From Marinicella sediminis (GTDB lineage: Bacteria; Pseudomonadota; Gammaproteobacteria; Xanthomonadales; Marinicellaceae), in assembly GCF_002000055.1 (NCBI RefSeq), contig NZ_MVBD01000003.1, positions 186,001 to 250,000 of the forward strand: 64,000 nucleotides of DNA. Reading direction: 5' to 3'. The translations under genes and the position numbers were made by a program. Position 1 is the stretch's first letter, and each line of letters opens with the position of its first letter. Positions 1 to 64,000 of this stretch are shown here, one piece after another. The notes beneath the pieces are model-generated. The model saw only the letters and a program-made list of their open reading frames with translations, was not told the origin of the DNA and searched no databases.

Positions 1-2
1 TG

Positions 3-1934
3 TATGTTCGGGAAGATGCTGTGTGGAGTCAACAAGGTTATCTGAAAGCCGGCAATGCGGAGGCAGATGATGAGTTTGCAGATTCACTGGCCATATCAGG
101 TAACACCATTGTGGTCGGAGCGCCCAGTGAGGATGGCGATGGCAACAGCACGATGGATTCACCTAATAATGACTTGTCCAACGCAGGAGCTGCCTATGTT
201 TTTGTCAGGGTGGATGATGTCTGGGGGCAAAAAAATTACCTGAAAGCAGATAATGCAGGCTTGTCTGATCGTTTTGGCAACGCCGTCGCCCTTCGCGGGG
301 AACACATTTATGTGGCAGCCAAAGGTGAAGATGGTGATGCCACAAGCACGATGACCACCCCCAATGACAATGCTTCAGCAGCTGGGGTGGTGTACGATTT
401 CGCCGGAAGGTATTTTGTGGGTGGCCAAGCGTTTGGATTACCGCTGGGACAAGCCATGCAATTGTCTCTCAATGGCAATGAAATTTTATCTGTGGACCAC
501 AATGGCCGTTATGAGTTTTTGACTGATCTGCAGGACTTTAGGGATTACAGTGTCAGTGTGGTAAGTACCCCAACTGGCTATACATGCAGCATCGTCGGCG
601 CTTCAGGCACCGTGGGTTATGAGGATGTAACCAACGTCAATGTGTATTGTTCTATCAGCACATTCAATGTGACTGGCACCGTCAGTGGCTTGACGGGAAA
701 TGACCTGATTCTGCGCAACAACGGGGTTTATGATGTGATCATCAACAACAACGGACCCTTTGATTTCGGTCCGGATTTTGCCAATGGCACGCCCTATGAT
801 GTGGTGGTGCTGACTCAACCGGACAACGGACAGATTTGTTCAGTGGCCAATGGCAGCGGCACCATCAATGGCAGTGACGCTCAGGTCGATGTTGATTGTG
901 TCGGTTTGGATCACACGGTTGGAGGCAGTGTCAGTGGCCTGGATGGAACGCTGGTCTTACAAAACAATGGGCTCGATGATCTGACCCTGACAGGCAATGG
1001 GGGATTTACCTTTGACACGCCCATTGCTGCCGGTGAAGCTTATCTGGTCAGTATATTGACTCAGCCAGCACATCAGACCTGTGTAGTCAACAATGAAAGT
1101 GGCACGGTGGCCGATGCGGATGTCACGGATGTATTGGTGAGCTGTACCAACAACAGCTATGACATTGGGGGAAGTGTCAGTGGTTTGGCAGCCAGTGGTC
1201 TGGTGTTGCAAAACAATGGAGCCGATGACCTGTCCATCACTGCAAATGGAGGGTTTAGTTTCGACACACCACTCACCTTTGGTAACTCTTATCTGGTCAG
1301 TGTTCTGTCTCAGCCAGCACAACAGACCTGTGCGGTCAGCAATGAAAGTGGCACCGTAGCTGATACGGATGTCACGGATGTGCAGGTGAGCTGTACAGAC
1401 AACAGTTATTTCATTGGCGGCAACGTCAGTGGTCTGGCAACGACCGGGCTGACGTTGCAAAATAATGCTACTGATGACCTGAACATCACCGACAATGGTG
1501 GCTTTGTGTTTTCACTACCCCTGGTCGATGGCAGTCCTTATCAGGTGACCGTATCAGCCTTGCCCAACGAACACAGCTGCCAGGTGAACCAGGGTTCAGG
1601 GGTGATTGATGGTGATGATGTGGTTGATGTGGATGTCCAATGCATGATCAATACCTATCAGATTGGCGTGTTGGTTTCAGGTTTAACCGGACCGGGGCTG
1701 ATGATACAGAACAATGGCAGTGATGATCTGATCATTAATCAAAATGGGTCCACACCATTTGCCACTCGCTGGATCAGTGGCAGCCACTATGATGTGCAAG
1801 TGGCCAATCAACCTGACGATCCGGCCAATACCTGTGAAACCATTGGCCTCAGTGAGGGAGTGATTTCAGGTGATCATGTGTTGGTCGAGGTGTTGTGCGG
1901 TAATGACCTGATTTATCAAAATGACTTTGATTGA
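3..1934 (+). CDS. Large secreted FG-GAP and tandem-repeat protein, C-terminal part (5' truncated)
   Basis: The reading frame is already open at the left edge, so the gene starts outside the window. The visible N-terminal part has FG-GAP-like beta-propeller units ('GNTIVVGAPSEDGDG', 'GQKNYLKADNAG'). After this come about six copies of an approximately 82-residue module. Each copy begins 'GxVSGL', contains 'LQNNGxDDL' and 'NGxFxF', and has two spaced cysteines (in 'QTCxV' and 'VxVxC') that probably form one disulfide per module. The protein ends 'DLIYQNDFD', a short acidic/aromatic tail resembling the 'IFxDGFE'-like tails of secreted proteins in related genera. An extracellular or surface role is likely; adhesion or ligand binding is only a guess. 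A strong terminator follows directly. Confidence 0.75.
   Translation, partial: YVREDAVWSQQGYLKAGNAEADDEFADSLAISGNTIVVGAPSEDGDGNSTMDSPNNDLSNAGAAYVFVRVDDVWGQKNYLKADNAGLSDRFGNAVALRGEHIYVAAKGEDGDATSTMTTPNDNASAAGVVYDFAGRYFVGGQAFGLPLGQAMQLSLNGNEILSVDHNGRYEFLTDLQDFRDYSVSVVSTPTGYTCSIVGASGTVGYEDVTNVNVYCSISTFNVTGTVSGLTGNDLILRNNGVYDVIINNNGPFDFGPDFANGTPYDVVVLTQPDNGQICSVANGSGTINGSDAQVDVDCVGLDHTVGGSVSGLDGTLVLQNNGLDDLTLTGNGGFTFDTPIAAGEAYLVSILTQPAHQTCVVNNESGTVADADVTDVLVSCTNNSYDIGGSVSGLAASGLVLQNNGADDLSITANGGFSFDTPLTFGNSYLVSVLSQPAQQTCAVSNESGTVADTDVTDVQVSCTDNSYFIGGNVSGLATTGLTLQNNATDDLNITDNGGFVFSLPLVDGSPYQVTVSALPNEHSCQVNQGSGVIDGDDVVDVDVQCMINTYQIGVLVSGLTGPGLMIQNNGSDDLIINQNGSTPFATRWISGSHYDVQVANQPDDPANTCETIGLSEGVISGDHVLVEVLCGNDLIYQNDFD
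661..1915 (+). repeat. Tandem protein-coding repeats, period about 246 nt
   Basis: Successive module starts ('GGSVSGL' or similar) fall near 672, 921, 1167, 1416 and 1662, giving a period of about 246 nt (82 codons). The copies starting near 921 and 1167 are the most alike, sharing 'NESGTVAD', 'DVTDV' and 'VSCT'. The outer copies have diverged. The gradient suggests recent duplication in the middle of the array. Confidence 0.7.
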
Positions 1935-1942
1935 GTTGCTAA

Positions 1943-1970
1943 AAACCCGCCTCCTGGCGGGTTTGTTTTG
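1943..1970 (+). terminator. Rho-independent terminator after the repeat protein
   Basis: A perfect 9-bp stem AAACCCGCC / GGCGGGTTT with a TCCT loop begins 8 nt after the stop codon and runs into a T-rich tail (TTTGTTTTG). Confidence 0.85.
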
Positions 1971-2068
1971 CTTGGCTGGTCATACGAAAGAGGTTATTCA
2001 CTGCCGGTAGTGGCATTCGTCAGGGTTGCAGATAATGGCCAGAGTGCCGACTGGTGTCAGGCAGTTGT

Positions 2069-2566
2069 TCAGAGTTTGCGACCCAGGCGTTTCTCAATTT
2101 GTTTCTTTTCCCAGTCACTGTCAAAGTGACCCAGCCAATCAAAAGTGGACAAGGCGTGCAGCGCCAGACCCAGCCCCCAGCCTAACAGGGCCCATAAAAA
2201 CCACAGGTACCCCGGACTGGTGATCAGGTTGACCAGCATGATGAAAATATTAATCACCACAAAAGTCATGGCATGCAAGTAGAAGCTTTTTAGGCCCTGA
2301 ACATACTCCATGGCCTCGGTTTCTTCACGGGTGATTAAAGGGGCCTGCTCATCTGTGGCAGGTCTGTGGTTGTCTTGTTTCATGGCTATCTCCGGTTGTA
2401 AATCATCAACATGCACTTCGAACACCGCCGCGATCGATTTAAACGACTCAAGACTCGCTGGCTTGCCTTTTTCAATGCGTTGAATGGTGCGGATGCTCAA
2501 TCCACTGTATTCAGCCAATTGTTCCTGAGACCAGTTCTGTTGCAATCTGAGTTTTTTGACGATCAT
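2069..2566 (-). CDS. XRE-family regulator with C-terminal 2TM domain
   Basis: 165 residues. The N-terminus is a clear XRE helix-turn-helix (residues about 3-57, with 'WSQEQLAEYSGLSIRTIQRI' as the helices). After a polar linker, residues about 80-160 hold two hydrophobic helices (about 97-115 and 118-138) separated by a short turn and followed by 'DWEKKQIEKRL', as in the 2TM domain family. The product should be a DNA-binding protein tethered to the inner membrane. It is monocistronic and lies between two genes not obviously related to it. The ligand or membrane signal and the target promoters are unknown. Confidence 0.8.
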   Translation of the reverse strand: MIVKKLRLQQNWSQEQLAEYSGLSIRTIQRIEKGKPASLESFKSIAAVFEVHVDDLQPEIAMKQDNHRPATDEQAPLITREETEAMEYVQGLKSFYLHAMTFVVINIFIMLVNLITSPGYLWFLWALLGWGLGLALHALSTFDWLGHFDSDWEKKQIEKRLGRKL

Positions 2567-2689
2567 GATGATATTCGTTGTTTCACTGGATATCCATTGT
2601 CCTTATTATGCCGCAAATTGTTAGGACTGTCATGCGACTTGCGGGTGACAAGGCACCTGACAGCGGGCCCTGTATGCGCTCAATGAAAC

Positions 2690-2720
2690 CCAACACAGAG
2701 CCGGGACAGCTCTGTATTGG
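2690..2720. repeat. Hairpin downstream of the Sel1/TonB gene, possible terminator
   Basis: A 12-bp inverted repeat with one mismatch (CCAACACAGAGC / GCTCTGTATTGG) around a 7-nt loop, 18 nt past the stop of the minus-strand gene at 2739. Neither strand has a good T-tract after it, so efficient intrinsic termination is uncertain. Confidence 0.45.
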
Positions 2721-2738
2721 ATAAAGGTTGAAGGGGAT

Positions 2739-4100
2739 TTATTTGGCCAAGTCCCAACCCAGTTTGTTGGCCAGTTTAGTGGCTTTCTTTTGCGCCCGTT
2801 TGGCTTTTTTTGGATTCCCCAGGTGCTCATGTAAAAGGGCTTCTGCCTGGTAATAGCTGACAGAACGATCGCGGGATTTTTGATAAGATTCAAGCAGGTC
2901 ATTGATGTGGGATGTGTCCTCCTTTGTGAGTTGACCGGCCTGTAGCAAATGTTGTGCATAGGCCAACTGAGAATCCGGGTCACCGGCCTCTGCAGCCAAC
3001 TTTAGCCAATATTCGGGCGGATGGTCTGAAGTGTTGATCAATTGATCTGTGATCAGGTATTCATAAGCTTGTCTGGCAGCTCTGGCATGTCCACGTTGGG
3101 CGGCTTCCACCATCCAGTTGATGCCACGCTGTTTATCTTGCTGGCAGCCTTTGCCGTAATAAATGTTGTATCCCAACTGAAACTGGGCATCGCTGTGACC
3201 GTTTTGTGCGGCTTTAAGCAGCCAGTTATTTACTGATGCTTCAGGCATGTCAACATAATCTTTGATCAGTGAACGTGAACTGGCAGCCAGGGCATAATAA
3301 TACTGAGCAGCTGGGTGGCCGGCTTCGGCTTTTTGCTTGAGTTCATGTAATCTTTGCTGATATGTGCGGACCATTTCCTGCGGTTCATTGAGCACATATT
3401 GAACCATCTGAACTGCCGGTATGGGTTTGATGGTAGCCTGATCATCAAAGCTGATGCTGAACCTGAATTTACTGATGGCTTCGATGGTGACTTCATCAAA
3501 AACTTCGTTGGGTACAGATTCGAGTATATAAGGATCGCGCACTGAGCCATCAGGGAATATTTTAAACGCCACCCGCACCCAACCCTGGGTGCCATTGAGG
3601 TATTCACGTTTTGGATACCGGGGTGCTGCTCGTTCGGTCATGGTGATGTTGAATCCCTGGTTGTTTTCTTGCCGCTGATCAGGGTTGTGTTTAATGGGTG
3701 CCAGCTGAGACAGAATGGCGTCATCACCCCAGGATTCATTTAACTTTTTAGCCAGCTGAGAGGCCTGAAGGAGTTGTTCACTGGTCAGATTCTGCTGAAT
3801 GATTTGGCGCAAATTCTGCAGATTATCTGAGGTTTCTTCCCCGATCAATTGACTCCATGCATAGGCCAGCTGAACATCCTGTTGCACACCTTCTCCATTA
3901 AAGTACATGTGGGCCAGGTGATAACGTGCCTGGTTACTGCCCAATGCAGCCAAAGACTTGAATGCATCAAAGGCCTGTTGATGGTGTCCTTGTTCATGTT
4001 GCTTGATTGCGGTGAGGATGTCTGCCTGAGTGGTTTTGGACCAGCCTGGTGTGACAGTCAGCAGCAGGAACAACAGAACAATTTGAAGATGATTTGACAT
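2739..4100 (-). CDS. Secreted Sel1-repeat protein with TonB C-terminal-like domain
   Basis: 453 residues with a signal peptide (hydrophobic core about 6-20). A Sel1/TPR-like helix pair sits at about 40-85 ('ARYHLAHMYFNGEGVQQD'). A TonB_C-like region at about 155-240 includes 'APRYPKREYLNGTQGWV', 'FKIFPDGSV' and 'AISKFRF'. More Sel1 repeats follow at about 260-385 ('AQFQLGYNIYYGKGCQQD', 'WLKLAAEAGDPDSQLAYAQ'). There is no TonB-type N-terminal anchor or proline-rich spacer, so it is not a canonical energy transducer. It is more likely a periplasmic scaffold that uses the TonB_C fold for binding. The RBS is good (GGGAG upstream of the ATG). It is divergent from the membrane protein at 4255. Confidence 0.75.
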   Translation of the reverse strand: MSNHLQIVLLFLLLTVTPGWSKTTQADILTAIKQHEQGHHQQAFDAFKSLAALGSNQARYHLAHMYFNGEGVQQDVQLAYAWSQLIGEETSDNLQNLRQIIQQNLTSEQLLQASQLAKKLNESWGDDAILSQLAPIKHNPDQRQENNQGFNITMTERAAPRYPKREYLNGTQGWVRVAFKIFPDGSVRDPYILESVPNEVFDEVTIEAISKFRFSISFDDQATIKPIPAVQMVQYVLNEPQEMVRTYQQRLHELKQKAEAGHPAAQYYYALAASSRSLIKDYVDMPEASVNNWLLKAAQNGHSDAQFQLGYNIYYGKGCQQDKQRGINWMVEAAQRGHARAARQAYEYLITDQLINTSDHPPEYWLKLAAEAGDPDSQLAYAQHLLQAGQLTKEDTSHINDLLESYQKSRDRSVSYYQAEALLHEHLGNPKKAKRAQKKATKLANKLGWDLAK

Positions 4101-4254
4101 ATGAAATACTCCCTGTATTAAGAATTAAGACACCAAAAAAGTGTTTTTCCAACAACAAATCATAGCAAAAATTTGTCTTTTTAACAATGATCTGAATTTG
4201 ACACGCTCAGGTTATAATGAGCATTTTTACCAGCATAAGTTCCTGAGGAAACCC

Positions 4255-4572
4255 ATGAATCAAACCAATTACGTCGTTTTTACTCCGCTCAGAATTGCCC
4301 TGCTCATTGCGATTATCTTGTCCAACGCTGTGGCATTGGCCAGCTTTGTTTTTGACGGACAGCCATGGGCTCAAGCATTGCGGGTATTCGGCGTGGTGTT
4401 CATCATGTTGTTAGTGTTTGTGATTCTGCTGGAAATGGTGTGGTTGCATCACCGCGCCAAATACGTCAAAGATGACCCGGTTTATAAAAAATATCAGTTG
4501 GCCAAGTGGCTCTATGGCTTTTTGTTTGTGTTGGGCCTGGCCACGGGATTAGTTGTGTTATTATTGGATTGA
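4255..4572 (+). CDS. Small inner-membrane protein of unknown function
   Basis: 105 residues starting at the ATG preceded by TGAGGAAA. Three hydrophobic segments are visible (about 11-32, 39-62, 84-104), separated by short polar loops including 'HHRAKYVKDDPVYKKYQ'. No family recognised. It precedes the M48 protease gene by 31 nt and is probably cotranscribed with it. A perfect TATAAT lies at 4213-4218, but no -35 is visible at the proper distance. Confidence 0.6.
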   Translation: MNQTNYVVFTPLRIALLIAIILSNAVALASFVFDGQPWAQALRVFGVVFIMLLVFVILLEMVWLHHRAKYVKDDPVYKKYQLAKWLYGFLFVLGLATGLVVLLLD

Positions 4573-4603
4573 ACAGTCAACAAAACCCAGAAGGAGCACC
4601 GCA

Positions 4604-5407
4604 ATGAGAACAACAGGCATCATCCTGATCATCCTTACCCTGGCGTCCTGCGCCACCAGCCCCACCGGTCGTAAACAACTGATTCTCGTTGGTGATCAAC
4701 AAATGAATCAAATGGGTGTGACTTCTTTTCAGGAACTGAAAAAGGCGCAAAAGGTTGCCGGAGACCGCAGACAACAAAGTTATGTCGGTTGTGTGTCATT
4801 CGCCATCATCAATGCCCTGCCTGATCAGGGGCAGGACAATAACTGGGAAGTGGTGGTTTTTGAAGATGACAGTGCCAATGCTTTTGCTTTGCCTGGTGGT
4901 AAAATCGGAGTGCACACCGGTTTATTGGATGTGGCCACCACGCCGTCTCAGCTGGCCACAGTGCTTGGTCATGAAGTGGCCCATGTGCTCTCGCGCCATG
5001 GTGCCGAACGGGTATCCATTCAAATGGCAGCTCAAACCGGTTTGCAAGTCGCTGACATGTTGAGCAACCAGCACGTTGAAGGCTCACGTGAGCGGCAGAT
5101 TGCCATGGCGGTGCTGGGCCTGGGAACCCAGGTTGGGGTGTTGCTGCCATTCTCCAGGACCCATGAAAAAGAAGCTGACCAGTTAGGTCTTAACCTGATG
5201 GCTGCTGCAGGGTTTGATCCTACCGAAAGTGTGCAGTTGTGGCGCAATATGGACGCAGCTTCCGGCGGTCAACGGCCACCTGAGTTTTTATCCACTCACC
5301 CTGAGCCGGAAAACCGCATCATCAAACTGAATGAGATCATGCAACAAGCCATTGGTATTCAACAACAGGCCCTGGCCAACGGAGTGAATCCCCGTTGTCG
5401 CCGATGA
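4604..5407 (+). CDS. M48-family zinc metalloprotease lipoprotein
   Basis: 267 residues from the ATG behind AAGGAG. The N-terminus is a lipoprotein signal with lipobox 'LASC' (Cys16) and the conserved 'SPTGRKQLILV'. The zinc motif is HEVAH at 123-127, and the downstream 'HEKEADQLG' (about 187-195) supplies the third ligand. This layout fits the periplasmic M48 proteases (LoiP/YcaL type) that act in outer-membrane protein quality control. No C-terminal TPR region is present, unlike BepA. It converges on the gene ending at 5413 with only a 5-nt gap. Confidence 0.85.
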   Translation: MRTTGIILIILTLASCATSPTGRKQLILVGDQQMNQMGVTSFQELKKAQKVAGDRRQQSYVGCVSFAIINALPDQGQDNNWEVVVFEDDSANAFALPGGKIGVHTGLLDVATTPSQLATVLGHEVAHVLSRHGAERVSIQMAAQTGLQVADMLSNQHVEGSRERQIAMAVLGLGTQVGVLLPFSRTHEKEADQLGLNLMAAAGFDPTESVQLWRNMDAASGGQRPPEFLSTHPEPENRIIKLNEIMQQAIGIQQQALANGVNPRCRR

Positions 5408-5412
5408 ACGCA

Positions 5413-7977
5413 TCAGTCTGCACCCATAAAGCGGGCCTTTTTGTGCAGAACTTCCAGGGTGGCGTTGACCAGGCCGTTTTGCGTAGGCATCACCACTGAC
5501 CAACTGCCTTGATGTTGGCTCATCCTGGCATCACCCAAGTTCAGTAGATCAGTCACATTGGTTTGATTGGTGAATGCCTCACGAAAAAACTGTTCATCCA
5601 CCAATCTGTCATCACCATACAGAGCCGCTCTTATCGCGGTATTGCTGTTGTGACTCAGTGGATACAGGCCACTGACCATGTGATTCAGCAGTTGTCTTTG
5701 ATTGAGGAATTCAAACACCGCCCTGGACAAAGCAGAATCATTGATGCGTGATGGATTGCTGGTGGTCAGTTTGCGATAAATCTGCTGCTGTAAGGTGTTG
5801 ACATGCTGTAAAAAGGCGTCATTGAGCGTGGTTTTAATCGGTTTCATTTCATCCACATAGGTGGTGGAGAGTGATTGATCCTGAATTTGAGCGAGCCAGG
5901 CGTCCCAGTTATTTCTGATGACTTGATTGACGTCGGCTTTCTGAGCAGTCAGAAAGGTCAGGCGGTTGGGCAGTAAGCCGAAAGTTCCCCGGTCCAGTGA
6001 GGTGTTGATTTGTTTACCAATGATGGGCAGCGGACAGGCCGTGTCCAAAGTTTCCTGGTTATTTTCACCAAACAAATAAATGAGCTTTTGCTCGCTGAGT
6101 AGTGGCTGGGTAAACACCGTCGCACCGGCATATTTGCCATTCAACCTGACAGACAGCTGTCCTTCAAAATTGGCTATTTTGTTGTTGTCCAGGTGGGTTG
6201 GAACCGACTTGCGGTTTTGCCATTGCACCTGGTCATAACAAATCTCCAGTTCGCCGAGGCCAAACTGGGTGGCCAGCCGGAGGTGATTGGGAAACAATTT
6301 CATCACCGCAGCAGATGGTTCCATTTCGGTGAATGCCCCACAGGATGTGGTCACATCACAAGGTTTGATGACCAGTCCATCAGGAATGTGTCGGGTCACC
6401 TGGTCAATTGAACCAAACAAATCAATGTCGCTGCCTTCAACCAGTTCGGTCTCAGCATAATCGGTGATGTGGTTATTGATTTCCAGTTTCAAACGTTCCC
6501 ACTTGGCCAGCAATTTCTGATTCAATGCGGATAATGGATTGGCGTTGCTGAAACAGGACGGGTATTGGTTCAGTCGCTGTCCGCTGTTGATCAATGAGCC
6601 GATGGCTGAGGATTTGTTTTTGGCCGCAAAGAGACCTGGCCAGCGGTCATGAAACCAGGCAATTGATTCGGCAGCCAGCAGCCACTCAAAGTTGTTGGGT
6701 TGTTGAGTCAGCTGTTGCAAACAACTTTCATCAGACACGGCCTCTGTGGCCAGCACATTGATGATTTGAACACTCGGCATTTCCAGTGCCCGGTTCAGGC
6801 TGGTTGGGTTATCCGGTTTGACCTGGTTGCCAGACAAATTGGGTTCACTGGCCGTTTCTGTGGCCCATTTGTACAGTTCATCAAAACAGCTGTTGAATTG
6901 GTTGTCTGCTATGGGTTCGGCAGGTTCCGGTGGTTCTTTGTCGCTCAGGTTCAAACAAACCTCAAGGTTTTTTTGTAACTCATTGCGGATGGGATGGACG
7001 AGGTAAGCAGCCGTGTCGTCCATGCCCAGTTGCAGGTTGAGAATGTCCTGGTTCAGCACGGCATTGAAGTGATCGGGATTTTTGAATTTTTTTGGCAGTT
7101 CAGTCAACACCCGGGTCAACAGTTCCGGTAGCCTGACATCAATCTGGGTAGTGACTTCCTGCCAAAGCTGCCATTGTTCCAGGGCTCGTTCAAGCAGGGT
7201 GTTCAGACGGGTTTGTTCGTCAGCCGTAAGCAAGGTGGCACTGAGCTCAATCAGCTGATAGATTTCAATCCAGTCGTTGCTGAAGGCCAGCGGTTGATCT
7301 GTCAATCGGTGGTGCCTTTGCCTGATCAGAGCAGTGGTCAATTCATCGTGGTAATGAATGTCAGGATCAGTGACCGACAAAGCAGTGATTGGTTGTTCAA
7401 GGTCTGTACTCAGCCACTGCAGTGTCACTGACAAGGCAGATTGGGTGATTTCGCGGGGTTCAATTGGTTCCAGCGTGGTTTCCGGCCATACCAGCCAGTT
7501 GGCAACCTGTTGTGGTTGACTGCTGATGATTTGTTCCCAGAAATAAGGCAGATTTACCCAGTGCTGAAACGCCTGATCTGGCAGCAAACCGTTTTCCGGT
7601 TTATTGATTTGAGGTGGCAGTTCCAGGTTGGTGGTGCGCCATTTGTTCAGGGTCATGCCATTGTAGTGAGCAATCAGGGTCTGGGCCATCAAGGCATGCG
7701 TATTGATTCGGTTGAATGCCTGATAATCTGGTACTTCAGCTTCCAGCGCTTGTAACCACTGTTGTTGTAACTGTTCTGTAGAGGCGAAAGAGTGGGCCAG
7801 TTCCCAGGCCATTTGGGTCAGGTAAGCAGCGTGCACCGGGTCGTAGTTACTGCGTAAATGTGCAGCGATTGCATGGGCCGACAAAGTCACCGCGGCTTCC
7901 TGTGCTGATGGGTCTTCCTGGCTGTGACTGCTGAAGCTGGCCAGTAACAGGGTGGCGGTCAGTAATAGATTTTTCAT
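5413..7977 (-). CDS. Large exported protein of unknown function
   Basis: 854 residues from the ATG giving 'MKNLLLTATLLLASFSSHS', a clean signal peptide. An in-frame ATG 10 codons upstream (8007) has no better RBS. The mature protein is rich in Gln/Leu helices in its first 450 residues and has a Cys-containing segment near residue 590 ('IKPCDVTTSCGAFTEM'). I recognise no domain. It is followed closely by the start region of another envelope protein gene and ends next to the M48 protease. A periplasmic or outer-membrane-associated location is inferred from the signal alone. Confidence 0.6.
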   Translation of the reverse strand: MKNLLLTATLLLASFSSHSQEDPSAQEAAVTLSAHAIAAHLRSNYDPVHAAYLTQMAWELAHSFASTEQLQQQWLQALEAEVPDYQAFNRINTHALMAQTLIAHYNGMTLNKWRTTNLELPPQINKPENGLLPDQAFQHWVNLPYFWEQIISSQPQQVANWLVWPETTLEPIEPREITQSALSVTLQWLSTDLEQPITALSVTDPDIHYHDELTTALIRQRHHRLTDQPLAFSNDWIEIYQLIELSATLLTADEQTRLNTLLERALEQWQLWQEVTTQIDVRLPELLTRVLTELPKKFKNPDHFNAVLNQDILNLQLGMDDTAAYLVHPIRNELQKNLEVCLNLSDKEPPEPAEPIADNQFNSCFDELYKWATETASEPNLSGNQVKPDNPTSLNRALEMPSVQIINVLATEAVSDESCLQQLTQQPNNFEWLLAAESIAWFHDRWPGLFAAKNKSSAIGSLINSGQRLNQYPSCFSNANPLSALNQKLLAKWERLKLEINNHITDYAETELVEGSDIDLFGSIDQVTRHIPDGLVIKPCDVTTSCGAFTEMEPSAAVMKLFPNHLRLATQFGLGELEICYDQVQWQNRKSVPTHLDNNKIANFEGQLSVRLNGKYAGATVFTQPLLSEQKLIYLFGENNQETLDTACPLPIIGKQINTSLDRGTFGLLPNRLTFLTAQKADVNQVIRNNWDAWLAQIQDQSLSTTYVDEMKPIKTTLNDAFLQHVNTLQQQIYRKLTTSNPSRINDSALSRAVFEFLNQRQLLNHMVSGLYPLSHNSNTAIRAALYGDDRLVDEQFFREAFTNQTNVTDLLNLGDARMSQHQGSWSVVMPTQNGLVNATLEVLHKKARFMGAD

Positions 7978-8031
7978 GGATTTATTGTATCCGAATAGCG
8001 ACAGCAACCAAACACTGAATCAGCACTTTCA

Positions 8032-8766
8032 CTATTTATTGGGTACATAGGGCGATGTGAAATACAGAAAAGTGCTGATCAGAAATGCACCGAGTGAAAA
8101 CATCATTAATTGGCGCCAGAAACTGTTCATCGGGCGTACGATGCTGATGTCGTTGACAAAAATGGTTTCGCAGGCACCATTACCCGTGTCAGTACGGGTG
8201 GTACTGGTGGCCCGCTCGTACCCTGTTGGGTTCTGATAATTGGCCAGCCAACCGGAGAGCGTGATCTGATCACCGATTTGAATGTCTTTGATGGTGTCCC
8301 TGACGAATTCATCGGCTGCCAACAGGTGGTTGTTGGATAATTGGTGGTGGTTAAAAGCATCCCAGGCCTGCCGGCTTTGGCTGCCGTAGTTGCAGGTGAA
8401 CTGACCGTTACTGAAATCGAAATCCTGCAACAGTTCAGGATTGGCTGAGTCTCCCCAGACCACACAAAAGTCAGCCACATTGAGGTGGTCTTTTGATAAG
8501 GCATGAAGCATCATGCCATTTTCCGAGTCATGCAATCGGTAAGATACCACCAGACCATTGAGTCGGTAATCAAACCTGGGTTTGACAAGGAATTGTTCAT
8601 CGTTGTAAGTGGTCATAAATGGTGCCTGATTCACAGCCCTCTGTACCGGATCAATGTTCAATTCAGGCAGCAATGGCAAATCCGCCGGAATCTCATTGCG
8701 GTTGATAAAAGAGATCAGTAACACCAATAAACTGACGATACTGAATTTGGCAGACAGGTTATGCAT
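8032..8766 (-). CDS. Membrane-anchored protein of unknown function
   Basis: 244 residues if started at 8766; an in-frame ATG at 8853 exists, but neither start has a clear Shine-Dalgarno. An N-terminal hydrophobic helix ('SIVSLLVLLISFI') and a C-terminal one ('LMMFSLGAFLISTFLYF') bracket a soluble domain. That domain holds 'LNVADFCVVWGDS', 'GDQITLSGWLANY', 'TSTTRTDTGNGACETIFV' and conserved-looking cysteines. The 'SGWLANY... TSTTR.DTGNGACE' block is familiar as a conserved hypothetical in gammaproteobacteria, with no known function. A TATAAT at 8773-8778 lies only 6 nt before the chosen ATG. Confidence 0.6.
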   Translation of the reverse strand: MHNLSAKFSIVSLLVLLISFINRNEIPADLPLLPELNIDPVQRAVNQAPFMTTYNDEQFLVKPRFDYRLNGLVVSYRLHDSENGMMLHALSKDHLNVADFCVVWGDSANPELLQDFDFSNGQFTCNYGSQSRQAWDAFNHHQLSNNHLLAADEFVRDTIKDIQIGDQITLSGWLANYQNPTGYERATSTTRTDTGNGACETIFVNDISIVRPMNSFWRQLMMFSLGAFLISTFLYFTSPYVPNK

Positions 8767-8772
8767 GGGCTC

Positions 8773-8801
8773 ATTATAAAGCAATGCTCCGAAGACGTCA
8801 T
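8773..8801 (-). promoter_or_regulatory. Candidate sigma-70 promoter for the gene starting at 8766
   Basis: On the minus strand ATGACG, a 17-bp spacer and TATAAT. The -10 ends 6 nt before the ATG, so transcription would begin at or next to the start codon (leaderless mRNA) unless another start is used. Confidence 0.4.
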
Positions 8802-8831
8802 GAGCAACTGTTTCGGGCCCATTGACATCAA

Positions 8832-8840
8832 TGGTATACT
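8832..8840 (+). promoter_or_regulatory. Extended -10 promoter for the asparaginase-like/scpAB operon
   Basis: TGGTATACT, an extended -10 element, lies about 90 nt before the ATG at 8931. A TTGACA at 8822-8827 is too close to pair with it. The -35 region is poor, as expected for an extended -10 promoter. Confidence 0.4.
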
Positions 8841-8930
8841 GGAATAAAGGCATTGAATATCAGGCAAAAAACCATATCGGATGAACTGATTTGGTCTACA
8901 ATAAACCACCCGAATGAATCCATCAAAAAC

Positions 8931-9416
8931 ATGAAAAACCTGAAAATAATCACCACCGGAGGCACCATTGATAAATTGTATTTTGATGACCTCAGTGACT
9001 ATCAAATCGGTAAGCCCATCATTGGTGAGTTATTGAACACATATCATGTGGGGTTTGATTTTGAAGTGGTGCCGCTGATGAAGAAAGATTCGATCTACAT
9101 CACTGATGAAGACCGGGAACTGATACGTCAGGTGATCGCGAAATCTGATGAACAGCATTTTCTCATCACCCATGGAACCGACACCATGGTTGACACCGCA
9201 CGTTTCCTCCATGGTATTGAAGACAAAACAATCGTTCTGACCGGAGCACTCACCCCGGCACGCTTCAATGCCACCGATGCGATTTTTAACATTGGTTGTG
9301 CTGTGGCTGCGGTGCAAACCAAACCACCGGGTGTTTGGGTCATCATGAACGGCCTGGTCTGGGACCCTGAACATGTCAGGAAAAACCGCAAAGCCAATCG
9401 TTTTGAGGAGGTGTGA
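8931..9416 (+). CDS. Short asparaginase-domain protein
   Basis: 161 residues starting 'MKNLKIITTGGTIDK'. It has both hallmark motifs of L-asparaginase type I/II N-terminal domains: 'TTGGTID' with the nucleophilic threonine and 'ITHGTDTM' with the second catalytic Thr-Asp pair. Only the N-terminal domain is present; full asparaginases are about 330 residues with a C-terminal domain that completes the oligomer interface. Similar short forms are known as stand-alone proteins of unproven activity. It begins a unidirectional cluster: the stop lies 2 nt before the next ATG. Confidence 0.75.
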   Translation: MKNLKIITTGGTIDKLYFDDLSDYQIGKPIIGELLNTYHVGFDFEVVPLMKKDSIYITDEDRELIRQVIAKSDEQHFLITHGTDTMVDTARFLHGIEDKTIVLTGALTPARFNATDAIFNIGCAVAAVQTKPPGVWVIMNGLVWDPEHVRKNRKANRFEEV

Positions 9417-9418
9417 TC

Positions 9419-10036
9419 ATGGCCAATATCCTGCGCGTTCATCCGGAAAATCCTCAACCCAGGTCAATCAAGGCAGCGATTGAAACGGTGCGCAATGGCG
9501 GCCTGATCATTTACCCGACTGATTCTGGTTATGCGATCGGTTGGGGCGTTGATAACCTCAAAGCCCCCAAAATTGTGGCCCTGATCAAACAAATAGATGC
9601 CCAGCACCATTACACCATGATGTGTTCCAGTATTTCACAAATGACGGAATTTGTATTGGTGGATAATGTGGCATTCCGGCTGATCAAACAGCATACCCCG
9701 GGACCTTACACGTTCATCATGGCAGCCACCCGACGGGTTCCCAAAAAGCTACAGCATCAAAAGCGGAAAACCATAGGCATCAGGATTGATGCCCATCCGG
9801 TGGTACAATCTCTATTGGAAGAATTGGGTGAACCTTTGATGACGTCTACCCTGGAATTCCCTGAAGTCGATATGTATGAGCTGGATGTTGAGGACATAGA
9901 GCTGAGGGCAGGTAACCGGGTGAACACCATCATTGATGCCGGCTATTGTGAACAGGACCCATCAACGGTGGTGGATCTTTCTGAAGGTGACATCAACATC
10001 ATCAGGCAAGGTAAGGGCGAGATCGATTTTGTCTGA
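9419..10036 (+). CDS. Sua5/YciO/YrdC-family protein (YciO type)
   Basis: 205 residues, ATG preceded by GAGGAGG. The YrdC fold is evident from 'GGLIIYPTDSGYAIGW' near residue 28, 'PGPYTFIM' and 'KRKTIGIRIDAHP'. Members of this group bind ATP and threonine/bicarbonate, and some make threonylcarbamoyl-AMP for tRNA t6A. The YciO subgroup is a paralogue whose biological role is unsettled. Placement immediately before scpA is a conserved gammaproteobacterial order. The 3' end overlaps the proposed TTG start of scpA by 8 nt. Confidence 0.8.
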   Translation: MANILRVHPENPQPRSIKAAIETVRNGGLIIYPTDSGYAIGWGVDNLKAPKIVALIKQIDAQHHYTMMCSSISQMTEFVLVDNVAFRLIKQHTPGPYTFIMAATRRVPKKLQHQKRKTIGIRIDAHPVVQSLLEELGEPLMTSTLEFPEVDMYELDVEDIELRAGNRVNTIIDAGYCEQDPSTVVDLSEGDINIIRQGKGEIDFV

Positions 10037-10841
10037 ACAAACACCCAATAATCAGGTACAACAGGCAGAGATGCCGTTCGCTGTGGTGGAAGGCAAACCA
10101 TTCACCCAGATGCCCACTGATTTATACATTCCACCGGATGCGCTGGAAGTCATTTTAGAAGCATTTGAAGGGCCGCTTGATTTGCTGTTGTATCTGATCA
10201 GAAGGCAGAATCTGGACATCCTTAACATTCCAATACATGACATCACCCGTCAATACGTGGAATACATCGAATTGATGCACCAGTTGAACTTCGAACTGGC
10301 CGCAGAGTACCTGGTGATGGCTGCCATGCTGGCCGAAATCAAGTCCAGGATGTTGTTACCCAAACCGGCCAGTGAAGAGGAAGAAGAAAGCGATCCACGG
10401 GCTGAACTGATCAGGCGGTTACAGGAATATGAACGCTTTAAACAAGCTGCTGAAGACATTGATGAATTACCCAGGGTAGGCCGAGACGTTTTTATTGCGA
10501 CGGTTTATCATGACCAGCAACAACAGTCAGATGTGGACATTGAGGTTGACATCAAAGACCTGTTGATGGCCTTTAAAGAGGTGATGGCTCGGGCTGACCT
10601 GAAGGTGTCACATGAAATTGAACGGGAAGTGCTCAGTGTTCGTGATCGCATGACTCTGGTGCTGGATCAATTGATGGCCCACAAAACCATCAGCTTCTAT
10701 GCATTATTTACCCGCGAAGAAGGTCGGCAAGGTGCGCTGGTGGCTTTTCTGGCGGTGCTAGAGTTGCTCAAAGCACAAACCCTTGAGCTGGTCCAAAATG
10801 CGCCATTTGGAGAAATTTACTTACAGGCAGCAGGCAGTTAA
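10029..10841 (+). CDS. scpA: Segregation and condensation protein A (ScpA)
   Basis: 270 residues from a TTG start overlapping the previous gene; GGCGAG lies upstream. This start gives 'MSEQTPNNQ...', which matches the N-terminal extension ('...MPFAVVEGKPF...DLYIPPDALEV') I recall for ScpA of related gammaproteobacteria. An ATG at 10071 is the alternative. The kleisin signature 'FEGPLDLLLYLIRRQNLDIL' and the helical 'ELAAEYLVMAAMLAEIKSRM' are clear. ScpA bridges SMC heads with ScpB in chromosome condensation. The next gene is scpB, one nt after the stop. Confidence 0.9.
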   Translation: MSEQTPNNQVQQAEMPFAVVEGKPFTQMPTDLYIPPDALEVILEAFEGPLDLLLYLIRRQNLDILNIPIHDITRQYVEYIELMHQLNFELAAEYLVMAAMLAEIKSRMLLPKPASEEEEESDPRAELIRRLQEYERFKQAAEDIDELPRVGRDVFIATVYHDQQQQSDVDIEVDIKDLLMAFKEVMARADLKVSHEIEREVLSVRDRMTLVLDQLMAHKTISFYALFTREEGRQGALVAFLAVLELLKAQTLELVQNAPFGEIYLQAAGS

Positions 10842-10842
10842 C

Positions 10843-11445
10843 ATGGAAATCAAAGAACTTAAACACACCATTGAAGCGGCTTTACTGGCCTTTGATGAGC
10901 CCCTTTCTGCCAAAGATTTACTGCAGATGTTTGCCGATCAGGAAATCACTGTTACTGACATTAATCAAGCCCTGAACGCATTGGAGGCTGATTATGCAGA
11001 GCGGTCGATTGAGTTAAAGCGGTTGGCCAGGGGTTATCGATTGCAAACCAAATCATCGGTACAACACTGGTTACAAAATCTACAACAACAAAAACCCAAA
11101 AAACTGTCCAGAGCGCTGTTGGAAACCCTGGCTCTGATTGCCTACCGTCAACCCATCACCCGGGGTGAAATTGAGGACATTCGTGGGGTGGCGGTGTCGA
11201 GTAAAATCATTCACTTCATGATGGACCAGGATTGGATCCGGGTACTGGGTTACAGGGATGTGCCCGGTAAGCCTGCCATGTTGGGCACCACCAAAGGATT
11301 TTTGGATCACTTTAATCTGACTTCACTACAGGATTTACCAAGCCTGGCTGAAATCAAAGACATTGAAACCCTGGAGCAGGAACTGGATTTTCCAGATCAG
11401 GCAGCCAGTGAAAACACACAACAGGAATTAAAAGATGAGTCATGA
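10843..11445 (+). CDS. scpB: Segregation and condensation protein B (ScpB)
   Basis: 200 residues. The winged-helix tandem typical of ScpB is recognisable: 'MEIKELKHTIEAALLAFDEP', 'RLARGYRLQTK', 'RALLETLALIAYRQPITRGE' and 'DVPGKPAMLGTTKGFLDHF'. It partners ScpA and SMC at the chromosome. The acidic tail ('EQELDFPDQAASENTQQEL') is variable in the family. The 3' end overlaps the start of rluB by 11 nt, suggesting translational coupling. Confidence 0.93.
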   Translation: MEIKELKHTIEAALLAFDEPLSAKDLLQMFADQEITVTDINQALNALEADYAERSIELKRLARGYRLQTKSSVQHWLQNLQQQKPKKLSRALLETLALIAYRQPITRGEIEDIRGVAVSSKIIHFMMDQDWIRVLGYRDVPGKPAMLGTTKGFLDHFNLTSLQDLPSLAEIKDIETLEQELDFPDQAASENTQQELKDES

Positions 11446-12256
11446 TGACATGGGTTTTGAACCCACCGAACGCATACAAAAAACCCTGGCCCGTTGCGGG
11501 CTTGGCTCAAGGCGGCAAATTGAACAGGCCATCAAATTGGGACAGATCAGCATCAACCGCAAACCGGTGGTGTTGGGCCAAAAACTCCAGGCAGGTGATA
11601 AAGTGGTGTGGAAAAACCGCGTTTGGGTGGTGGAAACAGAGTCCGTCAGGCCCCGGGTATTGATGTATCACAAGCCCACAGGTGAGGTGACCACCCGCAA
11701 GGATGAAAAAGGCCGGTCTACGGTGTTTGACCGATTACCCAAAATAAAAGGGCAAAAATGGCTGAACATTGGTCGTTTGGACATCAACACCACCGGCTTG
11801 TTATTGTTCACCAATGATGGAGATTTCGCCAATCACATGATGCACCCCAGTGCCAATATTGATCGTGAGTATGCATGTCGGGTGTTTGGTGAAATCACTG
11901 AAGAAAACATCCGTAATCTGCTCAGTGGTGTCAAGCTGGAAGATGGTGTGGCGCGTTTCTCAGACATACAGCCTGCCGGTGATGAAGACAATGAAAAATC
12001 AGCGAACAGCTGGTTTCATGTGGCCATCATGGAAGGGAAAAACCGTGAAGTCCGGCGCCTTTGGGAGTCACAGAATGTGCAGGTTAACCGCTTGAAACGG
12101 GTGCGCTACGGAGGGGTTTTTCTGCCCAAAAATCTGCGTCAGGGCGAATGTCGGGAGCTGAATGCCAAAGAGCTCGACATCTTGTTTAAAGACACCGCTT
12201 ATCAGCCCTCTGATCAATCACTGGTGGTTAAGTCAGTGAAAAAAGGCCGGCGCTGA
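11435..12256 (+). CDS. rluB: 23S rRNA pseudouridine synthase RluB
   Basis: 273 residues. The N-terminal S4 RNA-binding domain ('ERIQKTLARCGLGSRRQIEQ') is followed by the RsuA-family catalytic core with 'NIGRLDINTTGLLLFTNDG', whose Asp in GRLD is the catalytic residue, and 'EGKNREVRRLWE'. RluB modifies U2605 of 23S rRNA in E. coli. The scpA-scpB-rluB order is conserved in many proteobacteria. The usual long basic C-terminal tail is short here. It ends directly against the convergent rhomboid gene, with no intergenic space. Confidence 0.92.
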   Translation: MSHDDMGFEPTERIQKTLARCGLGSRRQIEQAIKLGQISINRKPVVLGQKLQAGDKVVWKNRVWVVETESVRPRVLMYHKPTGEVTTRKDEKGRSTVFDRLPKIKGQKWLNIGRLDINTTGLLLFTNDGDFANHMMHPSANIDREYACRVFGEITEENIRNLLSGVKLEDGVARFSDIQPAGDEDNEKSANSWFHVAIMEGKNREVRRLWESQNVQVNRLKRVRYGGVFLPKNLRQGECRELNAKELDILFKDTAYQPSDQSLVVKSVKKGRR

Positions 12257-12862
12257 TCACCACTTAAATGGTGGTTTACGCCGCCAGTACTGGATCAGCA
12301 GAAATCCTGTGATGGCACCACCCAAATGGGCAATGTGCGCAATGCCATCATTTCTGGGGTTGATGCTGCTGAGCAGTGCAATGCCGGCAAATATCATCAC
12401 GAAGTATTTGGCTTTGATGGGTATTGGCGGTAATACCAGGTAGATGGTGTGGTTGGGCCACATCATGCCATAAGCCACCAACAGGCCATAAACAGCGCCT
12501 GATATACCGATTGCACCAATGTCGCTTAACAATGCATTGGCCAGTCCTGAGCCAATGATACAAACCATGATGAAAATACTGTATTTTTTCTCTCCCCAGA
12601 AATGTTCAATCTGTGAACCAAACATCCAGATGGCAAAGCCATTGAAGAACAAGTGCATGGGGCTGCCATGCAACAGTGCATAGGTCACCAATTGCCAGGG
12701 ATAAAACAATTCAGAACCGATCGGATAGAGTGGGAAATAACGGCCTATAAATTGTCCGCCGGTTTGTCCCAGGATGTTTTGTGCCAGGTACATCACCACA
12801 ATGGCGATCAGGATGTTGCGGGTCACCGGTGGGATGGCGCTCAATGGGTTGTTAGCTTGCAT
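12257..12862 (-). CDS. Rhomboid-family intramembrane serine protease
   Basis: 201 residues from the ATG that overlaps the end of the SixA-like gene by 11 nt ('MQANNPLSAIPPVTRN'). About six hydrophobic segments are present. The active-site motifs are intact: 'GISGAVYG' carries the nucleophilic serine and 'IAHIAHLGGAITGF' the catalytic histidine. The 'LLHGSPMHLFFNGFAIWMFG' loop is typical of the family. Substrates cannot be inferred. The gene is the last of a three-gene overlapping minus-strand cluster. Confidence 0.9.
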   Translation of the reverse strand: MQANNPLSAIPPVTRNILIAIVVMYLAQNILGQTGGQFIGRYFPLYPIGSELFYPWQLVTYALLHGSPMHLFFNGFAIWMFGSQIEHFWGEKKYSIFIMVCIIGSGLANALLSDIGAIGISGAVYGLLVAYGMMWPNHTIYLVLPPIPIKAKYFVMIFAGIALLSSINPRNDGIAHIAHLGGAITGFLLIQYWRRKPPFKW

Positions 12863-13322
12863 CTGGGTTAAAGAACTCTTTGTATTGAGCCGGTAATCTG
12901 AGGCCATCGGCGTCAATTTCAAGGCCAAAATGGGCCACACATGCTGGTTGAAACTGAAAGGCTCGTAAAGAAAACAAGTGTCGCGCCAATAAAGACATGG
13001 TTGGGTTGTGTCCAACCAGTATCAGGTTGTCAATGTCAGCATGCCGCTCCATCACATCGCACCATTGACCGGTTTGGGCACCATATAAATTCGCTTGTGC
13101 CTTGATTTCAACGCTGTTGAGCTGTTCTCCAATGGTGTGGGCTGTGGTCGTTGTTCTCAGGGCATCTGAGCAGACAATCAAGCTTTTTGAAGCTGGTATT
13201 CTGGTGGCTATGAATCGACCACTTTGGGTGGCCTGCCGGATTCCCAGGTCAGACAATGGCCGCTGATGGTCAGTGGCCGTTGTGAATGGTGAATCACCGT
13301 GTCTGACAACGAACAGATTCAT
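12852..13322 (-). CDS. Histidine phosphatase family protein, SixA-like
   Basis: 156 residues. The start ATG overlaps the stop of the upstream gene (TGATG). The RHG motif ('LFVVRHGDSPF') at the N-terminus gives the phospho-accepting histidine, and 'LILVGHNPTMSLLARHL' gives the second catalytic histidine. The short length and lack of an insert fit the SixA branch, which in E. coli removes phosphate from histidine-phosphotransfer proteins. The target here is unknown. The 3' end overlaps the rhomboid start. Confidence 0.85.
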   Translation of the reverse strand: MNLFVVRHGDSPFTTATDHQRPLSDLGIRQATQSGRFIATRIPASKSLIVCSDALRTTTTAHTIGEQLNSVEIKAQANLYGAQTGQWCDVMERHADIDNLILVGHNPTMSLLARHLFSLRAFQFQPACVAHFGLEIDADGLRLPAQYKEFFNPDAS

Positions 13323-14281
13323 CACAACTGACTCAGCTCGATGGCTTTCTGTTTGAATTGGGTTTTGATTTCGCTGTCAGATAAAGCAGCAGGCAATGCC
13401 TCAATGTGCGCAGATAAAGCCCGCAGGCTGTTCTGATTGCTGTCTTTGTGTGGTTGAAAAAGCAGCCGGGACCGGTCGGCATGAAAAGCCTGTAGCTCAA
13501 AAAAATAAATCTTCTGTTGGGTACTGAAAAACTCATGGGCACTGAGGTTGGCTTGTTGATGAGACAACAATTCGTCATAAATATCAATTGCTGAATCGGC
13601 AAAATCATCAATCGGCAGGCTGACATTTGCGGTGTCAATGTCACAGGCAAGGAGCACCAATTGTGCGTCTTCATCCGGCAAATCGAGTTGAGCCAGCAAA
13701 TGATGAGCCAGGTTACCCTGAAAAAAGTTTTTACTGCGTTTACCTCCGGAGCCAAATGTACTGCCTTCAATCATGGTTTTCAGCAGCAATTGGTTGTGTG
13801 ATGTCCATAAACCCTGATCACTGGTTTGGGTCATCAGGCGATGTGCTTCAGTAAAACTGGCTACTTCATTGGCACCCACCAGTGAATCATCAGATTCAGG
13901 TTTTCTTGGTTCAGCCTGGCGCAGATCATGACAGGCGGCAAACAAACTCAGTAAGGCCAGTCGTTCGGGTGTGATGGGTTGTTCACTGGATTCCTGACAG
14001 TACATGATGCGCAGCAATAAGTCATTGATGTGGTATTCATTGTGGTAACTGCGAGGATGATGGCTGAGGCTGCCATTTCGAACGGCCATACGTGCATAGG
14101 CAATGGTCATGGCTTGAGACAACTGGCGATGCCATGGCTGATCAGCAAATACCTGGTCGGCCCACAATTGCCAGTGAGTCAGTTTGACATGGTCTGCTGG
14201 CAATTGTGCCAACACGTCTTCAGCCTGCTGATATTCGCTGATCATGCGCTCAGTTGAATCAATGGCTGCGGACTCATTCAT
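13322..14281 (-). CDS. HD-like metal-dependent hydrolase, function unknown
   Basis: 319 residues, mostly helical. It has the pattern of an HD-domain phosphohydrolase: 'SYHNEYHINDLL' (about 80-91), then 'FAACHDLRQ' supplying the HD pair, then 'LACDIDTANV' as a possible distal aspartate. No signal peptide or membrane segment. The alternative is a degenerate, non-catalytic HD fold. It is translationally coupled to the SixA-like phosphatase, which makes a shared phospho-signalling or nucleotide-related role conceivable but unproven. Confidence 0.55.
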   Translation of the reverse strand: MNESAAIDSTERMISEYQQAEDVLAQLPADHVKLTHWQLWADQVFADQPWHRQLSQAMTIAYARMAVRNGSLSHHPRSYHNEYHINDLLLRIMYCQESSEQPITPERLALLSLFAACHDLRQAEPRKPESDDSLVGANEVASFTEAHRLMTQTSDQGLWTSHNQLLLKTMIEGSTFGSGGKRSKNFFQGNLAHHLLAQLDLPDEDAQLVLLACDIDTANVSLPIDDFADSAIDIYDELLSHQQANLSAHEFFSTQQKIYFFELQAFHADRSRLLFQPHKDSNQNSLRALSAHIEALPAALSDSEIKTQFKQKAIELSQL

Positions 14282-14287
14282 TACAGT

Positions 14288-14827
14288 TTAACCTGTCGGG
14301 CCTTTATACAGGTCTTTCAGTTTAACATAATGCCGCGCTGAGTAGTCCAGTGATTCCATTTCAGCTGTGCTGAGCCGACGAACCATTCTGGCAGGATTAC
14401 CCAACCACAACTCTCCGCTGCGGATCACTTTGCCAGGTGACAACAGGCTACCGGCCCCCAGCATACTGTGGTGCTCCATGTGGGCATCATCCAGTACAGT
14501 GGCTCCCATGCCAATCAGGCAGTAGTCATCAATGCGACAGGCATGCAGAATGGCTCCATGGCCCACCGTTACCCCCTGGCCAATGATCAGGGGCCCACCA
14601 TCAGGGTTATGGTCAGAACGGTGGGTGACATGCAATACACTGTTGTCCTGAATGTTGGATTGGGCACCAATATGGATGTGATGAACATCACCTCTGATGA
14701 CCGTCATCGGCCAGACAGAAGCATCGGCAGCAATGCTGACTTCACCAATCACTACAGCGGCTTCATCAATGTAGGCGCTGGGATCAATGTCAGGGTGGTG
14801 GTGTTGAAAAGGTCTGATGTTTTTCAT
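14288..14827 (-). CDS. Gamma-carbonic-anhydrase-like hexapeptide-repeat protein
   Basis: 179 residues of left-handed beta-helix: 'ASVWPMTVIRGDVHHIHIGAQ', 'NIQDNSVLHV', 'GHGAILHACRIDDYCLIGMGA' and 'LWLGNPARMVR'. The histidines placed as metal ligands in gamma-CA/YrdA/PaaY proteins (in 'VLHVTH', 'TVGHGAILHAC') are present. Some members are active carbonic anhydrases and others are thioesterase- or transferase-related, so the activity is not settled. There is no conventional spacer before the ATG: the T-tract of a terminator abuts it, and the 3' stem arm offers AGGGG as the only SD-like sequence. Confidence 0.85.
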   Translation of the reverse strand: MKNIRPFQHHHPDIDPSAYIDEAAVVIGEVSIAADASVWPMTVIRGDVHHIHIGAQSNIQDNSVLHVTHRSDHNPDGGPLIIGQGVTVGHGAILHACRIDDYCLIGMGATVLDDAHMEHHSMLGAGSLLSPGKVIRSGELWLGNPARMVRRLSTAEMESLDYSARHYVKLKDLYKGPTG

Positions 14828-14856
14828 AAAAAAAACGCCCCTGAGAACAGGGGCGC
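14827..14856 (-). terminator. Rho-independent terminator between the lipoprotein gene and the carbonic anhydrase gene
   Basis: On the minus strand, an 8-bp stem (CGCCCCTG / CAGGGGCG) with a four-base loop is followed by eight T, directly after the lipoprotein gene ending at 14873. The T-tract runs into the ATG of the next gene. Confidence 0.85.
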
Positions 14857-14872
14857 TGGATTGTTTTTATGA

Positions 14873-16705
14873 TCAGTATTTGATCACAAAGTCGGTTTCA
14901 AATCCCTGGTCAGAGAAGCCCATCGATACGTCCTGATGAGTCCAGTAAAGCATACTGAGCGTTAACTCTTTCTGCATCTGCAGTTCCTCTTTGACCGATT
15001 GCGGCATGTTGGGCATGTCAGCCATGGCGAATACCTGTTCCATCAATTGGCGGTAACCTTCGGCACTGGCACTCATGGCAATCAACGCTTGCTTACCGGA
15101 ATCCTGTACTTTTTCACTCAGTTCACCACCACCTTCATGACCCAGTGACAGGCCAATGGTATCTGCTGAAATGGCTGCATACAGGTGGCTGATGTCAAAT
15201 GGCACGTCTTTGCCACTGATCATTGGCACTTTGTCGGCCAGGGTGATCAATGACCCATCGGTTTTCAGCTCCATACCCTGCAACTGTGGCACCATCATTT
15301 GTGCCATACCCATCAGGGCTTCGGTTTCGTCCACTGCCAGGAAAATCTGGGTTTTCAGACTTTCGATCATTTCATTGGGATCCGGGTTGGCCAGGTTGGC
15401 ATTCTCCAGATTCAGTTTCAATTCGTCCAGAGACAGGTTAAAGCCCTTGAAATTACCCACAAAAGGTGGAATGGGTTGACTCAGTTTGGCCTGCATTTCA
15501 GCGGCTTGCTGGTTCAATGGTGCCAAATGTTCACAGGCATATGGCGATGCCACCAGATCATTGGCGTATTTAACCGCCACATCCTTGGCACCCATGAGAT
15601 CAAAACTCATACCAAAAGCAAAGGCGGCATCGGCATTACCATGTGGAATGCGGCCGGCCAGGGTGGCCATGTCTGCGGCCAAAGCAGCATCCATTTCCCA
15701 AACAAAGGTGCCGTGAATCGTGTCATTGGTCAATTGTTTGTTGCCAGCGACCATGCGCGGCGCATGACCAATCAATGCTGTGATCTCAGCTTTACAGACA
15801 GCCGATAACATGTTGTCTTCAATTTGTAAAAAGTTCACCAATGCAGAATTGTGTTTTGCAGGATTGATGAAATGGTCTGCCAGTGTTTGAAAATCAACCA
15901 CCATTAAATCGTCATTGGTGTAACCGTGAGCCTGCTTGACCTGATCCATCAATGACCGGTCGTTTGCCAGAGTAGTGGCCGGTTTTTCAGCACCAATCAA
16001 TTGATTAATCAACTGATCCTTGATCACCGCAGGGGCACCCGAAATGGTCAGGTATTCACCGTCTGTGGCCAACAGCACAGTTATTTTTTCTGCTGCAATT
16101 TCACGGACTTTGATTCCACTGACCTCGGTCATTGTCATGGGCAGGTCAAATTCTTGTTGCGCCTCAGTCAACATGGCTTCCATCTGGTTACCGGCGCTGA
16201 GTTTGATACGAACTACCGGGAACAGATCTACCATGTAAACGGCGATTTGGGTTTCTCCCACTTTCAGTCCGACTTTGTTGAATTTGTCCTGGATTAACCA
16301 TTTGTCCAGAAAACTCATGGCTTTGGTGGCCATTTCATTTTGATCTGTGGAGTCAATGGTGATCGATTCTACATCTTCAGGCATACCTTCACTTTCTAAG
16401 GTTTCGGCCAATGCTTCGGCCAGTTCAGCCTGCTTTTTCTCGGCTGTTTTCATGGCTTGTTTCATGAATACTTCAAGGTATTTAACGGCCCCATCCATAT
16501 TACTTTGCATGACTTCCTGGTATCTGTCAGGATATTGATCAGGATTGATGCCACTGACCAACAAAAGCGGGGTGTCGGCAGGAATGTATGACAGGATGTC
16601 AGGCTGGGCAGCTGCCTGAGTGACCGCCTTAGCCGGGGTTTCTTTCGGGTCATCACTACATGCCACCAGGGACATGGTCATGACCAGGATCATGAGTTTT
16701 TTCAT
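14873..16705 (-). CDS. Large lipoprotein of unknown function
   Basis: 610 residues. The N-terminus is a lipoprotein signal ('MTMSLVACSDD', Cys16). The remainder is soluble and Met/Ala/Gln-rich, with 'DILSYIPADTPLLLVSGINP' early and beta-rich 'LATDGEYLTISGAPAVIKDQL' in the middle, reminiscent of DUF3352-like lipoproteins. That resemblance is weak. It is coupled to nfeD by a 4-nt ATGA overlap and follows qmcA-nfeD, so it may act with the SPFH/NfeD membrane complex from the periplasmic side. Confidence 0.6.
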   Translation of the reverse strand: MKKLMILVMTMSLVACSDDPKETPAKAVTQAAAQPDILSYIPADTPLLLVSGINPDQYPDRYQEVMQSNMDGAVKYLEVFMKQAMKTAEKKQAELAEALAETLESEGMPEDVESITIDSTDQNEMATKAMSFLDKWLIQDKFNKVGLKVGETQIAVYMVDLFPVVRIKLSAGNQMEAMLTEAQQEFDLPMTMTEVSGIKVREIAAEKITVLLATDGEYLTISGAPAVIKDQLINQLIGAEKPATTLANDRSLMDQVKQAHGYTNDDLMVVDFQTLADHFINPAKHNSALVNFLQIEDNMLSAVCKAEITALIGHAPRMVAGNKQLTNDTIHGTFVWEMDAALAADMATLAGRIPHGNADAAFAFGMSFDLMGAKDVAVKYANDLVASPYACEHLAPLNQQAAEMQAKLSQPIPPFVGNFKGFNLSLDELKLNLENANLANPDPNEMIESLKTQIFLAVDETEALMGMAQMMVPQLQGMELKTDGSLITLADKVPMISGKDVPFDISHLYAAISADTIGLSLGHEGGGELSEKVQDSGKQALIAMSASAEGYRQLMEQVFAMADMPNMPQSVKEELQMQKELTLSMLYWTHQDVSMGFSDQGFETDFVIKY

Positions 16706-17160
16706 GGTTTGGATTCTCCTTTGGATTCTACAATTAAAACAGTTCCATCAATGTCGGTGACCTGGATAAGCGTGCCAACCGGTGCATCAGCACCTTTGAC
16801 TTTCCAGGTTGAATCATCGACTTTGATTTTACCAACCCCATTGATGATGGGTTGGCTGAGTTCGAAGGTACGGCCAATGTATTGATGGCCGCGTTTGTTG
16901 AGTGTTGGGTGACTGTGTGATTTATCTCTGCGTTTGTCATACACATACCAGGCAATGACAGAAAATATGGTAGCGAGGGTGAAAATCACCATCTGTGATT
17001 CCCAATTGAGGCCAAACATCCATTGCAGCACAGCGGTGAGAAAAGCGGAAAAACTGACCCACAGCAGGTAATAAGAACCGACCATCATTTCCACCACCAG
17101 CAACAACACCGCGGCAGACAACCAGTGCCAGGGTGACAGACTCATCAGGTATCCAATCAT
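16702..17160 (-). CDS. NfeD-family membrane protein
   Basis: 152 residues. Two or three hydrophobic helices are packed in the first 75 residues ('WHWLSAAVLLLVVEMMVG', 'MVIFTLATIFSVIAWYVY'). A C-terminal OB-fold region follows: 'GRTFELSQPIINGVGKIKV', 'WKVKGADAPVGTLIQVTDI'. This is the short NfeD (YbbK-partner) form without the ClpP-like protease domain. NfeD proteins are encoded with SPFH/stomatin proteins, as here: the start overlaps the end of qmcA by 4 nt. Confidence 0.88.
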   Translation of the reverse strand: MIGYLMSLSPWHWLSAAVLLLVVEMMVGSYYLLWVSFSAFLTAVLQWMFGLNWESQMVIFTLATIFSVIAWYVYDKRRDKSHSHPTLNKRGHQYIGRTFELSQPIINGVGKIKVDDSTWKVKGADAPVGTLIQVTDIDGTVLIVESKGESKP

Positions 17161-18080
17161 GTACCAGCCTCCTTGTCTTTGAATTCTTTGACCAGTTCAG
17201 TGATACCGGCCAGTGAGCCGAGAACCTGCGTGGCCTCCATGGGCAAAATCAAGGTTTTCTGATTGGGAGAGTCAGCAAATTTGCCAAACTGGTCGAGGTA
17301 CTTTTGCGCCACAAAATAATTAATGGCATTGAGATTGCCAGAGGAAATTGCTTCAGACACCATGTGGGTGGCCTTGGCTTCGGCTTCAGCCTCACGTTCT
17401 CGGGCTTCGGCCTCCAAAAAGGCAGCCTGTCTCAGGCCTTCGGCTTCCAAAATGGCTGATTGTTTTGAACCTTCGGCTTTTAAAATATCAGATTGTCTGT
17501 GGCCTTCAGCTTCCAGGATTTCAGCCCGTTTAAGACGTTCAGCTTTCATTTGTTTGGCCATTGCTGCGACCAAGTCCTGCGGTGGCTTGATGTCTTTGAT
17601 TTCAATCCGCGTGACTTTGACCCCCCAGGGTGAGGTGGCCTCATCAACCACGGCCAGTAAACGGTGGTTGATTTCATCCCGCTTGGACAGTGATTCGTCC
17701 AGATCCATGGCGCCCAGTACGGTTCTGATGTTGGTCATGGTCAGATTGAGGATGGCATATTCCAGGCGGTTCACTTCATAAGCGGCCTTGACGCAATCCA
17801 GAATCTGATAAAACACCACCCCGTCGACAGTGACCACGGCGTTGTCCTTGGTGATGACTTCCTGTGATGGCACATTGGCCACTTGTTCCATCATATTGAT
17901 TTTCCGGCCAATGCGTTCGACAAAAGGCACTTTCATTCCCAAGCCGGGTGAAAAAACCCGACGGAATTGTCCAAATCGTTCTACGGTGTATTCAAATCCC
18001 TGTGGCACAACCACAAATACACTGCGCAGAAAGATGACTGCAAATACGCCAAGAATGATATAAAAAATGGTGTCGTCCAT
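17157..18080 (-). CDS. qmcA: SPFH/stomatin-family membrane protein QmcA
   Basis: 307 residues with one N-terminal membrane helix ('IFYIILGVFAVIFL'), then the SPFH domain ('VVPQGFEYTVERFGQFRRV', 'VTVDGVVFYQI'). A charged coiled coil follows, with tandem 'EAEGxRQxxIL' units at about 195-235 and a hydrophobic C-terminal region. Such proteins oligomerise into large membrane cages that organise microdomains and restrain AAA proteases. The RBS GGAGG lies 7 nt before the ATG. Confidence 0.92.
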   Translation of the reverse strand: MDDTIFYIILGVFAVIFLRSVFVVVPQGFEYTVERFGQFRRVFSPGLGMKVPFVERIGRKINMMEQVANVPSQEVITKDNAVVTVDGVVFYQILDCVKAAYEVNRLEYAILNLTMTNIRTVLGAMDLDESLSKRDEINHRLLAVVDEATSPWGVKVTRIEIKDIKPPQDLVAAMAKQMKAERLKRAEILEAEGHRQSDILKAEGSKQSAILEAEGLRQAAFLEAEAREREAEAEAKATHMVSEAISSGNLNAINYFVAQKYLDQFGKFADSPNQKTLILPMEATQVLGSLAGITELVKEFKDKEAGT

Positions 18081-18107
18081 AAGGGGGCCTCCAATCGCTT
18101 TGTAATG

Positions 18108-18124
18108 ATTTTAGCATGATTATA
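18108..18124 (-). promoter_or_regulatory. Promoter region of qmcA with two overlapping -10 candidates
   Basis: On the minus strand an extended -10 TGCTAAAAT (18116-18108) lies just downstream of a perfect TATAAT (18124-18119). Neither has a strong -35. The leader to the ATG at 18080 would be about 20-35 nt. Confidence 0.45.
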
Positions 18125-18172
18125 AATCATTTCTCATGTGCCATTGGTGATATCAAAAGAAGTGGCAGGGAA

Positions 18173-19582
18173 TTATGCGACGCTGTTCACTAAATCCTGA
18201 CGGGACAGGGGTTTGCTCAACACCTCTGTAATCCCCAACTGTTGGAGTTGGTTAATCAGTTGAGCCGTTGGATTGGCAGTCATTAACAGGCATTTATCAG
18301 CCATCTTGGACAATTCATCCCACACCTCAGTCACCTGCTTGTTACCCAGGTTCAGGTCACTGATGGCCACATCAAATCGAGCGTTGGATTGAATCAGTTT
18401 GCGCAGGGCAGGCAGACCATTGATGGCCGTGACCTGGTGATTGAGTTCTGTCAGGTAATGCTCAAACAACAACAGGCAATCTTCGTCATCATCCAGCAAC
18501 AATACTTTTTTGGCTGTTACCAGCACAGCAAGTGGCATACTCAGTCGAAAAGTGGAGCCTGAAGAGTCACTGTGATGCAGGCACAACTGTGCAGACAACT
18601 GTTCAGCCAGCATGTTGGAGATCACCAGGCCAATGCCATTGCCGGCCGCCTCACTGCGGTGCTCTCTTGACCAGGGTTTGAACAACTGTTTCCGGAACGC
18701 TTCACTGATGCCACACCCGCTGTCCTGAACCTCACAGTGAAATTCATCACTGGTCACCTTCGAACTGATTTTAACGATGCCCTGATCGGTGTACTTGATG
18801 GCATTGCTGATGAGGTTGGTAAGGATTTGCACCCATTTACCTTGATGGCACTGTATATGGATATCATGATCAATGGCATTGATCAGTTGCAGGTTCTTTT
18901 GTGCGGCCTGTAACTGAAAATCCCGACACAGTTCTGCCACCACTTTGGCTGGTGAAAAAACCTGTTTTTGCTGACTGCTTTGTTGATTGTCATAATCCAG
19001 TGTTTGGCGGATGATGGTCGATAGTTTGTCGACATTGCTGTTGATGATTCGGGTGGCTTCACTCAGCTCTATGGCGTGCTCGGCCAATAAATCGTTGTAA
19101 CCCTTGATGGCATTGAGCGGGTTGCCCATTTCGTGTGACAGTGCGGAAATAAAAAAAGATTTGGCGTTGTTGGCTTCGCGAAGTTCCTGATGGGCGGTTT
19201 CCAATGCCTGAAACAGTCCTTTAAAGCGCAGTTTTTCAAGCTCTTCATCATGCGCCATTTGTTGCTTGTACTGTACCTGTTGATGGATCACATCCACCGG
19301 TACCATGATCAGATATTTATGCTCATTGGTCAGGGTGAAATGCACATCATAAACATGTTCTTGGTGATGATAAAAAGGCAAATAAAAGGATTCATCCAGT
19401 GGCTCTGCTGCCAGCACGGGCAGAACCTCTTTGATGTCATTGATTTGCGAAACGGCCAATACGTCCCTGGCAGTTTGATTCAAGGAAGTGACCTGATTGT
19501 CCGCATCCAGGGTGATGACGACCCAGCCTGTTGCCTGGTAATGTTCATGAATCTGCTGAACGATTTGTCCGGGTAGTTTCAC
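18173..19582 (-). CDS. Hybrid sensor histidine kinase (PAS-HisKA-HATPase-REC), cytoplasmic
   Basis: 469 residues without membrane helices. A PAS-like region (about 10-100) leads through a coiled coil ('EELEKLRFKGLFQALETA') to the dimerisation helix with the phospho-accepting His150 in 'SALSHEMGNPLNAIKGYN'. The ATPase has the N box ('NLISNAIKYTDQG'), G1 ('VQDSGCGISE') and G2 ('GNGIGLVISN'). A C-terminal receiver has the acidic pocket ('LLLDDDED'), the phosphoacceptor in 'VAISDLNLG' and the conserved Lys ('LSKPLS'). The start ATG overlaps the GTPase stop (ATGA). It is the last gene of the GTPase operon. Lack of a sensor membrane domain suggests that input comes from the operon partners. Confidence 0.9.
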   Translation of the reverse strand: MKLPGQIVQQIHEHYQATGWVVITLDADNQVTSLNQTARDVLAVSQINDIKEVLPVLAAEPLDESFYLPFYHHQEHVYDVHFTLTNEHKYLIMVPVDVIHQQVQYKQQMAHDEELEKLRFKGLFQALETAHQELREANNAKSFFISALSHEMGNPLNAIKGYNDLLAEHAIELSEATRIINSNVDKLSTIIRQTLDYDNQQSSQQKQVFSPAKVVAELCRDFQLQAAQKNLQLINAIDHDIHIQCHQGKWVQILTNLISNAIKYTDQGIVKISSKVTSDEFHCEVQDSGCGISEAFRKQLFKPWSREHRSEAAGNGIGLVISNMLAEQLSAQLCLHHSDSSGSTFRLSMPLAVLVTAKKVLLLDDDEDCLLLFEHYLTELNHQVTAINGLPALRKLIQSNARFDVAISDLNLGNKQVTEVWDELSKMADKCLLMTANPTAQLINQLQQLGITEVLSKPLSRQDLVNSVA

Positions 19583-20055
19583 GACAGTAAACGACTCAGG
19601 GCCGCAAAGCCCTCTTCAACATGATCTCCGGTTTTGGCACTGGTCCAGAAACTGTGTGCAGTCAGTCCGGCAATGGATTGATCCAGTGCCGGCTGCCAGT
19701 TGATGTCATCTTTTCGGTCAGTTTTATTGATGAAGCAGACCGCAGGCAGGGCTTTTAACTCGGGTGAGTCTGCCACAATATCGGCCAATGTGTGAACCGA
19801 CTCGGGTTCAGTGGCATCGGCCACAAAGATGATGCCATGGGCTCCTCTCAGGTAAGGTTTGTAATGATTTTCCTGTTCAAAACCCGCAATGTCCCAGATG
19901 ATCAGCTTGGTTGTGTTGTCAATGATCTTGGTGGAAATGGCGACCCCAACTGTGGTTTGATATTTATCGGCAAAATGATTTTTCACATAGCGGTCAACCA
20001 ATGAAGTCTTCCCCACTGCAAAACGTCCGATCATACAGATTTTTTTAGATTTCAT
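19579..20055 (-). CDS. Rab/Ras-like small GTPase
   Basis: 158 residues, essentially a bare G domain. G1 is 'GRFAVGKTS' (10-18), the switch I threonine is in 'QTTVGV' (about 34-35), G3 is 'WDIAGFE' (54-60), G4 is NKTD (110-113) and G5 is TSAK (138-141). The WDxAG form is eukaryote-like (Rab/Ras). The catalytic Gln of DTAGQE is replaced by Phe59, so intrinsic hydrolysis may be weak. No lipidation motif and no membrane segment. It overlaps both neighbours by 4 nt. Prokaryotic relatives include MglA and the poorly characterised 'Rup' GTPases. Confidence 0.88.
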   Translation of the reverse strand: MKSKKICMIGRFAVGKTSLVDRYVKNHFADKYQTTVGVAISTKIIDNTTKLIIWDIAGFEQENHYKPYLRGAHGIIFVADATEPESVHTLADIVADSPELKALPAVCFINKTDRKDDINWQPALDQSIAGLTAHSFWTSAKTGDHVEEGFAALSRLLS

Positions 20056-21869
20056 CGATTGACCTCAAACCAAACCCCAATCAGATCGGTATTCACGGTT
20101 GTGGTGATCTGTTCGCAGAGGATGGTTTCAACTTGAATGAGTGAGCGATCAACGCCCGATTGCACCAGCTGTTCTGCCAGCCAGGTACCCCTTTTGCGGT
20201 TATTGGCGTTGCTTTCCTGCAATGAGCCCTGGCAATCACTTTGAGCAATCAACTTGATTTGTTTTGCCTGGTTGTGTCGGTGCAGCGTTAAAAATGCCGC
20301 AGCTTTTTGGTTTAACAATGACTGCTGTGCAGGGCTGAGTTGGTTTGTAGCGATAAAATTAAGCGGCTCAGAAGTGATGCTCTTAAGCTGAGTCGAGGCG
20401 TTCAGCAGGGTTAATCCCGAAGCATCAATGGCCTCAAAGTGTTGATTCAACAACTGCCAGTAATCGTCAACATCGCTGACCATCAATTCTCCGGAAGCAA
20501 CAATTTTTTCATCAATCACCTGCAATTTGAGGTATTCAGGCAGGGGATGTTGTTGCAGGTGGTTCAGCAACTGCTGATTCAGATCAGGCGGTTGTGGCCG
20601 TGCTGTGCTTTGGTCATCTACCTGGCTGATACCGGGTATGATGCCCAGCATTTGCCGTTGTAGCCGGTGTTGTTGTACATCATCGAAATGCCCGGTCAGG
20701 GTGAGCAAGCCATGCCGGACTTCAACCTCTAAGTCGGGTTGATTGAGCAATAACCTTACCCGGTTAGCAATCAGTTCATCATCCAATGATACATAAGGTT
20801 GTGTTGCCAGGCGAATATCTGCAGACAGCGTACTGGTGTCCGCCAATGGATCCAGTAATCCGGTCACCAAAAAGCCATCGTCATTTGGCGTGATCTGCTG
20901 TACCACCAGACCATCAATGGCAGCCAATTGGAGCCTGGTTTCGCTGAGGGCTTTGTGTTGCTGATAGGTACGCCATGAAAACCAGCCAATTAATAACAAA
21001 GCAATGATCAGCCAGGGCCAGAAATTAACTCCGGATGATTCCTCATCATCAGATTGGCTTTTGGTGACCAGTAAATTTTCCAGCTCAACTTTCAAATCCG
21101 GGTTGTTATTCCAGGTATTTTGATCATTGATGTCGCTGGCAAAGTCGATGTGGATTTGTTCAGATGCGGCAGACAAGTGATCAACCAGCCTCGGGGTATA
21201 TGCCCCTTTGATGACCACGGCCAGATTGGCCTGACTGCCGGAGATGACCTCCACATTGCGTTCTCCTAACTTGGCTGCAGACAAATGGCTGCCATCATGC
21301 CCCATCGAATCCTGGACAAAACTTTCAATGGCAGTCAGCATGGCTGAGATGGCCTCTTTGTCTTGCATCAAGGCATCCTCGTGGCCGGCATGTTCAATCA
21401 GTAATCCGGATTCTTTGTCAATCAGAAAAACCTGTTGCACCTGGTATTCAATGGTGTTGCTGAAGACTATTTCAGTGAACGAAATACCTGTGCGATAGGC
21501 TTGCCAGCGCCACCTCAGCGCTTTGATGGAAAAGCGTTGCTCCATGGCCCGGTTAACGTCCTGGACAAATTTACTGATGGCATTGGCAACTGACTGCCTG
21601 ATCATTGGCCCCATGATGGGAATCATGGCGTCAATGAATGATTTCTGATTGGCTTTGATGGCCCTGGTCAGTGCTTTGGGGTCAAGCCGGGAGAACTTTT
21701 TTTGAAATTCAGGATTTTGTTTTATGGTTTGGTCAGCCGCGTTGTCCAGTACCTGGCTGACTTTTTCGGTGAATGCCTGTCGATCATCCAACAGCTTTTG
21801 TATGGCTTTGATCTGTGCAATTTCCTCACCCAGCAGTAAGGATTTTAGTTTGTCACGATCTTCGCTCAT
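20052..21869 (-). CDS. Membrane-spanning protein: Roadblock-like region, TM, BON-like and OmpA-like domains
   Basis: 605 residues. Cytoplasmic part: N-terminal 'LKSLLLGEEIAQIKAIQKLL', helical 'DAMIPIMGPMIRQSVANAI', then residues about 143-245 ('VQQVFLIDKESGLLIEHAG', 'ISAMLTAIESFVQDSM', 'NLAVVIKGAY'). This last stretch reads like a Roadblock/LC7 fold. One membrane helix at about 283-299 ('FWPWLIIALLLIGWFSW') follows. Periplasmic part: a BON-like region (about 365-420, 'VEVRHGLLTLTGHFDD') and an OmpA-like C-terminus (about 535-600, 'IKLIAQSDCQGSL', 'NANNRKRGTWLAEQL'). I recall this as a conserved but uncharacterised family often beside small GTPases. It could tether the GTPase to the envelope and regulate it. 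Confidence 0.7.
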   Translation of the reverse strand: MSEDRDKLKSLLLGEEIAQIKAIQKLLDDRQAFTEKVSQVLDNAADQTIKQNPEFQKKFSRLDPKALTRAIKANQKSFIDAMIPIMGPMIRQSVANAISKFVQDVNRAMEQRFSIKALRWRWQAYRTGISFTEIVFSNTIEYQVQQVFLIDKESGLLIEHAGHEDALMQDKEAISAMLTAIESFVQDSMGHDGSHLSAAKLGERNVEVISGSQANLAVVIKGAYTPRLVDHLSAASEQIHIDFASDINDQNTWNNNPDLKVELENLLVTKSQSDDEESSGVNFWPWLIIALLLIGWFSWRTYQQHKALSETRLQLAAIDGLVVQQITPNDDGFLVTGLLDPLADTSTLSADIRLATQPYVSLDDELIANRVRLLLNQPDLEVEVRHGLLTLTGHFDDVQQHRLQRQMLGIIPGISQVDDQSTARPQPPDLNQQLLNHLQQHPLPEYLKLQVIDEKIVASGELMVSDVDDYWQLLNQHFEAIDASGLTLLNASTQLKSITSEPLNFIATNQLSPAQQSLLNQKAAAFLTLHRHNQAKQIKLIAQSDCQGSLQESNANNRKRGTWLAEQLVQSGVDRSLIQVETILCEQITTTVNTDLIGVWFEVNR

Positions 21870-21875
21870 GGATCA

Positions 21876-22277
21876 TCAGCCTGCGATCTGGTCTGCCATT
21901 TTTTTCAATAAGCTGGCTAATTCCTTGCGGTGGGTCAGGTTTTCATCCAGGGCATCGGTTTTTTGTTGCAGTTCACTAAGGATGCTGGCTTCGGTGTCAA
22001 TGATGGTATTTTTCAACTGTTGCTCGAGTTGTGCCAGACGTTCGTTTTGATCTGCTGATAAGTGGTCCAGACCCTGATTGCTCTGTTTTTCCAGGGTTGC
22101 CAGGTTTTGACTTAATTGCTTGTCCAGCGCTTCCATTTTGTTCTTGATGCCATTGAACTGCTTGTTGATCTCAGCTTCCAGTTGAGCAAAACGTTTTTCG
22201 ATGTTTTTGGTTTGTTCGCCAAACAGAATGTCTCTGATCTGGTCGACGGAATTGGCGTTGTTTTTATTGTCTGCCAT
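21876..22277 (-). CDS. Coiled-coil protein of the GTPase operon
   Basis: 133 residues, almost entirely heptad-like helix ('IEKRFAQLEAEINKQFNGI', 'MEALDKQLSQNLATLEKQS', 'LSELQQKTDALDENL'). The N-terminus 'VDQIRDILFGEQTKNI' repeats the pattern of the neighbouring 605-residue protein ('RDKLKSLLLGEEIAQI'), suggesting a shared docking element. No membrane helix. The start overlaps the stop of the response regulator by one base (TAATG). Probably a cytoplasmic adaptor or oligomerisation partner; function not established. Confidence 0.75.
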   Translation of the reverse strand: MADNKNNANSVDQIRDILFGEQTKNIEKRFAQLEAEINKQFNGIKNKMEALDKQLSQNLATLEKQSNQGLDHLSADQNERLAQLEQQLKNTIIDTEASILSELQQKTDALDENLTHRKELASLLKKMADQIAG

Positions 22278-22969
22278 TATGATGCTCCTTGATCGGTCTT
22301 AATCAAACGATAACCTTTGTGATAAACAGAAATCAGTTTCCATCCGGAACTGCCATCAAGATCCAGTTTTTTCCGTAGCCGGCTGATGTGGGTATCCACT
22401 GTTCTGGTGGAAATGGAGGCAGTCTTGGTCCAGATGGTTTCCAACAAATAGTCACGCGAAATCAGCCGGTCCGGGTTGTTGAAAAAATAAAACGCCAGTT
22501 GGAATTCTTTGGCTGTTAGTTTGATTGGGGTGGCCAGGTAAGTCACGGTGTGCTCGTTGCTGTCAAACTGAAACGGATCAAACTCCCGTTTGTTCGGGTT
22601 ACCTTTATTATGCCGTCGGTGAAGGGCCTGAGCCCGGGCTATCAGCTCGACCTCTTTGATGGGCTTGACCAGGTAGTCATCAGCTCCCTGATCGAGTGCT
22701 TTCACCAGGTCATCATCATGACCACGGGTGGTGGCGAAAATAACCGGCAAATCATGAAAATCACTGGATCGGATCCAATTCAGGATTTCCAGTCCATTCA
22801 GTCCGGGTAGGTTCCAGTCAAGAATCACCAGGTCGGGCTGTTCATAGGGTAATTTATCAATGAAAGCCCTGCCATCAACAAACAATTGACAGTTGTGATT
22901 GTGTGCTTCAAGCCAGTGCTGCATTAACTCAGACTGGTCTGTATCGTCCTCTAAAATAAATACGTTCAT
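22277..22969 (-). CDS. OmpR/PhoB-family response regulator
   Basis: 230 residues. The receiver domain has acidic residues in 'FILEDDTDQ', the phosphoacceptor in 'VILDWNLPGLNG' (about Asp52), Thr/Ser in 'IFATTRG' and Lys in 'DDYLVKPI'. The C-terminal winged helix is of OmpR type ('LTAKEFQLAFYFFNNPDRLI', 'RTVDTHISRLRKKLDLDG', 'GYRLI'). It is the first gene of the five-gene GTPase operon and is probably the output of the hybrid kinase encoded last. Autoregulation is plausible, but no direct-repeat binding site is evident upstream. Confidence 0.92.
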   Translation of the reverse strand: MNVFILEDDTDQSELMQHWLEAHNHNCQLFVDGRAFIDKLPYEQPDLVILDWNLPGLNGLEILNWIRSSDFHDLPVIFATTRGHDDDLVKALDQGADDYLVKPIKEVELIARAQALHRRHNKGNPNKREFDPFQFDSNEHTVTYLATPIKLTAKEFQLAFYFFNNPDRLISRDYLLETIWTKTASISTRTVDTHISRLRKKLDLDGSSGWKLISVYHKGYRLIKTDQGAS

Positions 22970-23059
22970 CCAAATGCTTTTTGGTTTGTACTGATAATCC
23001 CATTATTCTAACGCAAAAAGACATCATTTAGTATGTTCGCATTGTCGTCGGACCTGTTT

Positions 23060-24421
23060 TCAGCTCATCCAATTGAGTATTTTCTTTTTCAATTGGCTGT
23101 AAGGCGCCCTGACCAGGTTGTTCAGGTTGATCCGGGACTGATAGTAAACTGACTTCATGTGACTCATCGCCAGGAAGCCCTGGTGGCCGTGGTAGCTGCC
23201 CATGCCGCTGGCGCCAATGCCACCGAATGGCAAGCCTTCCTGTGCAAAGTGCACCAGGGTTTCATTGATCGCCAATGAGCCTGAAGTGGTTTGTTCTCTG
23301 ACCTGACGGATCACCGCCGGACGATGACTGAACAGGTACAATGTCAATGGTCGTTCACCTTGGTTGATGAAATCAATGCCGTCCTGCAGGGTGTCGATGG
23401 TCATGATGGGCAGATAGGGGCCAAAAATTTCTTCTTGCATTATTGGGTGATCAGCGGCTGGGTCCAATATCAGGGTAGGGGGGATTTTTTGTCTGGCAGG
23501 TTCCGACGATTCACTCAATGGCACGATTTGTGTGGCAGCAAGTCCCTCGGTGTATTTGTTGAGTCGTTGCATGTGATGAGCATTAACCACAGCCGTGTAA
23601 TCATCATTCTCAGCAAAGTCTGGGTAGCTGGTGGTCAGTTGTTGCTTCAGTTGTTCGACCAATTCAGCTTTGCGCTCTTTGCTGATCAGGATATAGTCCG
23701 GTGCGATACAGGTTTGCCCTGCATTGAACCATTTGCCTTTGGCAATGCTGTTGGCGGCTTTGTCCAGTGGATAATTATCATCAATCAGCACGGGCGATTT
23801 ACCACCCAATTCCAGGGTCAGCGGGGTGAGGTGCTGGCTGGCATTGTTCATGATGATTTTACCGACCTGCGTGGAGCCGGTGAACAACAAGTGATCAAGC
23901 GGCAACTGACTGAACTCATTGGCCACTTTTGCGTCGCCTAACACCACAAAAACTTCGTCTTCAGTAAATACTTGACGCAGCAGTTTTTGGGTCAGGGTGG
24001 CAGTTTTCGGGGTTACTTCAGATGGTTTGATCATCACCCGGTTACCGGCAGCGATGGCCGCCACCAATGGTTCAATGACCAGGTTAAAAGGATAATTCCA
24101 GGGTGCCATTACACCAACCACTCCTTTGGGTTGGGGGGAGATGGCACATTTTGAAGGGAAGAATTTCCAATTCGCGTGCCAGACCTTTTCCCTGGTCCAT
24201 TGTTTGATGTTTTTTAAGGTGTGTTTGATTTCATCAAGACAAACCATCACTTCGGCCATCTGTGATTCCTGGGCACAACGGTGAGAAAAATCACTGCTGA
24301 CTGTGTTGATGATTTCTACCTGGTGTTGTCGTATGATGCGGGCCAGTGACTTGAGGCGCGCGGTGCGTTCAGCCAGGGTCAGTGCCGGCAGTTGTTTCAT
24401 TTTTTGCAGTTGTTGTTGCAT
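23060..24421 (-). CDS. Aldehyde dehydrogenase, coniferyl-aldehyde-dehydrogenase-like
   Basis: 453 residues, short ALDH without the usual N-terminal arm. 'VMAPWNYPFNL' and 'FTGSTQVGKII' form the NAD(P) site, 'LELGGKSPVLI' holds the general-base Glu, and 'NAGQTCIAPDY' the catalytic Cys. 'PFGGIGASGMGSYHG' is typical of class-3/CalB-type enzymes that oxidise aromatic or medium-chain aldehydes. Its ATG lies 2 nt after the ntrY stop, so it is likely cotranslated with the kinase, a position normally held by ntrX. The substrate is unknown. Confidence 0.88.
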   Translation of the reverse strand: MQQQLQKMKQLPALTLAERTARLKSLARIIRQHQVEIINTVSSDFSHRCAQESQMAEVMVCLDEIKHTLKNIKQWTREKVWHANWKFFPSKCAISPQPKGVVGVMAPWNYPFNLVIEPLVAAIAAGNRVMIKPSEVTPKTATLTQKLLRQVFTEDEVFVVLGDAKVANEFSQLPLDHLLFTGSTQVGKIIMNNASQHLTPLTLELGGKSPVLIDDNYPLDKAANSIAKGKWFNAGQTCIAPDYILISKERKAELVEQLKQQLTTSYPDFAENDDYTAVVNAHHMQRLNKYTEGLAATQIVPLSESSEPARQKIPPTLILDPAADHPIMQEEIFGPYLPIMTIDTLQDGIDFINQGERPLTLYLFSHRPAVIRQVREQTTSGSLAINETLVHFAQEGLPFGGIGASGMGSYHGHQGFLAMSHMKSVYYQSRINLNNLVRAPYSQLKKKILNWMS

Positions 24422-24423
24422 AT

Positions 24424-26577
24424 TTAGGCCAATGGTAGGTGGATGCTGATTCTGGCACCGACTGTGAGGTTTTCTGCCTCAATGGTGCCACCGTGTTCTT
24501 CGACAATTTTCTTAACGATCGCCAGTCCCAGCCCTGAACCGCCTTGTTTGGTGGTTTCGTAAGGTTCGAACACATGTTCGATGATGTCTTCGGCGAATCC
24601 ATGGCCGTTGTCGGTGATGTTTAACTGGAGTTGATTGTGGTCTGTGCGGGTGCTGATGGCGATCCTGACATCCCCTTCATCGACGCTTTCCTGGGCATTC
24701 TTAATCAGGTTGGTCAGTAATTGAGTCATCCGGCCTTTGTCGAGTAATAATTGAGGTTCGGGTTCGATCAAATCGAGTTCAAACACAATACCCGGATGAG
24801 ACAGACTGTACAGGTCGACAATTTCATTGATCAGCTGATTGAGCCCTCCCAGTTCTTTTTTCAGCTCCGGGGGTTTGGCATAGTCTGAAAAGGCATTCAC
24901 CAGGGTTTTCAGGTTTTCCACCTGAGAAACGATGGTTTGGGTGGCCCGGTTGAGGATCTCATCTTCTTCTTTTGACAATTTGCCGGCGAAACGCATGTGC
25001 ATCCGTTCGGCCGATAATTGGATTGGGGTGAGCGGATTTTTGACCTCATGTGCCAGTCTTCTGGCCACTTCACTCCAGGCGGCATCACGCTGTGCCTGAT
25101 TGATGATGGTCTGGTCATCAAACACAATCACATGACCACCGCCTTCAATTTCCTGTTCACTGATCTGCGAACCGCGGACCAGCAGGATCCGCCGCAGAGA
25201 ATCTTCTGCGATCAACACTTCCTGTTGCCAGTAATTGGTTTTGTCAGTCACTTTTTGTTTGATCAATTCAATCAAAGGCTGCAATGTTGGGTTTTTCATT
25301 GCTATGTAGTCGATGTTGCGATTGATCAGGCTGTGCTTGCCCAGATGGAGGATCTTATGGGTGGCTTCATTGCTCAGCCGGATCAGCAGATCCTGATCAA
25401 TACTGATCACACCACTGGTCAGGTGAGACAACACATTCTCAAGATATGCCCTTTGGTTCTCTGCATCACTTTGTGCGCGGTGAGCCAGTGCGCTGGAGGT
25501 GGCGATTTGTGATGACATGGAGTTGAATGACTCGATCAGTAGCCCCAGCTCATCCTTGGAATCCACCGGAATGACTTTACTGAATTTACCTTCAGTGATG
25601 TCTTTGGTTGCTTCAGACAACAGTTTAATTGGTGCCACCAACCGGCGTGCTGAAGAAAATGCCCGCAGCATGGCCAGCAACACGCTGATCAACAGCACAA
25701 TGGTCAGGATGATGTTGAAGGTGCTTTTCAGTTGTTGACGCTGATAGGTTTGTTTGTCGTACTCATGAAACTGGGTTTCGATGTTGATGGCCAGGCTTTC
25801 ATATTCTTCGGGAATTGGAAACAAGCCCTGCAGGTATCTTCTCGAACCGACGCTGGCGGTGTTATTGAAGATGGGCAAAACCACGCGGATTTGTAAGCCG
25901 GTGGCACCGGCAGGTTCAACCCGGGCATAATTGCGGTTGTTAGACACTTCGTTGAAAGTATTTTGTGGCAGGGTCGGAGAGACAAAGTTTAGGGGATCTA
26001 TGTTGCTGCTGCTGACCAGCTGTCCATCAGAGCCATAGATGGACAAAGAATTGGCTTTGGAGTTATCCAGTAAACGATCGAGGTAGATCGCCTGATTCAA
26101 TACCGGTACTTCAGAAAGTTCGGTGACCATGCTGCGGGCTTCGTTCAGATGTGCCAGGGTTTGGGTGTCCAGGAAAGTGTTGCCCAGGGTGATGGCATCA
26201 TTCAGTGCCTGGTCGGTTCGCACATCAAACCAGGAGTCGACATATTGATTGACCAGCATGGTGGCAAACAAGTACAGCACGATCACTGGAGGCAATGACA
26301 AACCGGTGAACATCAACACCATGCGGGTGGTCAGCTGAATACCGGGTTCCTTGTCTTTTCTCTTCAGGTACAACCAGACAATGCGTTGAATGATGATCAG
26401 GGTCAGGATCAATACAGCCAGGACTGATGCGGCGAACAGCCAAATGTATATCCGATTAAACTGTTCAGCTCCCTGAATGGCCCGGGCCAATAGGTATAAA
26501 GCGGTCAGCAAAGTGATCAGCAATGCCATGATGGGCAGGTTCTTGTTGAGCAACAAAGGTCGCAGCTGTTTCATCAT
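24424..26577 (-). CDS. ntrY: NtrY-like transmembrane sensor histidine kinase
   Basis: 717 residues. N-terminal membrane helices ('IMALLITLLTALYLLA', 'WLFAASVLAVLILTLIII', 'GLSLPPVIVLYLFATMLV') flank a periplasmic sensor region, then a further helix ('IILTIVLLISVLLAML'), a HAMP segment and a PAS region ('LSHLTSGVISIDQD'). The kinase core has His in 'RRLAHEVKNPLTPIQLSAE', N box 'LTNLIKNAQESVD' and G boxes 'DNGHGFAED' and 'GGSGLGLAIVK'. NtrY normally pairs with the regulator NtrX; no ntrX is adjacent. It follows DUF4390 with an ATGA overlap, as in the conserved rsmB-DUF4390-ntrY order. Confidence 0.9.
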   Translation of the reverse strand: MMKQLRPLLLNKNLPIMALLITLLTALYLLARAIQGAEQFNRIYIWLFAASVLAVLILTLIIIQRIVWLYLKRKDKEPGIQLTTRMVLMFTGLSLPPVIVLYLFATMLVNQYVDSWFDVRTDQALNDAITLGNTFLDTQTLAHLNEARSMVTELSEVPVLNQAIYLDRLLDNSKANSLSIYGSDGQLVSSSNIDPLNFVSPTLPQNTFNEVSNNRNYARVEPAGATGLQIRVVLPIFNNTASVGSRRYLQGLFPIPEEYESLAINIETQFHEYDKQTYQRQQLKSTFNIILTIVLLISVLLAMLRAFSSARRLVAPIKLLSEATKDITEGKFSKVIPVDSKDELGLLIESFNSMSSQIATSSALAHRAQSDAENQRAYLENVLSHLTSGVISIDQDLLIRLSNEATHKILHLGKHSLINRNIDYIAMKNPTLQPLIELIKQKVTDKTNYWQQEVLIAEDSLRRILLVRGSQISEQEIEGGGHVIVFDDQTIINQAQRDAAWSEVARRLAHEVKNPLTPIQLSAERMHMRFAGKLSKEEDEILNRATQTIVSQVENLKTLVNAFSDYAKPPELKKELGGLNQLINEIVDLYSLSHPGIVFELDLIEPEPQLLLDKGRMTQLLTNLIKNAQESVDEGDVRIAISTRTDHNQLQLNITDNGHGFAEDIIEHVFEPYETTKQGGSGLGLAIVKKIVEEHGGTIEAENLTVGARISIHLPLA

Positions 26578-27116
26578 GGCTGGCTACCAGGGGGTTGGCT
26601 CAGGGCTGTGCGTTGCCAGTCTGAATTGAGGTTCCAGTCCTGATCAAACACAGTTGGCAACTGCATGGTTGAGGGCAGCGCCTGTTTATCCAGGAAAAAG
26701 CGGGTTTCCACATGAGTGGCCTGTTTAAAGGCAGTGAAGCGAAACTGACTTTGCAAAGACATGTGCTCCAGTAACTGCTCCAGGGTAACAAAACTTTGTT
26801 TTTCGTCAGATCCACGATGGGTCAGTTGGTATTGCCTGCTGAGGGAAAAGTATCGCACTTGATAGGTGTTGATTTTGCTGCTGATTTCATCATCAAACCA
26901 CCAATCCACTTGCTTGAATAATTTGGCTTGCATCACAAAAGTGATGACAATCCCGTTGTTGATTGCTTCTTTGATTTTGTCTGAAATCTCCAGATCAAAC
27001 CTGGGGTTAATGAGCAGCTCAGTCTGAGTTCGTTGTTGATGGGTTTGCTGATGAGTGGCCTCTGCCAGCAACAGGCCCGGAAGCAGCAAACAGCACAACA
27101 ACCAAGATTTATTCAT
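26574..27116 (-). CDS. DUF4390 exported protein
   Basis: 180 residues from the ATG overlapping the rsmB stop (ATGA). A signal peptide 'WLLCCLLLPGLLLAEA' is followed by a beta-rich domain: 'INPRFDLEISDKIKEAINNG', 'YQVRYFSLSRQYQLTH' and 'VETRFFLDKQALPSTMQLP'. This is the pattern of DUF4390, found between rsmB and ntrY in many beta- and gammaproteobacteria. Location should be periplasmic. It may modulate the NtrY sensor domain, judging only by conserved linkage. Confidence 0.8.
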   Translation of the reverse strand: MNKSWLLCCLLLPGLLLAEATHQQTHQQRTQTELLINPRFDLEISDKIKEAINNGIVITFVMQAKLFKQVDWWFDDEISSKINTYQVRYFSLSRQYQLTHRGSDEKQSFVTLEQLLEHMSLQSQFRFTAFKQATHVETRFFLDKQALPSTMQLPTVFDQDWNLNSDWQRTALSQPPGSQP

Positions 27117-28360
27117 GATTGTTTGCTCAACAGGCAATAATAAAACCCATCCATGTCATCGGTTCCAGTGATGATTTGCTGACCATGCAGCGCAGTCCGT
27201 GCACCAGGTAGTTGTAAAGGCAATTCAGAGAAGTCAGGTTTGGATGAGAGGAATTTTTTAATTTGGCGTTCATTTTCAGAACGAAACACAGAGCACGTGG
27301 CATATAGCAGTAAGCCGCCAGGTTTCAAGAGGGCGGACATGGTTTGCAGGATGTCCTGCTGTAATGCCGTCAATGGTTTCAAGTGTTCAGCCTTTCTGGA
27401 TATTTTGATGTCCGGATTGCGGCGGACCACGCCGGTCGCACTGCACGGAACATCGAGTAATATTTTGTCATATTTTTCACCACTGTACCAAGTTTCCGGT
27501 TGGGTGGCATCTCCGCAGATCAGCTGGTGAGCTGTCAACTGCAGGCGCGTTAGGTTGCTTTTGACCTGATCTAGTCGGCCCGGTTCCTTTTCGAGGATGT
27601 CCAGAACAATGTTCGGCTGGCGTTCCAGCAGGTGACAAGATTTGCCGCCTGGTGCAGCACAGGCATCCAGTATCCGTTCACCTGGCTGCGGATCAAGGAT
27701 CATCGCAGACAATTGTGCGGCGGCATCCTGAACCGAATATTGGCCGCCGTGCAAAGCACTGTCACCGCTGGCTTTGTGGTCACTCATCAGCCAGGCTGTG
27801 GGAATCTCTGGATGTTGCTGGCCGGCCAATTGCTTAGCCGGGTTTTTATTGCGTACCCACAAGGGGGGTTTTTGGTTATTGGCCTGCAAGATTTGCAGGT
27901 AATCATCTGGCCAGTCTTTTTTTAGAATGTCAATCCACCATTGGGGATGTTCAAACTGTTCAACAGGTGTTTCTGGTTGGTAAATTTGGTCGTTGATGGC
28001 CAGGCGCAACACTTTATTGACCAATCCGCTGGCCCAGTTTTTTTTGTTCTTACGCACGGTCTTGATGGCTTCATTGACAATCGCATGATCAGGCGTTTCC
28101 ATGTAAAACTTTTGCGCCAGACTGAGGGTCAGCAATTCGCCAACCCAGAGATCCTTGAGTGGTTTTTTCAGGTGTTTTTGCCAACGGGCTGTGAGGCTGT
28201 AATGATGACGGAGTGAAACGTAGCAGGCATGTTGAATCCAGGCCTGGTCCTGCGCAGGAAGCTGATCAGGCAGTACCGATTTCATGGCTGCTTTCAGGTG
28301 CTGTCCTTTGATGACCACCTGGTACAGCACCTGTGTTGCCAGATGGCGGGTGGCTGTCAT
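27113..28360 (-). CDS. rsmB: 16S rRNA m5C967 methyltransferase RsmB
   Basis: 415 residues from the ATG overlapping the fmt stop. The N-terminal NusB-like helical domain ('RHLATQVLYQVVIKGQHL') is followed by the SAM-dependent Fmu domain. Key motifs are 'LDACAAPGGKSCHLLE', 'LDVPCSATGVVRRNPDIK' with the release cysteine, and 'YATCSVFRSENE' with the catalytic cysteine. Product family, length and the fmt-rsmB order all agree. Confidence 0.94.
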   Translation of the reverse strand: MTATRHLATQVLYQVVIKGQHLKAAMKSVLPDQLPAQDQAWIQHACYVSLRHHYSLTARWQKHLKKPLKDLWVGELLTLSLAQKFYMETPDHAIVNEAIKTVRKNKKNWASGLVNKVLRLAINDQIYQPETPVEQFEHPQWWIDILKKDWPDDYLQILQANNQKPPLWVRNKNPAKQLAGQQHPEIPTAWLMSDHKASGDSALHGGQYSVQDAAAQLSAMILDPQPGERILDACAAPGGKSCHLLERQPNIVLDILEKEPGRLDQVKSNLTRLQLTAHQLICGDATQPETWYSGEKYDKILLDVPCSATGVVRRNPDIKISRKAEHLKPLTALQQDILQTMSALLKPGGLLLYATCSVFRSENERQIKKFLSSKPDFSELPLQLPGARTALHGQQIITGTDDMDGFYYCLLSKQS

Positions 28361-29283
28361 ACCGTATACCAATCCTGTTTGGCAGCCATAAACGCGCCCA
28401 CTGGCATGCGTTTTTTGCCGGCTTTTTGCAGATCAAGTATGCTCAATTGAGCTTCGCCACATTGCACCACCAATCGTTTTTTGCTGGCTTCCACCAGGGT
28501 GCCAGGATCTGCGGTTGACGTCGATGACACCACATGGGCATGCCATAGTTTGAAGGTTTCCCCCTGGATCACCGCCTGAGTACCCGGCCAGGGGTTAAAG
28601 GCCCTGATTTGGCGTTCAATTTCAATGGCCGGAAGGTTCCAGTCAATCCTGGATTCTGTTTTCTTCAGTTTGTGTGCATAAGTGGCCTGATCATGGTCCT
28701 GAGTCTGTGCCTCAGGTAGTTGCCCTGATTCCAGCTCTGCAACACAACTGATAATGGCTTCTGCGCCCATGTGGCTCAACCGGTCATGCAATGATTGTCC
28801 AGTGTCATCGGGCCTGATATCGGTTGGATACATGTGATACACGGGTCCGGTATCCAATCCTGCTTCCATGTGCATGATGGCCACTCCGGTGGTTTCATCT
28901 CCAGCCAGAATGGCGCGGTGAATGGGGGCTGCGCCTCGCCACTTCGGCAACAGTGAAGCATGGATGTTCCAGCAGCCGTGGCGGGGAATATCCAGGATGT
29001 TTTGCGGAATGATCAATCCATAAGCCACAACCACCATCAGGTCAGGATTCAGTTGCTGTAACAGCTCAATGGTTTCCGGATCTTTCAGATTGGCCGGTTG
29101 ATGAACCGGAATACCGTGTTTTTCTGCTTCGATTTTGACCGGGGTTTTCTGTACCTGTTGGCCACGACCTTTGGGTTTGTCCGGCTGTGTAAATACCGCT
29201 TGAATGTGGTGTCCGGCAGCCACCAAACCGGCCAGCGGCGGGACTGAAAAATCTGGTGTGCCACAAAACACAATGTTCAGCAT
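28357..29283 (-). CDS. fmt: Methionyl-tRNA formyltransferase
   Basis: 308 residues. 'IVFCGTPDFSVPPLAGL' begins the formyl-folate domain. 'NIHASLLPKWRGAAPIHRAI' carries the catalytic Asn/His, and 'MEAGLDTGPV' the catalytic Asp. The C-terminal OB domain is present ('RAFNPWPGTQAV'). The ATG overlaps the tdk stop (TGATG). The usual upstream partner def (peptide deformylase) is not adjacent; thymidine kinase occupies its place. Confidence 0.95.
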   Translation of the reverse strand: MLNIVFCGTPDFSVPPLAGLVAAGHHIQAVFTQPDKPKGRGQQVQKTPVKIEAEKHGIPVHQPANLKDPETIELLQQLNPDLMVVVAYGLIIPQNILDIPRHGCWNIHASLLPKWRGAAPIHRAILAGDETTGVAIMHMEAGLDTGPVYHMYPTDIRPDDTGQSLHDRLSHMGAEAIISCVAELESGQLPEAQTQDHDQATYAHKLKKTESRIDWNLPAIEIERQIRAFNPWPGTQAVIQGETFKLWHAHVVSSTSTADPGTLVEASKKRLVVQCGEAQLSILDLQKAGKKRMPVGAFMAAKQDWYTV

Positions 29284-29900
29284 CACATGTCCTCCAATGG
29301 TAATGAGATCTGCGATGGCTTGATGCTGCCCTGATCATGAAAGATGCGTTTGTATTCAGCCCTTGAAACCGAAACATAGCGTTCGTTGCCACCAATCTGA
29401 ATCTGGGCACCCGTTTTAATGGCTTTGCCGGTTTCGTCGATGCGTACCACCATGGTGGCTTTTTTACCGGTGTGGCAGATGGTTTTGAGTTCCCTGAGTT
29501 CATCTGCCCATGCCAATAAATACTGACTGCCTTCAAACAATTCACCTTGAAAGTCGGTACGCAAGCCATAAGCCAGCACCGGCACTTGTATCTGGTCAAC
29601 AATGTCTGTCAGCTGATAAACCTGTGCTTTGCTGAGAAACTGGGCTTCATCAACCAGGATGCAATCCACAGCTGGCTGTTGACTGATCAGTTCGAACAGG
29701 TTTTCAGACTGATTGAAGATGATTGAGGGTGAGTGAATCCCAATGCGGGATTTCACCACGCCTTTTCCAAACCGGTCATCCAATGACGATGACAGGATCA
29801 GGGTTTTCATGCCGCGCTCGCGGTAATTATGACTGGATTGCAGTAAGTGCGTGGTTTTACCAGCATTCATTGCAGAGTAATAAAAGTACAGTTTGGCCAT
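29283..29900 (-). CDS. tdk: Thymidine kinase (type II)
   Basis: 205 residues. P-loop '[13 protein letters not shown]', Mg-binding 'VDEAQFLS' and the substrate lasso '[17 protein letters not shown]' identify a TK1-like thymidine kinase of nucleotide salvage. The protein has only two cysteines in total. The usual structural-zinc positions read 'ICHTGKKA' and 'YVSVSRAE' instead of CxxC-type pairs, so the zinc site appears lost. It leads the tdk-fmt-rsmB-DUF4390-ntrY-ALDH series, which is densely overlapped and probably one transcription unit. Confidence 0.92.
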
Positions 29901-30050
29901 GCCACAGTAGACAGTAAATGCGCCATTTTAACAGAATTCAGCGGTCAAAAGTCAGGCCTTGTTTCAGGTGATTGATTCAATCTCTGAGCCGCATTGGTTG
30001 ATGACTCAGTGCTTGTGGGTTGAAAAATTCACTGCGCCGATATTTAAAAG

Positions 30051-30059
30051 TGCTATGAT
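30051..30059 (+). promoter_or_regulatory. Extended -10 promoter of the GGDEF-EAL gene
   Basis: TGCTATGAT at 30051-30059 is an extended -10. A TTGAAA upstream (30020-30025) is too far to pair. It lies about 45 nt before the GTG start at 30104. Confidence 0.45.
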
Positions 30060-30103
30060 AATAAGGGTGTGGATGAATGCTCAACTGATACGTTATGACA
30101 TAA

Positions 30104-31987
30104 GTGGGAAAAAAATATCTGATAATCATGGTTGTTGTGGTCACGGTGATGGTGACACTGTTCATTGCGGCCAGGGGGATATACCAGTATACAACCGATC
30201 AGCACATTGATCTGCTGGATGACCAGCTCAAGTTGTGGTCTGAGCACAACAGCCTCGACAATCTATTGCATGACCATTCTCCTGATGTGCAGCCGCACAG
30301 TCCCAGCGTTACACCAGACATTCAATTTCCAGTTTTACAGTCATTCAATCCGGCCGGTTTACTGATCATTGAACATCAGCACAATCAGCCTGTGGTCCGA
30401 CATTGGTTTCCTGTGGCTGGCAATTCGGTTGATCCCGAACCACTGTTGCAAGATCTGATGCCCGTGCTGGCCAGGGACAACCCCCATGGAATGGGCCTGA
30501 CATTCAGACGGCAGGATCAGTCATACCGGGCATTGTTGATCGATGCTGCCGCAGGCAGACAGGCCGTATTGTTGGCCAGACAATCGGTCATGGTCAGTGA
30601 CTATGTGGTGTTGCTGTTGTGGATGCTGGTGATCATAGTGCTGGTTTCAGTATTGATTTATCTGGTGCATGTGTTGATTTATCAAAAGCGCAGGAAACGC
30701 TGGCTGAACATGATAAAAAACGCCAAAATTGACCCATTGACCGGATTGCCCAACCAGCATCAGTTGCAACGGGATCTGAAACACGCCAGGCACACCAACC
30801 TGGCCTTCATCAAGTTCCACAATTTCAACAGTATTCTGAACACCTATGGCCCAGCCATCACCGATGATGTGATCAGGCAGATTTCGGCCGTGATCGCAGG
30901 TTTTTCTCATCCGTTGTCAAAAAATGGTACTTGCTACCATGTTCAACAGGCGGTGTTCGCAACCCTGGAAGATCAGCAGATTTCCTATGAAAAAATTGCC
31001 CAGTTGACCAAAGACCTGGTCACGGCCATCATGACCACCCGGTACGAGGTTGGTGACGGAGAATACATTTCGGTGAATGTCACAGTGGGAGCGGTGCGTC
31101 AGAATCGGGATGCTTTTATGCTGGCCAACATGGCCTTGCAGGAAGCTGAAAGGAAGAACCTGCAGTTTTATCTGATTGATGAACATGACAGCTGGTTGCC
31201 AGAAACGTACAGGCGTGATCTGGCGCTGACTCAGGTGTTGCTTGAGGGTCTCAAAGAAGATCGCATTGTGGCTTATTATCAACCGATATTTTGTGCCAGG
31301 ACCAAGCAAGTGGTGAAATATGAATGCTTGTCCAGACTGATCGGCCGTGATGGTGAAGTGGAACTGATGCCCAATGTGTTTATTCCGTTGGCTCACCGCG
31401 CCAATGTGTATGCGCAAATCACCAAAGCCATGATTCGTCAGGCCATCAGCCTGGTCGAAGCCTACCACATCAACGTGTCTCTGAACCTCAGTGTTTCGGA
31501 TATTCACAACAGACGAACCTGTGAATACCTGTTTCATAAACTCAAAAGTTCTGGCCTGGGTCAGTACATCCAGATCGAACTGTTGGAAAATGAGGCCATC
31601 ATTGAAACTGACGACATCATCGAATTCATTGGGGAGCTGAAGTCCATTGGCTGTCGGGTGGGCATGGATGATCTGGGTAAAGGTCATTCCAATATTGAAC
31701 GGCTGATTAATTTACCAATTGATTATGTCAAAATCGATCGTTCCATCATGGAAAACGTAACGCACAACCTGGAGATGCAGAATGTGGCCAGAGGAATTGT
31801 CAAACTGGCTCACAAAAAGGGCCTGGAAGTGGTGGCTGAATACTGCTCCACCAGGGCCTTGACACAACTGGCCATAGATCTCGGGGTGGATTATTTGCAA
31901 GGATTCTATCTGGGTAAACCCGGTCCCTACGAATTTGAAGTTAATGCAGACGCTGACAAGCCGCTTTCATCACAAACGGTGCAGTGA
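30104..31987 (+). CDS. Membrane-anchored protein with degenerate GGDEF and probably active EAL domain
   Basis: 627 residues from GTG (an ATG at 30128 is the alternative). There are two membrane helices (about 7-22 and 167-193), with a periplasmic region between them. The GGDEF domain begins 'KIDPLTGLPNQHQLQRDL', but the active-site motif reads 'VQQAVF' instead of GGDEF, so cyclase activity is unlikely. The EAL domain has 'YECLSRL' in place of EAL but keeps the metal- and substrate-binding residues: 'LNLSVSD', 'IELLENEAI', 'MDDLGKGHSN', 'YVKIDRS', 'VVAEYC' and 'YLQGFYLGKP'. A c-di-GMP phosphodiesterase role is likely. No partner genes are nearby. Confidence 0.85.
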   Translation: MGKKYLIIMVVVVTVMVTLFIAARGIYQYTTDQHIDLLDDQLKLWSEHNSLDNLLHDHSPDVQPHSPSVTPDIQFPVLQSFNPAGLLIIEHQHNQPVVRHWFPVAGNSVDPEPLLQDLMPVLARDNPHGMGLTFRRQDQSYRALLIDAAAGRQAVLLARQSVMVSDYVVLLLWMLVIIVLVSVLIYLVHVLIYQKRRKRWLNMIKNAKIDPLTGLPNQHQLQRDLKHARHTNLAFIKFHNFNSILNTYGPAITDDVIRQISAVIAGFSHPLSKNGTCYHVQQAVFATLEDQQISYEKIAQLTKDLVTAIMTTRYEVGDGEYISVNVTVGAVRQNRDAFMLANMALQEAERKNLQFYLIDEHDSWLPETYRRDLALTQVLLEGLKEDRIVAYYQPIFCARTKQVVKYECLSRLIGRDGEVELMPNVFIPLAHRANVYAQITKAMIRQAISLVEAYHINVSLNLSVSDIHNRRTCEYLFHKLKSSGLGQYIQIELLENEAIIETDDIIEFIGELKSIGCRVGMDDLGKGHSNIERLINLPIDYVKIDRSIMENVTHNLEMQNVARGIVKLAHKKGLEVVAEYCSTRALTQLAIDLGVDYLQGFYLGKPGPYEFEVNADADKPLSSQTVQ

Positions 31988-32034
31988 CTTTCTGTTAATA
32001 TGTGGCTCCAATCACCAGGCGTCCATTTTTTTGC

Positions 32035-32355
32035 ATGAATTATCAACACATCCAGGTCTTCATCAGTTGCCAGAATAAGTCAGAAGCCAAAAAATTGGTT
32101 GAATCTTTGTTGGCAGACCAGATAATTGCCTGTGCACAAATTTTGCCTGAAGTGGAATCTTTTTATCGCTGGAAAGGTCAGATCGTCAATGATCAGGAAT
32201 GTTTGCTGTTGCTGAAAACCCGGCATCGGCATTTTTCTGCAATTGAACAACTGGTCAGAGAAGGGCACAGTTATGATGTGCCGGAAATCATTGCTGTCCC
32301 GCTGGTGGACGGCTCAACAGACTATTTAAAGTGGATCGATGAACAAACTGAATAA
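32035..32355 (+). CDS. cutA: CutA-family protein
   Basis: 106 residues from the ATG giving 'MNYQHIQVFIS'. CutA signatures are 'ACAQILPEVESFYRWKGQI', 'ECLLLLKTRH' and 'SYDVPEIIAVPLVDGSTDYL'. A trimeric ferredoxin-like fold is expected. The family is linked to divalent-cation tolerance, though the molecular role is unclear. It overlaps dsbD by 17 nt; the cutA-dsbD order is conserved. Confidence 0.92.
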   Translation: MNYQHIQVFISCQNKSEAKKLVESLLADQIIACAQILPEVESFYRWKGQIVNDQECLLLLKTRHRHFSAIEQLVREGHSYDVPEIIAVPLVDGSTDYLKWIDEQTE

Positions 32356-34570
32356 ACTGATATTGATATGGGCAACCGGTTGGTTGCTGCTGCACAGTGT
32401 GGCTGGACAAGCTGCTCAGCAAAATCCACCGCCACCAGATGAGGCCATGCAGGTATCATACCGGGTAATTGATGGCAATCAGATAGAGGTTCGGTTTGAG
32501 CTGATTGAGGATGTGTATCTGTATCGCCATGCATTGGCATTCACTGGTGAAAACCTGATGGTGGATGAAGCAGCGCTGTTCATCCCGGCGGGCAAGGAAA
32601 AAGATGACCCTGCATTTGGTCTGGTTGAGACATATTGGGATGAGCTGATCGTGCGGGTGCCGTTCAGTTCAGTGGGTGAAAATCCGGTGTTGAAAGTCAA
32701 GTACCAGGGCTGTGTGGAAAATTTCATTTGTTATCCACCACAACGGCTGTCTTTTGATTTATCGGCTGAACCTTTGTTGTCGTCCGGCGCGCCTGCGCCC
32801 ATACAACCGGCCGGTTCCCTGTTGAACAGTGGTTCCGGTTCCGGTGGATTCTTTGGTGGCGAACAGTTGTTACCTGTCGACCAGGCCTTTCAGTTTGAAA
32901 CCATTGCCCTTGATGGTGATCGCCTGATGGCGCGATTTACCATGGCGCCCAATATATATCTGTACAAAGACCAGATTCAGTTCAGCAGTTTCACCAACGG
33001 AGTTTCGCTGGGTAAGCCGGTGTTTCCGCAGGCGGTGCTGAAGGATGACCCGGAATTCGGTTTGGTGGATGTTTATTATGACGTGGTGGAAATCGAGCTG
33101 CCGATCAGTCGCTCGAAGGCTGGGCTCAGCCAAATGGACATTGAAGCTGCTTTTCAGGGGTGTGAAGATGGCAAGGTTTGCTATCCGCCAACGGCACAAT
33201 TGGTGACCGTTGAGCTGCCGCCTGCGGTGACCCTGGTACAAACCGAAGACCTGTTGGACAGTGAGTCAGCCGTTGAATTATCAGAAACCGAAGTCATCAG
33301 CCAGGTGTTTGACCGTTCTGTGTTACTCATCCTGTTGCAATTTTTTGGATTTGGCTTGTTGCTGTCTCTGACCCCTTGCGTGTTTCCCATGATTCCCATT
33401 CTGTCTGGCCTGATCGTGGGTCAAAAGAACCCCTCTACAGCCAAGGCTTTTACTTTATCGGTGGTTTATGTGCTGGCCATGGCGCTGACTTATACCGCAG
33501 TCGGCGTCATTGCAGGAATGGCTGAGGTCAATTTACAGGCATTGTTCCAGACACCCTGGATCATCATTGTATTCTCTCTGGTATTTGTGTTGCTGGCATT
33601 GAGTATGTTTGGTTTTTATGACCTGCAGTTGCCAGCCAGCTGGCAAAGTAAACTTTCCGGTATTTCCAATCGTCAGAAAAGTGGATCATATGCGGGAGTG
33701 GCGGTGATGGGGCTGTTGTCAGCCTTGATTGTCGGGCCTTGTGTGGCACCTCCGTTGGCGGCAGCGGTGCTTTTCATTTCATCAACCGACAGTGGACCGG
33801 TGTTGGGTGGATTGGCCTTGTTCGCCATGTCAATTGGAATGGGCGTACCGTTGATTGCGATTGGCACTTCTGCTGGGAAGTGGATGCCAGGTGCCGGGGG
33901 CTGGATGAATGTGGTTAAATCATTCTTTGGTATCCTGTTGTTAGGCATGGCCATCTGGTTCCTGTCGAGAATTATGCCTGGTGACACCATTCTGATGACA
34001 TGGGGTGTGTTGCTGATTGCCACCGCGGTGATGTGGCATCAGCATGCCAAAGCCAATGGACTCAGTGGCTGGGTCATGTCGCTGTTTGATGCGTTGAAAG
34101 TCATCTTGCTGGTGGTGGGCATTGCCCAGCTACTGGGAGGCATGGCCGGTAAGGAAGATCCTTTCAGGCCATTGCAAGGGGTGTTTTCCGGTGGTGCCAC
34201 TGCGGCTGAACAAAAGGTGAACTTCAAAACCATCAAGTCAGTGGATGACCTGAACCGCGAAATACAGCAAAGCAACCGGCCTGTTTTTCTGGACTTTTAT
34301 GCCGATTGGTGTGTGGAGTGTATCCGCATGGAAAAAACCACCTTCAAAGACCCTCAAATTGTTGCATTGGCTGCTGAATTTACTGTGCTGAAAGCTGATG
34401 TCACAGCTCAGGACGATGAGGACAGGGCGTTGATGAAGCAGTTTGGTGTGGTTGGTCCGCCAGCCAGTTTGTTCTTTGCTGCTGATGGTACCCCGTTAAA
34501 GGCGAGAAACTTCTTTGGCTACAAATCTGCAGGCGAACTGAAACAAACGTTTGAAAAAATATTAAATTAA
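32339..34570 (+). CDS. dsbD: Thiol:disulfide interchange protein DsbD with duplicated N-terminal domain
   Basis: 743 residues, much longer than E. coli DsbD (about 565). After a signal peptide there are two tandem nDsbD domains (about 35-145 and 180-295), each with its own Cys pair: 'QGCVENFICYPP' (C125/C131) and 'QGCEDGKVCYPP' (C275/C281). The membrane domain keeps both cysteines ('SLTPCVFPMIP' and 'GPCVAPPLAAA'), and the C-terminal thioredoxin domain keeps 'YADWCVECIRME'. All redox relays are therefore intact. DsbD carries electrons from cytoplasmic thioredoxin to periplasmic substrates. The extra domain may widen the choice of partners. Confidence 0.93.
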   Translation: MNKLNKLILIWATGWLLLHSVAGQAAQQNPPPPDEAMQVSYRVIDGNQIEVRFELIEDVYLYRHALAFTGENLMVDEAALFIPAGKEKDDPAFGLVETYWDELIVRVPFSSVGENPVLKVKYQGCVENFICYPPQRLSFDLSAEPLLSSGAPAPIQPAGSLLNSGSGSGGFFGGEQLLPVDQAFQFETIALDGDRLMARFTMAPNIYLYKDQIQFSSFTNGVSLGKPVFPQAVLKDDPEFGLVDVYYDVVEIELPISRSKAGLSQMDIEAAFQGCEDGKVCYPPTAQLVTVELPPAVTLVQTEDLLDSESAVELSETEVISQVFDRSVLLILLQFFGFGLLLSLTPCVFPMIPILSGLIVGQKNPSTAKAFTLSVVYVLAMALTYTAVGVIAGMAEVNLQALFQTPWIIIVFSLVFVLLALSMFGFYDLQLPASWQSKLSGISNRQKSGSYAGVAVMGLLSALIVGPCVAPPLAAAVLFISSTDSGPVLGGLALFAMSIGMGVPLIAIGTSAGKWMPGAGGWMNVVKSFFGILLLGMAIWFLSRIMPGDTILMTWGVLLIATAVMWHQHAKANGLSGWVMSLFDALKVILLVVGIAQLLGGMAGKEDPFRPLQGVFSGGATAAEQKVNFKTIKSVDDLNREIQQSNRPVFLDFYADWCVECIRMEKTTFKDPQIVALAAEFTVLKADVTAQDDEDRALMKQFGVVGPPASLFFAADGTPLKARNFFGYKSAGELKQTFEKILN

Positions 34571-34640
34571 GCACATTTCTGGACATTCGCTACCGATTGA
34601 TGCACAATCGCTGAAATTATAAGCAATATATAGAATTAAC

Positions 34641-35069
34641 ATGCGCGAAATTGCGGTCATAAACGGTCCCAATCTGAACCTTCTGGGAGTCAGGGAACCC
34701 GAGGTTTATGGCACCGAATCCTTGCAAGACATCAACGACAAAATGAGCCATTTGGCTGATGAGTTGGGTGTGTCTTTGCGGTTCAGGCAATCCAACGCAG
34801 AACATGAACTGGTCGAATACATTCATCAGTGCTATGCCGACCAGGTTTCAGGTATTGTCATCAACCCGGCTGCGTTTACCCACACCAGTGTGGCGCTTCG
34901 CGACGCTTTGTTGGCAACCGAAATTCCATTCATTGAAGTGCACCTTTCCAACATCCATGCACGGGAATCATTCCGTTCACAGTCGTGGTTGTCGGATGTG
35001 GCCATTGGCACCATCACGGGTATGGGCTCAAAAGGCTACCTGATGGCACTTCGTTACTGGCAAGACTAA
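34641..35069 (+). CDS. aroQ: 3-dehydroquinate dehydratase, type II
   Basis: 142 residues. '[19 protein letters not shown]' contains the active-site Asn and Tyr, '[16 protein letters not shown]' the Arg/Glu region, '[17 protein letters not shown]' the substrate-binding segment and '[14 protein letters not shown]' the catalytic His. It is the third step of chorismate synthesis. It precedes accB by 17 nt, the conserved aroQ-accB-accC order. Confidence 0.95.
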
Positions 35070-35086
35070 TTCAGCAGGATAAATCA

Positions 35087-35539
35087 GTGGATATCAGAAA
35101 AATAAAAAAGCTCATTGAATTGTTAGAAGACTCTTCACTCACCGAGATGGAAATCACCGAAGGCGAAGAAACCGTTAAATTATCACGCATTTCACAGCAC
35201 AGCCAGCCAGCTCCGGTGGCGGTTCAGGCTGCTGCACCGGTCGCTGCACCGGCACCTGCTGCTGCCCCCGCACCTGCGGCCGCTGAGGCAACCCCGGAAC
35301 CCTCTGGTTTGCTGGTCCGCAGCCCCATGGTGGGCACATTTTATGCATCACCCTCACCAGATTCTGAACCGTTTGTCAAAGTGGGTCAGTCTGTCAATGT
35401 AGGTGATACACTGTGTATGGTTGAAGCCATGAAGATGTTCAATCAGATTGAATCTGAGCACAAAGGTAAAATCAAACGCATTCTGGTGGAAAATGGTCAA
35501 CCGGTTGAATTTGATGAACCATTGTTTGAAATTGAGTGA
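35087..35539 (+). CDS. accB: Biotin carboxyl carrier protein of acetyl-CoA carboxylase
   Basis: 150 residues from a GTG start preceded by AGCAGGAT. The start gives '[20 protein letters not shown]', the standard BCCP N-terminus. An Ala/Pro-rich linker (about 47-70) leads to the biotinyl domain, with the biotinylated lysine in '[13 protein letters not shown]'. It works with AccC, encoded 15 nt downstream. Confidence 0.95.
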
Positions 35540-35554
35540 TCTTAAGGGGCCATT

Positions 35555-36901
35555 ATGTTCAGTAAAATAGTCATTGCAAACCGGGGTGAAATAGCCCTGC
35601 GGATTTTGCGCGCCTGTCAAACCATGGGGGTCAAAACGGTGGCTGTTCATTCCACAGTCGACCGCAATCAAAAACACGTAGGGATGGCCGATGAATCGGT
35701 ATGTATCGGACCACCTTCCTCATTGGAATCCTACCTGGACATCCCCAAAATCATTGCTGCGGCTGAAGTCACTGACGCCGAAGCCATCCATCCGGGCTAT
35801 GGTTTTCTGGCAGAAAATGCTGAGTTTGCTGAATGCATCGCCGAATCCGGCTTTAAATTCATTGGACCACGGGCTGAAACCATTCGCCTGATGGGTGATA
35901 AGGTGGCGGCCATTGAAGCCATGAAGGCTGCCGGCGTGCCCTGTGTACCCGGTTCTGACGGACCATTGAATGACGATGCCGAACGCAATTTAAAGATCGC
36001 CCGTAAAATTGGTTATCCAATCATTGTGAAAGCCGCTGCCGGTGGTGGTGGACGAGGCATGCGGGTGGTACACACTGAAGCGGCCCTGAACAATGCCATC
36101 ATGACCACCAAAACCGAGGCGAAGGCGGCATTCGGTGATGACACGGTGTACATGGAAAAATACCTGGAAAATCCAAGACACATTGAAATCCAAGTGCTTT
36201 CTGACATGCATGGCAATGCCATTCATTTGGGTGAACGTGATTGTTCCATGCAACGCCGCCACCAAAAAGTGGTGGAAGAAGCGCCGGCTCCCGGTTTGAC
36301 AGATGAAGAACGTGCGGCCATCGGTGAGGTCTGTGTGGCTGCCTGTAAACGCATCCAATATGAAGGAGCAGGAACCTTTGAGTTTTTGTATGACAGTGGT
36401 TGTTTCTATTTCATTGAAATGAATACCCGGATTCAGGTTGAGCATCCGGTCACTGAATTGATTACCGGGGTTGACCTGATCAAGCAACAACTGCTGATTG
36501 CATCCGGTGAGCCATTGAAAATTAAACAAGATGACATAAAGCTGACTGGCCATGCCATCGAGTGCCGGGTCAATGCAGAGGATCCGGACACCTTCATGCC
36601 ATGCCCCGGAACCATTGATATTTTTCATGCACCGGGTGGACCGGGTGTGCGGGTTGACTCACATGTTTATGATGGCTATCCTGTACCGCCAAACTATGAC
36701 TCCATGATAGGTAAAATCATCACCCATGGGGAAGACCGGGAAACGGCCATCAGACGCATGCGTTTGGCGCTGGCTGAAACGGTGGTCAATGGCATCAAAA
36801 CCAACATCCCGTTACAACAGCGGATCATGACCGATCAGGGATTTGTCAGCGGTGGTAAGAACATCCACTACCTGGAAAAACGCCTCAACGAAAATAAATA
36901 A
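35555..36901 (+). CDS. accC: Acetyl-CoA carboxylase, biotin carboxylase subunit
   Basis: 448 residues. '[20 protein letters not shown]' is the classic AccC start. The ATP-grasp region includes '[15 protein letters not shown]' and '[18 protein letters not shown]', and '[16 protein letters not shown]' supplies the catalytic Glu/Arg residues. It carboxylates biotin on AccB in the first step of fatty acid synthesis. The stop overlaps the prmA start (TAATG). Confidence 0.97.
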
Positions 36902-37791
36902 TGCCGTTTTACGAGCTCACCGTTCAGGTTGCCCAGCCGCAAGTTGAAGCGTTGGATGAATTACTGCACGCCAATGGTGCGGTTGGGGTGACTTATGTGG
37001 ATGCCAAAGACCACCCCATTTATGAACCGGCACCTGGTGAAATGCCTTTATGGCAGGACATCAAACTCATTGGTTTGTTTGATCAACAGACCCTGATGCA
37101 ACAAGCCAGTGATCAGCTGGCACAACAGCACCCTGCTTTACAGCAACTCAAGACTCAACTCAAAGACCAGGTTTGGGAGCGTGTATGGATGGATCATTTT
37201 AAGCCGATTCAATTTGGTGCGCACAGTTGGGTCATTCCAGATGGTTTTGCCGTGGTTGATGAGCAGGCGGTTAATCTGATGTTGGATCCGGGACTGGCCT
37301 TTGGCACCGGTACTCACGAAACCCCCGCTTTGTGTTTGCGATGGCTGGATGCCAACAGAGCGCATTTGAAAGGCAAGCGACTGGTGGATTTTGGCTGTGG
37401 TTCAGGGATTTTGGCGGTGATGGCTTTACTGCATGGTGCACAAGAGGTGATTTGTGTGGACATTGATGAACAAGCCATTCAGGCAACCTGGCAAAATGCA
37501 GAAAAAAATGGCGTAGCGGGTGGTATCAGGGTAGTAAATCCGGAAAATGTGGACACCATCAAGAATCAGGACGGGGTTTTGGCTAATATATTGGCTGAAC
37601 CTTTGATGGCGTATGGTGAATCCTTCAGGCAGATGTTGAAACCAGGAGGCTTTGTCATCCTCAGTGGTATTCTGAAGTCGCAGAAAAACCGCATTGTGGA
37701 AAAATACAGCACCCTATTTGTTGACATTGAGACAGAAATTGACCAAGATTGGGTTCGTGTGGGAGCCATCAAAAAATCAGGCAATGAATGA
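36901..37791 (+). CDS. prmA: Ribosomal protein L11 methyltransferase
   Basis: 296 residues. The N-terminal substrate-recognition domain ('[20 protein letters not shown]') is followed by the SAM-binding domain: 'LDPGLAFGTGTHETPALCLR', 'VDFGCGSGILAVMAL' and 'ANILAEPLMAYGESF'. It trimethylates L11 at several positions. It is coupled to accC by a one-base overlap. Confidence 0.95.
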   Translation: MPFYELTVQVAQPQVEALDELLHANGAVGVTYVDAKDHPIYEPAPGEMPLWQDIKLIGLFDQQTLMQQASDQLAQQHPALQQLKTQLKDQVWERVWMDHFKPIQFGAHSWVIPDGFAVVDEQAVNLMLDPGLAFGTGTHETPALCLRWLDANRAHLKGKRLVDFGCGSGILAVMALLHGAQEVICVDIDEQAIQATWQNAEKNGVAGGIRVVNPENVDTIKNQDGVLANILAEPLMAYGESFRQMLKPGGFVILSGILKSQKNRIVEKYSTLFVDIETEIDQDWVRVGAIKKSGNE

Positions 37792-37888
37792 CCTGATCAT
37801 CCAGTCACCAGATTGACAGCAACCGTTCTTTCGGGTCAGTTTATTGGCGCTGGATATTTCCGTTAACAAACCAATTGGGTGAATTAAA

Positions 37889-38689
37889 TTGTATACGCAA
37901 TGCAGAGGTTGTGGTGAAGTATTCGTGATCGAAGTGGATCACCTCACCCACGCACGCGGTCATGTCAGGTGTAACCTGTGCGGCACTGTTTTTGATGGTT
38001 TGGAAACCCTCAGTGCAGAAAAACCCCATGAAGATGAAGACCTGTTGTTACATGATTTTGACAACGCCCCGCCATTGCTGACACAAGCCTATCATTCCAT
38101 GCTGGTGGCAGATACCGTTGAAGAAGAACTGGAAGAACCCATGATTCCGGGGTTCGCTGAGGCCAGCACTGAAGAAACTCCATTTGCCAGCCAGTCAGCA
38201 GAACAACAGCCATCTGATTCATCCCGCTGGATGTGGCGGGGTCTTGCTGTGGCGATGTTGGCCGTGTTTTTTTGGCAGGCGCAAATGGCGGTGGCTTCCG
38301 GGCAAATCAAGTTGCCAGAGAACAGCTATACAGATGAGCTGTGCCAATGGATCAGTTGTCAGCAGCCTGGAGAAGCTGTGGATCTGAGTGCCATTTCTTT
38401 GGTTTCCAGAAACATCCGGCCCCATCCAGGCAGAGATCATTCGCTGATCATATCTGCCAGCATCATCAACAGCAATGAAGACAGCCTTGCATTCCCGGCA
38501 CTGGAAATCAAATTATCAGATCTGGACGGACAGATTGTAGCCATGCGACGTTTCCTGGCAGAGGAGTATGTACCAGGTGATGTACTGCGGGCAGGCTTCG
38601 TGAGCAACACCCTGATACCGGTTAATCTGGAAATCCTCAGCCCGGGTGATGATGCGGTGGCATTTGAAATTGGGTTTGTACAACCATGA
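37889..38689 (+). CDS. Zinc-ribbon and DUF3426 membrane protein
   Basis: 266 residues from a TTG start giving 'MYTQCRGCGEVF'; GGGTGA lies upstream. An MJ0042-type zinc ribbon has C5, C8, C28 and C31. An acidic linker, one membrane helix ('WRGLAVAMLAVFFWQAQMAV', about 114-133) and a C-terminal DUF3426 domain ('SLVSRNIRPHPGRDHSLIIS', 'FLAEEYVPGDVLRAGF') follow. This protein sits between prmA and fis in many gammaproteobacteria. Its role is unknown. The stop overlaps fis (ATGA). Confidence 0.85.
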   Translation: MYTQCRGCGEVFVIEVDHLTHARGHVRCNLCGTVFDGLETLSAEKPHEDEDLLLHDFDNAPPLLTQAYHSMLVADTVEEELEEPMIPGFAEASTEETPFASQSAEQQPSDSSRWMWRGLAVAMLAVFFWQAQMAVASGQIKLPENSYTDELCQWISCQQPGEAVDLSAISLVSRNIRPHPGRDHSLIISASIINSNEDSLAFPALEIKLSDLDGQIVAMRRFLAEEYVPGDVLRAGFVSNTLIPVNLEILSPGDDAVAFEIGFVQP

Positions 38690-38925
38690 GCCAGGACAGC
38701 CACAGTCAAAAAAAATTCACCCGTGAATCGGTTCGCCGCTACCTGGAGTCACTCAATGGCCATAAACCCAATCAATTGTATGATTTGGTGATCGAAGAAA
38801 CTGAGCGTGGCATGATCACTGAAGTCTTGAAATGGTGCAAAGGCAACCGCACCAACGCCGCTGAAATGCTGGGCATCACCCGCACCACCCTGCGCAATAA
38901 AATGCGCAAGTTGAATATTTCCTGA
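38686..38925 (+). CDS. fis: Fis-family DNA-binding protein
   Basis: 79 residues, shorter than E. coli Fis (98) because the N-terminal beta-hairpin arm is reduced. The C-terminal helix-turn-helix is highly typical ('LKWCKGNRTNAAEMLGITRT', 'TLRNKMRKLNIS'). Fis bends DNA and controls rRNA operons, supercoiling and recombination. The position after prmA and the DUF3426 gene and before purH matches the gammaproteobacterial order without dusB. Confidence 0.93.
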   Translation: MSQDSHSQKKFTRESVRRYLESLNGHKPNQLYDLVIEETERGMITEVLKWCKGNRTNAAEMLGITRTTLRNKMRKLNIS

Positions 38926-39006
38926 GCATTTGGTCATCCAGACACCGGTTACCTGCTCAGATTGTATTAACACTGGCCGATTCTACTTAAAAATCCCTGA
39001 TATCCA

Positions 39007-39040
39007 TTAACTTCAAAATTATTCGCGTTTATAATACGCG
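39007..39040 (+). promoter_or_regulatory. purH promoter with overlapping palindrome
   Basis: TTAACT (39007-39012), a 17-bp spacer and a perfect TATAAT (39030-39035). A symmetric element CGCGT-N7-ACGCG (39024-39040) is centred on the -10, suggesting an operator. It does not fit the PurR consensus, whose arms are oriented ACGC...GCGT. The start codon of purH lies about 25 nt past the expected start point. Confidence 0.6.
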
Positions 39041-39066
39041 CTCCTTTGAGCACAATCACATATATC

Positions 39067-40644
39067 ATGGCACAAAATCGTGTACCCATCAGAAGGGCTT
39101 TGATCAGCGTTTCTGACAAGACCAACCTGGATATGCTGGCCAACGGCCTGTCACGGCTGGGTGTTGAAATCCTGTCCACTGGTGGCACCGCTAAAATGCT
39201 GGAACAATCAGGCATTTTGGTCACTGAAATTTCCCAATACACGGAATTTCCGGAAATGATGGATGGTCGCATCAAGACTTTGCATCCGCGGGTACATGGT
39301 GCCTTACTGGGTCGTAACGGGGTGGATGATGAAGTCATGGCACAGCATGGCATTGAGGGGATCGATCTGCTGGTGGTCAACTTGTACCCATTTGAAGCCA
39401 CCATCAAGCAACAGGGTGTGACCCTGGAGCAGGCGATTGAAAACATCGACATTGGTGGCCCGGCGATGATACGGGCAGCATCCAAAAATCATGACCGGGT
39501 CACCGTGCTGGTAAACCCGGAAGATTACGAAGAAATGCTTGATGAATTGAGCACTTATGGTGGCATTTCTCATGCCAATCGTCATATTCTGGCGGCCAAG
39601 GCATTTGCCCATACCGCTCGTTATGATGGTTTGATTGCCAATTACCTGAGTGCCATCAATGACACCGAAGAACAGGAAGATTTTCCCCGTTATTTCACCA
39701 AACAATTCAATCATCGGTCTGAACTCAGATATGGTGAAAACCCCCATCAGAAAGCCGCTTTTTACACCGAACAAAACCCAGCCAGCGGCACCATGGGGCA
39801 TGCCTGGCAAATTCAGGGTAAAGCGTTGTCGTATAACAACATCGCCGATGCCGATGCAGCTTTGTCTTGCGTTAAAGAATTCAATGACTTGCCGGCTTGT
39901 GTGATTGTCAAGCATGCCAACCCTTGTGGTGTGGCCACTGAGTCCAACCTCACGCTGGCTTATCTGAAGGCTTTCGCCACCGATCCTACATCGGCATTTG
40001 GTGGCGTTCTTGCATTCAATCAAAAGTTGACCGCTCAGGTGGCTGAAACCATCCTTGAGAAGCAGTTTGCTGAAGTGATTGTGGCGCCGGCCTATGAGGA
40101 TGAGGCACTGAAAGTGTTTGCCACCAAGAAAAACCTGCGGGTGATTTGTTGTGGTGATTTGCCCGAACACACCAAACCCTGGAAAATGTACAAACGAGTC
40201 AGTGGTGGCTTGCTGGTACAGGATGCCGATATTGAAATGATTGATGTGGCCCAGGCTGAGGTGGTCTCAAAACGGACCCCGACAACTCAGGAATTGACGG
40301 ACATGGCCTTTGCCTGGAAAGTGGCCAAGTGGGTCAAATCCAATGCCATCGTCTATGTCAAAGATGCCCAAACCATCGGTGTGGGCGCCGGTCAGATGAG
40401 TCGGGTGGTGTCGGCCAGAATCGCCTCCATCAAAGCCGATGACGCGGGACTCAAAGTACCGGGTTCAGCGATGGCTTCAGATGCGTTTTTCCCATTCAGG
40501 GATGGCATAGATGCGGCCGCTCAGGCAGGCATCACAGCGGTGATTCAACCCGGTGGTTCAATCCGTGATGAGGAGGTCATTCAGGCCGCCGATGAACATG
40601 ACATGGCGATGATTTTCACCGGCATGCGTCACTTTAACCATTGA
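39067..40644 (+). CDS. purH: Bifunctional AICAR transformylase / IMP cyclohydrolase
   Basis: 525 residues from the ATG giving '[18 protein letters not shown]'. The N-terminal IMP cyclohydrolase domain has '[15 protein letters not shown]' and '[14 protein letters not shown]'. The C-terminal transformylase has '[13 protein letters not shown]' with the catalytic Lys-His, and '[14 protein letters not shown]'. It performs the last two steps of IMP synthesis. It is followed 11 nt later by purD. Confidence 0.96.
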
Positions 40645-40655
40645 TGGAGAAGGCA

Positions 40656-41930
40656 ATGAACAAGGTGTTGGTGATTGGTTCAGGTGGCAGGGAACATGCC
40701 CTGGCATGGAGGATGTCGCTGTCGACCACAGTGGCGCAAACATTTGTGGCCCCTGGCAATGCGGGTACCGAATTGGAGCCTTTGCTGACCAATGTTGATC
40801 TGGATGTCAGTGATTTTTCTGCGGTGATCAGTTTTTGTCAGCAAAACCAGATCACGTTGGTGGTGGTTGGCCCGGAACAACCCCTGGTCGATGGCATGGT
40901 GGATGCCCTGAGTGCTGCGGGAATTGCTTGTTTTGGTCCCAATCAACAAGCTGCGCAGCTGGAAGGGTCTAAAGCCTTTGCCAAAGATTTTCTCTCCAGG
41001 CACAACATCCCCACAGCAGCCTACGGTGAATTCACTGAAGTGGCACCGGCCATTGAGTTCCTGTCCTCTCAGGACATGCCCATTGTTATCAAAGCCGATG
41101 GACTTGCTGCCGGCAAAGGTGTGGTGATCGCGGAAACTCAGCCAGAGGCTGAAGACACCGTGCGCGACATGTTGGCAGATAACGCTTTTGGGGAAGCCGG
41201 TTCGCGAATCATCATTGAAGAATTCTTACAGGGTGAGGAGGCTTCTTATATTGTCATTGCTGACGGTAAAAACTTCATTCCCATGGCCACCTCGCAGGAT
41301 CACAAAGCCCGTGACAACGGTGATCTGGGCCCCAACACCGGTGGTATGGGAGCCTATTCTCCAGCTCCGGTTGTGACTCCGGCGATCGATCAACAGGTGG
41401 CAGAGCAAGTGATTCAGGCTACCCTGGACGGGATGGCCAAAGATGGTATGCCATTCACTGGTTTTTTATATGCAGGTCTGATGATCGATTCGCAAGGGCA
41501 GGCCAAGGTGCTGGAATTCAATGTGCGTTTTGGCGATCCGGAAACCCAACCCATCATGACCCGTTTGCGAAGCAATTTAGATGAATTGTGCCTGGCGGCC
41601 ATCAATGGCAGCCTGGCCAAAGCGCACTGCTTGTGGGATGAGCGCTATGCTTTGGGCGTGGTGATGGCTGAAGAAGGGTATCCCATGGCTTATGAAAAAG
41701 GACATGCCATTCAGGGATTGGGTTTGGTCAATGAAGACATCAAAGTCTTTCATGCAGGAACCCGTCAGTCCGATGGTCAGGTGTTCACCCATGGTGGACG
41801 TGTCCTGTGTGTCTGTGCCCTTGATGACAGCCTGGGTGAAGCGCAGAAGAAAGCCTATCAGGCGGTCAAACGCATCTCCTGGGGCAGCGAATACTATCGC
41901 ACGGACATCGGTTTCAAAGCCATACGCTGA
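40656..41930 (+). CDS. purD: Phosphoribosylamine--glycine ligase
   Basis: 424 residues; the ATG follows GGAGAAGG. 'VLVIGSGGREHALAWRM' is the GARS N-terminal signature. The ATP-grasp core has 'IVIKADGLAAGKGVVI', 'NTGGMGAYSPAP' and 'VLEFNVRFGDPETQPI'. It catalyses the second step of purine synthesis. An intrinsic terminator follows. Confidence 0.96.
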   Translation: MNKVLVIGSGGREHALAWRMSLSTTVAQTFVAPGNAGTELEPLLTNVDLDVSDFSAVISFCQQNQITLVVVGPEQPLVDGMVDALSAAGIACFGPNQQAAQLEGSKAFAKDFLSRHNIPTAAYGEFTEVAPAIEFLSSQDMPIVIKADGLAAGKGVVIAETQPEAEDTVRDMLADNAFGEAGSRIIIEEFLQGEEASYIVIADGKNFIPMATSQDHKARDNGDLGPNTGGMGAYSPAPVVTPAIDQQVAEQVIQATLDGMAKDGMPFTGFLYAGLMIDSQGQAKVLEFNVRFGDPETQPIMTRLRSNLDELCLAAINGSLAKAHCLWDERYALGVVMAEEGYPMAYEKGHAIQGLGLVNEDIKVFHAGTRQSDGQVFTHGGRVLCVCALDDSLGEAQKKAYQAVKRISWGSEYYRTDIGFKAIR

Positions 41931-41952
41931 AGTGGCATTATCCTGATAAATG

Positions 41953-41979
41953 AAAAGGTCACCACAGGTGGCCTTTTTT
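41953..41979 (+). terminator. Rho-independent terminator after purD
   Basis: A 9-bp stem AAGGTCACC / GGTGGCCTT (one G-T pair), loop ACA, followed by a run of T, 22 nt after the purD stop. Confidence 0.85.
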
Positions 41980-42023
41980 GGTTGTGTCCAGCAAAATCGT
42001 GTATACTGCTTTTTTGAGCGTAC

Positions 42024-42680
42024 ATGTGTAAACTGAAAATGACAACCCACCTCGTGAAGCATTATCCTCCCGCAGAAGAACGCCTGAACATCGTTTCGCA
42101 TGCGTTGGGGCTGGTACTCAGTGTACTCGGACTGGTGTTGTTGATCGGTGCCGCTGTTCAATCTGCAGAAATGGTTCGTCTGGCGGCATACCTGGTCTAC
42201 GGTTTAAGTATGGTGGCCCTGTATGCCGCTTCCACCATTTATCATTCGACGCAAACACCCCATTTGCGCAAAAAACTCAGGGTGGTGGACCATGCGGCCA
42301 TCTATTTATTGATTGCCGGTACTTATACGCCATTTATGTTGCTCACCATACCGGGTACTTTGGGTTATGGCATCCTTATTGCGGCCTGGTCGATGGCGGT
42401 ACTGGGCATAGCTTTGAAGGTCTTTTACACCGGGCATTTTGAGTTGTTATCGACCCTGTTGTATGTTTTCATGGGCTGGGCCATTGTGTTTGCCATCAAA
42501 CCACTGGCAGCAGCTTTGTCTGCTGAAGGTTTGGTATGGTTGATCTCAGGAGGTGTTGCCTATACCGTTGGTGCGGTGCTGTATGCCATCAAAAAACTGC
42601 CCTTTAACCATGCCATTTTCCACCTGTTTGTGCTGGCAGGCAGTGTGTGTCATTTCATCGCCGTCTATCATCACAGCTGA
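42024..42680 (+). CDS. Hemolysin III / YqfA-family membrane protein
   Basis: 218 residues from ATG 42024, which has a weak GAG upstream; ATG 42039 ('MTTHLVKHYPPAEERLN') is equally possible. Seven hydrophobic segments and the family motifs 'EERLNIVSHALGLVLSVLG', 'YAASTIYHSTQTP', 'VDHAAIYLLIAGTYTPF' and 'HAIFHLFVLAGSVCHF' identify a PAQR-like/HlyIII protein. The conserved His/Asp/Ser residues suggest a metal-dependent amide hydrolase fold. The physiological role in bacteria is unclear. It converges on apbE with a 10-nt overlap. Confidence 0.88.
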   Translation: MCKLKMTTHLVKHYPPAEERLNIVSHALGLVLSVLGLVLLIGAAVQSAEMVRLAAYLVYGLSMVALYAASTIYHSTQTPHLRKKLRVVDHAAIYLLIAGTYTPFMLLTIPGTLGYGILIAAWSMAVLGIALKVFYTGHFELLSTLLYVFMGWAIVFAIKPLAAALSAEGLVWLISGGVAYTVGAVLYAIKKLPFNHAIFHLFVLAGSVCHFIAVYHHS

Positions 42681-43732
42681 TTCACCGTCACACAATCAAC
42701 GGTCAGATTTTCCAGCCTGTCCAGCATGGCGGAGGTACACAAACATCGGTTTTGGTCATCAATGACCAGGGCCAGTTCAATGCCCATTTTTTGTGCCACT
42801 TTATACCAGTTTTCAGAGCCCGCAACCACCAATGCAGTGGCCACAGCGTCTGCCTTGATGCCTTGTTCAGTAATGACAGTAGCAGACACCACCTCAGCCA
42901 CCGGCTGGCCGGTGTCGGGGTGAATGATGTGGGCGTATCGCTGACCGTCAAATGCTTTGTAGCGCTGGTAATTACCAGAGGTGAAGATGGCTTCATCACC
43001 TGACACTGTCAACTCAGCCACTGGTTGCCAGTCAGCGGGTGATTGGATGGCAATGCGCCAGGGTTGATTGCCTTTGCGGCCGATGCTGCGCAAATCGCCA
43101 CCTGCGTTGACAATGGCGTTATCTATGCCATGCCTGCGCAGCACTTCGATGGCCCGGTCTACGGCGTAACCTTTGGCAATGCCACCAAAATCCAGCCATA
43201 CATGGGGGCTTCCTGCAGACAGCTTGTTACCATTCAATTGCAGCCGTGAGGTATTTAATTGCTGACCAACCAGGAAATCAATCTCGGCTTGTTCTGGAGG
43301 AGGGGTGAGCAGTGGGTAATCATCGGTGTGAAATCCCCAGACATGAATCAGTTCACCCATGACCGGATTGAATAGCCCATCAGACTGTTCTGATAAGCGG
43401 ATGGTGCTGGAGATGAAAGCGGCTTCTTCATCATTTAGGCTGACTGATTTACCAGCCCGTAATTGTTGATTGATGGAAGTCAAACGACCAGGTTTCCAGG
43501 CATGCCATTGGTGATGCATGTCATTGAATAAATGGCTGATTTCATCGAAGGCATGTTCGGTGGCTTTGTCGTCATCATGCCATATGGTCAGGTTCACCAG
43601 GGTGCCAAAAACAAACAGTTGATGTTCGGTTTTTGTTCCGCTTTGGTTATGGCAGGCAGTCAGCCAGTACAGGCAAATCAGGACGATTGAAGTTTTATTA
43701 AAATCAATGTTGATACTCATTCTCATTAGCAT
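42671..43732 (-). CDS. apbE: FAD:protein FMN transferase ApbE (lipoprotein)
   Basis: 353 residues from the ATG preceded by GGGTGA. The N-terminus has a hydrophobic stretch ending in lipobox 'LTAC', so it is probably a periplasmic lipoprotein. ApbE motifs are 'HQWHAWKPGRLTSIN', 'GLFNPVMGELIHVWGF', 'WLDFGGIAKGYAVDRA', 'AIVNAGGDLRSIG', 'HIIHPDTGQP' and 'KADAVATAL'. The enzyme attaches FMN to Thr/Ser of target proteins. A target candidate, the FMN-binding protein at 45003, is encoded divergently nearby. A Fur-like box covers the first codons. Confidence 0.92.
   Translation of the reverse strand: MLMRMSINIDFNKTSIVLICLYWLTACHNQSGTKTEHQLFVFGTLVNLTIWHDDDKATEHAFDEISHLFNDMHHQWHAWKPGRLTSINQQLRAGKSVSLNDEEAAFISSTIRLSEQSDGLFNPVMGELIHVWGFHTDDYPLLTPPPEQAEIDFLVGQQLNTSRLQLNGNKLSAGSPHVWLDFGGIAKGYAVDRAIEVLRRHGIDNAIVNAGGDLRSIGRKGNQPWRIAIQSPADWQPVAELTVSGDEAIFTSGNYQRYKAFDGQRYAHIIHPDTGQPVAEVVSATVITEQGIKADAVATALVVAGSENWYKVAQKMGIELALVIDDQNRCLCTSAMLDRLENLTVDCVTVNQL
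43712..43730. promoter_or_regulatory. Fur-like box between apbE and the porin gene
   Basis: Minus strand GCTAATGAGAATGAGTATC matches 15 of 19 positions of the Fur consensus GATAATGATAATCATTATC. It lies just upstream of a possible porin -35 (ATTACA 43731-43736, 16-bp spacer, TATACC 43753-43758) and just downstream of a possible apbE extended -10 on the minus strand (TGGTATAAA, 43759-43751). One bound repressor could therefore block both promoters. Confidence 0.65.
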
Positions 43733-43771
43733 TACAATTCACCCACTTATTTTATACCATAACCATAACGA

Positions 43772-44986
43772 ATGAAAAAAGCACTGATATTGGCATTGTT
43801 ATGCCTGGCCGGAGCGGCGGCCGCCCAAGACACCCCTTCACTGGAAGAGATGTGGAAAATCATTCAACAACAACAGGCCACCATCGACTCATTGCAAAAA
43901 CAATTGGCTGAACAGACAGAGCAGGTCAAAGTCACAAGCGAGCAGTTGGAAGCTGATGTAGAAGCTCAGCAAGAAGCCATTGCCGTGGTGGCTGATGCCA
44001 TCGAAGAGCAATCGGCTCCAGCCAATCGGGTGAAGATTGGTGGATACGGAGAATTGCACTACAACAACCTGGATTCGGGAGATGAATTTGATTTTCATCG
44101 ATTTGTGCTGTTTTTTGGATATGATTTCAATGAGCGCACCCGATTCTTCTCTGAAATCGAATTGGAGCATGCCCTGGCAGGCGATGGTAAACCCGGTGAA
44201 GTAGAACTGGAGCAAGCCTATATTGAGTATCTGTTCAATGACAGCACCAAAGGTACTGCAGGCATCAGCCTGGTGCCGGTGGGCATCCTCAATGAAACCC
44301 ATGAGCCAGACACCTTCTTTGGCGTAGAGCGCAACAACGTTGAGAAAAACATCATTCCTTCAACCTGGTGGGAAGCAGGTTTGGGGTTGAACAAGCAGTT
44401 CAATGATCAATTGGGCCTGGATTTGTTTATTTCCAGTGGCCTGAACGTTCCTACTTCCGGCAGCAAAGCCTTTAACATACGCAGTGGCCGGCAAAAAGTG
44501 GCTGAAGCGGTTGGTTCAGATCTGGCATATACCGCCCGTCTGCGTTACAACCCCGTACCTGGTTTGCAATTGGCGGCCAGTTATCAGCATCAGACTGACT
44601 TGACTCAGGGCGCACTCGACGTGGCTGCCGACTTGTTTGAAATCAATGCCCAGTACCAGCGTGATGGTTTTGGTCTGCGGGCGCTTTATGCCCAATGGGA
44701 TCTGGACAACAACGTGAACACCGTGAATGCAGCCCGGGCTGAACAGATGGGTTACTACCTGGAACCTTCTTACCGGTTTGGCGCCGACCGCCGCTTCGGT
44801 GTGTTTGCCAGATACTCGGTGTATAATAACGACGCTGCGGATAACAACGCAGATGACGTGGAACAAATGGACCTCGGGTTCAATTTTTGGTTAACCCCAA
44901 CCACGGTGTTTAAATTCGATTATCAGGATCAGCGTGAGGGTGGTTCCGATGATGGCTTTAACCTGGGTGTTGGCTACTCTTTCTGA
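43772..44986 (+). CDS. Outer-membrane porin with N-terminal coiled coil
   Basis: 404 residues. A signal peptide ('ALILALLCLAGAAAAQ') is followed by a coiled coil (about 22-75, 'WKIIQQQQATIDSLQKQLAE'). A beta-barrel then starts near 'VKIGGYGELHYNNLDSG' and ends in phenylalanine ('LGVGYSF'), the Bam recognition signal. The overall pattern resembles OprP/OprO-like phosphate-selective porins, but the substrate is not clear. Position behind a Fur-like box and ahead of an FMN-binding and a PepSY protein suggests iron-related uptake or redox work. Confidence 0.8.
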   Translation: MKKALILALLCLAGAAAAQDTPSLEEMWKIIQQQQATIDSLQKQLAEQTEQVKVTSEQLEADVEAQQEAIAVVADAIEEQSAPANRVKIGGYGELHYNNLDSGDEFDFHRFVLFFGYDFNERTRFFSEIELEHALAGDGKPGEVELEQAYIEYLFNDSTKGTAGISLVPVGILNETHEPDTFFGVERNNVEKNIIPSTWWEAGLGLNKQFNDQLGLDLFISSGLNVPTSGSKAFNIRSGRQKVAEAVGSDLAYTARLRYNPVPGLQLAASYQHQTDLTQGALDVAADLFEINAQYQRDGFGLRALYAQWDLDNNVNTVNAARAEQMGYYLEPSYRFGADRRFGVFARYSVYNNDAADNNADDVEQMDLGFNFWLTPTTVFKFDYQDQREGGSDDGFNLGVGYSF

Positions 44987-45002
44987 CAGACAATAGATTC
45001 AT

Positions 45003-45521
45003 TTGAAATCGGTATTCATCAAACCGCTGTATGTGTTCAGCCTGTTGATCTTAGCATCAACAGGCTGGTCTTATACACCGGCTGAAAATGAAAAAATACA
45101 GACATTCCTCAACCAAACCTTTGACCAACAGATCCCCAAACCCAAACGGGTCTGGATCAAAGGTGAGATGAAAACCTCCATTCAACACATCCTCGGTCGC
45201 ACATCACATAAACTCAGTTACCGCTATTGGCAGGCCGATGGTAAAACCGTTTGGTTGCTGGACGAACTGGGTAAAGAGCGTGACATCACCACGGCAGTGG
45301 TCATCAAAGAACAGCAGGTATATGCGGTCAAGGTACTGATCTACCGGGAGTCACGGGGTGGTGAAGTTCAGGTGCCCTGGTTCACTGAGCAATTCAAAGG
45401 TGCGGTTCACGAGGGTGACTGGCAAAATGAAATTGATGGCATCAGTGGTGCCACATTGTCTGTCTGGGCACTGAAAAAACAAACTGAACTCGCGCTTTAC
45501 CTGAGTCAGCAGCTGTCATGA
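45003..45521 (+). CDS. FMN-binding domain protein, predicted ApbE target
   Basis: 172 residues from TTG, 16 nt after the porin stop. A signal peptide ('VFSLLILASTGWSYT') leads to an FMN_bind domain with 'TAVVIKEQQVYAVKVLIYRE' and the flavinylation motif 'DGISGAT' (D145-T151). The Thr is the expected site for covalent FMN transfer by ApbE. Such proteins relay electrons across the envelope. The stop overlaps the start of the PepSY gene (ATGA), linking the two. Confidence 0.82.
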   Translation: MKSVFIKPLYVFSLLILASTGWSYTPAENEKIQTFLNQTFDQQIPKPKRVWIKGEMKTSIQHILGRTSHKLSYRYWQADGKTVWLLDELGKERDITTAVVIKEQQVYAVKVLIYRESRGGEVQVPWFTEQFKGAVHEGDWQNEIDGISGATLSVWALKKQTELALYLSQQLS

Positions 45522-46240
45522 GGTTGCGCAAATTGCTGCGTAAAGTTCACCGCTGGGTTGGTCTGTTAGCCTCCCTGTGGTTATTACAACTGGCAGTCAC
45601 AGGCCTGTTGATACAGCTGGCTGATCCATTGGGATTGACCAAGCGTTCTGTACAGTCTGCGATGATCCTGAAATGGTTTGATTTCGGTCGCTTGCAACAG
45701 GCTTTTGATGTGGCTGAAGATACAGTGGTCCAGATCGATGATCGGGTCAGTCTGCATGGCGTCGTGGTCGATGTACCAGAACCGATTCTGGCGGTGGCAC
45801 GGAGTGGCGGTCAGTGGTTGCTGGCCACAAGTCATTCACTGCGCTGGTACAACAATGAGGGTTCGCCAATCTTACAGGTCGATGAATTTGATGGCTTACC
45901 AACCCCAGTGGATGGTTTGTTTGTCCATGCAGATCAGGTTTATGTCCAACATCAGCACAAGTGGTATGCGTGGCAGGCCGATAATTATCAGTTCAGCGAA
46001 ACTGAGCTGCGGTTTACGGCCAGCCAGTCTGGTAGGGCATTGAATGATCAGGAACAAGCCGAACATTTTGCCAGCTTATTGAAAGGTCGCTTGACTGCAG
46101 AAAAAGTTTTGCACGGAATTCATTCAGGATTGAAATCCTCTTTTTGGCTGAATGTGTTGTCAGCCCTGGCCTTGTTATATCTTTGTTTATCCGGTATCTA
46201 TTTGTTTTTTAAACAACCCCGCACCAGAAAAATTAAGTGA
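45518..46240 (+). CDS. PepSY-associated transmembrane protein
   Basis: 240 residues. The N-terminus 'LLRKVHRWVGLLASLWLLQL' and the C-terminal 'LHGIHSGLKSSFWLNVLSAL' with a final helix are typical of PepSY_TM proteins related to ferric-siderophore reductases. The conserved histidines in 'VHRWVG' and 'LHGIHSG' may bind heme. The middle is a periplasmic beta-rich domain. Coupled to the FMN-binding protein, it could pass electrons through the inner membrane to the flavin. Confidence 0.75.
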   Translation: MRLRKLLRKVHRWVGLLASLWLLQLAVTGLLIQLADPLGLTKRSVQSAMILKWFDFGRLQQAFDVAEDTVVQIDDRVSLHGVVVDVPEPILAVARSGGQWLLATSHSLRWYNNEGSPILQVDEFDGLPTPVDGLFVHADQVYVQHQHKWYAWQADNYQFSETELRFTASQSGRALNDQEQAEHFASLLKGRLTAEKVLHGIHSGLKSSFWLNVLSALALLYLCLSGIYLFFKQPRTRKIK

Positions 46241-46321
46241 TATCATTCCGCCCTGCATCCAAAAGACTGTTGTCACTCCTCTAACAGGTATCTCACATAA
46301 ATCATCAGAGGAATTCATTAC

Positions 46322-46684
46322 ATGTCTGCAGAACTGGCTACATTGTTTCTTATCATGGGTATTTTTACCCTGATCATTGTTTTACACATGACCAATCGCT
46401 ATCGGTTGAAAGTAAAAACCCACGAATTATTGGAAAAAAGCATCGATAAAGGCATCGATGTCACTCCCGAATTACTGGATAAACTCAATCAGGACCGTTC
46501 GCCAAGATTTAAAGACTTTCGCCGTGGTATCATCATGGTTGCGATCGGTGCTGCGGTGCTGTGTTTCAGTTTGATCATCCCGCAAGATGACACGGCCAGG
46601 GTTTTCCGTGGATTGTCATTGTTACCTGTTTTCATTGGTGCGGGGTTTTTACTGGTTTGGAAAATCAACAACTACAACGACTGA
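46322..46684 (+). CDS. Small DUF6249-like membrane protein
   Basis: 120 residues, RBS AGAGGAA. Three membrane helices ('LATLFLIMGIFTLIIVLHM', 'GIIMVAIGAAVLCFSLII', 'GLSLLPVFIGAGFLLVWKI') flank a cytoplasmic segment with 'KGIDVTPELLDKLNQDRSP'. This pattern occurs in small proteins encoded beside ECF sigma factors. It immediately precedes the sigma gene here and may belong to its regulatory unit. Confidence 0.65.
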   Translation: MSAELATLFLIMGIFTLIIVLHMTNRYRLKVKTHELLEKSIDKGIDVTPELLDKLNQDRSPRFKDFRRGIIMVAIGAAVLCFSLIIPQDDTARVFRGLSLLPVFIGAGFLLVWKINNYND

Positions 46685-46689
46685 AACTG

Positions 46690-47235
46690 GTGAATCAGGA
46701 CACCGTCTTGTCACTGGTCAACCGTGTGATCTCCCGCGATGATCACGCGGCTTTTGCGCGCCTGGTGCAGATACACCAAAACCTGATCAGACATTTTTTG
46801 CGCCGGCTGACAGCGGGTGATCATGCCACGGCTGAAGACCTGTCTCAGGAAACCTTTTTGTTGGCTTACCGCAAAATCAGACAATTCAAAGGCAAAGGCA
46901 GCTTCAGCGCCTGGCTGCACACCATTGCCTACCGCTTGTTTCTGAAACAGATCAAACCCGTCCAAGTGGTGAGTTTTGATGCTGAGCTGCACAGTCAAGC
47001 GACTGGCAGTAACCCCAATGATGCCGATCTGGAGGCCGAGCGCCTGATGCAGATCCTCAATCAGAAAGAACGGGCAGTGATCACCCTGTCCTGTGCAGCG
47101 GGCATGAGTCATGGTGAGATACAGGCGGTCACACAATTGCCCCTGGGTACCATCAAATCCCTGATCCAACGCGGTCGGCAAAAACTGCTCAAACACTTTG
47201 CTCAACCAACCAAACAACAACAGGTGAGTTCATGA
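46690..47235 (+). CDS. ECF-type RNA polymerase sigma factor
   Basis: 181 residues if started at GTG 46690; a TTG at 46657 overlapping the previous gene is the alternative. Neither has a strong RBS. Region 2 is evident in 'HFLRRLTAGDHATAEDLSQE' and 'TFLLAYRKIRQFKGKGSFSA'. Region 4 is evident in 'MSHGEIQAVTQLPLGTIKSL' with 'IQRGRQKLLKHF'. The stop overlaps the following small membrane protein gene (ATGA), which may be its anti-sigma partner. Confidence 0.88.
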   Translation: MNQDTVLSLVNRVISRDDHAAFARLVQIHQNLIRHFLRRLTAGDHATAEDLSQETFLLAYRKIRQFKGKGSFSAWLHTIAYRLFLKQIKPVQVVSFDAELHSQATGSNPNDADLEAERLMQILNQKERAVITLSCAAGMSHGEIQAVTQLPLGTIKSLIQRGRQKLLKHFAQPTKQQQVSS

Positions 47236-47516
47236 ATGACCCAACACTGAATGATTTATTGTCCTATCAGCAACCCCTGGATGACCAGGCTTTTACCGCC
47301 CAACTGATGCAGCGGGTACAGGCAGAAAATCGCCGCCGGTGGCGCATCATGCTGATGTTCATTGTGCTGGGCGTGTTGCTGACCCTGGCTTATCTGTGGT
47401 TGTTGATACCAGCAGCCGTCTGGAGCACTTTATTGACCCCGGTCAACGGTATCATGTTGTTTGTTACCGGGGGCTTTGTGTTGTGGCTGTGGACCGATAC
47501 CCTGGCCAGTGATTAG
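47232..47516 (+). CDS. Small membrane protein, candidate anti-sigma factor
   Basis: 94 residues. A cytoplasmic N-terminus ('LLSYQQPLDDQAFTAQLMQR') of about 35 residues is followed by two membrane helices ('IMLMFIVLGVLLTLAYLWLL', 'VNGIMLFVTGGFVLWLW'). It is translationally coupled to the ECF sigma gene, and the short N-terminus could hold the sigma factor at the membrane. No zinc (ZAS) motif is present. The anti-sigma role is inference from context. The end overlaps the convergent peptidase gene by 4 nt. Confidence 0.6.
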   Translation: MNDPTLNDLLSYQQPLDDQAFTAQLMQRVQAENRRRWRIMLMFIVLGVLLTLAYLWLLIPAAVWSTLLTPVNGIMLFVTGGFVLWLWTDTLASD

Positions 47517-49487
47517 GGACTGGCAGCAGGTTCATTCACCAGCCCGCTGGCCTGGCCAATGTGTTGGTTAAGAAATTGCAGCATCAGATCATACAATCCC
47601 ACATTGTTTTCCAGGTTATAAAAGCCATGTCCTTCATAAGTTTTGAGTAAGGTCACCGGTTCGTTGCCCGCCTGGGTCAGGGCGTCCTTCATGCGGTGGT
47701 AATTGGCCACCGGTACCCTGGGGTCCTTGCCGCCATGTACCAGCATCACCGGGGCTTTGATCTTGCTGGCATGGGTCAGTGGTGAACGTGCTTTGACGAA
47801 GGCATCGTCGTTGTAATTCCAGGCTTCATCAACAAAGCGCCTGCCACCCTCAGAACGCATGGTGTCCGCCTGACGCCACAGGCTGATGTCATACAAACCC
47901 ACATAGCCAATGCTGCACTGGTACAGGTCAGGTTCCATGGCCGCACCCATCAGCGCCGCGTAGCCGCCATAAGAGGCGCCATAAATACAGATGCGGTTGG
48001 CATCGGCATAACCCTGTTCAATGGCCCAATGGGTGGCGTCGGTGAGGTCGTGTTGCATTTCAGCTCCCATTTTACCGTAATGATCATATTGAAAAGTCGC
48101 GCCGCGGCCGCCGGAACCGCGGTAATTTACCTGTAGTACTGTGTAGCCATGATGCGCCAGGAACTGTACTTCCCGGTCATAGCGCCATTGATCTGCCACG
48201 CCATAGGGCCCACCGTGAATCAGCAGTACCATGGGGCCTGGCGTTTTGTCTGCATTCAGGGGCTGGGACAGGTAGCCACGAATTTCCAGACCGTCACGTG
48301 CGGTGAAGCTGATCGGGGATTTGCCGGCGGTCGATCCAGGGCAGGGTTTTGAACAGAGGTTTCACCTGATTGCTGTTCAGGTCCATCAGGTAGTGATTAC
48401 CGGGGTTGTAGTCACTCCACACCCGGACCACCACTTGTTGGCCATCGGCTGAGGCATTGACCAGGTTGATGGCCTGTCCCTGAAATGACTGGTACAGTGA
48501 GCGGTACAATTTGGCCACCTGGTGGTTGGGGTCAAAAAATTCGACTTCTACATGGCCAGGCATACGGGTAAAGCCAATGACATCTGGGGTCACTTGATTG
48601 AAGTCCCTGATCAAGGCCTGGATGTCTGCATCTCCATTGATGGCGTGGATCAATTTGTAGTCCTGGCTGCTCAGGTCCAGTGCGTAAATGCCGCGTCCAG
48701 AATCACCGGAATCATTTTCAATGTACAGCAGATTGTTGTCAGCCGAGAACTCAAGTGGACGCAGATTGATGCCCTTGTCATCGAATTTTTTAAACAGCTG
48801 CCACTGTTCTTCGGCCTGATTCCACAGATGGATAAAATATTCACTGCCATCGTCACTGGAGTTGGTAGATACCTTGATTTTGCCACTGTGGTCAGCCATC
48901 AGCCGGGAAAAAGGTTCGGCGCTTTTGCCCACCACCTTCTGCCTGCCATTATAGACATTCAGTCGGTAGGCATAGGTAAAGCGGTTGTCATCCATCAACG
49001 AAATGAGGATGTGTTTGTCGTCATCCGGCAACAGATTGAGTATCCGGAAAGGGCGCTGGATGTCGCGGTTACCTCCTTTGGTACGGCTTTTGGCCGGTAG
49101 CAATTGGATGGTTTTCTTGCCATTGATGTTGCCGGCGAACAGAAAACCGGTGGGCGAAGGTTGATCCAATGGTCCGACTTTACGCACCATGGTGGCGTAA
49201 ATCCGTTCATTATTAAGCCATCCAAAATTGCCAATTTCTCTTTTCTCAGAGGAAAAATCAAATACCTGTAGAATCTGAGTTGCGTTGACGTCCAGAATCA
49301 CCAGTTTTTTGACCCCGTCTGTTTCAGTGGTGGCGGCAAAGTGTTTGCCATCCGGGGAAATTTTGATCGCCGTCAGATCAGGGTTCTTGAAAAAGGTTTC
49401 GGTGCTGATGGTGGCGGCTTCATTGTGACTCACTACGCACAACAAAAACAAAGCAGTCAATCGGATCATAAGATCGTCCAAAAGCAA
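47513..49487 (-). pseudogene. S9-family (prolyl oligopeptidase-like) peptidase, split by a frameshift
   Basis: Two adjacent frames encode one S9 peptidase. The first (49487, or ATG 49469, to 48294) gives a signal peptide and beta-propeller ('LTAIKISPDGKHFAATTETD', 'FGWLNNERIYATMVRKVG'), ending after 'LPWIDRRQIPDQLHRT'. The second frame resumes '...GKSPISFTARDGLEIRGYL' before 'MVLLIHGGPYGVADQW' and ends at 47513. It carries the full triad: Ser in 'YGASYGGYAALMGA', Asp in 'HGGKDPRVP' and His in 'YEGHGFYN'. One extra base near 48321-48333 would explain the break. It is either a recent pseudogene or a sequencing error, since everything else is intact. Confidence 0.8.
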
Positions 49488-49604
49488 TTATTGTACCCAA
49501 CAGTCCATGGCAGCCTCAATGGTGTCTGTTGTTTTTTCTCAGGCCAGTGAGCGATGGTCAGAATTTTGTTAAACTGAATTGACTTTAACCAACCAGGAAT
49601 ACGC

Positions 49605-50855
49605 ATGAAGGCCGAAGCACCAACTTATCTGATTCAAAGCGATGCCGTGTTGTTCGGTATTCTGGCCCTGATACTGGGACTGGTGTTTTACACCAAACAA
49701 AGTCTGCATCCGGTATGGGTGAAGTTTTACACTTACGTACCGGCCTTGTTGATGTGTTATCTGTTGCCATCTTTTCTGACCACCTTTGGCCTGGTGGACC
49801 CGGATGCCTCCAACCTGTATTACATGGCTTCGCGTTACCTGTTACCAGCAGCCCTGGTTTTGCTGACCCTGAGTGTTGATCTGAAAGGCATCATTCGCCT
49901 GGGGCCCAAAGCCGGCATCATGTTCCTCACCGGTACGCTGGGCATTGTGATTGGTGGCCCGATTGCTTTTCTGGCCACCCGGGCCATGTTTCCAGAAGCC
50001 TTTGCTGCGTCCGGAGCAGATGACATCTGGCGTGGCATGACCACGCTGGCCGGATCCTGGATTGGCGGTGGTGCCAACCAGGCGGCGATGAAAGAAGTCT
50101 GGGAAGTGTCTGATGCAGCTTTTACACAGATGGTGGCGATTGATGTGGTGTGGGCCAATATCTGGATGGCCGTATTGCTGTTGATGGCCGCGCGGTCAGC
50201 CAAAATCGATGCCAGAACAGGTGCTGATGTGTCGGCCATTGAACGCATCAAACTGAAGATGGAAACCTTCCAGAAAGACAACGCCAAAGCCCTGACCTTA
50301 CCCGATCTGGTGTTTATGGCGGCAATGGCTTTTGGCGTCACTGGTGCTGCTCATGCGGTGGCCAACTGGTTGGGGCCGGCGATCAAAGACAACCTACCGG
50401 TGCTGGCTGACCTGAACCTGCATTCCACTTTTTTCTGGCTGGTGATTCTGGCCACCATCGGTGGTGTGCTGTTGTCCTTTACCCGGGCCCGTAAATTTGA
50501 AGGTTCTGGTGCCTCAGGCATCGGTTCCTTGTTTGTATATATGCTGGTGGCCACCATTGGTCTGAAAATGGATGTCACCCAAATCAAACCTTTTCTGTTC
50601 GTTATTGGTGGCATCTGGATCGGTACGCATGCGGTTTTGTTGCTGCTGGTTGGCAAATTGATCAAAGCCCCGGTGTTTTTCCTGGCAGTGGGTTCTCAGG
50701 CCAATGTCGGGGGCGCAGCATCCGCTCCGGTGGTGGCCTCGGCATTCCACACCGCCCTCGCGCCGGTGGGCGTACTGTTGGCCGTGCTGGGATACGTGGT
50801 GGGTACCTCAGCGGCCATGCTGACCGGGATTATTCTGCAGGCAATGGCGGGGTAA
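49605..50855 (+). CDS. DUF819-family membrane protein (YjcL-like)
   Basis: 416 residues with about ten hydrophobic segments. Characteristic segments are 'YMASRYLLPAALVLLTLSVD', 'TGTLGIVIGGPIAFLATRAM', 'TLAGSWIGGGANQAAMKEV' and 'VGSQANVGGAASAPVVASAF'. The two inverted 'GGxAN/GGAAS' elements resemble the halves of CPA/GltS-like transporters. The substrate is unknown. It is monocistronic. RBS (CCAGGAA) present upstream of the ATG. Confidence 0.82.
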   Translation: MKAEAPTYLIQSDAVLFGILALILGLVFYTKQSLHPVWVKFYTYVPALLMCYLLPSFLTTFGLVDPDASNLYYMASRYLLPAALVLLTLSVDLKGIIRLGPKAGIMFLTGTLGIVIGGPIAFLATRAMFPEAFAASGADDIWRGMTTLAGSWIGGGANQAAMKEVWEVSDAAFTQMVAIDVVWANIWMAVLLLMAARSAKIDARTGADVSAIERIKLKMETFQKDNAKALTLPDLVFMAAMAFGVTGAAHAVANWLGPAIKDNLPVLADLNLHSTFFWLVILATIGGVLLSFTRARKFEGSGASGIGSLFVYMLVATIGLKMDVTQIKPFLFVIGGIWIGTHAVLLLLVGKLIKAPVFFLAVGSQANVGGAASAPVVASAFHTALAPVGVLLAVLGYVVGTSAAMLTGIILQAMAG

Positions 50856-51081
50856 TGGGTTCATAAGTGGATTGATTCTGGTGAACAATGGATGGGGATA
50901 ATGCCGACTTTTTCTGGTTTGCCAAATCGCAGACCTCACCAGCCAGTTTCATTGTCCGTAGTTGGATGCGTGCCACATTTTTTTGTCATATAAATCAGCT
51001 ATAATCGGGTCTTGAATCCTACAGCAGCAGTTAATGACTGAGTTTTAAGTGCTGGTTGTTTTGGACAATACCGGACTTATA

Positions 51082-51097
51082 CAGTCACCAATGACTG
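51082..51097 (+). repeat. Small hairpin in the leader of the MBOAT gene
   Basis: Perfect CAGTCA / TGACTG stem with a CCAA loop, followed by GGG, about 25 nt before the TTG start. The octamer AATGACTG also occurs at 51033-51040. The 267-nt gap (50856-51122) also has a TATAAT at 51000-51005 without a convincing -35. I see no known riboswitch in it. Confidence 0.4.
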
Positions 51098-51122
51098 GGG
51101 CTGACAGAACAAGGACCTGACA

Positions 51123-52604
51123 TTGTTATTTAATTCCAGCATTTTTATATTTGCGTTTTTGCCCCTGGCTTTTGCAGGCTATTTTCTGTTGTGCCGTCAT
51201 TCCAGTCAGACGCTGGCACATGGTTTTCTGGTGCTGGCCTCATTGTTTTTTTACAGTTGGTGGAATGTCGTTTACCTGCCCCTGATTGTGGGTTCGATGG
51301 TGGTGAACTTTTACCTCGGCCAACAGTTGCGCAGTGGTCAAGAGGGTGGGCGCAGGCATAACCGCTGGCTGCTGATTTCCGGAGTGGTGGCAAACCTGGG
51401 CTTATTGGGCTATTTCAAATACACGGATTTTTTTCTGGAAAACCTCAGCCTGTTGTCAGATGCCCATTTTGAACCGTTGAATCTGGCGTTACCACTGGCC
51501 ATTTCATTCTTTACTTTTCAACAAATTGCTTATCTGGTTGACAGCTATCGGGGGGAGACCGAAGAGAACAATTTTCTGACTTATGCCGTTTTTGTCAGTT
51601 TCTTTCCTCAGCTGATTGCCGGACCCATAGTGCATCACAAAGAAATGATGCCACAATTTGCCAATCAGGCCAACCGCCACATCATCCCGGAAAATATTGT
51701 CAGGGGCTTGTTTATTTTTGCCATCGGTCTGTTTAAGAAGGTCATCATTGCCGACAGTTTTGCGGTCTGGGCCAACGCCGGATTTGCCGACACTGAGGCC
51801 CTGACCATTTATCAGGGATGGGCTACTTCCTGGTCATACACATTTCAATTGTATTTTGATTTCAGTGGTTATACAGACATGGCCATTGGTCTGGCCTTGT
51901 TATTCAACATCGTGTTGCCTTTGAACTTCAACAGCCCGTACAAGGCCCGGGATATACAGGATTTCTGGCGCCGCTGGCACATGACATTGAGTCGGTTTCT
52001 GCGTGATTATGTGTACATCCCGTTGGGTGGAAATCGCCACGGCCGGTTTTCCACATACCGCAATCTGATGGCCACATTTGTGCTGGGTGGCATTTGGCAT
52101 GGGGCTGGCTGGACTTTCGTGTTTTGGGGGGTTTTGCATGGTCTGGCGTTGTGTGTACACCGTTTATGGCATCGTCTGGGATTGCGTCTTTGGGGTTGGT
52201 TGGGTTGGCTGATTACCATCAATTTTGTGAATCTGGCCTGGGTGTTTTTCCGGGCTGAAAACTGGGGCCAGGCGATCAATTTGTTGCGGGCCATGTTTGG
52301 GATGTCGGCCAATGAACGGTACGATTTCAGTATTCAGTTTGTTGATACCCTGTCCAGGTGGCTCAACACCCCGGTGTATGACTGGGTACCCTACCGGTTC
52401 AGAACAGTGGTGGTGCCGGAACAGACCATTCTGGCATGTGTGCTGATGCTGGCGATGGTGCTGGTGTTCCGCAACAACAATCGATTCATCAAAGAGCAGT
52501 TACCGTCAACAACCATGATGTGGGTGGCTGCGGTCCTGTTTGGTTGTTCTGTGATTCAGTCAGTGTTGTCGACTACTGAAGTATTTTTGTATTTTAACTT
52601 TTGA
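51123..52604 (+). CDS. MBOAT-family membrane O-acyltransferase (AlgI-like)
   Basis: 493 residues from TTG with AAGGA 8 nt upstream; 'MLFNSSIFIFAFLPLAF' is the standard start of this family. Many membrane helices. Conserved 'FPQLIAGPIVHHKEMMPQF', 'YTFQLYFDFSGYTDMAIGLA', 'DFWRRWHMTLSRFLRDYVYI' and 'LGGIWHGAGWTFVFWGVLHG' with the catalytic His. It moves acetyl groups across the membrane for polysaccharide or cell-wall O-acetylation together with a periplasmic SGNH partner, encoded 7 nt downstream. No polysaccharide synthesis genes are in the window. Confidence 0.9.
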   Translation: MLFNSSIFIFAFLPLAFAGYFLLCRHSSQTLAHGFLVLASLFFYSWWNVVYLPLIVGSMVVNFYLGQQLRSGQEGGRRHNRWLLISGVVANLGLLGYFKYTDFFLENLSLLSDAHFEPLNLALPLAISFFTFQQIAYLVDSYRGETEENNFLTYAVFVSFFPQLIAGPIVHHKEMMPQFANQANRHIIPENIVRGLFIFAIGLFKKVIIADSFAVWANAGFADTEALTIYQGWATSWSYTFQLYFDFSGYTDMAIGLALLFNIVLPLNFNSPYKARDIQDFWRRWHMTLSRFLRDYVYIPLGGNRHGRFSTYRNLMATFVLGGIWHGAGWTFVFWGVLHGLALCVHRLWHRLGLRLWGWLGWLITINFVNLAWVFFRAENWGQAINLLRAMFGMSANERYDFSIQFVDTLSRWLNTPVYDWVPYRFRTVVVPEQTILACVLMLAMVLVFRNNNRFIKEQLPSTTMMWVAAVLFGCSVIQSVLSTTEVFLYFNF

Positions 52605-52611
52605 TAAGCAG

Positions 52612-53727
52612 ATGGATAAAAACCACATAAAAATACTGACCTTTCTGGTGACAGCCGGTTTGACCATAGCGGCCATACCGTTGAGCAATCTGTATCGTGA
52701 TGGTTGGCAATCCAGCCGTCAGGATTGGTTCAGAGCCGACCACGCTGAAGCCTGGCTTAATGTATTGGTTTATGGTCTGTTTGACCGTTCAATGGTGCCA
52801 GATAAAGTGGTTGTCGGAAAAAATGGTTTTTTATTTTTAGGCAATCAATACGGCCACCTGATTTACAAAACGCAGAACATTTTCCCTTATGCTTCATCTG
52901 AAGTACCTGCCTGGGGTGGTCAGGTCAAAGCGTTACAACATTGGTACGCCAGGCAAGGCATACCCATTGTACTGGCCATGGTGCCCAATAAGCACAGTGT
53001 GTATGCCGAACATTTGCCTGAGTGGATTGTGCCTGATAGACCGGGTCTATCTGACAACCTGGTTGAAGAAGCCACAAAACAGAATGTGCAATTACTGGAT
53101 CTGCGTCAGTCTTTGTCTTCGGCGAAGGCCGGCAGGACTGATTTGTTGTACTGGAAGACCGATTCACATTGGAACCTGCGCGGGGCCGAGATTGGTTTTT
53201 CTGCCATTATGCAAGCTGTTGAGCAGTTGACTGGATGGTCGGTTCAACTGCCGGTTGTCTCGGTCACGGAATTTCCTTTGGCGGCGATGGATCTGGCCAG
53301 AATCATGAAAATTGACCATTTGTTACCAGATGACATTGAGTTGGGTCAGCAGTATGGGACTGCTCAATATGCCTCGTTTTGTGCTGGCAAAATTGTCCTG
53401 CCTGATCTGGTATTGGATCCCTGTGAACAACAATCATTTGTTCACCTCAGTGTCAACACAGCAGCACAGTATGTCATCAATGATCAGGCCCTTAACCAAC
53501 AGAAAGTGTTGTTATTGGCCGATTCATTTTCTATGCAGAATGCCCACCTTTATCAGCGGTCTTTTCAAACCATTTGGGCGGTGCATTACGATCAATTGTA
53601 CGGTGAGCAACTGGCCCGCTTCATCAGCCTATACCAACCTGATCTGGTGATTTATCAGGTGGTTGAACGGTCCATCTTTCAGACCAGGCATTTTGCGCAC
53701 CTGCCAGTCGTTGATCAGGCAGAGTAA
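52612..53727 (+). CDS. AlgJ/AlgX-like SGNH acetyltransferase
   Basis: 371 residues. An N-terminal membrane anchor or signal ('ILTFLVTAGLTIAAIPL') is followed by the ALGX/SGNH-like domain: 'VVVGKNGFLFLGNQ', 'TDSHWNLRGAEIGF' with the catalytic Asp-His pair and 'VLLLADSFSMQNAHLYQ' with the nucleophilic Ser. It is the periplasmic acceptor-modifying partner of the preceding MBOAT protein. The modified polymer cannot be deduced. Confidence 0.85.
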   Translation: MDKNHIKILTFLVTAGLTIAAIPLSNLYRDGWQSSRQDWFRADHAEAWLNVLVYGLFDRSMVPDKVVVGKNGFLFLGNQYGHLIYKTQNIFPYASSEVPAWGGQVKALQHWYARQGIPIVLAMVPNKHSVYAEHLPEWIVPDRPGLSDNLVEEATKQNVQLLDLRQSLSSAKAGRTDLLYWKTDSHWNLRGAEIGFSAIMQAVEQLTGWSVQLPVVSVTEFPLAAMDLARIMKIDHLLPDDIELGQQYGTAQYASFCAGKIVLPDLVLDPCEQQSFVHLSVNTAAQYVINDQALNQQKVLLLADSFSMQNAHLYQRSFQTIWAVHYDQLYGEQLARFISLYQPDLVIYQVVERSIFQTRHFAHLPVVDQAE

Positions 53728-53746
53728 ACCACATATCAGGAACAGT

Positions 53747-53774
53747 GAATGATGCCTCAGGGTCATTCTTTTTT
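53747..53774 (+). terminator. Rho-independent terminator after the SGNH gene
   Basis: Stem GAATGA / TCATTC (extendable by a T-G pair) followed by six T, 19 nt past the stop. A second perfect hairpin AGCCATT / AATGGCT (53776-53792) lies immediately downstream. Confidence 0.7.
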
Positions 53775-53830
53775 GAGCCATTTGCAATGGCTGATCAGCT
53801 GTAAAAAAAGTGTTTTTCTCATTAACGCAA

Positions 53831-53859
53831 TTGATAATGATTCGCAATACGATTATAAT
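53831..53859 (+). promoter_or_regulatory. Fur-type promoter of the TonB receptor gene
   Basis: TTGATA (53831-53836), a 17-bp spacer and TATAAT (53854-53859). The spacer is filled by a Fur-like box, GATAATGATTCGCAATACG (53833-53851), 13 of 19 matching the consensus. Binding would occlude RNA polymerase, the usual iron-repressed arrangement. Confidence 0.75.
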
Positions 53860-53886
53860 TTGGTTTTTTAATTAATTGCATGAACC

Positions 53887-56046
53887 ATGAATCAAGCCAC
53901 TTCTTCCCTGATAAAACTCGCCGTATGGACTTCGGTATTGTTTACCTGCACTGTCACAGCGCAAAATGAAGCACCAGATGATATTGACCCAACTGAAAAA
54001 CCAACTTCAGAGCAGGCCAGCCTTGAAAAACTGGTGGTTGTGGGGCAGATCCTCTACAGTGATCAGCTCAACGCCCTGAAGACCCCAACGCCGATTGTTG
54101 ATGTGCCACAAAGCCTGTCCATCATCACCGCGGATGACATCAGGCTGAGGGGGTTTGACAGTGTCGGTGATCTCATTGACTACATCCCTGGCGTCAGTAA
54201 TTCACAGGGTGAAGGTCATCGTGATGCGGTGGTGTTTCGTGGGGTACGCTCAACCGCTGACTTCTTCATTGATGGCATGCGCGATGATGTGCAATATTAC
54301 CGTCCTTTGTATAACCTGGAACAGGTTGAAGTTCTGCGAGGCCCCAATGCCTTGTTGTTTGGCCGGGGCGGTACCGGTGGTATCCTCAATCGGGTGACCA
54401 AAAAAGGCCTCGTCGGAGCGTCGTTCACTGATCTCCGTTCTCATGTTGACTCATTTGGAGGATACGGCATTCAGGTAGACAGTAATTTCGACACGGGAAC
54501 ACGTTCAGCGTTTCGCATCAATGCCATGTTTGAAGGCCTTGAAAACCATCGGGATTTCTTTACTGGTGACCGGGTGGGTATCAATCCGACTGCCAGACTG
54601 GAGTTGTCGGATGACAGTATTCTGGATTTGTCCTATGAATACATTGATCATCAGCGGTTCATTGACCGGGGTATTCCAACAGGCAGCGATGGTCGTCCGG
54701 TGGAAGCATTCAGGGACATTGTGTTTGGCGATCCGACATTGAATAATACGGAGCTTGAAGCCCATTTGTTGCGGGCCACTTTACAGCATAACTTCACCGA
54801 CAGCCTGAAAGGTAACTTCAGTGCGTTTTACGGAGATTATGACAAACTGTACGAAAATTTTTATGTTTCCGGCTATGATCAGGTCAACAGCCCTGATGTG
54901 GTTACCCTGGATGGATATCTGGACACCACCCAACGTGAAAACATGATCTTGTCTGGCCATCTGGTTGGTCAGTTTTACACCGGTGATGTGGAACACACCC
55001 TGATCACTGGTGTGGAATTCATTGATACCTCTTCCGATCAGGATCGGTACAATGCCTTCTGGAACACCACCCTGGATGACAATGAACAGTTCAACATCAA
55101 CCGTCCATTGCTCCTCAATGGTGGGCAGGGCATCAATGCATCCGGTGATCCAACCAGCAATGATTATACCGCGGATCTGAATGATGACACTCGGGTGAAT
55201 ATTGATGTGTTTTCAGTTTTTGTACAAGATGAAATTCAAATCACCGATCACGTGGATCTGGTGTTGGGAGCCCGGTTTGATCGTTTTGACATCACGGTGT
55301 TCAACGTGCCTGACAATGAGACCCGCAGCCGGGAAGATGAAGCTGTTTCACCACGACTTGGATTGATCTATAAGCCAAAGGAACACATTTCATTGTATGG
55401 CAGTTACAGTGAGTCTTTCCTGCCCCGCAGTGGTGAACAATTTGCCAACATCAATGGTAACAACGATCAACTCGATCCGAATACATTCAGTAACCTGGAA
55501 GTTGGTTTTAAGTGGGATTTTGGTCAGGCAATGAGTTTCACTGCTGCGGTCTTTGAAATTGAACAAAGTTCACCCCAGGTGGCTGATGATGATCCTTCAA
55601 CACTTGATGTGATTGATTCAGAAATCACCGGTTTTGAAGCCCAGCTGAAAGGTCAGATCAATGACAAATGGTACGTTTCAGCAGGTTACAGTTATCTGGA
55701 TGGAGAACAGGTCAGCCGCACAGGCCCAACAGGACTGCGCCCCAGGGAGCTGCCGGAAAACAGTTTTTCTTTGTGGAATAATTTTCAGCTCACCGACCGT
55801 CTGGGTTTGGGATTGGGAATGACGTACCAGGATGACAGTTTCATCAACAACAGCAACAGTGCAGAATTACCGTCATATACCCGTTTTGACGCAGCGGCAT
55901 ATTACACGGTATCAGATCGCCTGAGTTTGCAGCTGAATGTGGAAAACCTCACTGATGAACTGTATTTTCCCCATGCACACAGCACCCATCAGGCCACCGT
56001 GGGTGCTCCTTTAAATGCCCGTTTATCAGCCCAATGGCACTTTTGA
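53887..56046 (+). CDS. TonB-dependent siderophore receptor
   Basis: 719 residues. Signal peptide, then a TonB-box-like 'LEKLVVVGQ', the plug domain ('TPIVDVPQSLSIITADDIRL', 'GVSNSQGEGHRDAVVFRGV', 'EVLRGPNALLFGRGGTGGIL') and a beta-barrel ending 'ARLSAQWHF' with terminal Phe. The DVPQSLSIIT form and 'RGPNALLFGRGGTGGILNRV' fit ferric-siderophore receptors of the FhuE/FpvA/FcuA type. The ligand is not predictable. Expression is expected to be iron-repressed through the promoter described just upstream. Confidence 0.93.
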   Translation: MNQATSSLIKLAVWTSVLFTCTVTAQNEAPDDIDPTEKPTSEQASLEKLVVVGQILYSDQLNALKTPTPIVDVPQSLSIITADDIRLRGFDSVGDLIDYIPGVSNSQGEGHRDAVVFRGVRSTADFFIDGMRDDVQYYRPLYNLEQVEVLRGPNALLFGRGGTGGILNRVTKKGLVGASFTDLRSHVDSFGGYGIQVDSNFDTGTRSAFRINAMFEGLENHRDFFTGDRVGINPTARLELSDDSILDLSYEYIDHQRFIDRGIPTGSDGRPVEAFRDIVFGDPTLNNTELEAHLLRATLQHNFTDSLKGNFSAFYGDYDKLYENFYVSGYDQVNSPDVVTLDGYLDTTQRENMILSGHLVGQFYTGDVEHTLITGVEFIDTSSDQDRYNAFWNTTLDDNEQFNINRPLLLNGGQGINASGDPTSNDYTADLNDDTRVNIDVFSVFVQDEIQITDHVDLVLGARFDRFDITVFNVPDNETRSREDEAVSPRLGLIYKPKEHISLYGSYSESFLPRSGEQFANINGNNDQLDPNTFSNLEVGFKWDFGQAMSFTAAVFEIEQSSPQVADDDPSTLDVIDSEITGFEAQLKGQINDKWYVSAGYSYLDGEQVSRTGPTGLRPRELPENSFSLWNNFQLTDRLGLGLGMTYQDDSFINNSNSAELPSYTRFDAAAYYTVSDRLSLQLNVENLTDELYFPHAHSTHQATVGAPLNARLSAQWHF

Positions 56047-56107
56047 GGTAATGAACTAAAGCGTTTTGATCAACCAACCCCTGCCGTGACCGTTGGTCAC
56101 GAAAATG

Positions 56108-56143
56108 AGTCAGCCATGGTAGATGCCGTGGCTGATTTTTTTT
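56108..56143 (+). terminator. Rho-independent terminator after the TonB receptor
   Basis: A 10-bp stem TCAGCCATGG / CCGTGGCTGA (one T-G pair), loop TAGATG, followed by eight T. It lies between the convergent receptor and fbpC genes. Confidence 0.88.
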
Positions 56144-56165
56144 GAAGGGATCTTTGAATTCAGGG

Positions 56166-57212
56166 CTAGCTTATCGCAAAACCCAATACGGGCTGCGGAT
56201 TGCTTACTTTGAGTTGGATGGATTGTCCGACCGGAATGGATTGGTGGTGAAACAGTTGAACCTGATCGCCGTTAGTCAGGGTGGCGGTCAACACATGGTG
56301 ACCACCCTGATAAATACACTTATTGATGATGGCCTTCGAACCTTCTGTGGGTGTTGAGACCTGCAGCAGGTGTTTACTGAGGCCGATTTGCAGGATATCA
56401 CCTGGCATGAACTGATCAGCGTTACACAGGTCAAAAGTGCCCAGCACGGTGTCCAGCCGGGATTCCGGGTTGAGTTGTCCATTGATCAGGTTGGCCTGAT
56501 TCAGAAATCGAATCACATCAGGGCTGGCTGGCTGGTCATGCAATTCAACAGGTGTTCCCCATTGCAATAACTGACCGTTGAGCATCACGCCCATTTGATC
56601 GGCGACCGCAAATGCTTCCTCCAGTGAGTGAGTGACCCACAAGGCGGTGGAGCCGTCGGCTTGCAACATGCTTTTGACTTCCTGGGCCATCTCGCTCTGT
56701 AGTCCACGGTCAACACTGGAGAAGGGTTCATCCAGCAGGATCAGTTTTGGTTTGGGAGCCATGGCGCGGGCCAAAGCAACCCTTTGGCACTGGCCCCCGG
56801 ACAAGTGATGGGGATGACGTGTGTTGAGCTTTTGAAGGCGGCAAAGCTGGATCAGTTCAGCGGTGCGCTGGCGGCGTTGTTCTTGGGGCAGGTGCTGCAA
56901 CCCAAAGGCAATGTTTTGTTGCACAGTCAGGTGGGGAAACAGGGCCAGATCCTGAAACAGCATGCCCACCTGGCGTTGCTGAGGGGGCAACATGTGATGA
57001 TCACCAGTCACTTGCAGGTGGTCGATCATCACTGTGCCGGACTGAGGTTGCTCAAAGCCGGCAATCAGGCGCAATAATGTGCTTTTACCGCAACCACTGG
57101 GTCCCAGCAAACAACCTACCTGACCGGCATCTATTGTCAGGTTGATATTCTGCAACAACGGTTGTTGTGCATAGGCAAAAGTGAGCTGTTTGATGTCAAG
57201 CAGGGTCTTCAT
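56166..57212 (-). CDS. fbpC: Ferric iron ABC transporter ATP-binding protein (FbpC-like)
   Basis: 348 residues. Walker A 'GPSGCGKSTLLRL', Q-loop 'GMLFQDLALFPHLTV', signature 'LSGGQCQRVALARA', Walker B 'LILLDEPFSSVD' and the switch His in 'WVTHSLEEA'. The C-terminal TOBE-like extension (about 245-348) fits FbpC/PotA-type importer ATPases. The start overlaps the permease stop (ATGA). Confidence 0.9.
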   Translation of the reverse strand: MKTLLDIKQLTFAYAQQPLLQNINLTIDAGQVGCLLGPSGCGKSTLLRLIAGFEQPQSGTVMIDHLQVTGDHHMLPPQQRQVGMLFQDLALFPHLTVQQNIAFGLQHLPQEQRRQRTAELIQLCRLQKLNTRHPHHLSGGQCQRVALARAMAPKPKLILLDEPFSSVDRGLQSEMAQEVKSMLQADGSTALWVTHSLEEAFAVADQMGVMLNGQLLQWGTPVELHDQPASPDVIRFLNQANLINGQLNPESRLDTVLGTFDLCNADQFMPGDILQIGLSKHLLQVSTPTEGSKAIINKCIYQGGHHVLTATLTNGDQVQLFHHQSIPVGQSIQLKVSNPQPVLGFAIS

Positions 57213-58822
57213 AATCGGTGGTTGATTTTATTGTTCAGGATGATGACCGGGATCAGTCCCACGGCTACGATGCACAGAGCCGGCACAGCGGCATCAGCCA
57301 GTCGTTCATCAGCAGCCAGTTCATAGGCTTTTACGGCCAGGGTGTTGAAATTAAAAGGGCGTAATACCAGGGTTGCCGGTAATTCTTTAAGTAAATCCAC
57401 AAAAACCAATAACACAGCTGTCCACAGACTGGGTTTCAGCAAGGGTAAGTGAACAAAGCGAAAAGTCTGGTTGGTATTTTTACCCGTCAGTAAACTGGCT
57501 TCATCCAGGTTTTTGTTGATGGTTTGGTATGCGGCTTCCACCGGTTGCATGGCCACCGCCAGAAAACGAATCACATAAGCTGTGATCAGAGCCAGAAAAC
57601 CACCACTGAACAGCAAAGTAGGTGGCGCAGCAGAAAACGTGCTGATGATGCCATTGAGTCCCTGATCCAACCAACCAAAGGCCATGGTTACTCCGACCGC
57701 GATGACCAACCCAGGTACTGCATATCCCAGTCCCATCGCCCGGATGGCGAATTGGGTCCGCGATGATCTGGTGTGGCGATGCACGAACAACAACAGCAGG
57801 GCCAGCGCCACGGTGAGCACTGCTCCCAGTCCGGCCACACTCAAGGTATGAATGATCAGATTGATGAAGTCTGACCACCAGTCGTAGATTCTGGAATGAA
57901 ACGCCATCACCAGCAGCAAGCACAGTGGCAAAACAAACCCCAGGGCAACCACCAGTCCGCACCACAGGGAAGCCATCCAGTTTTTCCAGCCGCTTAAGGT
58001 GATTGATGGTGGCCCTTGCTGAGGCCCTTTGTCAATGGCATAACCGGCAGTTCCACGGACATATTTTTCCAATAACATGATCACCATCACCAGGCTCAGT
58101 AAAAGACTGGCGATTTGCGCAGCACCAGCCAGTGAACCGAGCCCAAACCACGTTTTCAGGATGCCGGTGGTGAGGGTGTTCAGACCGAAATACTGAACTG
58201 TACCGTAATCTGCCAGGGTCTCCATCATCACCAGAGCCAGTCCTCCAAAAATGGCCGGTCTGGCCAGAGGCAAAGCCACTTGACGAAAATAGTGTCGCCC
58301 TCCGGCCAGCTGATGAGCTTCGAATAATTGTTTTGATTGGCGCTGGAAAGCGGCTCTCGCCAGCAAATAAACATAGGGATACAGGACCAGCGTCAGCACC
58401 AGTACAGCGCCTCCGAAAGAGCGGATGTTGGGGAAGACGTAATCACCAAATGACCAGTTGTTATAGGTGCGCAGTGTACTCTGCACAGGTCCGGCGACAT
58501 CCAGCCACCAGGTATATGCATAAGCCACGATATAGGCTGGCATGGCCATGGGCAGTATCAGCAGCCACTGGAACACACGTTGACCGCTGAACCGGTGTCT
58601 GGCAATCAGCCAGGCACTGCTGACTCCCACCAGGGCACTGCCAACGGTGACCCACAACAGCAATGACAGTGATTGGCGAATATAGCCACCCAATACAGTT
58701 TCACTCAGGTGATGCCAGACCTCCAGGTCGGGCTGGAATAATTGCCACAACAAGGCAGCCAATGGCAGTCCAAAAACCACCACCATTGGCCATATCAACC
58801 AGTGCGATTTTGTCGTCAACAA
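57209..58822 (-). CDS. fbpB: Ferric iron ABC transporter permease (FbpB-like)
   Basis: 537 residues, a fused two-domain permease with about twelve membrane helices. Both halves carry an EAA-type loop: 'FQRQSKQLFEAHQLAGGRHY' and 'INKNLDEASLLTGKNTNQTF'. 'PMAMPAYIVAYAYTWWLDVA' and 'MGLGYAVPGLVIAVGVTMAF' are typical of Fe(III)/thiamine-type permeases. It is encoded between the binding protein and the ATPase. Confidence 0.9.
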   Translation of the reverse strand: MLTTKSHWLIWPMVVVFGLPLAALLWQLFQPDLEVWHHLSETVLGGYIRQSLSLLLWVTVGSALVGVSSAWLIARHRFSGQRVFQWLLILPMAMPAYIVAYAYTWWLDVAGPVQSTLRTYNNWSFGDYVFPNIRSFGGAVLVLTLVLYPYVYLLARAAFQRQSKQLFEAHQLAGGRHYFRQVALPLARPAIFGGLALVMMETLADYGTVQYFGLNTLTTGILKTWFGLGSLAGAAQIASLLLSLVMVIMLLEKYVRGTAGYAIDKGPQQGPPSITLSGWKNWMASLWCGLVVALGFVLPLCLLLVMAFHSRIYDWWSDFINLIIHTLSVAGLGAVLTVALALLLLFVHRHTRSSRTQFAIRAMGLGYAVPGLVIAVGVTMAFGWLDQGLNGIISTFSAAPPTLLFSGGFLALITAYVIRFLAVAMQPVEAAYQTINKNLDEASLLTGKNTNQTFRFVHLPLLKPSLWTAVLLVFVDLLKELPATLVLRPFNFNTLAVKAYELAADERLADAAVPALCIVAVGLIPVIILNNKINHRL

Positions 58823-58846
58823 TGCAATGACCTGATCATCATTGGA

Positions 58847-59881
58847 TCAAGGCCAGCCAACCCGGTCCATGATTTTTACCGCTTCATTGTTCAACTCACC
58901 CAAGCGGGATAAGTTGATGGCATCCTTCCTGAATTCACCCCATTCAGCCAGCGTTGGATGAACCGCAGTACCCGGCACAACAGGATATTCACCGTTGGCG
59001 CTGGCAAACCAGTTTTGCGATTCAGCCTGAATCATAAATTCAATCAATCTTTGGGCATGGCCAACATGATCAGCCGCTTTGGTGACAGCGATACCAGACA
59101 CATTCACATGGGTACCGCGATCTTGTTGGTTGGGCCAGAAAACACCCACCTTTTGAGCCACTGCGGCTTCTGTCGGATCTTCGGATTGCAACATACCAAA
59201 CAGATAATAAGTGTTGGCCACGGCCACATCGCACAAGCCGGCAGCCACGGCTTTGATTTGATCCCGGTCGCCACCCACTGGTTGGCGGGCAAAGTTTTTA
59301 ACCAGGGCAGCGGCCCATTGTTCAACTGCTGCTGTGCTTTCACTGGCCAGCATTGAGGCAACCAGTGATTGGTTATAGATGTTGCCTGAAGAACGGATGC
59401 AGACTTTTTTGCGCCACTGTTCTGTGGTCAGGGATGCATAATTCGTCAGTGAAGCCGGATTGACGCGGTCTTTGGCATACATGATCGGCCTGGCGCGCAA
59501 AGACAGACCGAACCAGTGGTTATCCGGGTCCCGGTAATTGGGCGGAATCGACTGCTGCAATAACGGACTGTCGATGGCTTGAGTCAGTCCCTGTGATTTG
59601 GCTCTGTACAGGCGTCCGGCATCTACTGTCATCAGCACATCAGCCGGAGAAGCAGCGCCTTCGGCTTTCAGTCGTTCGATCAGGGCATCGTCTTTTCCGG
59701 TGACGAGGTTGACCCGGATGCCGGTGACTTCAGTGAAGCGATCGAGCATCGGCTTGATCAGGGCTTCCTTGCGTGATGAATACACGTTGACTTCTGGTTG
59801 GCTTTGTACTGCACATCCCTGGATGATCATCATGACGATCAATACCATCAGGGTACAGCGGGTAGTGTGGTGTTTTTGCAT
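58847..59881 (-). CDS. fbpA: Ferric iron ABC transporter substrate-binding lipoprotein (FbpA-like)
   Basis: 344 residues. The N-terminus has a hydrophobic core and lipobox 'IQGCAV', so it is anchored rather than free. 'VNVYSSRKEALIKPMLDRFT', 'PADVLMTVDAGRLYRAKSQG', 'FGLSLRARPIMYAKDRV' and 'CDVAVANTYYLFGML' fit the Fe3+-binding family; the Tyr pair in 'ANTYYLFG' is the expected metal ligand. Transcription starts from a Fur-boxed promoter. Confidence 0.9.
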   Translation of the reverse strand: MQKHHTTRCTLMVLIVMMIIQGCAVQSQPEVNVYSSRKEALIKPMLDRFTEVTGIRVNLVTGKDDALIERLKAEGAASPADVLMTVDAGRLYRAKSQGLTQAIDSPLLQQSIPPNYRDPDNHWFGLSLRARPIMYAKDRVNPASLTNYASLTTEQWRKKVCIRSSGNIYNQSLVASMLASESTAAVEQWAAALVKNFARQPVGGDRDQIKAVAAGLCDVAVANTYYLFGMLQSEDPTEAAVAQKVGVFWPNQQDRGTHVNVSGIAVTKAADHVGHAQRLIEFMIQAESQNWFASANGEYPVVPGTAVHPTLAEWGEFRKDAINLSRLGELNNEAVKIMDRVGWP

Positions 59882-59909
59882 GGTTAGGTCAGCTGTGAAT
59901 CAATGAGTT

Positions 59910-59938
59910 ATTTTAATGAAAATGATTCTTGTTTGCAA
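59910..59938 (-). promoter_or_regulatory. Fur-type promoter of the fbpABC operon
   Basis: On the minus strand TTGCAA, a 17-bp spacer and TAAAAT (59915-59910). A Fur-like box (plus strand TTTAATGAAAATGATTCTT, 59912-59930, 13 of 19 matches) fills the spacer and overlaps the -10. Confidence 0.7.
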
Positions 59939-59996
59939 ATGGTGTTTGCGTGGTTTTCATTTCCAAATCGTCATGCATGACCATGTGTTGCAGATG

Positions 59997-60665
59997 TTAC
60001 GTAGCCGCCGGCAAGTGACCGGTTTTGACCCAGATGATGGTTTCTTCTTCGACAAACGGGTGGTGGCTGCTGAGGTGTGGGCTGCGCACCCAGGTGCCCT
60101 TGGGGTATTGCCCGTGTTCATCACGAAAAGTGCCTGACAAGACGAACAATTCTTCACCACCAAAATGGGTGTGGGGTTGGAAGACCTCTCCGGGCGGCCA
60201 TTTAACCAGTGCCGTGCGCTCATGACCATGATTGTGCAGAGACATCACCTGCAGGCCGCCAATACCGGGTTGCCAGGGTTGTTTGCGGGTATCAATCTTC
60301 AACTGGGTTTGATCGCTGAACTGAAACTGACAGAGTTTGACCAGTAACACACAGCCAGGTTTGCTGAATGGGGCGTGTGAGGTGCCGGGTGGATTTCGCA
60401 GGTAAGTGCCTGCAGGATAATTTCCGTGTTCATCTGAAAACACCCCTTCAAGCACCAGAATTTCCTCTCCCCTGGGGTGTTGATGACTGTTAAAACTGGC
60501 GCCGGCTTGGTATTTGACCACACTGGTGGCATGACCGGATTCAGCGGCTTCACGGGCCAGTGGCTTACGCAGCACGGAAGGTGAAGGACTGGCTTGCCAT
60601 TCCTGTTTCCCGGTGTCTATGACCAGCCTTTTGGAAAAGTCCATGTTGATGTTCATGTATGCCAT
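59997..60665 (-). CDS. Double-cupin protein (ChrR-like cupin repeats)
   Basis: 222 residues built from two related cupin domains. The first (about 40-110) has 'GASFNSHQHPRGEEILVLEG' and 'PGTSHAPFS'. The second (about 145-215) has 'GEVFQPHTHFGGEELFVLSG' and 'SPHLSSHHPFV'. Each holds the His-x-His...Glu metal-binding pattern. Similar cupins form the C-terminal domain of the anti-sigma factor ChrR or stand alone. No sigma gene is adjacent. It lies upstream of fbpABC on the same strand but is separated from it by the Fur promoter. Confidence 0.8.
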   Translation of the reverse strand: MAYMNINMDFSKRLVIDTGKQEWQASPSPSVLRKPLAREAAESGHATSVVKYQAGASFNSHQHPRGEEILVLEGVFSDEHGNYPAGTYLRNPPGTSHAPFSKPGCVLLVKLCQFQFSDQTQLKIDTRKQPWQPGIGGLQVMSLHNHGHERTALVKWPPGEVFQPHTHFGGEELFVLSGTFRDEHGQYPKGTWVRSPHLSSHHPFVEEETIIWVKTGHLPAAT

Positions 60666-60735
60666 TGTAGCTTGTGGGCGTGAATTCTACATCTTTGAGT
60701 TCAGGTTCTTGTGTTATTTTTGCCCGGCCATCACC

Positions 60736-60834
60736 TCATCGGCCACAGTCCCAATGGCCACAGTCACTCCATTGGTTTGCGCTGAGCATCAAGGCAGCAA
60801 TGTCTGACACATCATCTAACCTCCTTCTGGCTCC
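60736..60834 (-). pseudogene. Possible gene remnant or leader mini-ORFs upstream of the cupin gene
   Basis: This lies in the 338-nt gap 60666-61003, which holds no convincing gene. On the minus strand a strong AGGAGG (60825-60820) precedes two ATGs. They open a 9-codon frame (MMCQTLLP) overlapping, by TGATG, a 17-residue frame ending 'DCGHWDCGR'. The enclosing open stretch reads 'LDDVSDIAALMLSANQW', resembling the C-terminal part of a short-chain dehydrogenase before a frame break. A 10-bp direct repeat GGCCACAGTC (60741, 60756) also lies here. Remnant, leader peptide and chance are all possible. Confidence 0.3.
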
Positions 60835-60950
60835 TTATGCTCAGGAAACAGCCTGCCATCGGATGTGAGTTTATGTTGACCAATTGTGCGGTGTTCTCTT
60901 GCAGGTCACTGGTTTCGTGAGTCTTTGTTTCGAGAAATGCAATCATTCAG

Positions 60951-60978
60951 TTGCGATTCAATTTCAACCCGCTAAGAT
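60951..60978 (+). promoter_or_regulatory. Candidate promoter of the TPR gene
   Basis: TTGCGA (60951-60956), 16-bp spacer, TAAGAT (60973-60978), about 25 nt before the ATG. Each element matches 4 of 6 consensus bases. Confidence 0.4.
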
Positions 60979-61003
60979 TTGATTATTTGAATTGGCCATT
61001 GAT

Positions 61004-61897
61004 ATGAAGCTCAAACAATCCCTGATCATCACCACTTTCTTATTTCACGCAACGATAACCGGCGCGGTCACCGAAGTTCAACGCACAGCCATCAATGAAT
61101 TACTCCAAAAGAATGATTGGGACACCGCCATGGATCTGGCTGAGGATCTGGTCGATGCCCACCCACAAAGTTCTCTGGCTCATTACCTGTTGGCCAGTGC
61201 CATCAGGGTCAAAATGCAGGAAGTCAGCCAGGTGCGGGCCATGTTTTCCATCGGTGACTACAAAGAATCGCTGGCCAAAGCCATTGAGTTGGATCCGCAG
61301 AACCTCGATGCCAGAACCGAAGAAATTGGTTTCTATATGTTTGCTCCTGGAATGGCCGGTGGTGACAAGGCCGTTGCGGCCAATAAAATCGCGGCACTTA
61401 AAATGGTGAATCAGATCAAAGGTCTGGAAATGGAGGCGCAACTGGCTGCGGTCAATGAAGACCAGGCTGGTGCAGTAACGGTGTTACAGTCATTGATTGC
61501 TCTGGATCCGCATAACCCAGGTGCGTTGATGCAATTGGCAGTGGTTGCCATGCAAGACAATGATTTTCAGCAAGCCGATGAGTACTTACTTAATATAACA
61601 GCTGAACAGGACGCGGGATGGCCATTGATGGCGACCTATCAACGCGCCAAAGCCCGGGTGTTGGCCAAGCAGGATTTAGACACAGCGATTGATCTATTGA
61701 TTGCGTATCGACAAGCTTTACCAGAGGTGGTATCGGCATTGAGTTTACCCGATGACTCTGCAGTTTACTGGCGCATGGCCCTGGCACATGAGCAGCAAGG
61801 TGAAGTCAGCGAAGCGATTCGATTGTTGCGGCAGAGTGTGCAGTTAAATGGTGACTTTGAGCCAGCACAAGAAGACTTGGATCGCCTGACTGAGTGA
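61004..61897 (+). CDS. Exported TPR-like protein
   Basis: 297 residues from the ATG giving 'MKLKQSLIITTFLFHATITG', a signal peptide. TPR-like helices follow ('WDTAMDLAEDLVDAHPQSSL', 'YKESLAKAIELDPQNLDART', 'AVTVLQSLIALDPHNPGALM', 'VSEAIRLLRQSVQLNGDFEP'). Likely a periplasmic scaffold; the partner is unknown. It converges on the sigma factor gene ending at 61910. Confidence 0.75.
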   Translation: MKLKQSLIITTFLFHATITGAVTEVQRTAINELLQKNDWDTAMDLAEDLVDAHPQSSLAHYLLASAIRVKMQEVSQVRAMFSIGDYKESLAKAIELDPQNLDARTEEIGFYMFAPGMAGGDKAVAANKIAALKMVNQIKGLEMEAQLAAVNEDQAGAVTVLQSLIALDPHNPGALMQLAVVAMQDNDFQQADEYLLNITAEQDAGWPLMATYQRAKARVLAKQDLDTAIDLLIAYRQALPEVVSALSLPDDSAVYWRMALAHEQQGEVSEAIRLLRQSVQLNGDFEPAQEDLDRLTE

Positions 61898-61909
61898 TGT
61901 TTGTTGCAT

Positions 61910-63139
61910 TCATAATGCGTTGATTTGTTGCTTAATATACCCTTGTTCACGGCGATTCTGACTTAATTTCAGCGCTTGGACAAAATGTTTTCTGGCAGCC
62001 TCTTTATCGCTCAATGCCCGGGTAATCTCTGCCCGGGCCAGGTGGTATGGCAGGTATTGGTTGAGGTTATCCTCATTCAGTTGTTCGATGACGTGCTGGG
62101 CTTGTTGAGGTTTTTTGGCAAAGCTCAGCGCTACCGCAAGATTGATCTGCACCGTATCAGTGCATTGGTGCATCAGTAATTTCTGGTACAAGGCCACGAT
62201 CTGTGGCCAGTCGGTGTCTTCCCAGCAAGTTGCCTGGCTATGAACACCACTGATGGCTGCCTGGATTTGATAGCGGCCGGGTTTTCGGCACCGGATGGCT
62301 TGTCTGAACCAGTCATTCGCCTGGTCAATCAATTCTCTGTTCCAAAGTCCGCGGTCTTGTTGCTGCAAGCTGATAAACGCCTGGCTGCCCTGGCGTGCTT
62401 TGATGCGTGATTGATGAAAACACATCAATGATAATAAGCCCATGATTTCGGCCTGTTGAGGTAATAAATGATTGAGGGTGGCGCCCAGGTATAACGCTTC
62501 TTCTGTCTGTTTGTCATCCACCAATGAAGGGGTGTCGTGGCTGTAATAACCCTGGTTATAGATCAGATAAATCACTGTCAGTACATTATCAAGCCGGTCA
62601 GGCAAGTCCTGGCTGGCAGGAACCTGGTAGGGTATGCTGCTGAGTTTGATTTTCCTTTTGGCCCTGACCAGGCGTTGTGCCATGGTAGGGGTTTTTATGA
62701 TGAATGCTGCTGCAACCTGCTGGGTGCTGAAGCCACAGACGGTATTGAGGGTCAATGCCACCTGGCTGTTGTTATCGAGGGCCGGGTGGCAGCAAGTGAA
62801 AATCAATTTAAGTCGTTCATCTTCAAGGTATTCATCTGGGTTCTCAGCAGAATCATCACAGCCCACTGCCAGAGACTGCAGCAGTGGTTGTTTGCGGCGG
62901 AAAGACTGCGTTCTGCGTAGTCCGTCAATGATGATTCTGCTGGCAGTGGTCATCAACCAGCTCAGGGGATTGTCAGGCACGCTGTCCTGCCAGTGAATCC
63001 AGGCTTTGCTGAACGCTTCCTGTAAAGCGTCCTCTGCCAGTTCAATGTCCCTGAATCGACTGATCAGCCCGGCCAGCAGGCGGGCCCGGTGCTGTCTAAC
63101 CAGATCATCAATGTGTTGTTTCAGCTGGCAGGGTTTCAT
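61910..63139 (-). CDS. ECF42-type sigma factor with DUF6596/TPR extension
   Basis: 409 residues, far longer than ordinary ECF sigmas. Region 2: '[20 protein letters not shown]' and '[20 protein letters not shown]'. Region 4: '[20 protein letters not shown]' and '[14 protein letters not shown]'. The C-terminal DUF6596 region ('[20 protein letters not shown]', '[20 protein letters not shown]') plus TPR-like helices replaces a dedicated anti-sigma factor. The family is consistently encoded with a YCII/DGPF protein, here 10 nt upstream in the same direction. Confidence 0.9.
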
Positions 63140-63148
63140 CTATTGATT

Positions 63149-63502
63149 TCAGTCTGACAGATTCATAATGGGCCTGATTTCAATGCTGCCATAGGCTGCC
63201 GTGGGAATTTTAGCTGCATATGCAATGGCTTCGTCCAGATTTTCGCAGTCCAGGAGATAGAATCCCCCCAAGGCTTCTTTGGTTTCTGCGAATGGTCCGT
63301 CAGTGATTTCCTGCTGGCCATTTCTGACGCGCACCGTGGTTGCGGTGTTGATCGATTCAAGTGGTTCACCGGCCACGTACACGCCATCGTTCTGGGTTTC
63401 ATCGTTGAATGACTGGTATTCTCCAAGCATCTTCATAAACGCTTCGGTGCCTGGTTGCGGACCGGCATCTTCTGCACTGTATATCATCAGTAAATATTGC
63501 AT
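63149..63502 (-). CDS. YCII/DGPF-domain protein, partner of the ECF42 sigma factor
   Basis: 117 residues starting 'MQYLLMIYSAEDAG'; an in-frame upstream codon exists, but this ATG has a good GGAG region (CAAAGGAGAAAA). The 'DGPFAETKEALGGFYLLDCE' motif is the name-giving DGPF signature of YCII-related dimeric alpha-beta proteins, with 'AIAYAAKIPTAAYGSIEIRP' completing the fold. Function is unknown. Family members are the typical targets and companions of ECF42 sigmas. Confidence 0.9.
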   Translation of the reverse strand: MQYLLMIYSAEDAGPQPGTEAFMKMLGEYQSFNDETQNDGVYVAGEPLESINTATTVRVRNGQQEITDGPFAETKEALGGFYLLDCENLDEAIAYAAKIPTAAYGSIEIRPIMNLSD

Positions 63503-63630
63503 GTTTTTTCTCCTTTGGTAATTAAACATCATAACTCAATAACAATTGGTTAGTCATTGGGCACGTGTGGTATCCACCCTGCGGTAGGTGCAGGGGTTCT
63601 GTTGTTCAGGTTCTATGACCTTATGGTTAA

Positions 63631-63657
63631 GACGTATGGAGTGTCCGGATTTCGACA
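63631..63657 (-). promoter_or_regulatory. Candidate ECF42-dependent promoter
   Basis: On the minus strand TGTCGA (63657-63652), a 17-bp spacer and CGTC (63634-63631), about 130 nt upstream of the DGPF gene. As I recall, TGTCGA plus CGTC/CGAC is the signature reported for ECF42 promoters ahead of DGPF genes, so autoregulation of this pair is likely. Confidence 0.6.
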
Positions 63658-63711
63658 CACTGGAGGAAAAAGTTGACAATTGGGTGCTTTATGTGCCTAA
63701 ATGATACCTAT

Positions 63712-63730
63712 AGGTTACATTATGTCACCT
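63712..63730. promoter_or_regulatory. Palindromic operator candidate before the last gene
   Basis: AGGTTACATTATGTCACCT is a 19-bp palindrome with a single mismatched pair, 29 nt before the ATG at 63760. A TTGACA at 63673-63678 could serve as a -35 with a weak -10 (CTAAAT, 18-bp spacer). The palindrome would then fall just past the start point, as in a repressor site. Confidence 0.5.
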
Positions 63731-63759
63731 TAAACTATCTTAAATAATGGAGAAAGGGC

Positions 63760-64000
63760 ATGAATACTGATCATTGTGCAGAAAAGATTGACCGCATTTA
63801 CTCAAGAATGGCCTGGGGTATGTTACTGATGGGTTTGATGTTTGTTTTCAAATTGATTGAACTGGTGGTTGCCGCCGACTGGCAAGCATGGATTACCGCA
63901 ATCACACCATGGATGGGCTTGGTGGTCAGTTTACTGATAATATGGACCTTGGGGCCATCGGTGTTCAGTAAACTGAAAAACAAACAACCCATGCAGCAGG
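63760..64000 (+). CDS. Small membrane protein, 3' truncated by the window edge
   Basis: The ATG follows GGAGAAAGGG, a strong RBS. The frame is open to the end of the window (80 codons). It begins 'MNTDHCAEKIDRIYSRMAWG' and has two hydrophobic helices ('MLLMGLMFVFKLIELVVAA', 'WMGLVVSLLIIWTLGPSVF') followed by a basic segment. No family recognised. The palindrome upstream suggests repressor control. Confidence 0.6.
   Translation, partial: MNTDHCAEKIDRIYSRMAWGMLLMGLMFVFKLIELVVAADWQAWITAITPWMGLVVSLLIIWTLGPSVFSKLKNKQPMQQ

What the first reader, a model, noticed from the sequence alone, without database searches (positions are those of the whole stretch)
18173..22969. Five-gene operon joining two-component signalling to a Rab-like GTPase and an envelope-spanning partner
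A response regulator, a coiled-coil protein, a protein with cytoplasmic Roadblock-like and periplasmic BON/OmpA-like parts, a small GTPase and a soluble hybrid kinase are encoded with 1-4 nt overlaps or a 6-nt gap. The kinase has no membrane sensor of its own, so the likely input is a mechanical or cell-wall signal read by the OmpA-like end, relayed through the GTPase state to the kinase and the OmpR-type regulator. Small GTPases with Roadblock regulators (MglA/MglB) are established in polarity control; a direct link to a His-kinase pathway in one operon is, to my knowledge, little described.
Basis: partly seen in the sequence, partly recalled or inferred. Interest (0 to 1): 0.85.

Follow-up and report, generated by a model that had tools for sequence, protein, structure and literature searches.

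The report
Cell-wall-anchored Rab-type GTPase signalling operon
Five overlapping bacterial genes encode a small Rab-like switch protein, a membrane partner that probably grips the cell wall and whose inner part is predicted to fold like the docking domains of Rab switches in our own cells, and a sensor kinase with its gene regulator; the gene set was first described in 2014 and its job still appears untested.

Summary
The five genes are real, same-strand and tightly packed. They are a 'Group 1 Rup' small-GTPase system, a neighbourhood described computationally in 2014 (Wuichet & Sogaard-Andersen, PMC4316618): Rup GTPase, coiled-coil protein, (unknown domain)-TM-OmpA protein and an output module. 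The kinase link is therefore not new as an idea; I saw no experiment on it.

Co-conservation is strong. Of 119 loci chosen only for the 605-aa protein, 106 hold the GTPase and 102 the coiled-coil gene. The OmpR-type regulator goes with the kinase version only (40 of 54 kinase loci, 0 of 28 others). Elsewhere the output is an HD-domain protein, cyclase or sigma-54 activator, which suggests that the GTPase module is the input.

New here: the 'unknown' cytoplasmic domain is predicted to have a longin/Roadblock fold, scoring better against longin domains (the fold of several Rab GEFs) than against Roadblock; no Pfam model hits it. None of 108 GTPases has the catalytic G3 Gln, while both output classes carry a conserved Gln after their N-terminal domain (92 of 93; 12 of 12). 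Mechanism is inferred; a covariation test was negative.

The parts
22277..22969 (-). OmpR/PhoB-type response regulator (230 aa): receiver + winged helix; found with the kinase version of the system only
   Evidence: association (HK+RR 40, HK without RR 14, no HK with RR 0, neither 28, of 82 loci)
21876..22277 (-). coiled-coil protein (133 aa) with N-terminal IRDILFG motif; core member of the system
   Evidence: 102 of 119 loci; motif in 89 of 103 incl. window
20052..21869 (-). 605-aa membrane protein, core member: helical N-terminus, longin/Roadblock-type domain, one TM, BON-like and OmpA-like periplasmic part
21057..21446 (-). longin/Roadblock-type domain, residues 142-271 of the 605-aa protein (b-b-a-b-b-b-a-a)
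   Evidence: AF2 model; Foldseek; VIA-align
20976..21035 (-). transmembrane segment, about residues 279-298
   Evidence: hydropathy; 106 of 119 homologues have a segment over the threshold
20610..20780 (-). BON-like periplasmic domain, residues 364-420 (below Pfam cut-off)
   Evidence: E 0.0043
20130..20348 (-). OmpA-like region, residues 508-580 (below Pfam cut-off), D545/R560 kept
19579..20055 (-). Rab/Ras-like small GTPase (158 aa), Rup type: G1 GRFAVGKTS, G3 DIAGFE without catalytic Gln, NKTD, SAK
18173..19582 (-). soluble hybrid histidine kinase (469 aa): PAS-like domain, long helix, HisKA, HATPase, receiver; no Hpt hit
19166..19582 (-). kinase residues 1-139: PAS-like fold plus helix 97-139 carrying conserved Gln107; this adaptor also occurs alone or on other outputs

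Best explanation
The operon is a Group 1 Rup G-protein system of the kinase/OmpR subtype. SHOWN by sequence and comparison: the coiled-coil, 605-aa and GTPase genes form a near-constant core; the gene after the GTPase is an interchangeable output; the kinase version usually comes with the OmpR regulator. PREDICTED by structure model: the cytoplasmic domain of the 605-aa protein is a longin/Roadblock-type GTPase platform tethered by one TM helix to a periplasmic part that probably binds the wall, and the kinase starts with a PAS-like domain and a long helix. INFERRED: the wall-bound end senses the state or distance of peptidoglycan; this changes how the longin-type platform (probably a dimer, helped by the coiled-coil protein) loads or unloads the GTPase; the GTPase docks near the PAS-helix junction of the kinase, whose Gln107 may complete GTP hydrolysis in trans (an idea of the 2014 paper); docking shifts the kinase between states, and the OmpR protein carries the change to transcription.
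For: Core co-conservation: GTPase 106, coiled coil 102 of 119 loci picked by the 605-aa protein; GTPase downstream on the same strand in 103 of 106, within 20 bp in 84 of these, median overlap 4 nt by first start codon. Reverse survey: 17 of 19 fetched GTPase loci (19 of 49 places listed) have coiled-coil + 605-aa genes beside them. Output exchange: of 28 non-orthologous genes after the GTPase, 11 hit HD_5, 8 HATPase_c, 4 HisKA, 3 class III cyclase, 1 sigma-54 activator. Gln: 0 of 108 GTPases have it in G3; Gln107 is kept in 92 of 93 aligned PAS-helix domains, window included (50 of 50 in A5; 50 of 50 kinases in A7; these sets overlap); a Gln in 12 of 12 class B outputs. Fold. Wall end: OmpA in 12 of 25, Asp/Arg pair in 93 of 119. 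RR-HK association 40/14/0/28 of 82.
Against: No interaction is measured or modelled. Covariation between GTPase and 605-aa protein or PAS-helix domain did not exceed shuffled pairings. The AF2 model of residues 1-285 is only moderate (mean pLDDT 78, pTM 0.52; helix 171-188 about 63-70). Neither Pfam Longin nor Robl_LC7 detects the domain; profile comparison with Roadblock is marginal (P 0.012, probability 3.6%). The kinase has a receiver but no Hpt, and the OmpR protein is missing in 14 of 54 kinase loci, so the final phosphotransfer is unsure. Thirteen of 119 loci have the 605-aa protein without a GTPase in the stretch held, and 3 of 106 have it on the opposite strand. One PAS-helix protein (L084) has Arg at the Gln107 place. 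The GGDEF/EAL outputs of the 2014 paper were not among the 28 scanned.
Confidence: 0.6

Rival explanations
1. The GTPase is the output, not the input: the kinase/regulator side sets the GTPase state, and the GTPase acts on localisation or on the wall-binding protein, as the 2014 authors proposed for conservons.
For: In conservons, which lack a response regulator, MglA was proposed as the output (PMC4316618); MglA-type GTPases act in polarity (passages, abstracts).
Against: Here the gene after the GTPase is a swappable enzyme or regulator and the kinase version mostly comes with its own response regulator, so these look like the outputs.
Confidence: 0.2
2. The cytoplasmic domain is a true MglB-type Roadblock GAP fused to a membrane protein, and the system is an MglAB-like pair.
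For: hhalign to a Robl_LC7 alignment pairs the expected first strands and helix (P 0.012, against 0.19 for PAS versus Roadblock); MglB 6h5b_B is at rank 7 in Foldseek (E 9.7e-4).
Confidence: 0.2
3. The proteins form a wall-anchored scaffold that places the output enzyme at a cell site (pole, septum), with little or no signalling by the GTPase cycle.
For: Coiled-coil partner, OmpA-like end and interchangeable cytoplasmic enzymes.
Against: GTPase G1, G4 and G5 motifs are strongly conserved, as are the catalytic residues of the kinase.
Confidence: 0.15
4. The 605-aa protein is only an envelope linker, and the operon is a chance or regulatory grouping.
For: Homologues without a GTPase in the stretch held exist, mostly in large sulphur bacteria.
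Against: GTPase and coiled-coil genes are adjacent in loci of many phyla.
Confidence: 0.03

Closest known systems
Group 1 Rup GTPase systems (Wuichet & Sogaard-Andersen 2014, PMC4316618; section 18 read in full, other passages found by term)
   Same: Single-domain Ras-superfamily GTPase without the G3 Gln; coiled-coil neighbour; (unknown domain)-TM-OmpA neighbour; output module (histidine kinase or GGDEF/EAL) with an N-terminal invariant Gln.
   Different: The text that I read does not mention an OmpR-type regulator or a fold for the unknown domain of Group 1 Rup systems (supplement not read). Outputs seen here also include HD-domain, class III cyclase and sigma-54 activator proteins.
Actinobacterial conservons / AGPS (CvnA-D; PMC13343842, abstract and outline; passages of PMC4316618)
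   Same: Histidine kinase, Roadblock-type protein and small GTPase in one operon; some have an accessory protein where the kinase has no sensory domain.
   Different: Separate MglB-type gene, CvnC protein, MglA-type GTPase, no response regulator; no wall-binding membrane protein among the four named core parts.
MglA/MglB/RomR polarity module (passages of PMC4316618, abstracts)
   Same: Small GTPase plus Roadblock-type regulator plus receiver-domain protein.
   Different: MglA belongs to the other prokaryotic family; MglB is a soluble Roadblock (recalled); motility output. [quoted passage not shown]
Longin-domain Rab GEFs of eukaryotes (Mon1-Ccz1, TRAPP, Fuzzy-Inturned; their GEF roles are partly recalled)
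   Different: Bacterial, single-pass membrane protein with an OmpA-like end, output is two-component signalling; no significant sequence match to longin families.

Membership tests
Group 1 Rup system | Small single-domain Ras-superfamily GTPase (under 240 aa) | tested here: met
   158 aa; PF00071 75.9 bits over 5-155
Group 1 Rup system | No catalytic Gln in G3 | tested here: met
   DIAGFE; 0 of 108 sequences, window included, have Gln at this place
Group 1 Rup system | Not coupled to a separate MglB gene | tested here: met
   The genome's two Robl_LC7 hits lie on contigs C1 and C2, not on the window's C23
Group 1 Rup system | Neighbouring coiled-coil gene | tested here: met
   21876-22277; 102 of 119 loci
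Group 1 Rup system | Neighbour with conserved unknown domain, often with TM and OmpA domain | tested here: met
   TM at 279-298; OmpA below cut-off in the window (E 0.21) but in 12 of 25 homologues; Asp/Arg pair kept
Group 1 Rup system | Output module with N-terminal invariant Gln | tested here: met
   Gln107; kept in 92 of 93 aligned domains, L084 has Arg. That this is the same Gln as in the 2014 logo was not checked against their figure
Group 1 Rup system | GTPase placed inside the Group 1 clade of a tree | not tested
   The 2014 reference sequences were not at hand
Longin domain | Order b-b-a-b-b-b-a-a with a second C-terminal helix | tested here: met
   AF2 model elements; longins align over 142-271; prediction only
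Longin domain | Sequence match to a curated longin family | tested here: inconclusive
   No significant hit; one of 53 members touches Fuz_longin_1 at E 0.13; the control genomes rang nowhere
Roadblock/LC7 (MglB) | Robl_LC7 (PF03259) match | tested here: not met
   No hit in the window protein or the consensus; not among the 25 families shown of 44 for the 53 members
Roadblock/LC7 (MglB) | Fold with packed N-terminal helix | tested here: inconclusive
   Roadblock chains align from residue 142 on, their N-terminal residues unaligned; model helix 131-139 has low confidence
Conservon | Separate MglB-type gene beside the GTPase | tested here: not met
   None of the five products matches Robl_LC7; CvnC was not searched by name
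Two-component system | Intact phospho-acceptor and catalytic residues in the kinase | tested here: met
   N256, D287-x-G-x-G, G314/G316 invariant and H150, D409, K457 nearly invariant in A7, all present in the window

The most novel reading that the evidence does not exclude
Bacteria of many phyla possess a true Rab-longin pair: a Rab-type GTPase switched by a longin-fold platform that is fixed across the envelope to peptidoglycan, with an exchangeable output protein that supplies the missing catalytic Gln in trans. This would be a bacterial trans-envelope G-protein pathway, and the longin-Rab partnership, which the papers seen here place in archaea and eukaryotes, would exist in bacteria as a signalling device.
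Probability: 0.35. Interest if true: 0.86.

Novelty: new member of a known kind. Interest (0 to 1): 0.62.

Why it matters
By the 2014 analysis Group 1 Rup GTPases are very similar to the eukaryotic Rab/Ran/Ras/Rho group, yet no Rup protein had then been characterised, and the listings of seven library searches made here showed no later experiment. A predicted longin-type partner encoded next to nearly every one examined gives a concrete candidate for the regulator, would explain why no MglB was found, and makes the GEF/GAP question testable with two or three soluble fragments. It also offers an unexplored route from the cell wall to kinases and other signalling enzymes in many bacteria.

Tried and rejected
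Tried without result: (1) Mutual-information covariation between GTPase and 605-aa protein (107 pairs) and between GTPase and PAS-helix domain (89 pairs): top z 21.7 and 15.0, against shuffled maxima of 19.9 (mean) and 36.9 (highest of 20) and of 25.4 and 61.9. (2) PDB sequence search with the 605-aa domain profile and the PAS-helix profile: nothing below E 0.1; MglB at E about 0.8-1.2 for the PAS-helix profile I take as noise, since its fold matches PAS. (3) Pfam on the domain consensus: no Longin or Robl hit. (4) Longin family PF13774 in 41 relatives: none, and the controls rang nowhere, so no conclusion. (5) PMC13075795 was opened because of the word 'longin'; it is an author name.

Considered and rejected: that HD-domain partners falsify the trans-Gln idea. 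At first their N-terminus seemed to lack the Gln domain, but aligned on their own 12 of 12 class B proteins carry a Gln in one column (no structure model of that class was made). It stays a hypothesis. Conservon membership: rejected (no MglB gene). A first, stricter pattern for a motif shared by coiled-coil and 605-aa proteins hit only 21 of 103 and 77 of 120; looser, separate patterns hit 89 of 103 and 108 of 119.

Selection and drops: the 119 loci are 40 (of 45 genomes with a hit and 12 other than the window's own; G233, G244, G268, G281, G295 not fetched) plus 79. They hold at least three repeated contigs (L072/L127, L073/L122, L088/L191); counts are not corrected. A4 uses the window plus 52 of 61 candidates, A5 the window plus 49 of 58; the rest were left out to shorten the list, and later took all 91 ORFs with the PAS-helix domain. 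A6 holds 28 of the 103 genes after the GTPase, those that I judged not to be the orthologous kinase; some short or truncated ones were left out. From L177 was dropped as a likely false ORF (no Pfam hit; it lacks the Gln). Of 49 places listed, 19 of my choice were fetched. HMM thresholds are mine.
Full report
WHAT IS THERE. On the minus strand, 22969 to 18173, five genes follow each other with a 1-nt overlap, a 6-nt gap and two 4-nt overlaps: an OmpR/PhoB-type response regulator (230 aa), a coiled-coil protein (133 aa), a 605-aa membrane protein, a Rab/Ras-like GTPase (158 aa) and a soluble hybrid histidine kinase (469 aa). Pfam gives Response_reg and Trans_reg_C for the first, Ras (75.9 bits) for the GTPase, and HisKA, HATPase_c and Response_reg for the kinase. 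No Hpt domain was hit. Hydropathy finds one TM segment in the 605-aa protein (about 279-298) and none reaching the same threshold in the other four. Upstream is a 90-bp gap to an aldehyde dehydrogenase on the same strand; downstream a 92-bp gap to a band-7 protein.

WHERE IT COMES FROM. Contig G126:C2, labelled 'same class', has the length of CAMYKB010000002.1, 'uncultured Gammaproteobacteria bacterium', and the matched stretch is identical, so the host is probably a gammaproteobacterium.

CO-CONSERVATION. The 605-aa protein has matches in 24 of 274 genomes of the class and in 23 of 41 relatives, the window's own genome counted in both. In these 119 loci, chosen without regard to the GTPase, the GTPase is found in 106, the coiled-coil gene in 102, the PAS-helix domain of the kinase in 88, a close kinase in 71 and a close OmpR regulator in 53 (at least three contigs occur twice). 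The GTPase lies downstream on the same strand in 103 of 106, within 20 bp in 84 of these; the median is a 4-nt overlap counted from the first start codon. The reverse survey agrees: of 19 GTPase loci that I fetched from other families (19 of the 49 places), 17 have the coiled-coil and 605-aa genes beside them (the exceptions are L233 and the 757-aa outlier L248). The record titles name Gammaproteobacteria, Acidobacteria, Nitrospirota, Desulfobacteraceae and Desulfomonile, Dehalococcoidia, Latescibacterota, Coatesbacteria, a Rhodospirillaceae bin, Microseira (Cyanobacteriota) and Roseithermus (Rhodothermota); most are MAGs, so single assignments may be wrong. Of the 13 loci without a GTPase, 11 carry titles of large sulphur bacteria or Thiotrichales, one ends inside the gene (L184) and one is unnamed (L089).

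THE OUTPUT IS EXCHANGEABLE. Of 28 genes after the GTPase that are not the orthologous kinase, 11 hit HD_5 (the HD-GYP type), 8 HATPase_c, 4 HisKA, 3 a class III cyclase domain, 1 a sigma-54 activator. The GGDEF/EAL outputs named in 2014 were not among these 28. The OmpR regulator follows the kinase: among 82 loci with at least 2.5 kb on both sides, kinase and regulator 40, kinase without regulator 14, regulator without kinase 0, neither 28. So the constant part is coiled coil + 605-aa protein + GTPase, and the enzyme is what varies; I read the first as input and the second as output.

THE GTPASE. Its profile hits Rab23, Rab35, Sec4 and Rab1 best in the PDB. G1, G4 and G5 are intact. None of 108 sequences has Gln at the G3 position, a stated mark of Group 1 Rup GTPases.

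THE KINASE START AND ITS GLUTAMINE. Residues 1-139 are modelled with high confidence (pLDDT 91.7) as a PAS-like domain with a long helix from 97; the best matches are PAS domains. Gln107, early in that helix, is invariant in A5 (50 of 50) and in the kinases of A7 (50 of 50, overlapping set). Over all 91 ORFs with this domain plus the window, 92 of 93 aligned domains keep it; L084 has Arg. Other outputs (class B) have a different N-terminus, yet also a Gln in one column in 12 of 12, at what looks like the corresponding place (L177 dropped). This extends the 2014 observation of an invariant Gln in the output proteins. It fits either a docking site or a Gln supplied in trans; it does not decide between them.

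COILED COIL. The coiled-coil protein begins with an IRDILFG-like motif (89 of 103 by one pattern; 16 of 6,172 other ORFs) that resembles the start of the 605-aa protein (hhalign P 7.4e-4, reversed control 0.21). The two may share a docking partner or pair with each other.

WHAT IS KNOWN. Wuichet and Sogaard-Andersen (PMC4316618; section 18 read in full; other passages) described Group 1 Rup neighbourhoods with coiled-coil gene, unknown-domain/TM/OmpA gene and a kinase or GGDEF/EAL output, stated that no Rup protein had been characterised, and suggested a complex like the conservon. The window fits every feature that I could test; the place of the GTPase in their tree was not tested. Conservons (PMC13343842, abstract and outline) link kinase, Roadblock and GTPase experimentally. 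PMC3521125 (passages) derives eukaryotic longins from prokaryotic Roadblock proteins; PMC10933270 (passages) reports longins in Asgard archaea. The listings of my library searches showed no paper on a longin-type partner of Rup GTPases and no experiment on a Group 1 Rup system; the library holds only openly licensed papers, listings are capped, and supplements were not read.

VERDICT. The added value here is the predicted longin-type GTPase platform, the kinase-regulator association, the wider set of outputs, and the Gln in both output classes. Mechanism and direction of signalling remain inferred; the one direct test of coupling that I could run, covariation, was negative.

Noticed in passing
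window 21876-22277 (-) and about 21830-21869 (-): The coiled-coil protein and the 605-aa protein start with similar short motifs (IRDILFG / LKSLLLGEE); hhalign P 7.4e-4, reversed control 0.21.
   Followed up: partly
L151, L153, L156, L165, L168, L169, L171, L176, L182, L187, L190: Large sulphur bacteria (record titles Thioploca, Thiomargarita, Parabeggiatoa, Halobeggiatoa, Thiotrichaceae/Thiotrichales) carry versions of the 605-aa protein with no GTPase gene found in the stretch held, some of it short; two copies in L169.
   Followed up: no
G000:C1:31540-31755 (L001) and G000:C2:99274-99486 (L002): The window's genome has two Robl_LC7 proteins elsewhere; whether they have MglA partners was not looked at.
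   Followed up: no
L174 and L186: A GTPase and a stand-alone PAS-helix protein (142-151 aa, too short for an enzyme domain) lie on the strand opposite to the 605-aa gene.
   Followed up: no
window 14873-16705 (-): A 610-aa protein with a lipoprotein-like start has no Pfam match, next to an NfeD-like (by look) and a band-7 gene.
   Followed up: no
window 23060-26577 (-): An aldehyde dehydrogenase and a 717-aa kinase (NtrY-like by look) precede the operon on the same strand; a kinase ORF of similar length lies in the same place in several genus relatives.
   Followed up: no
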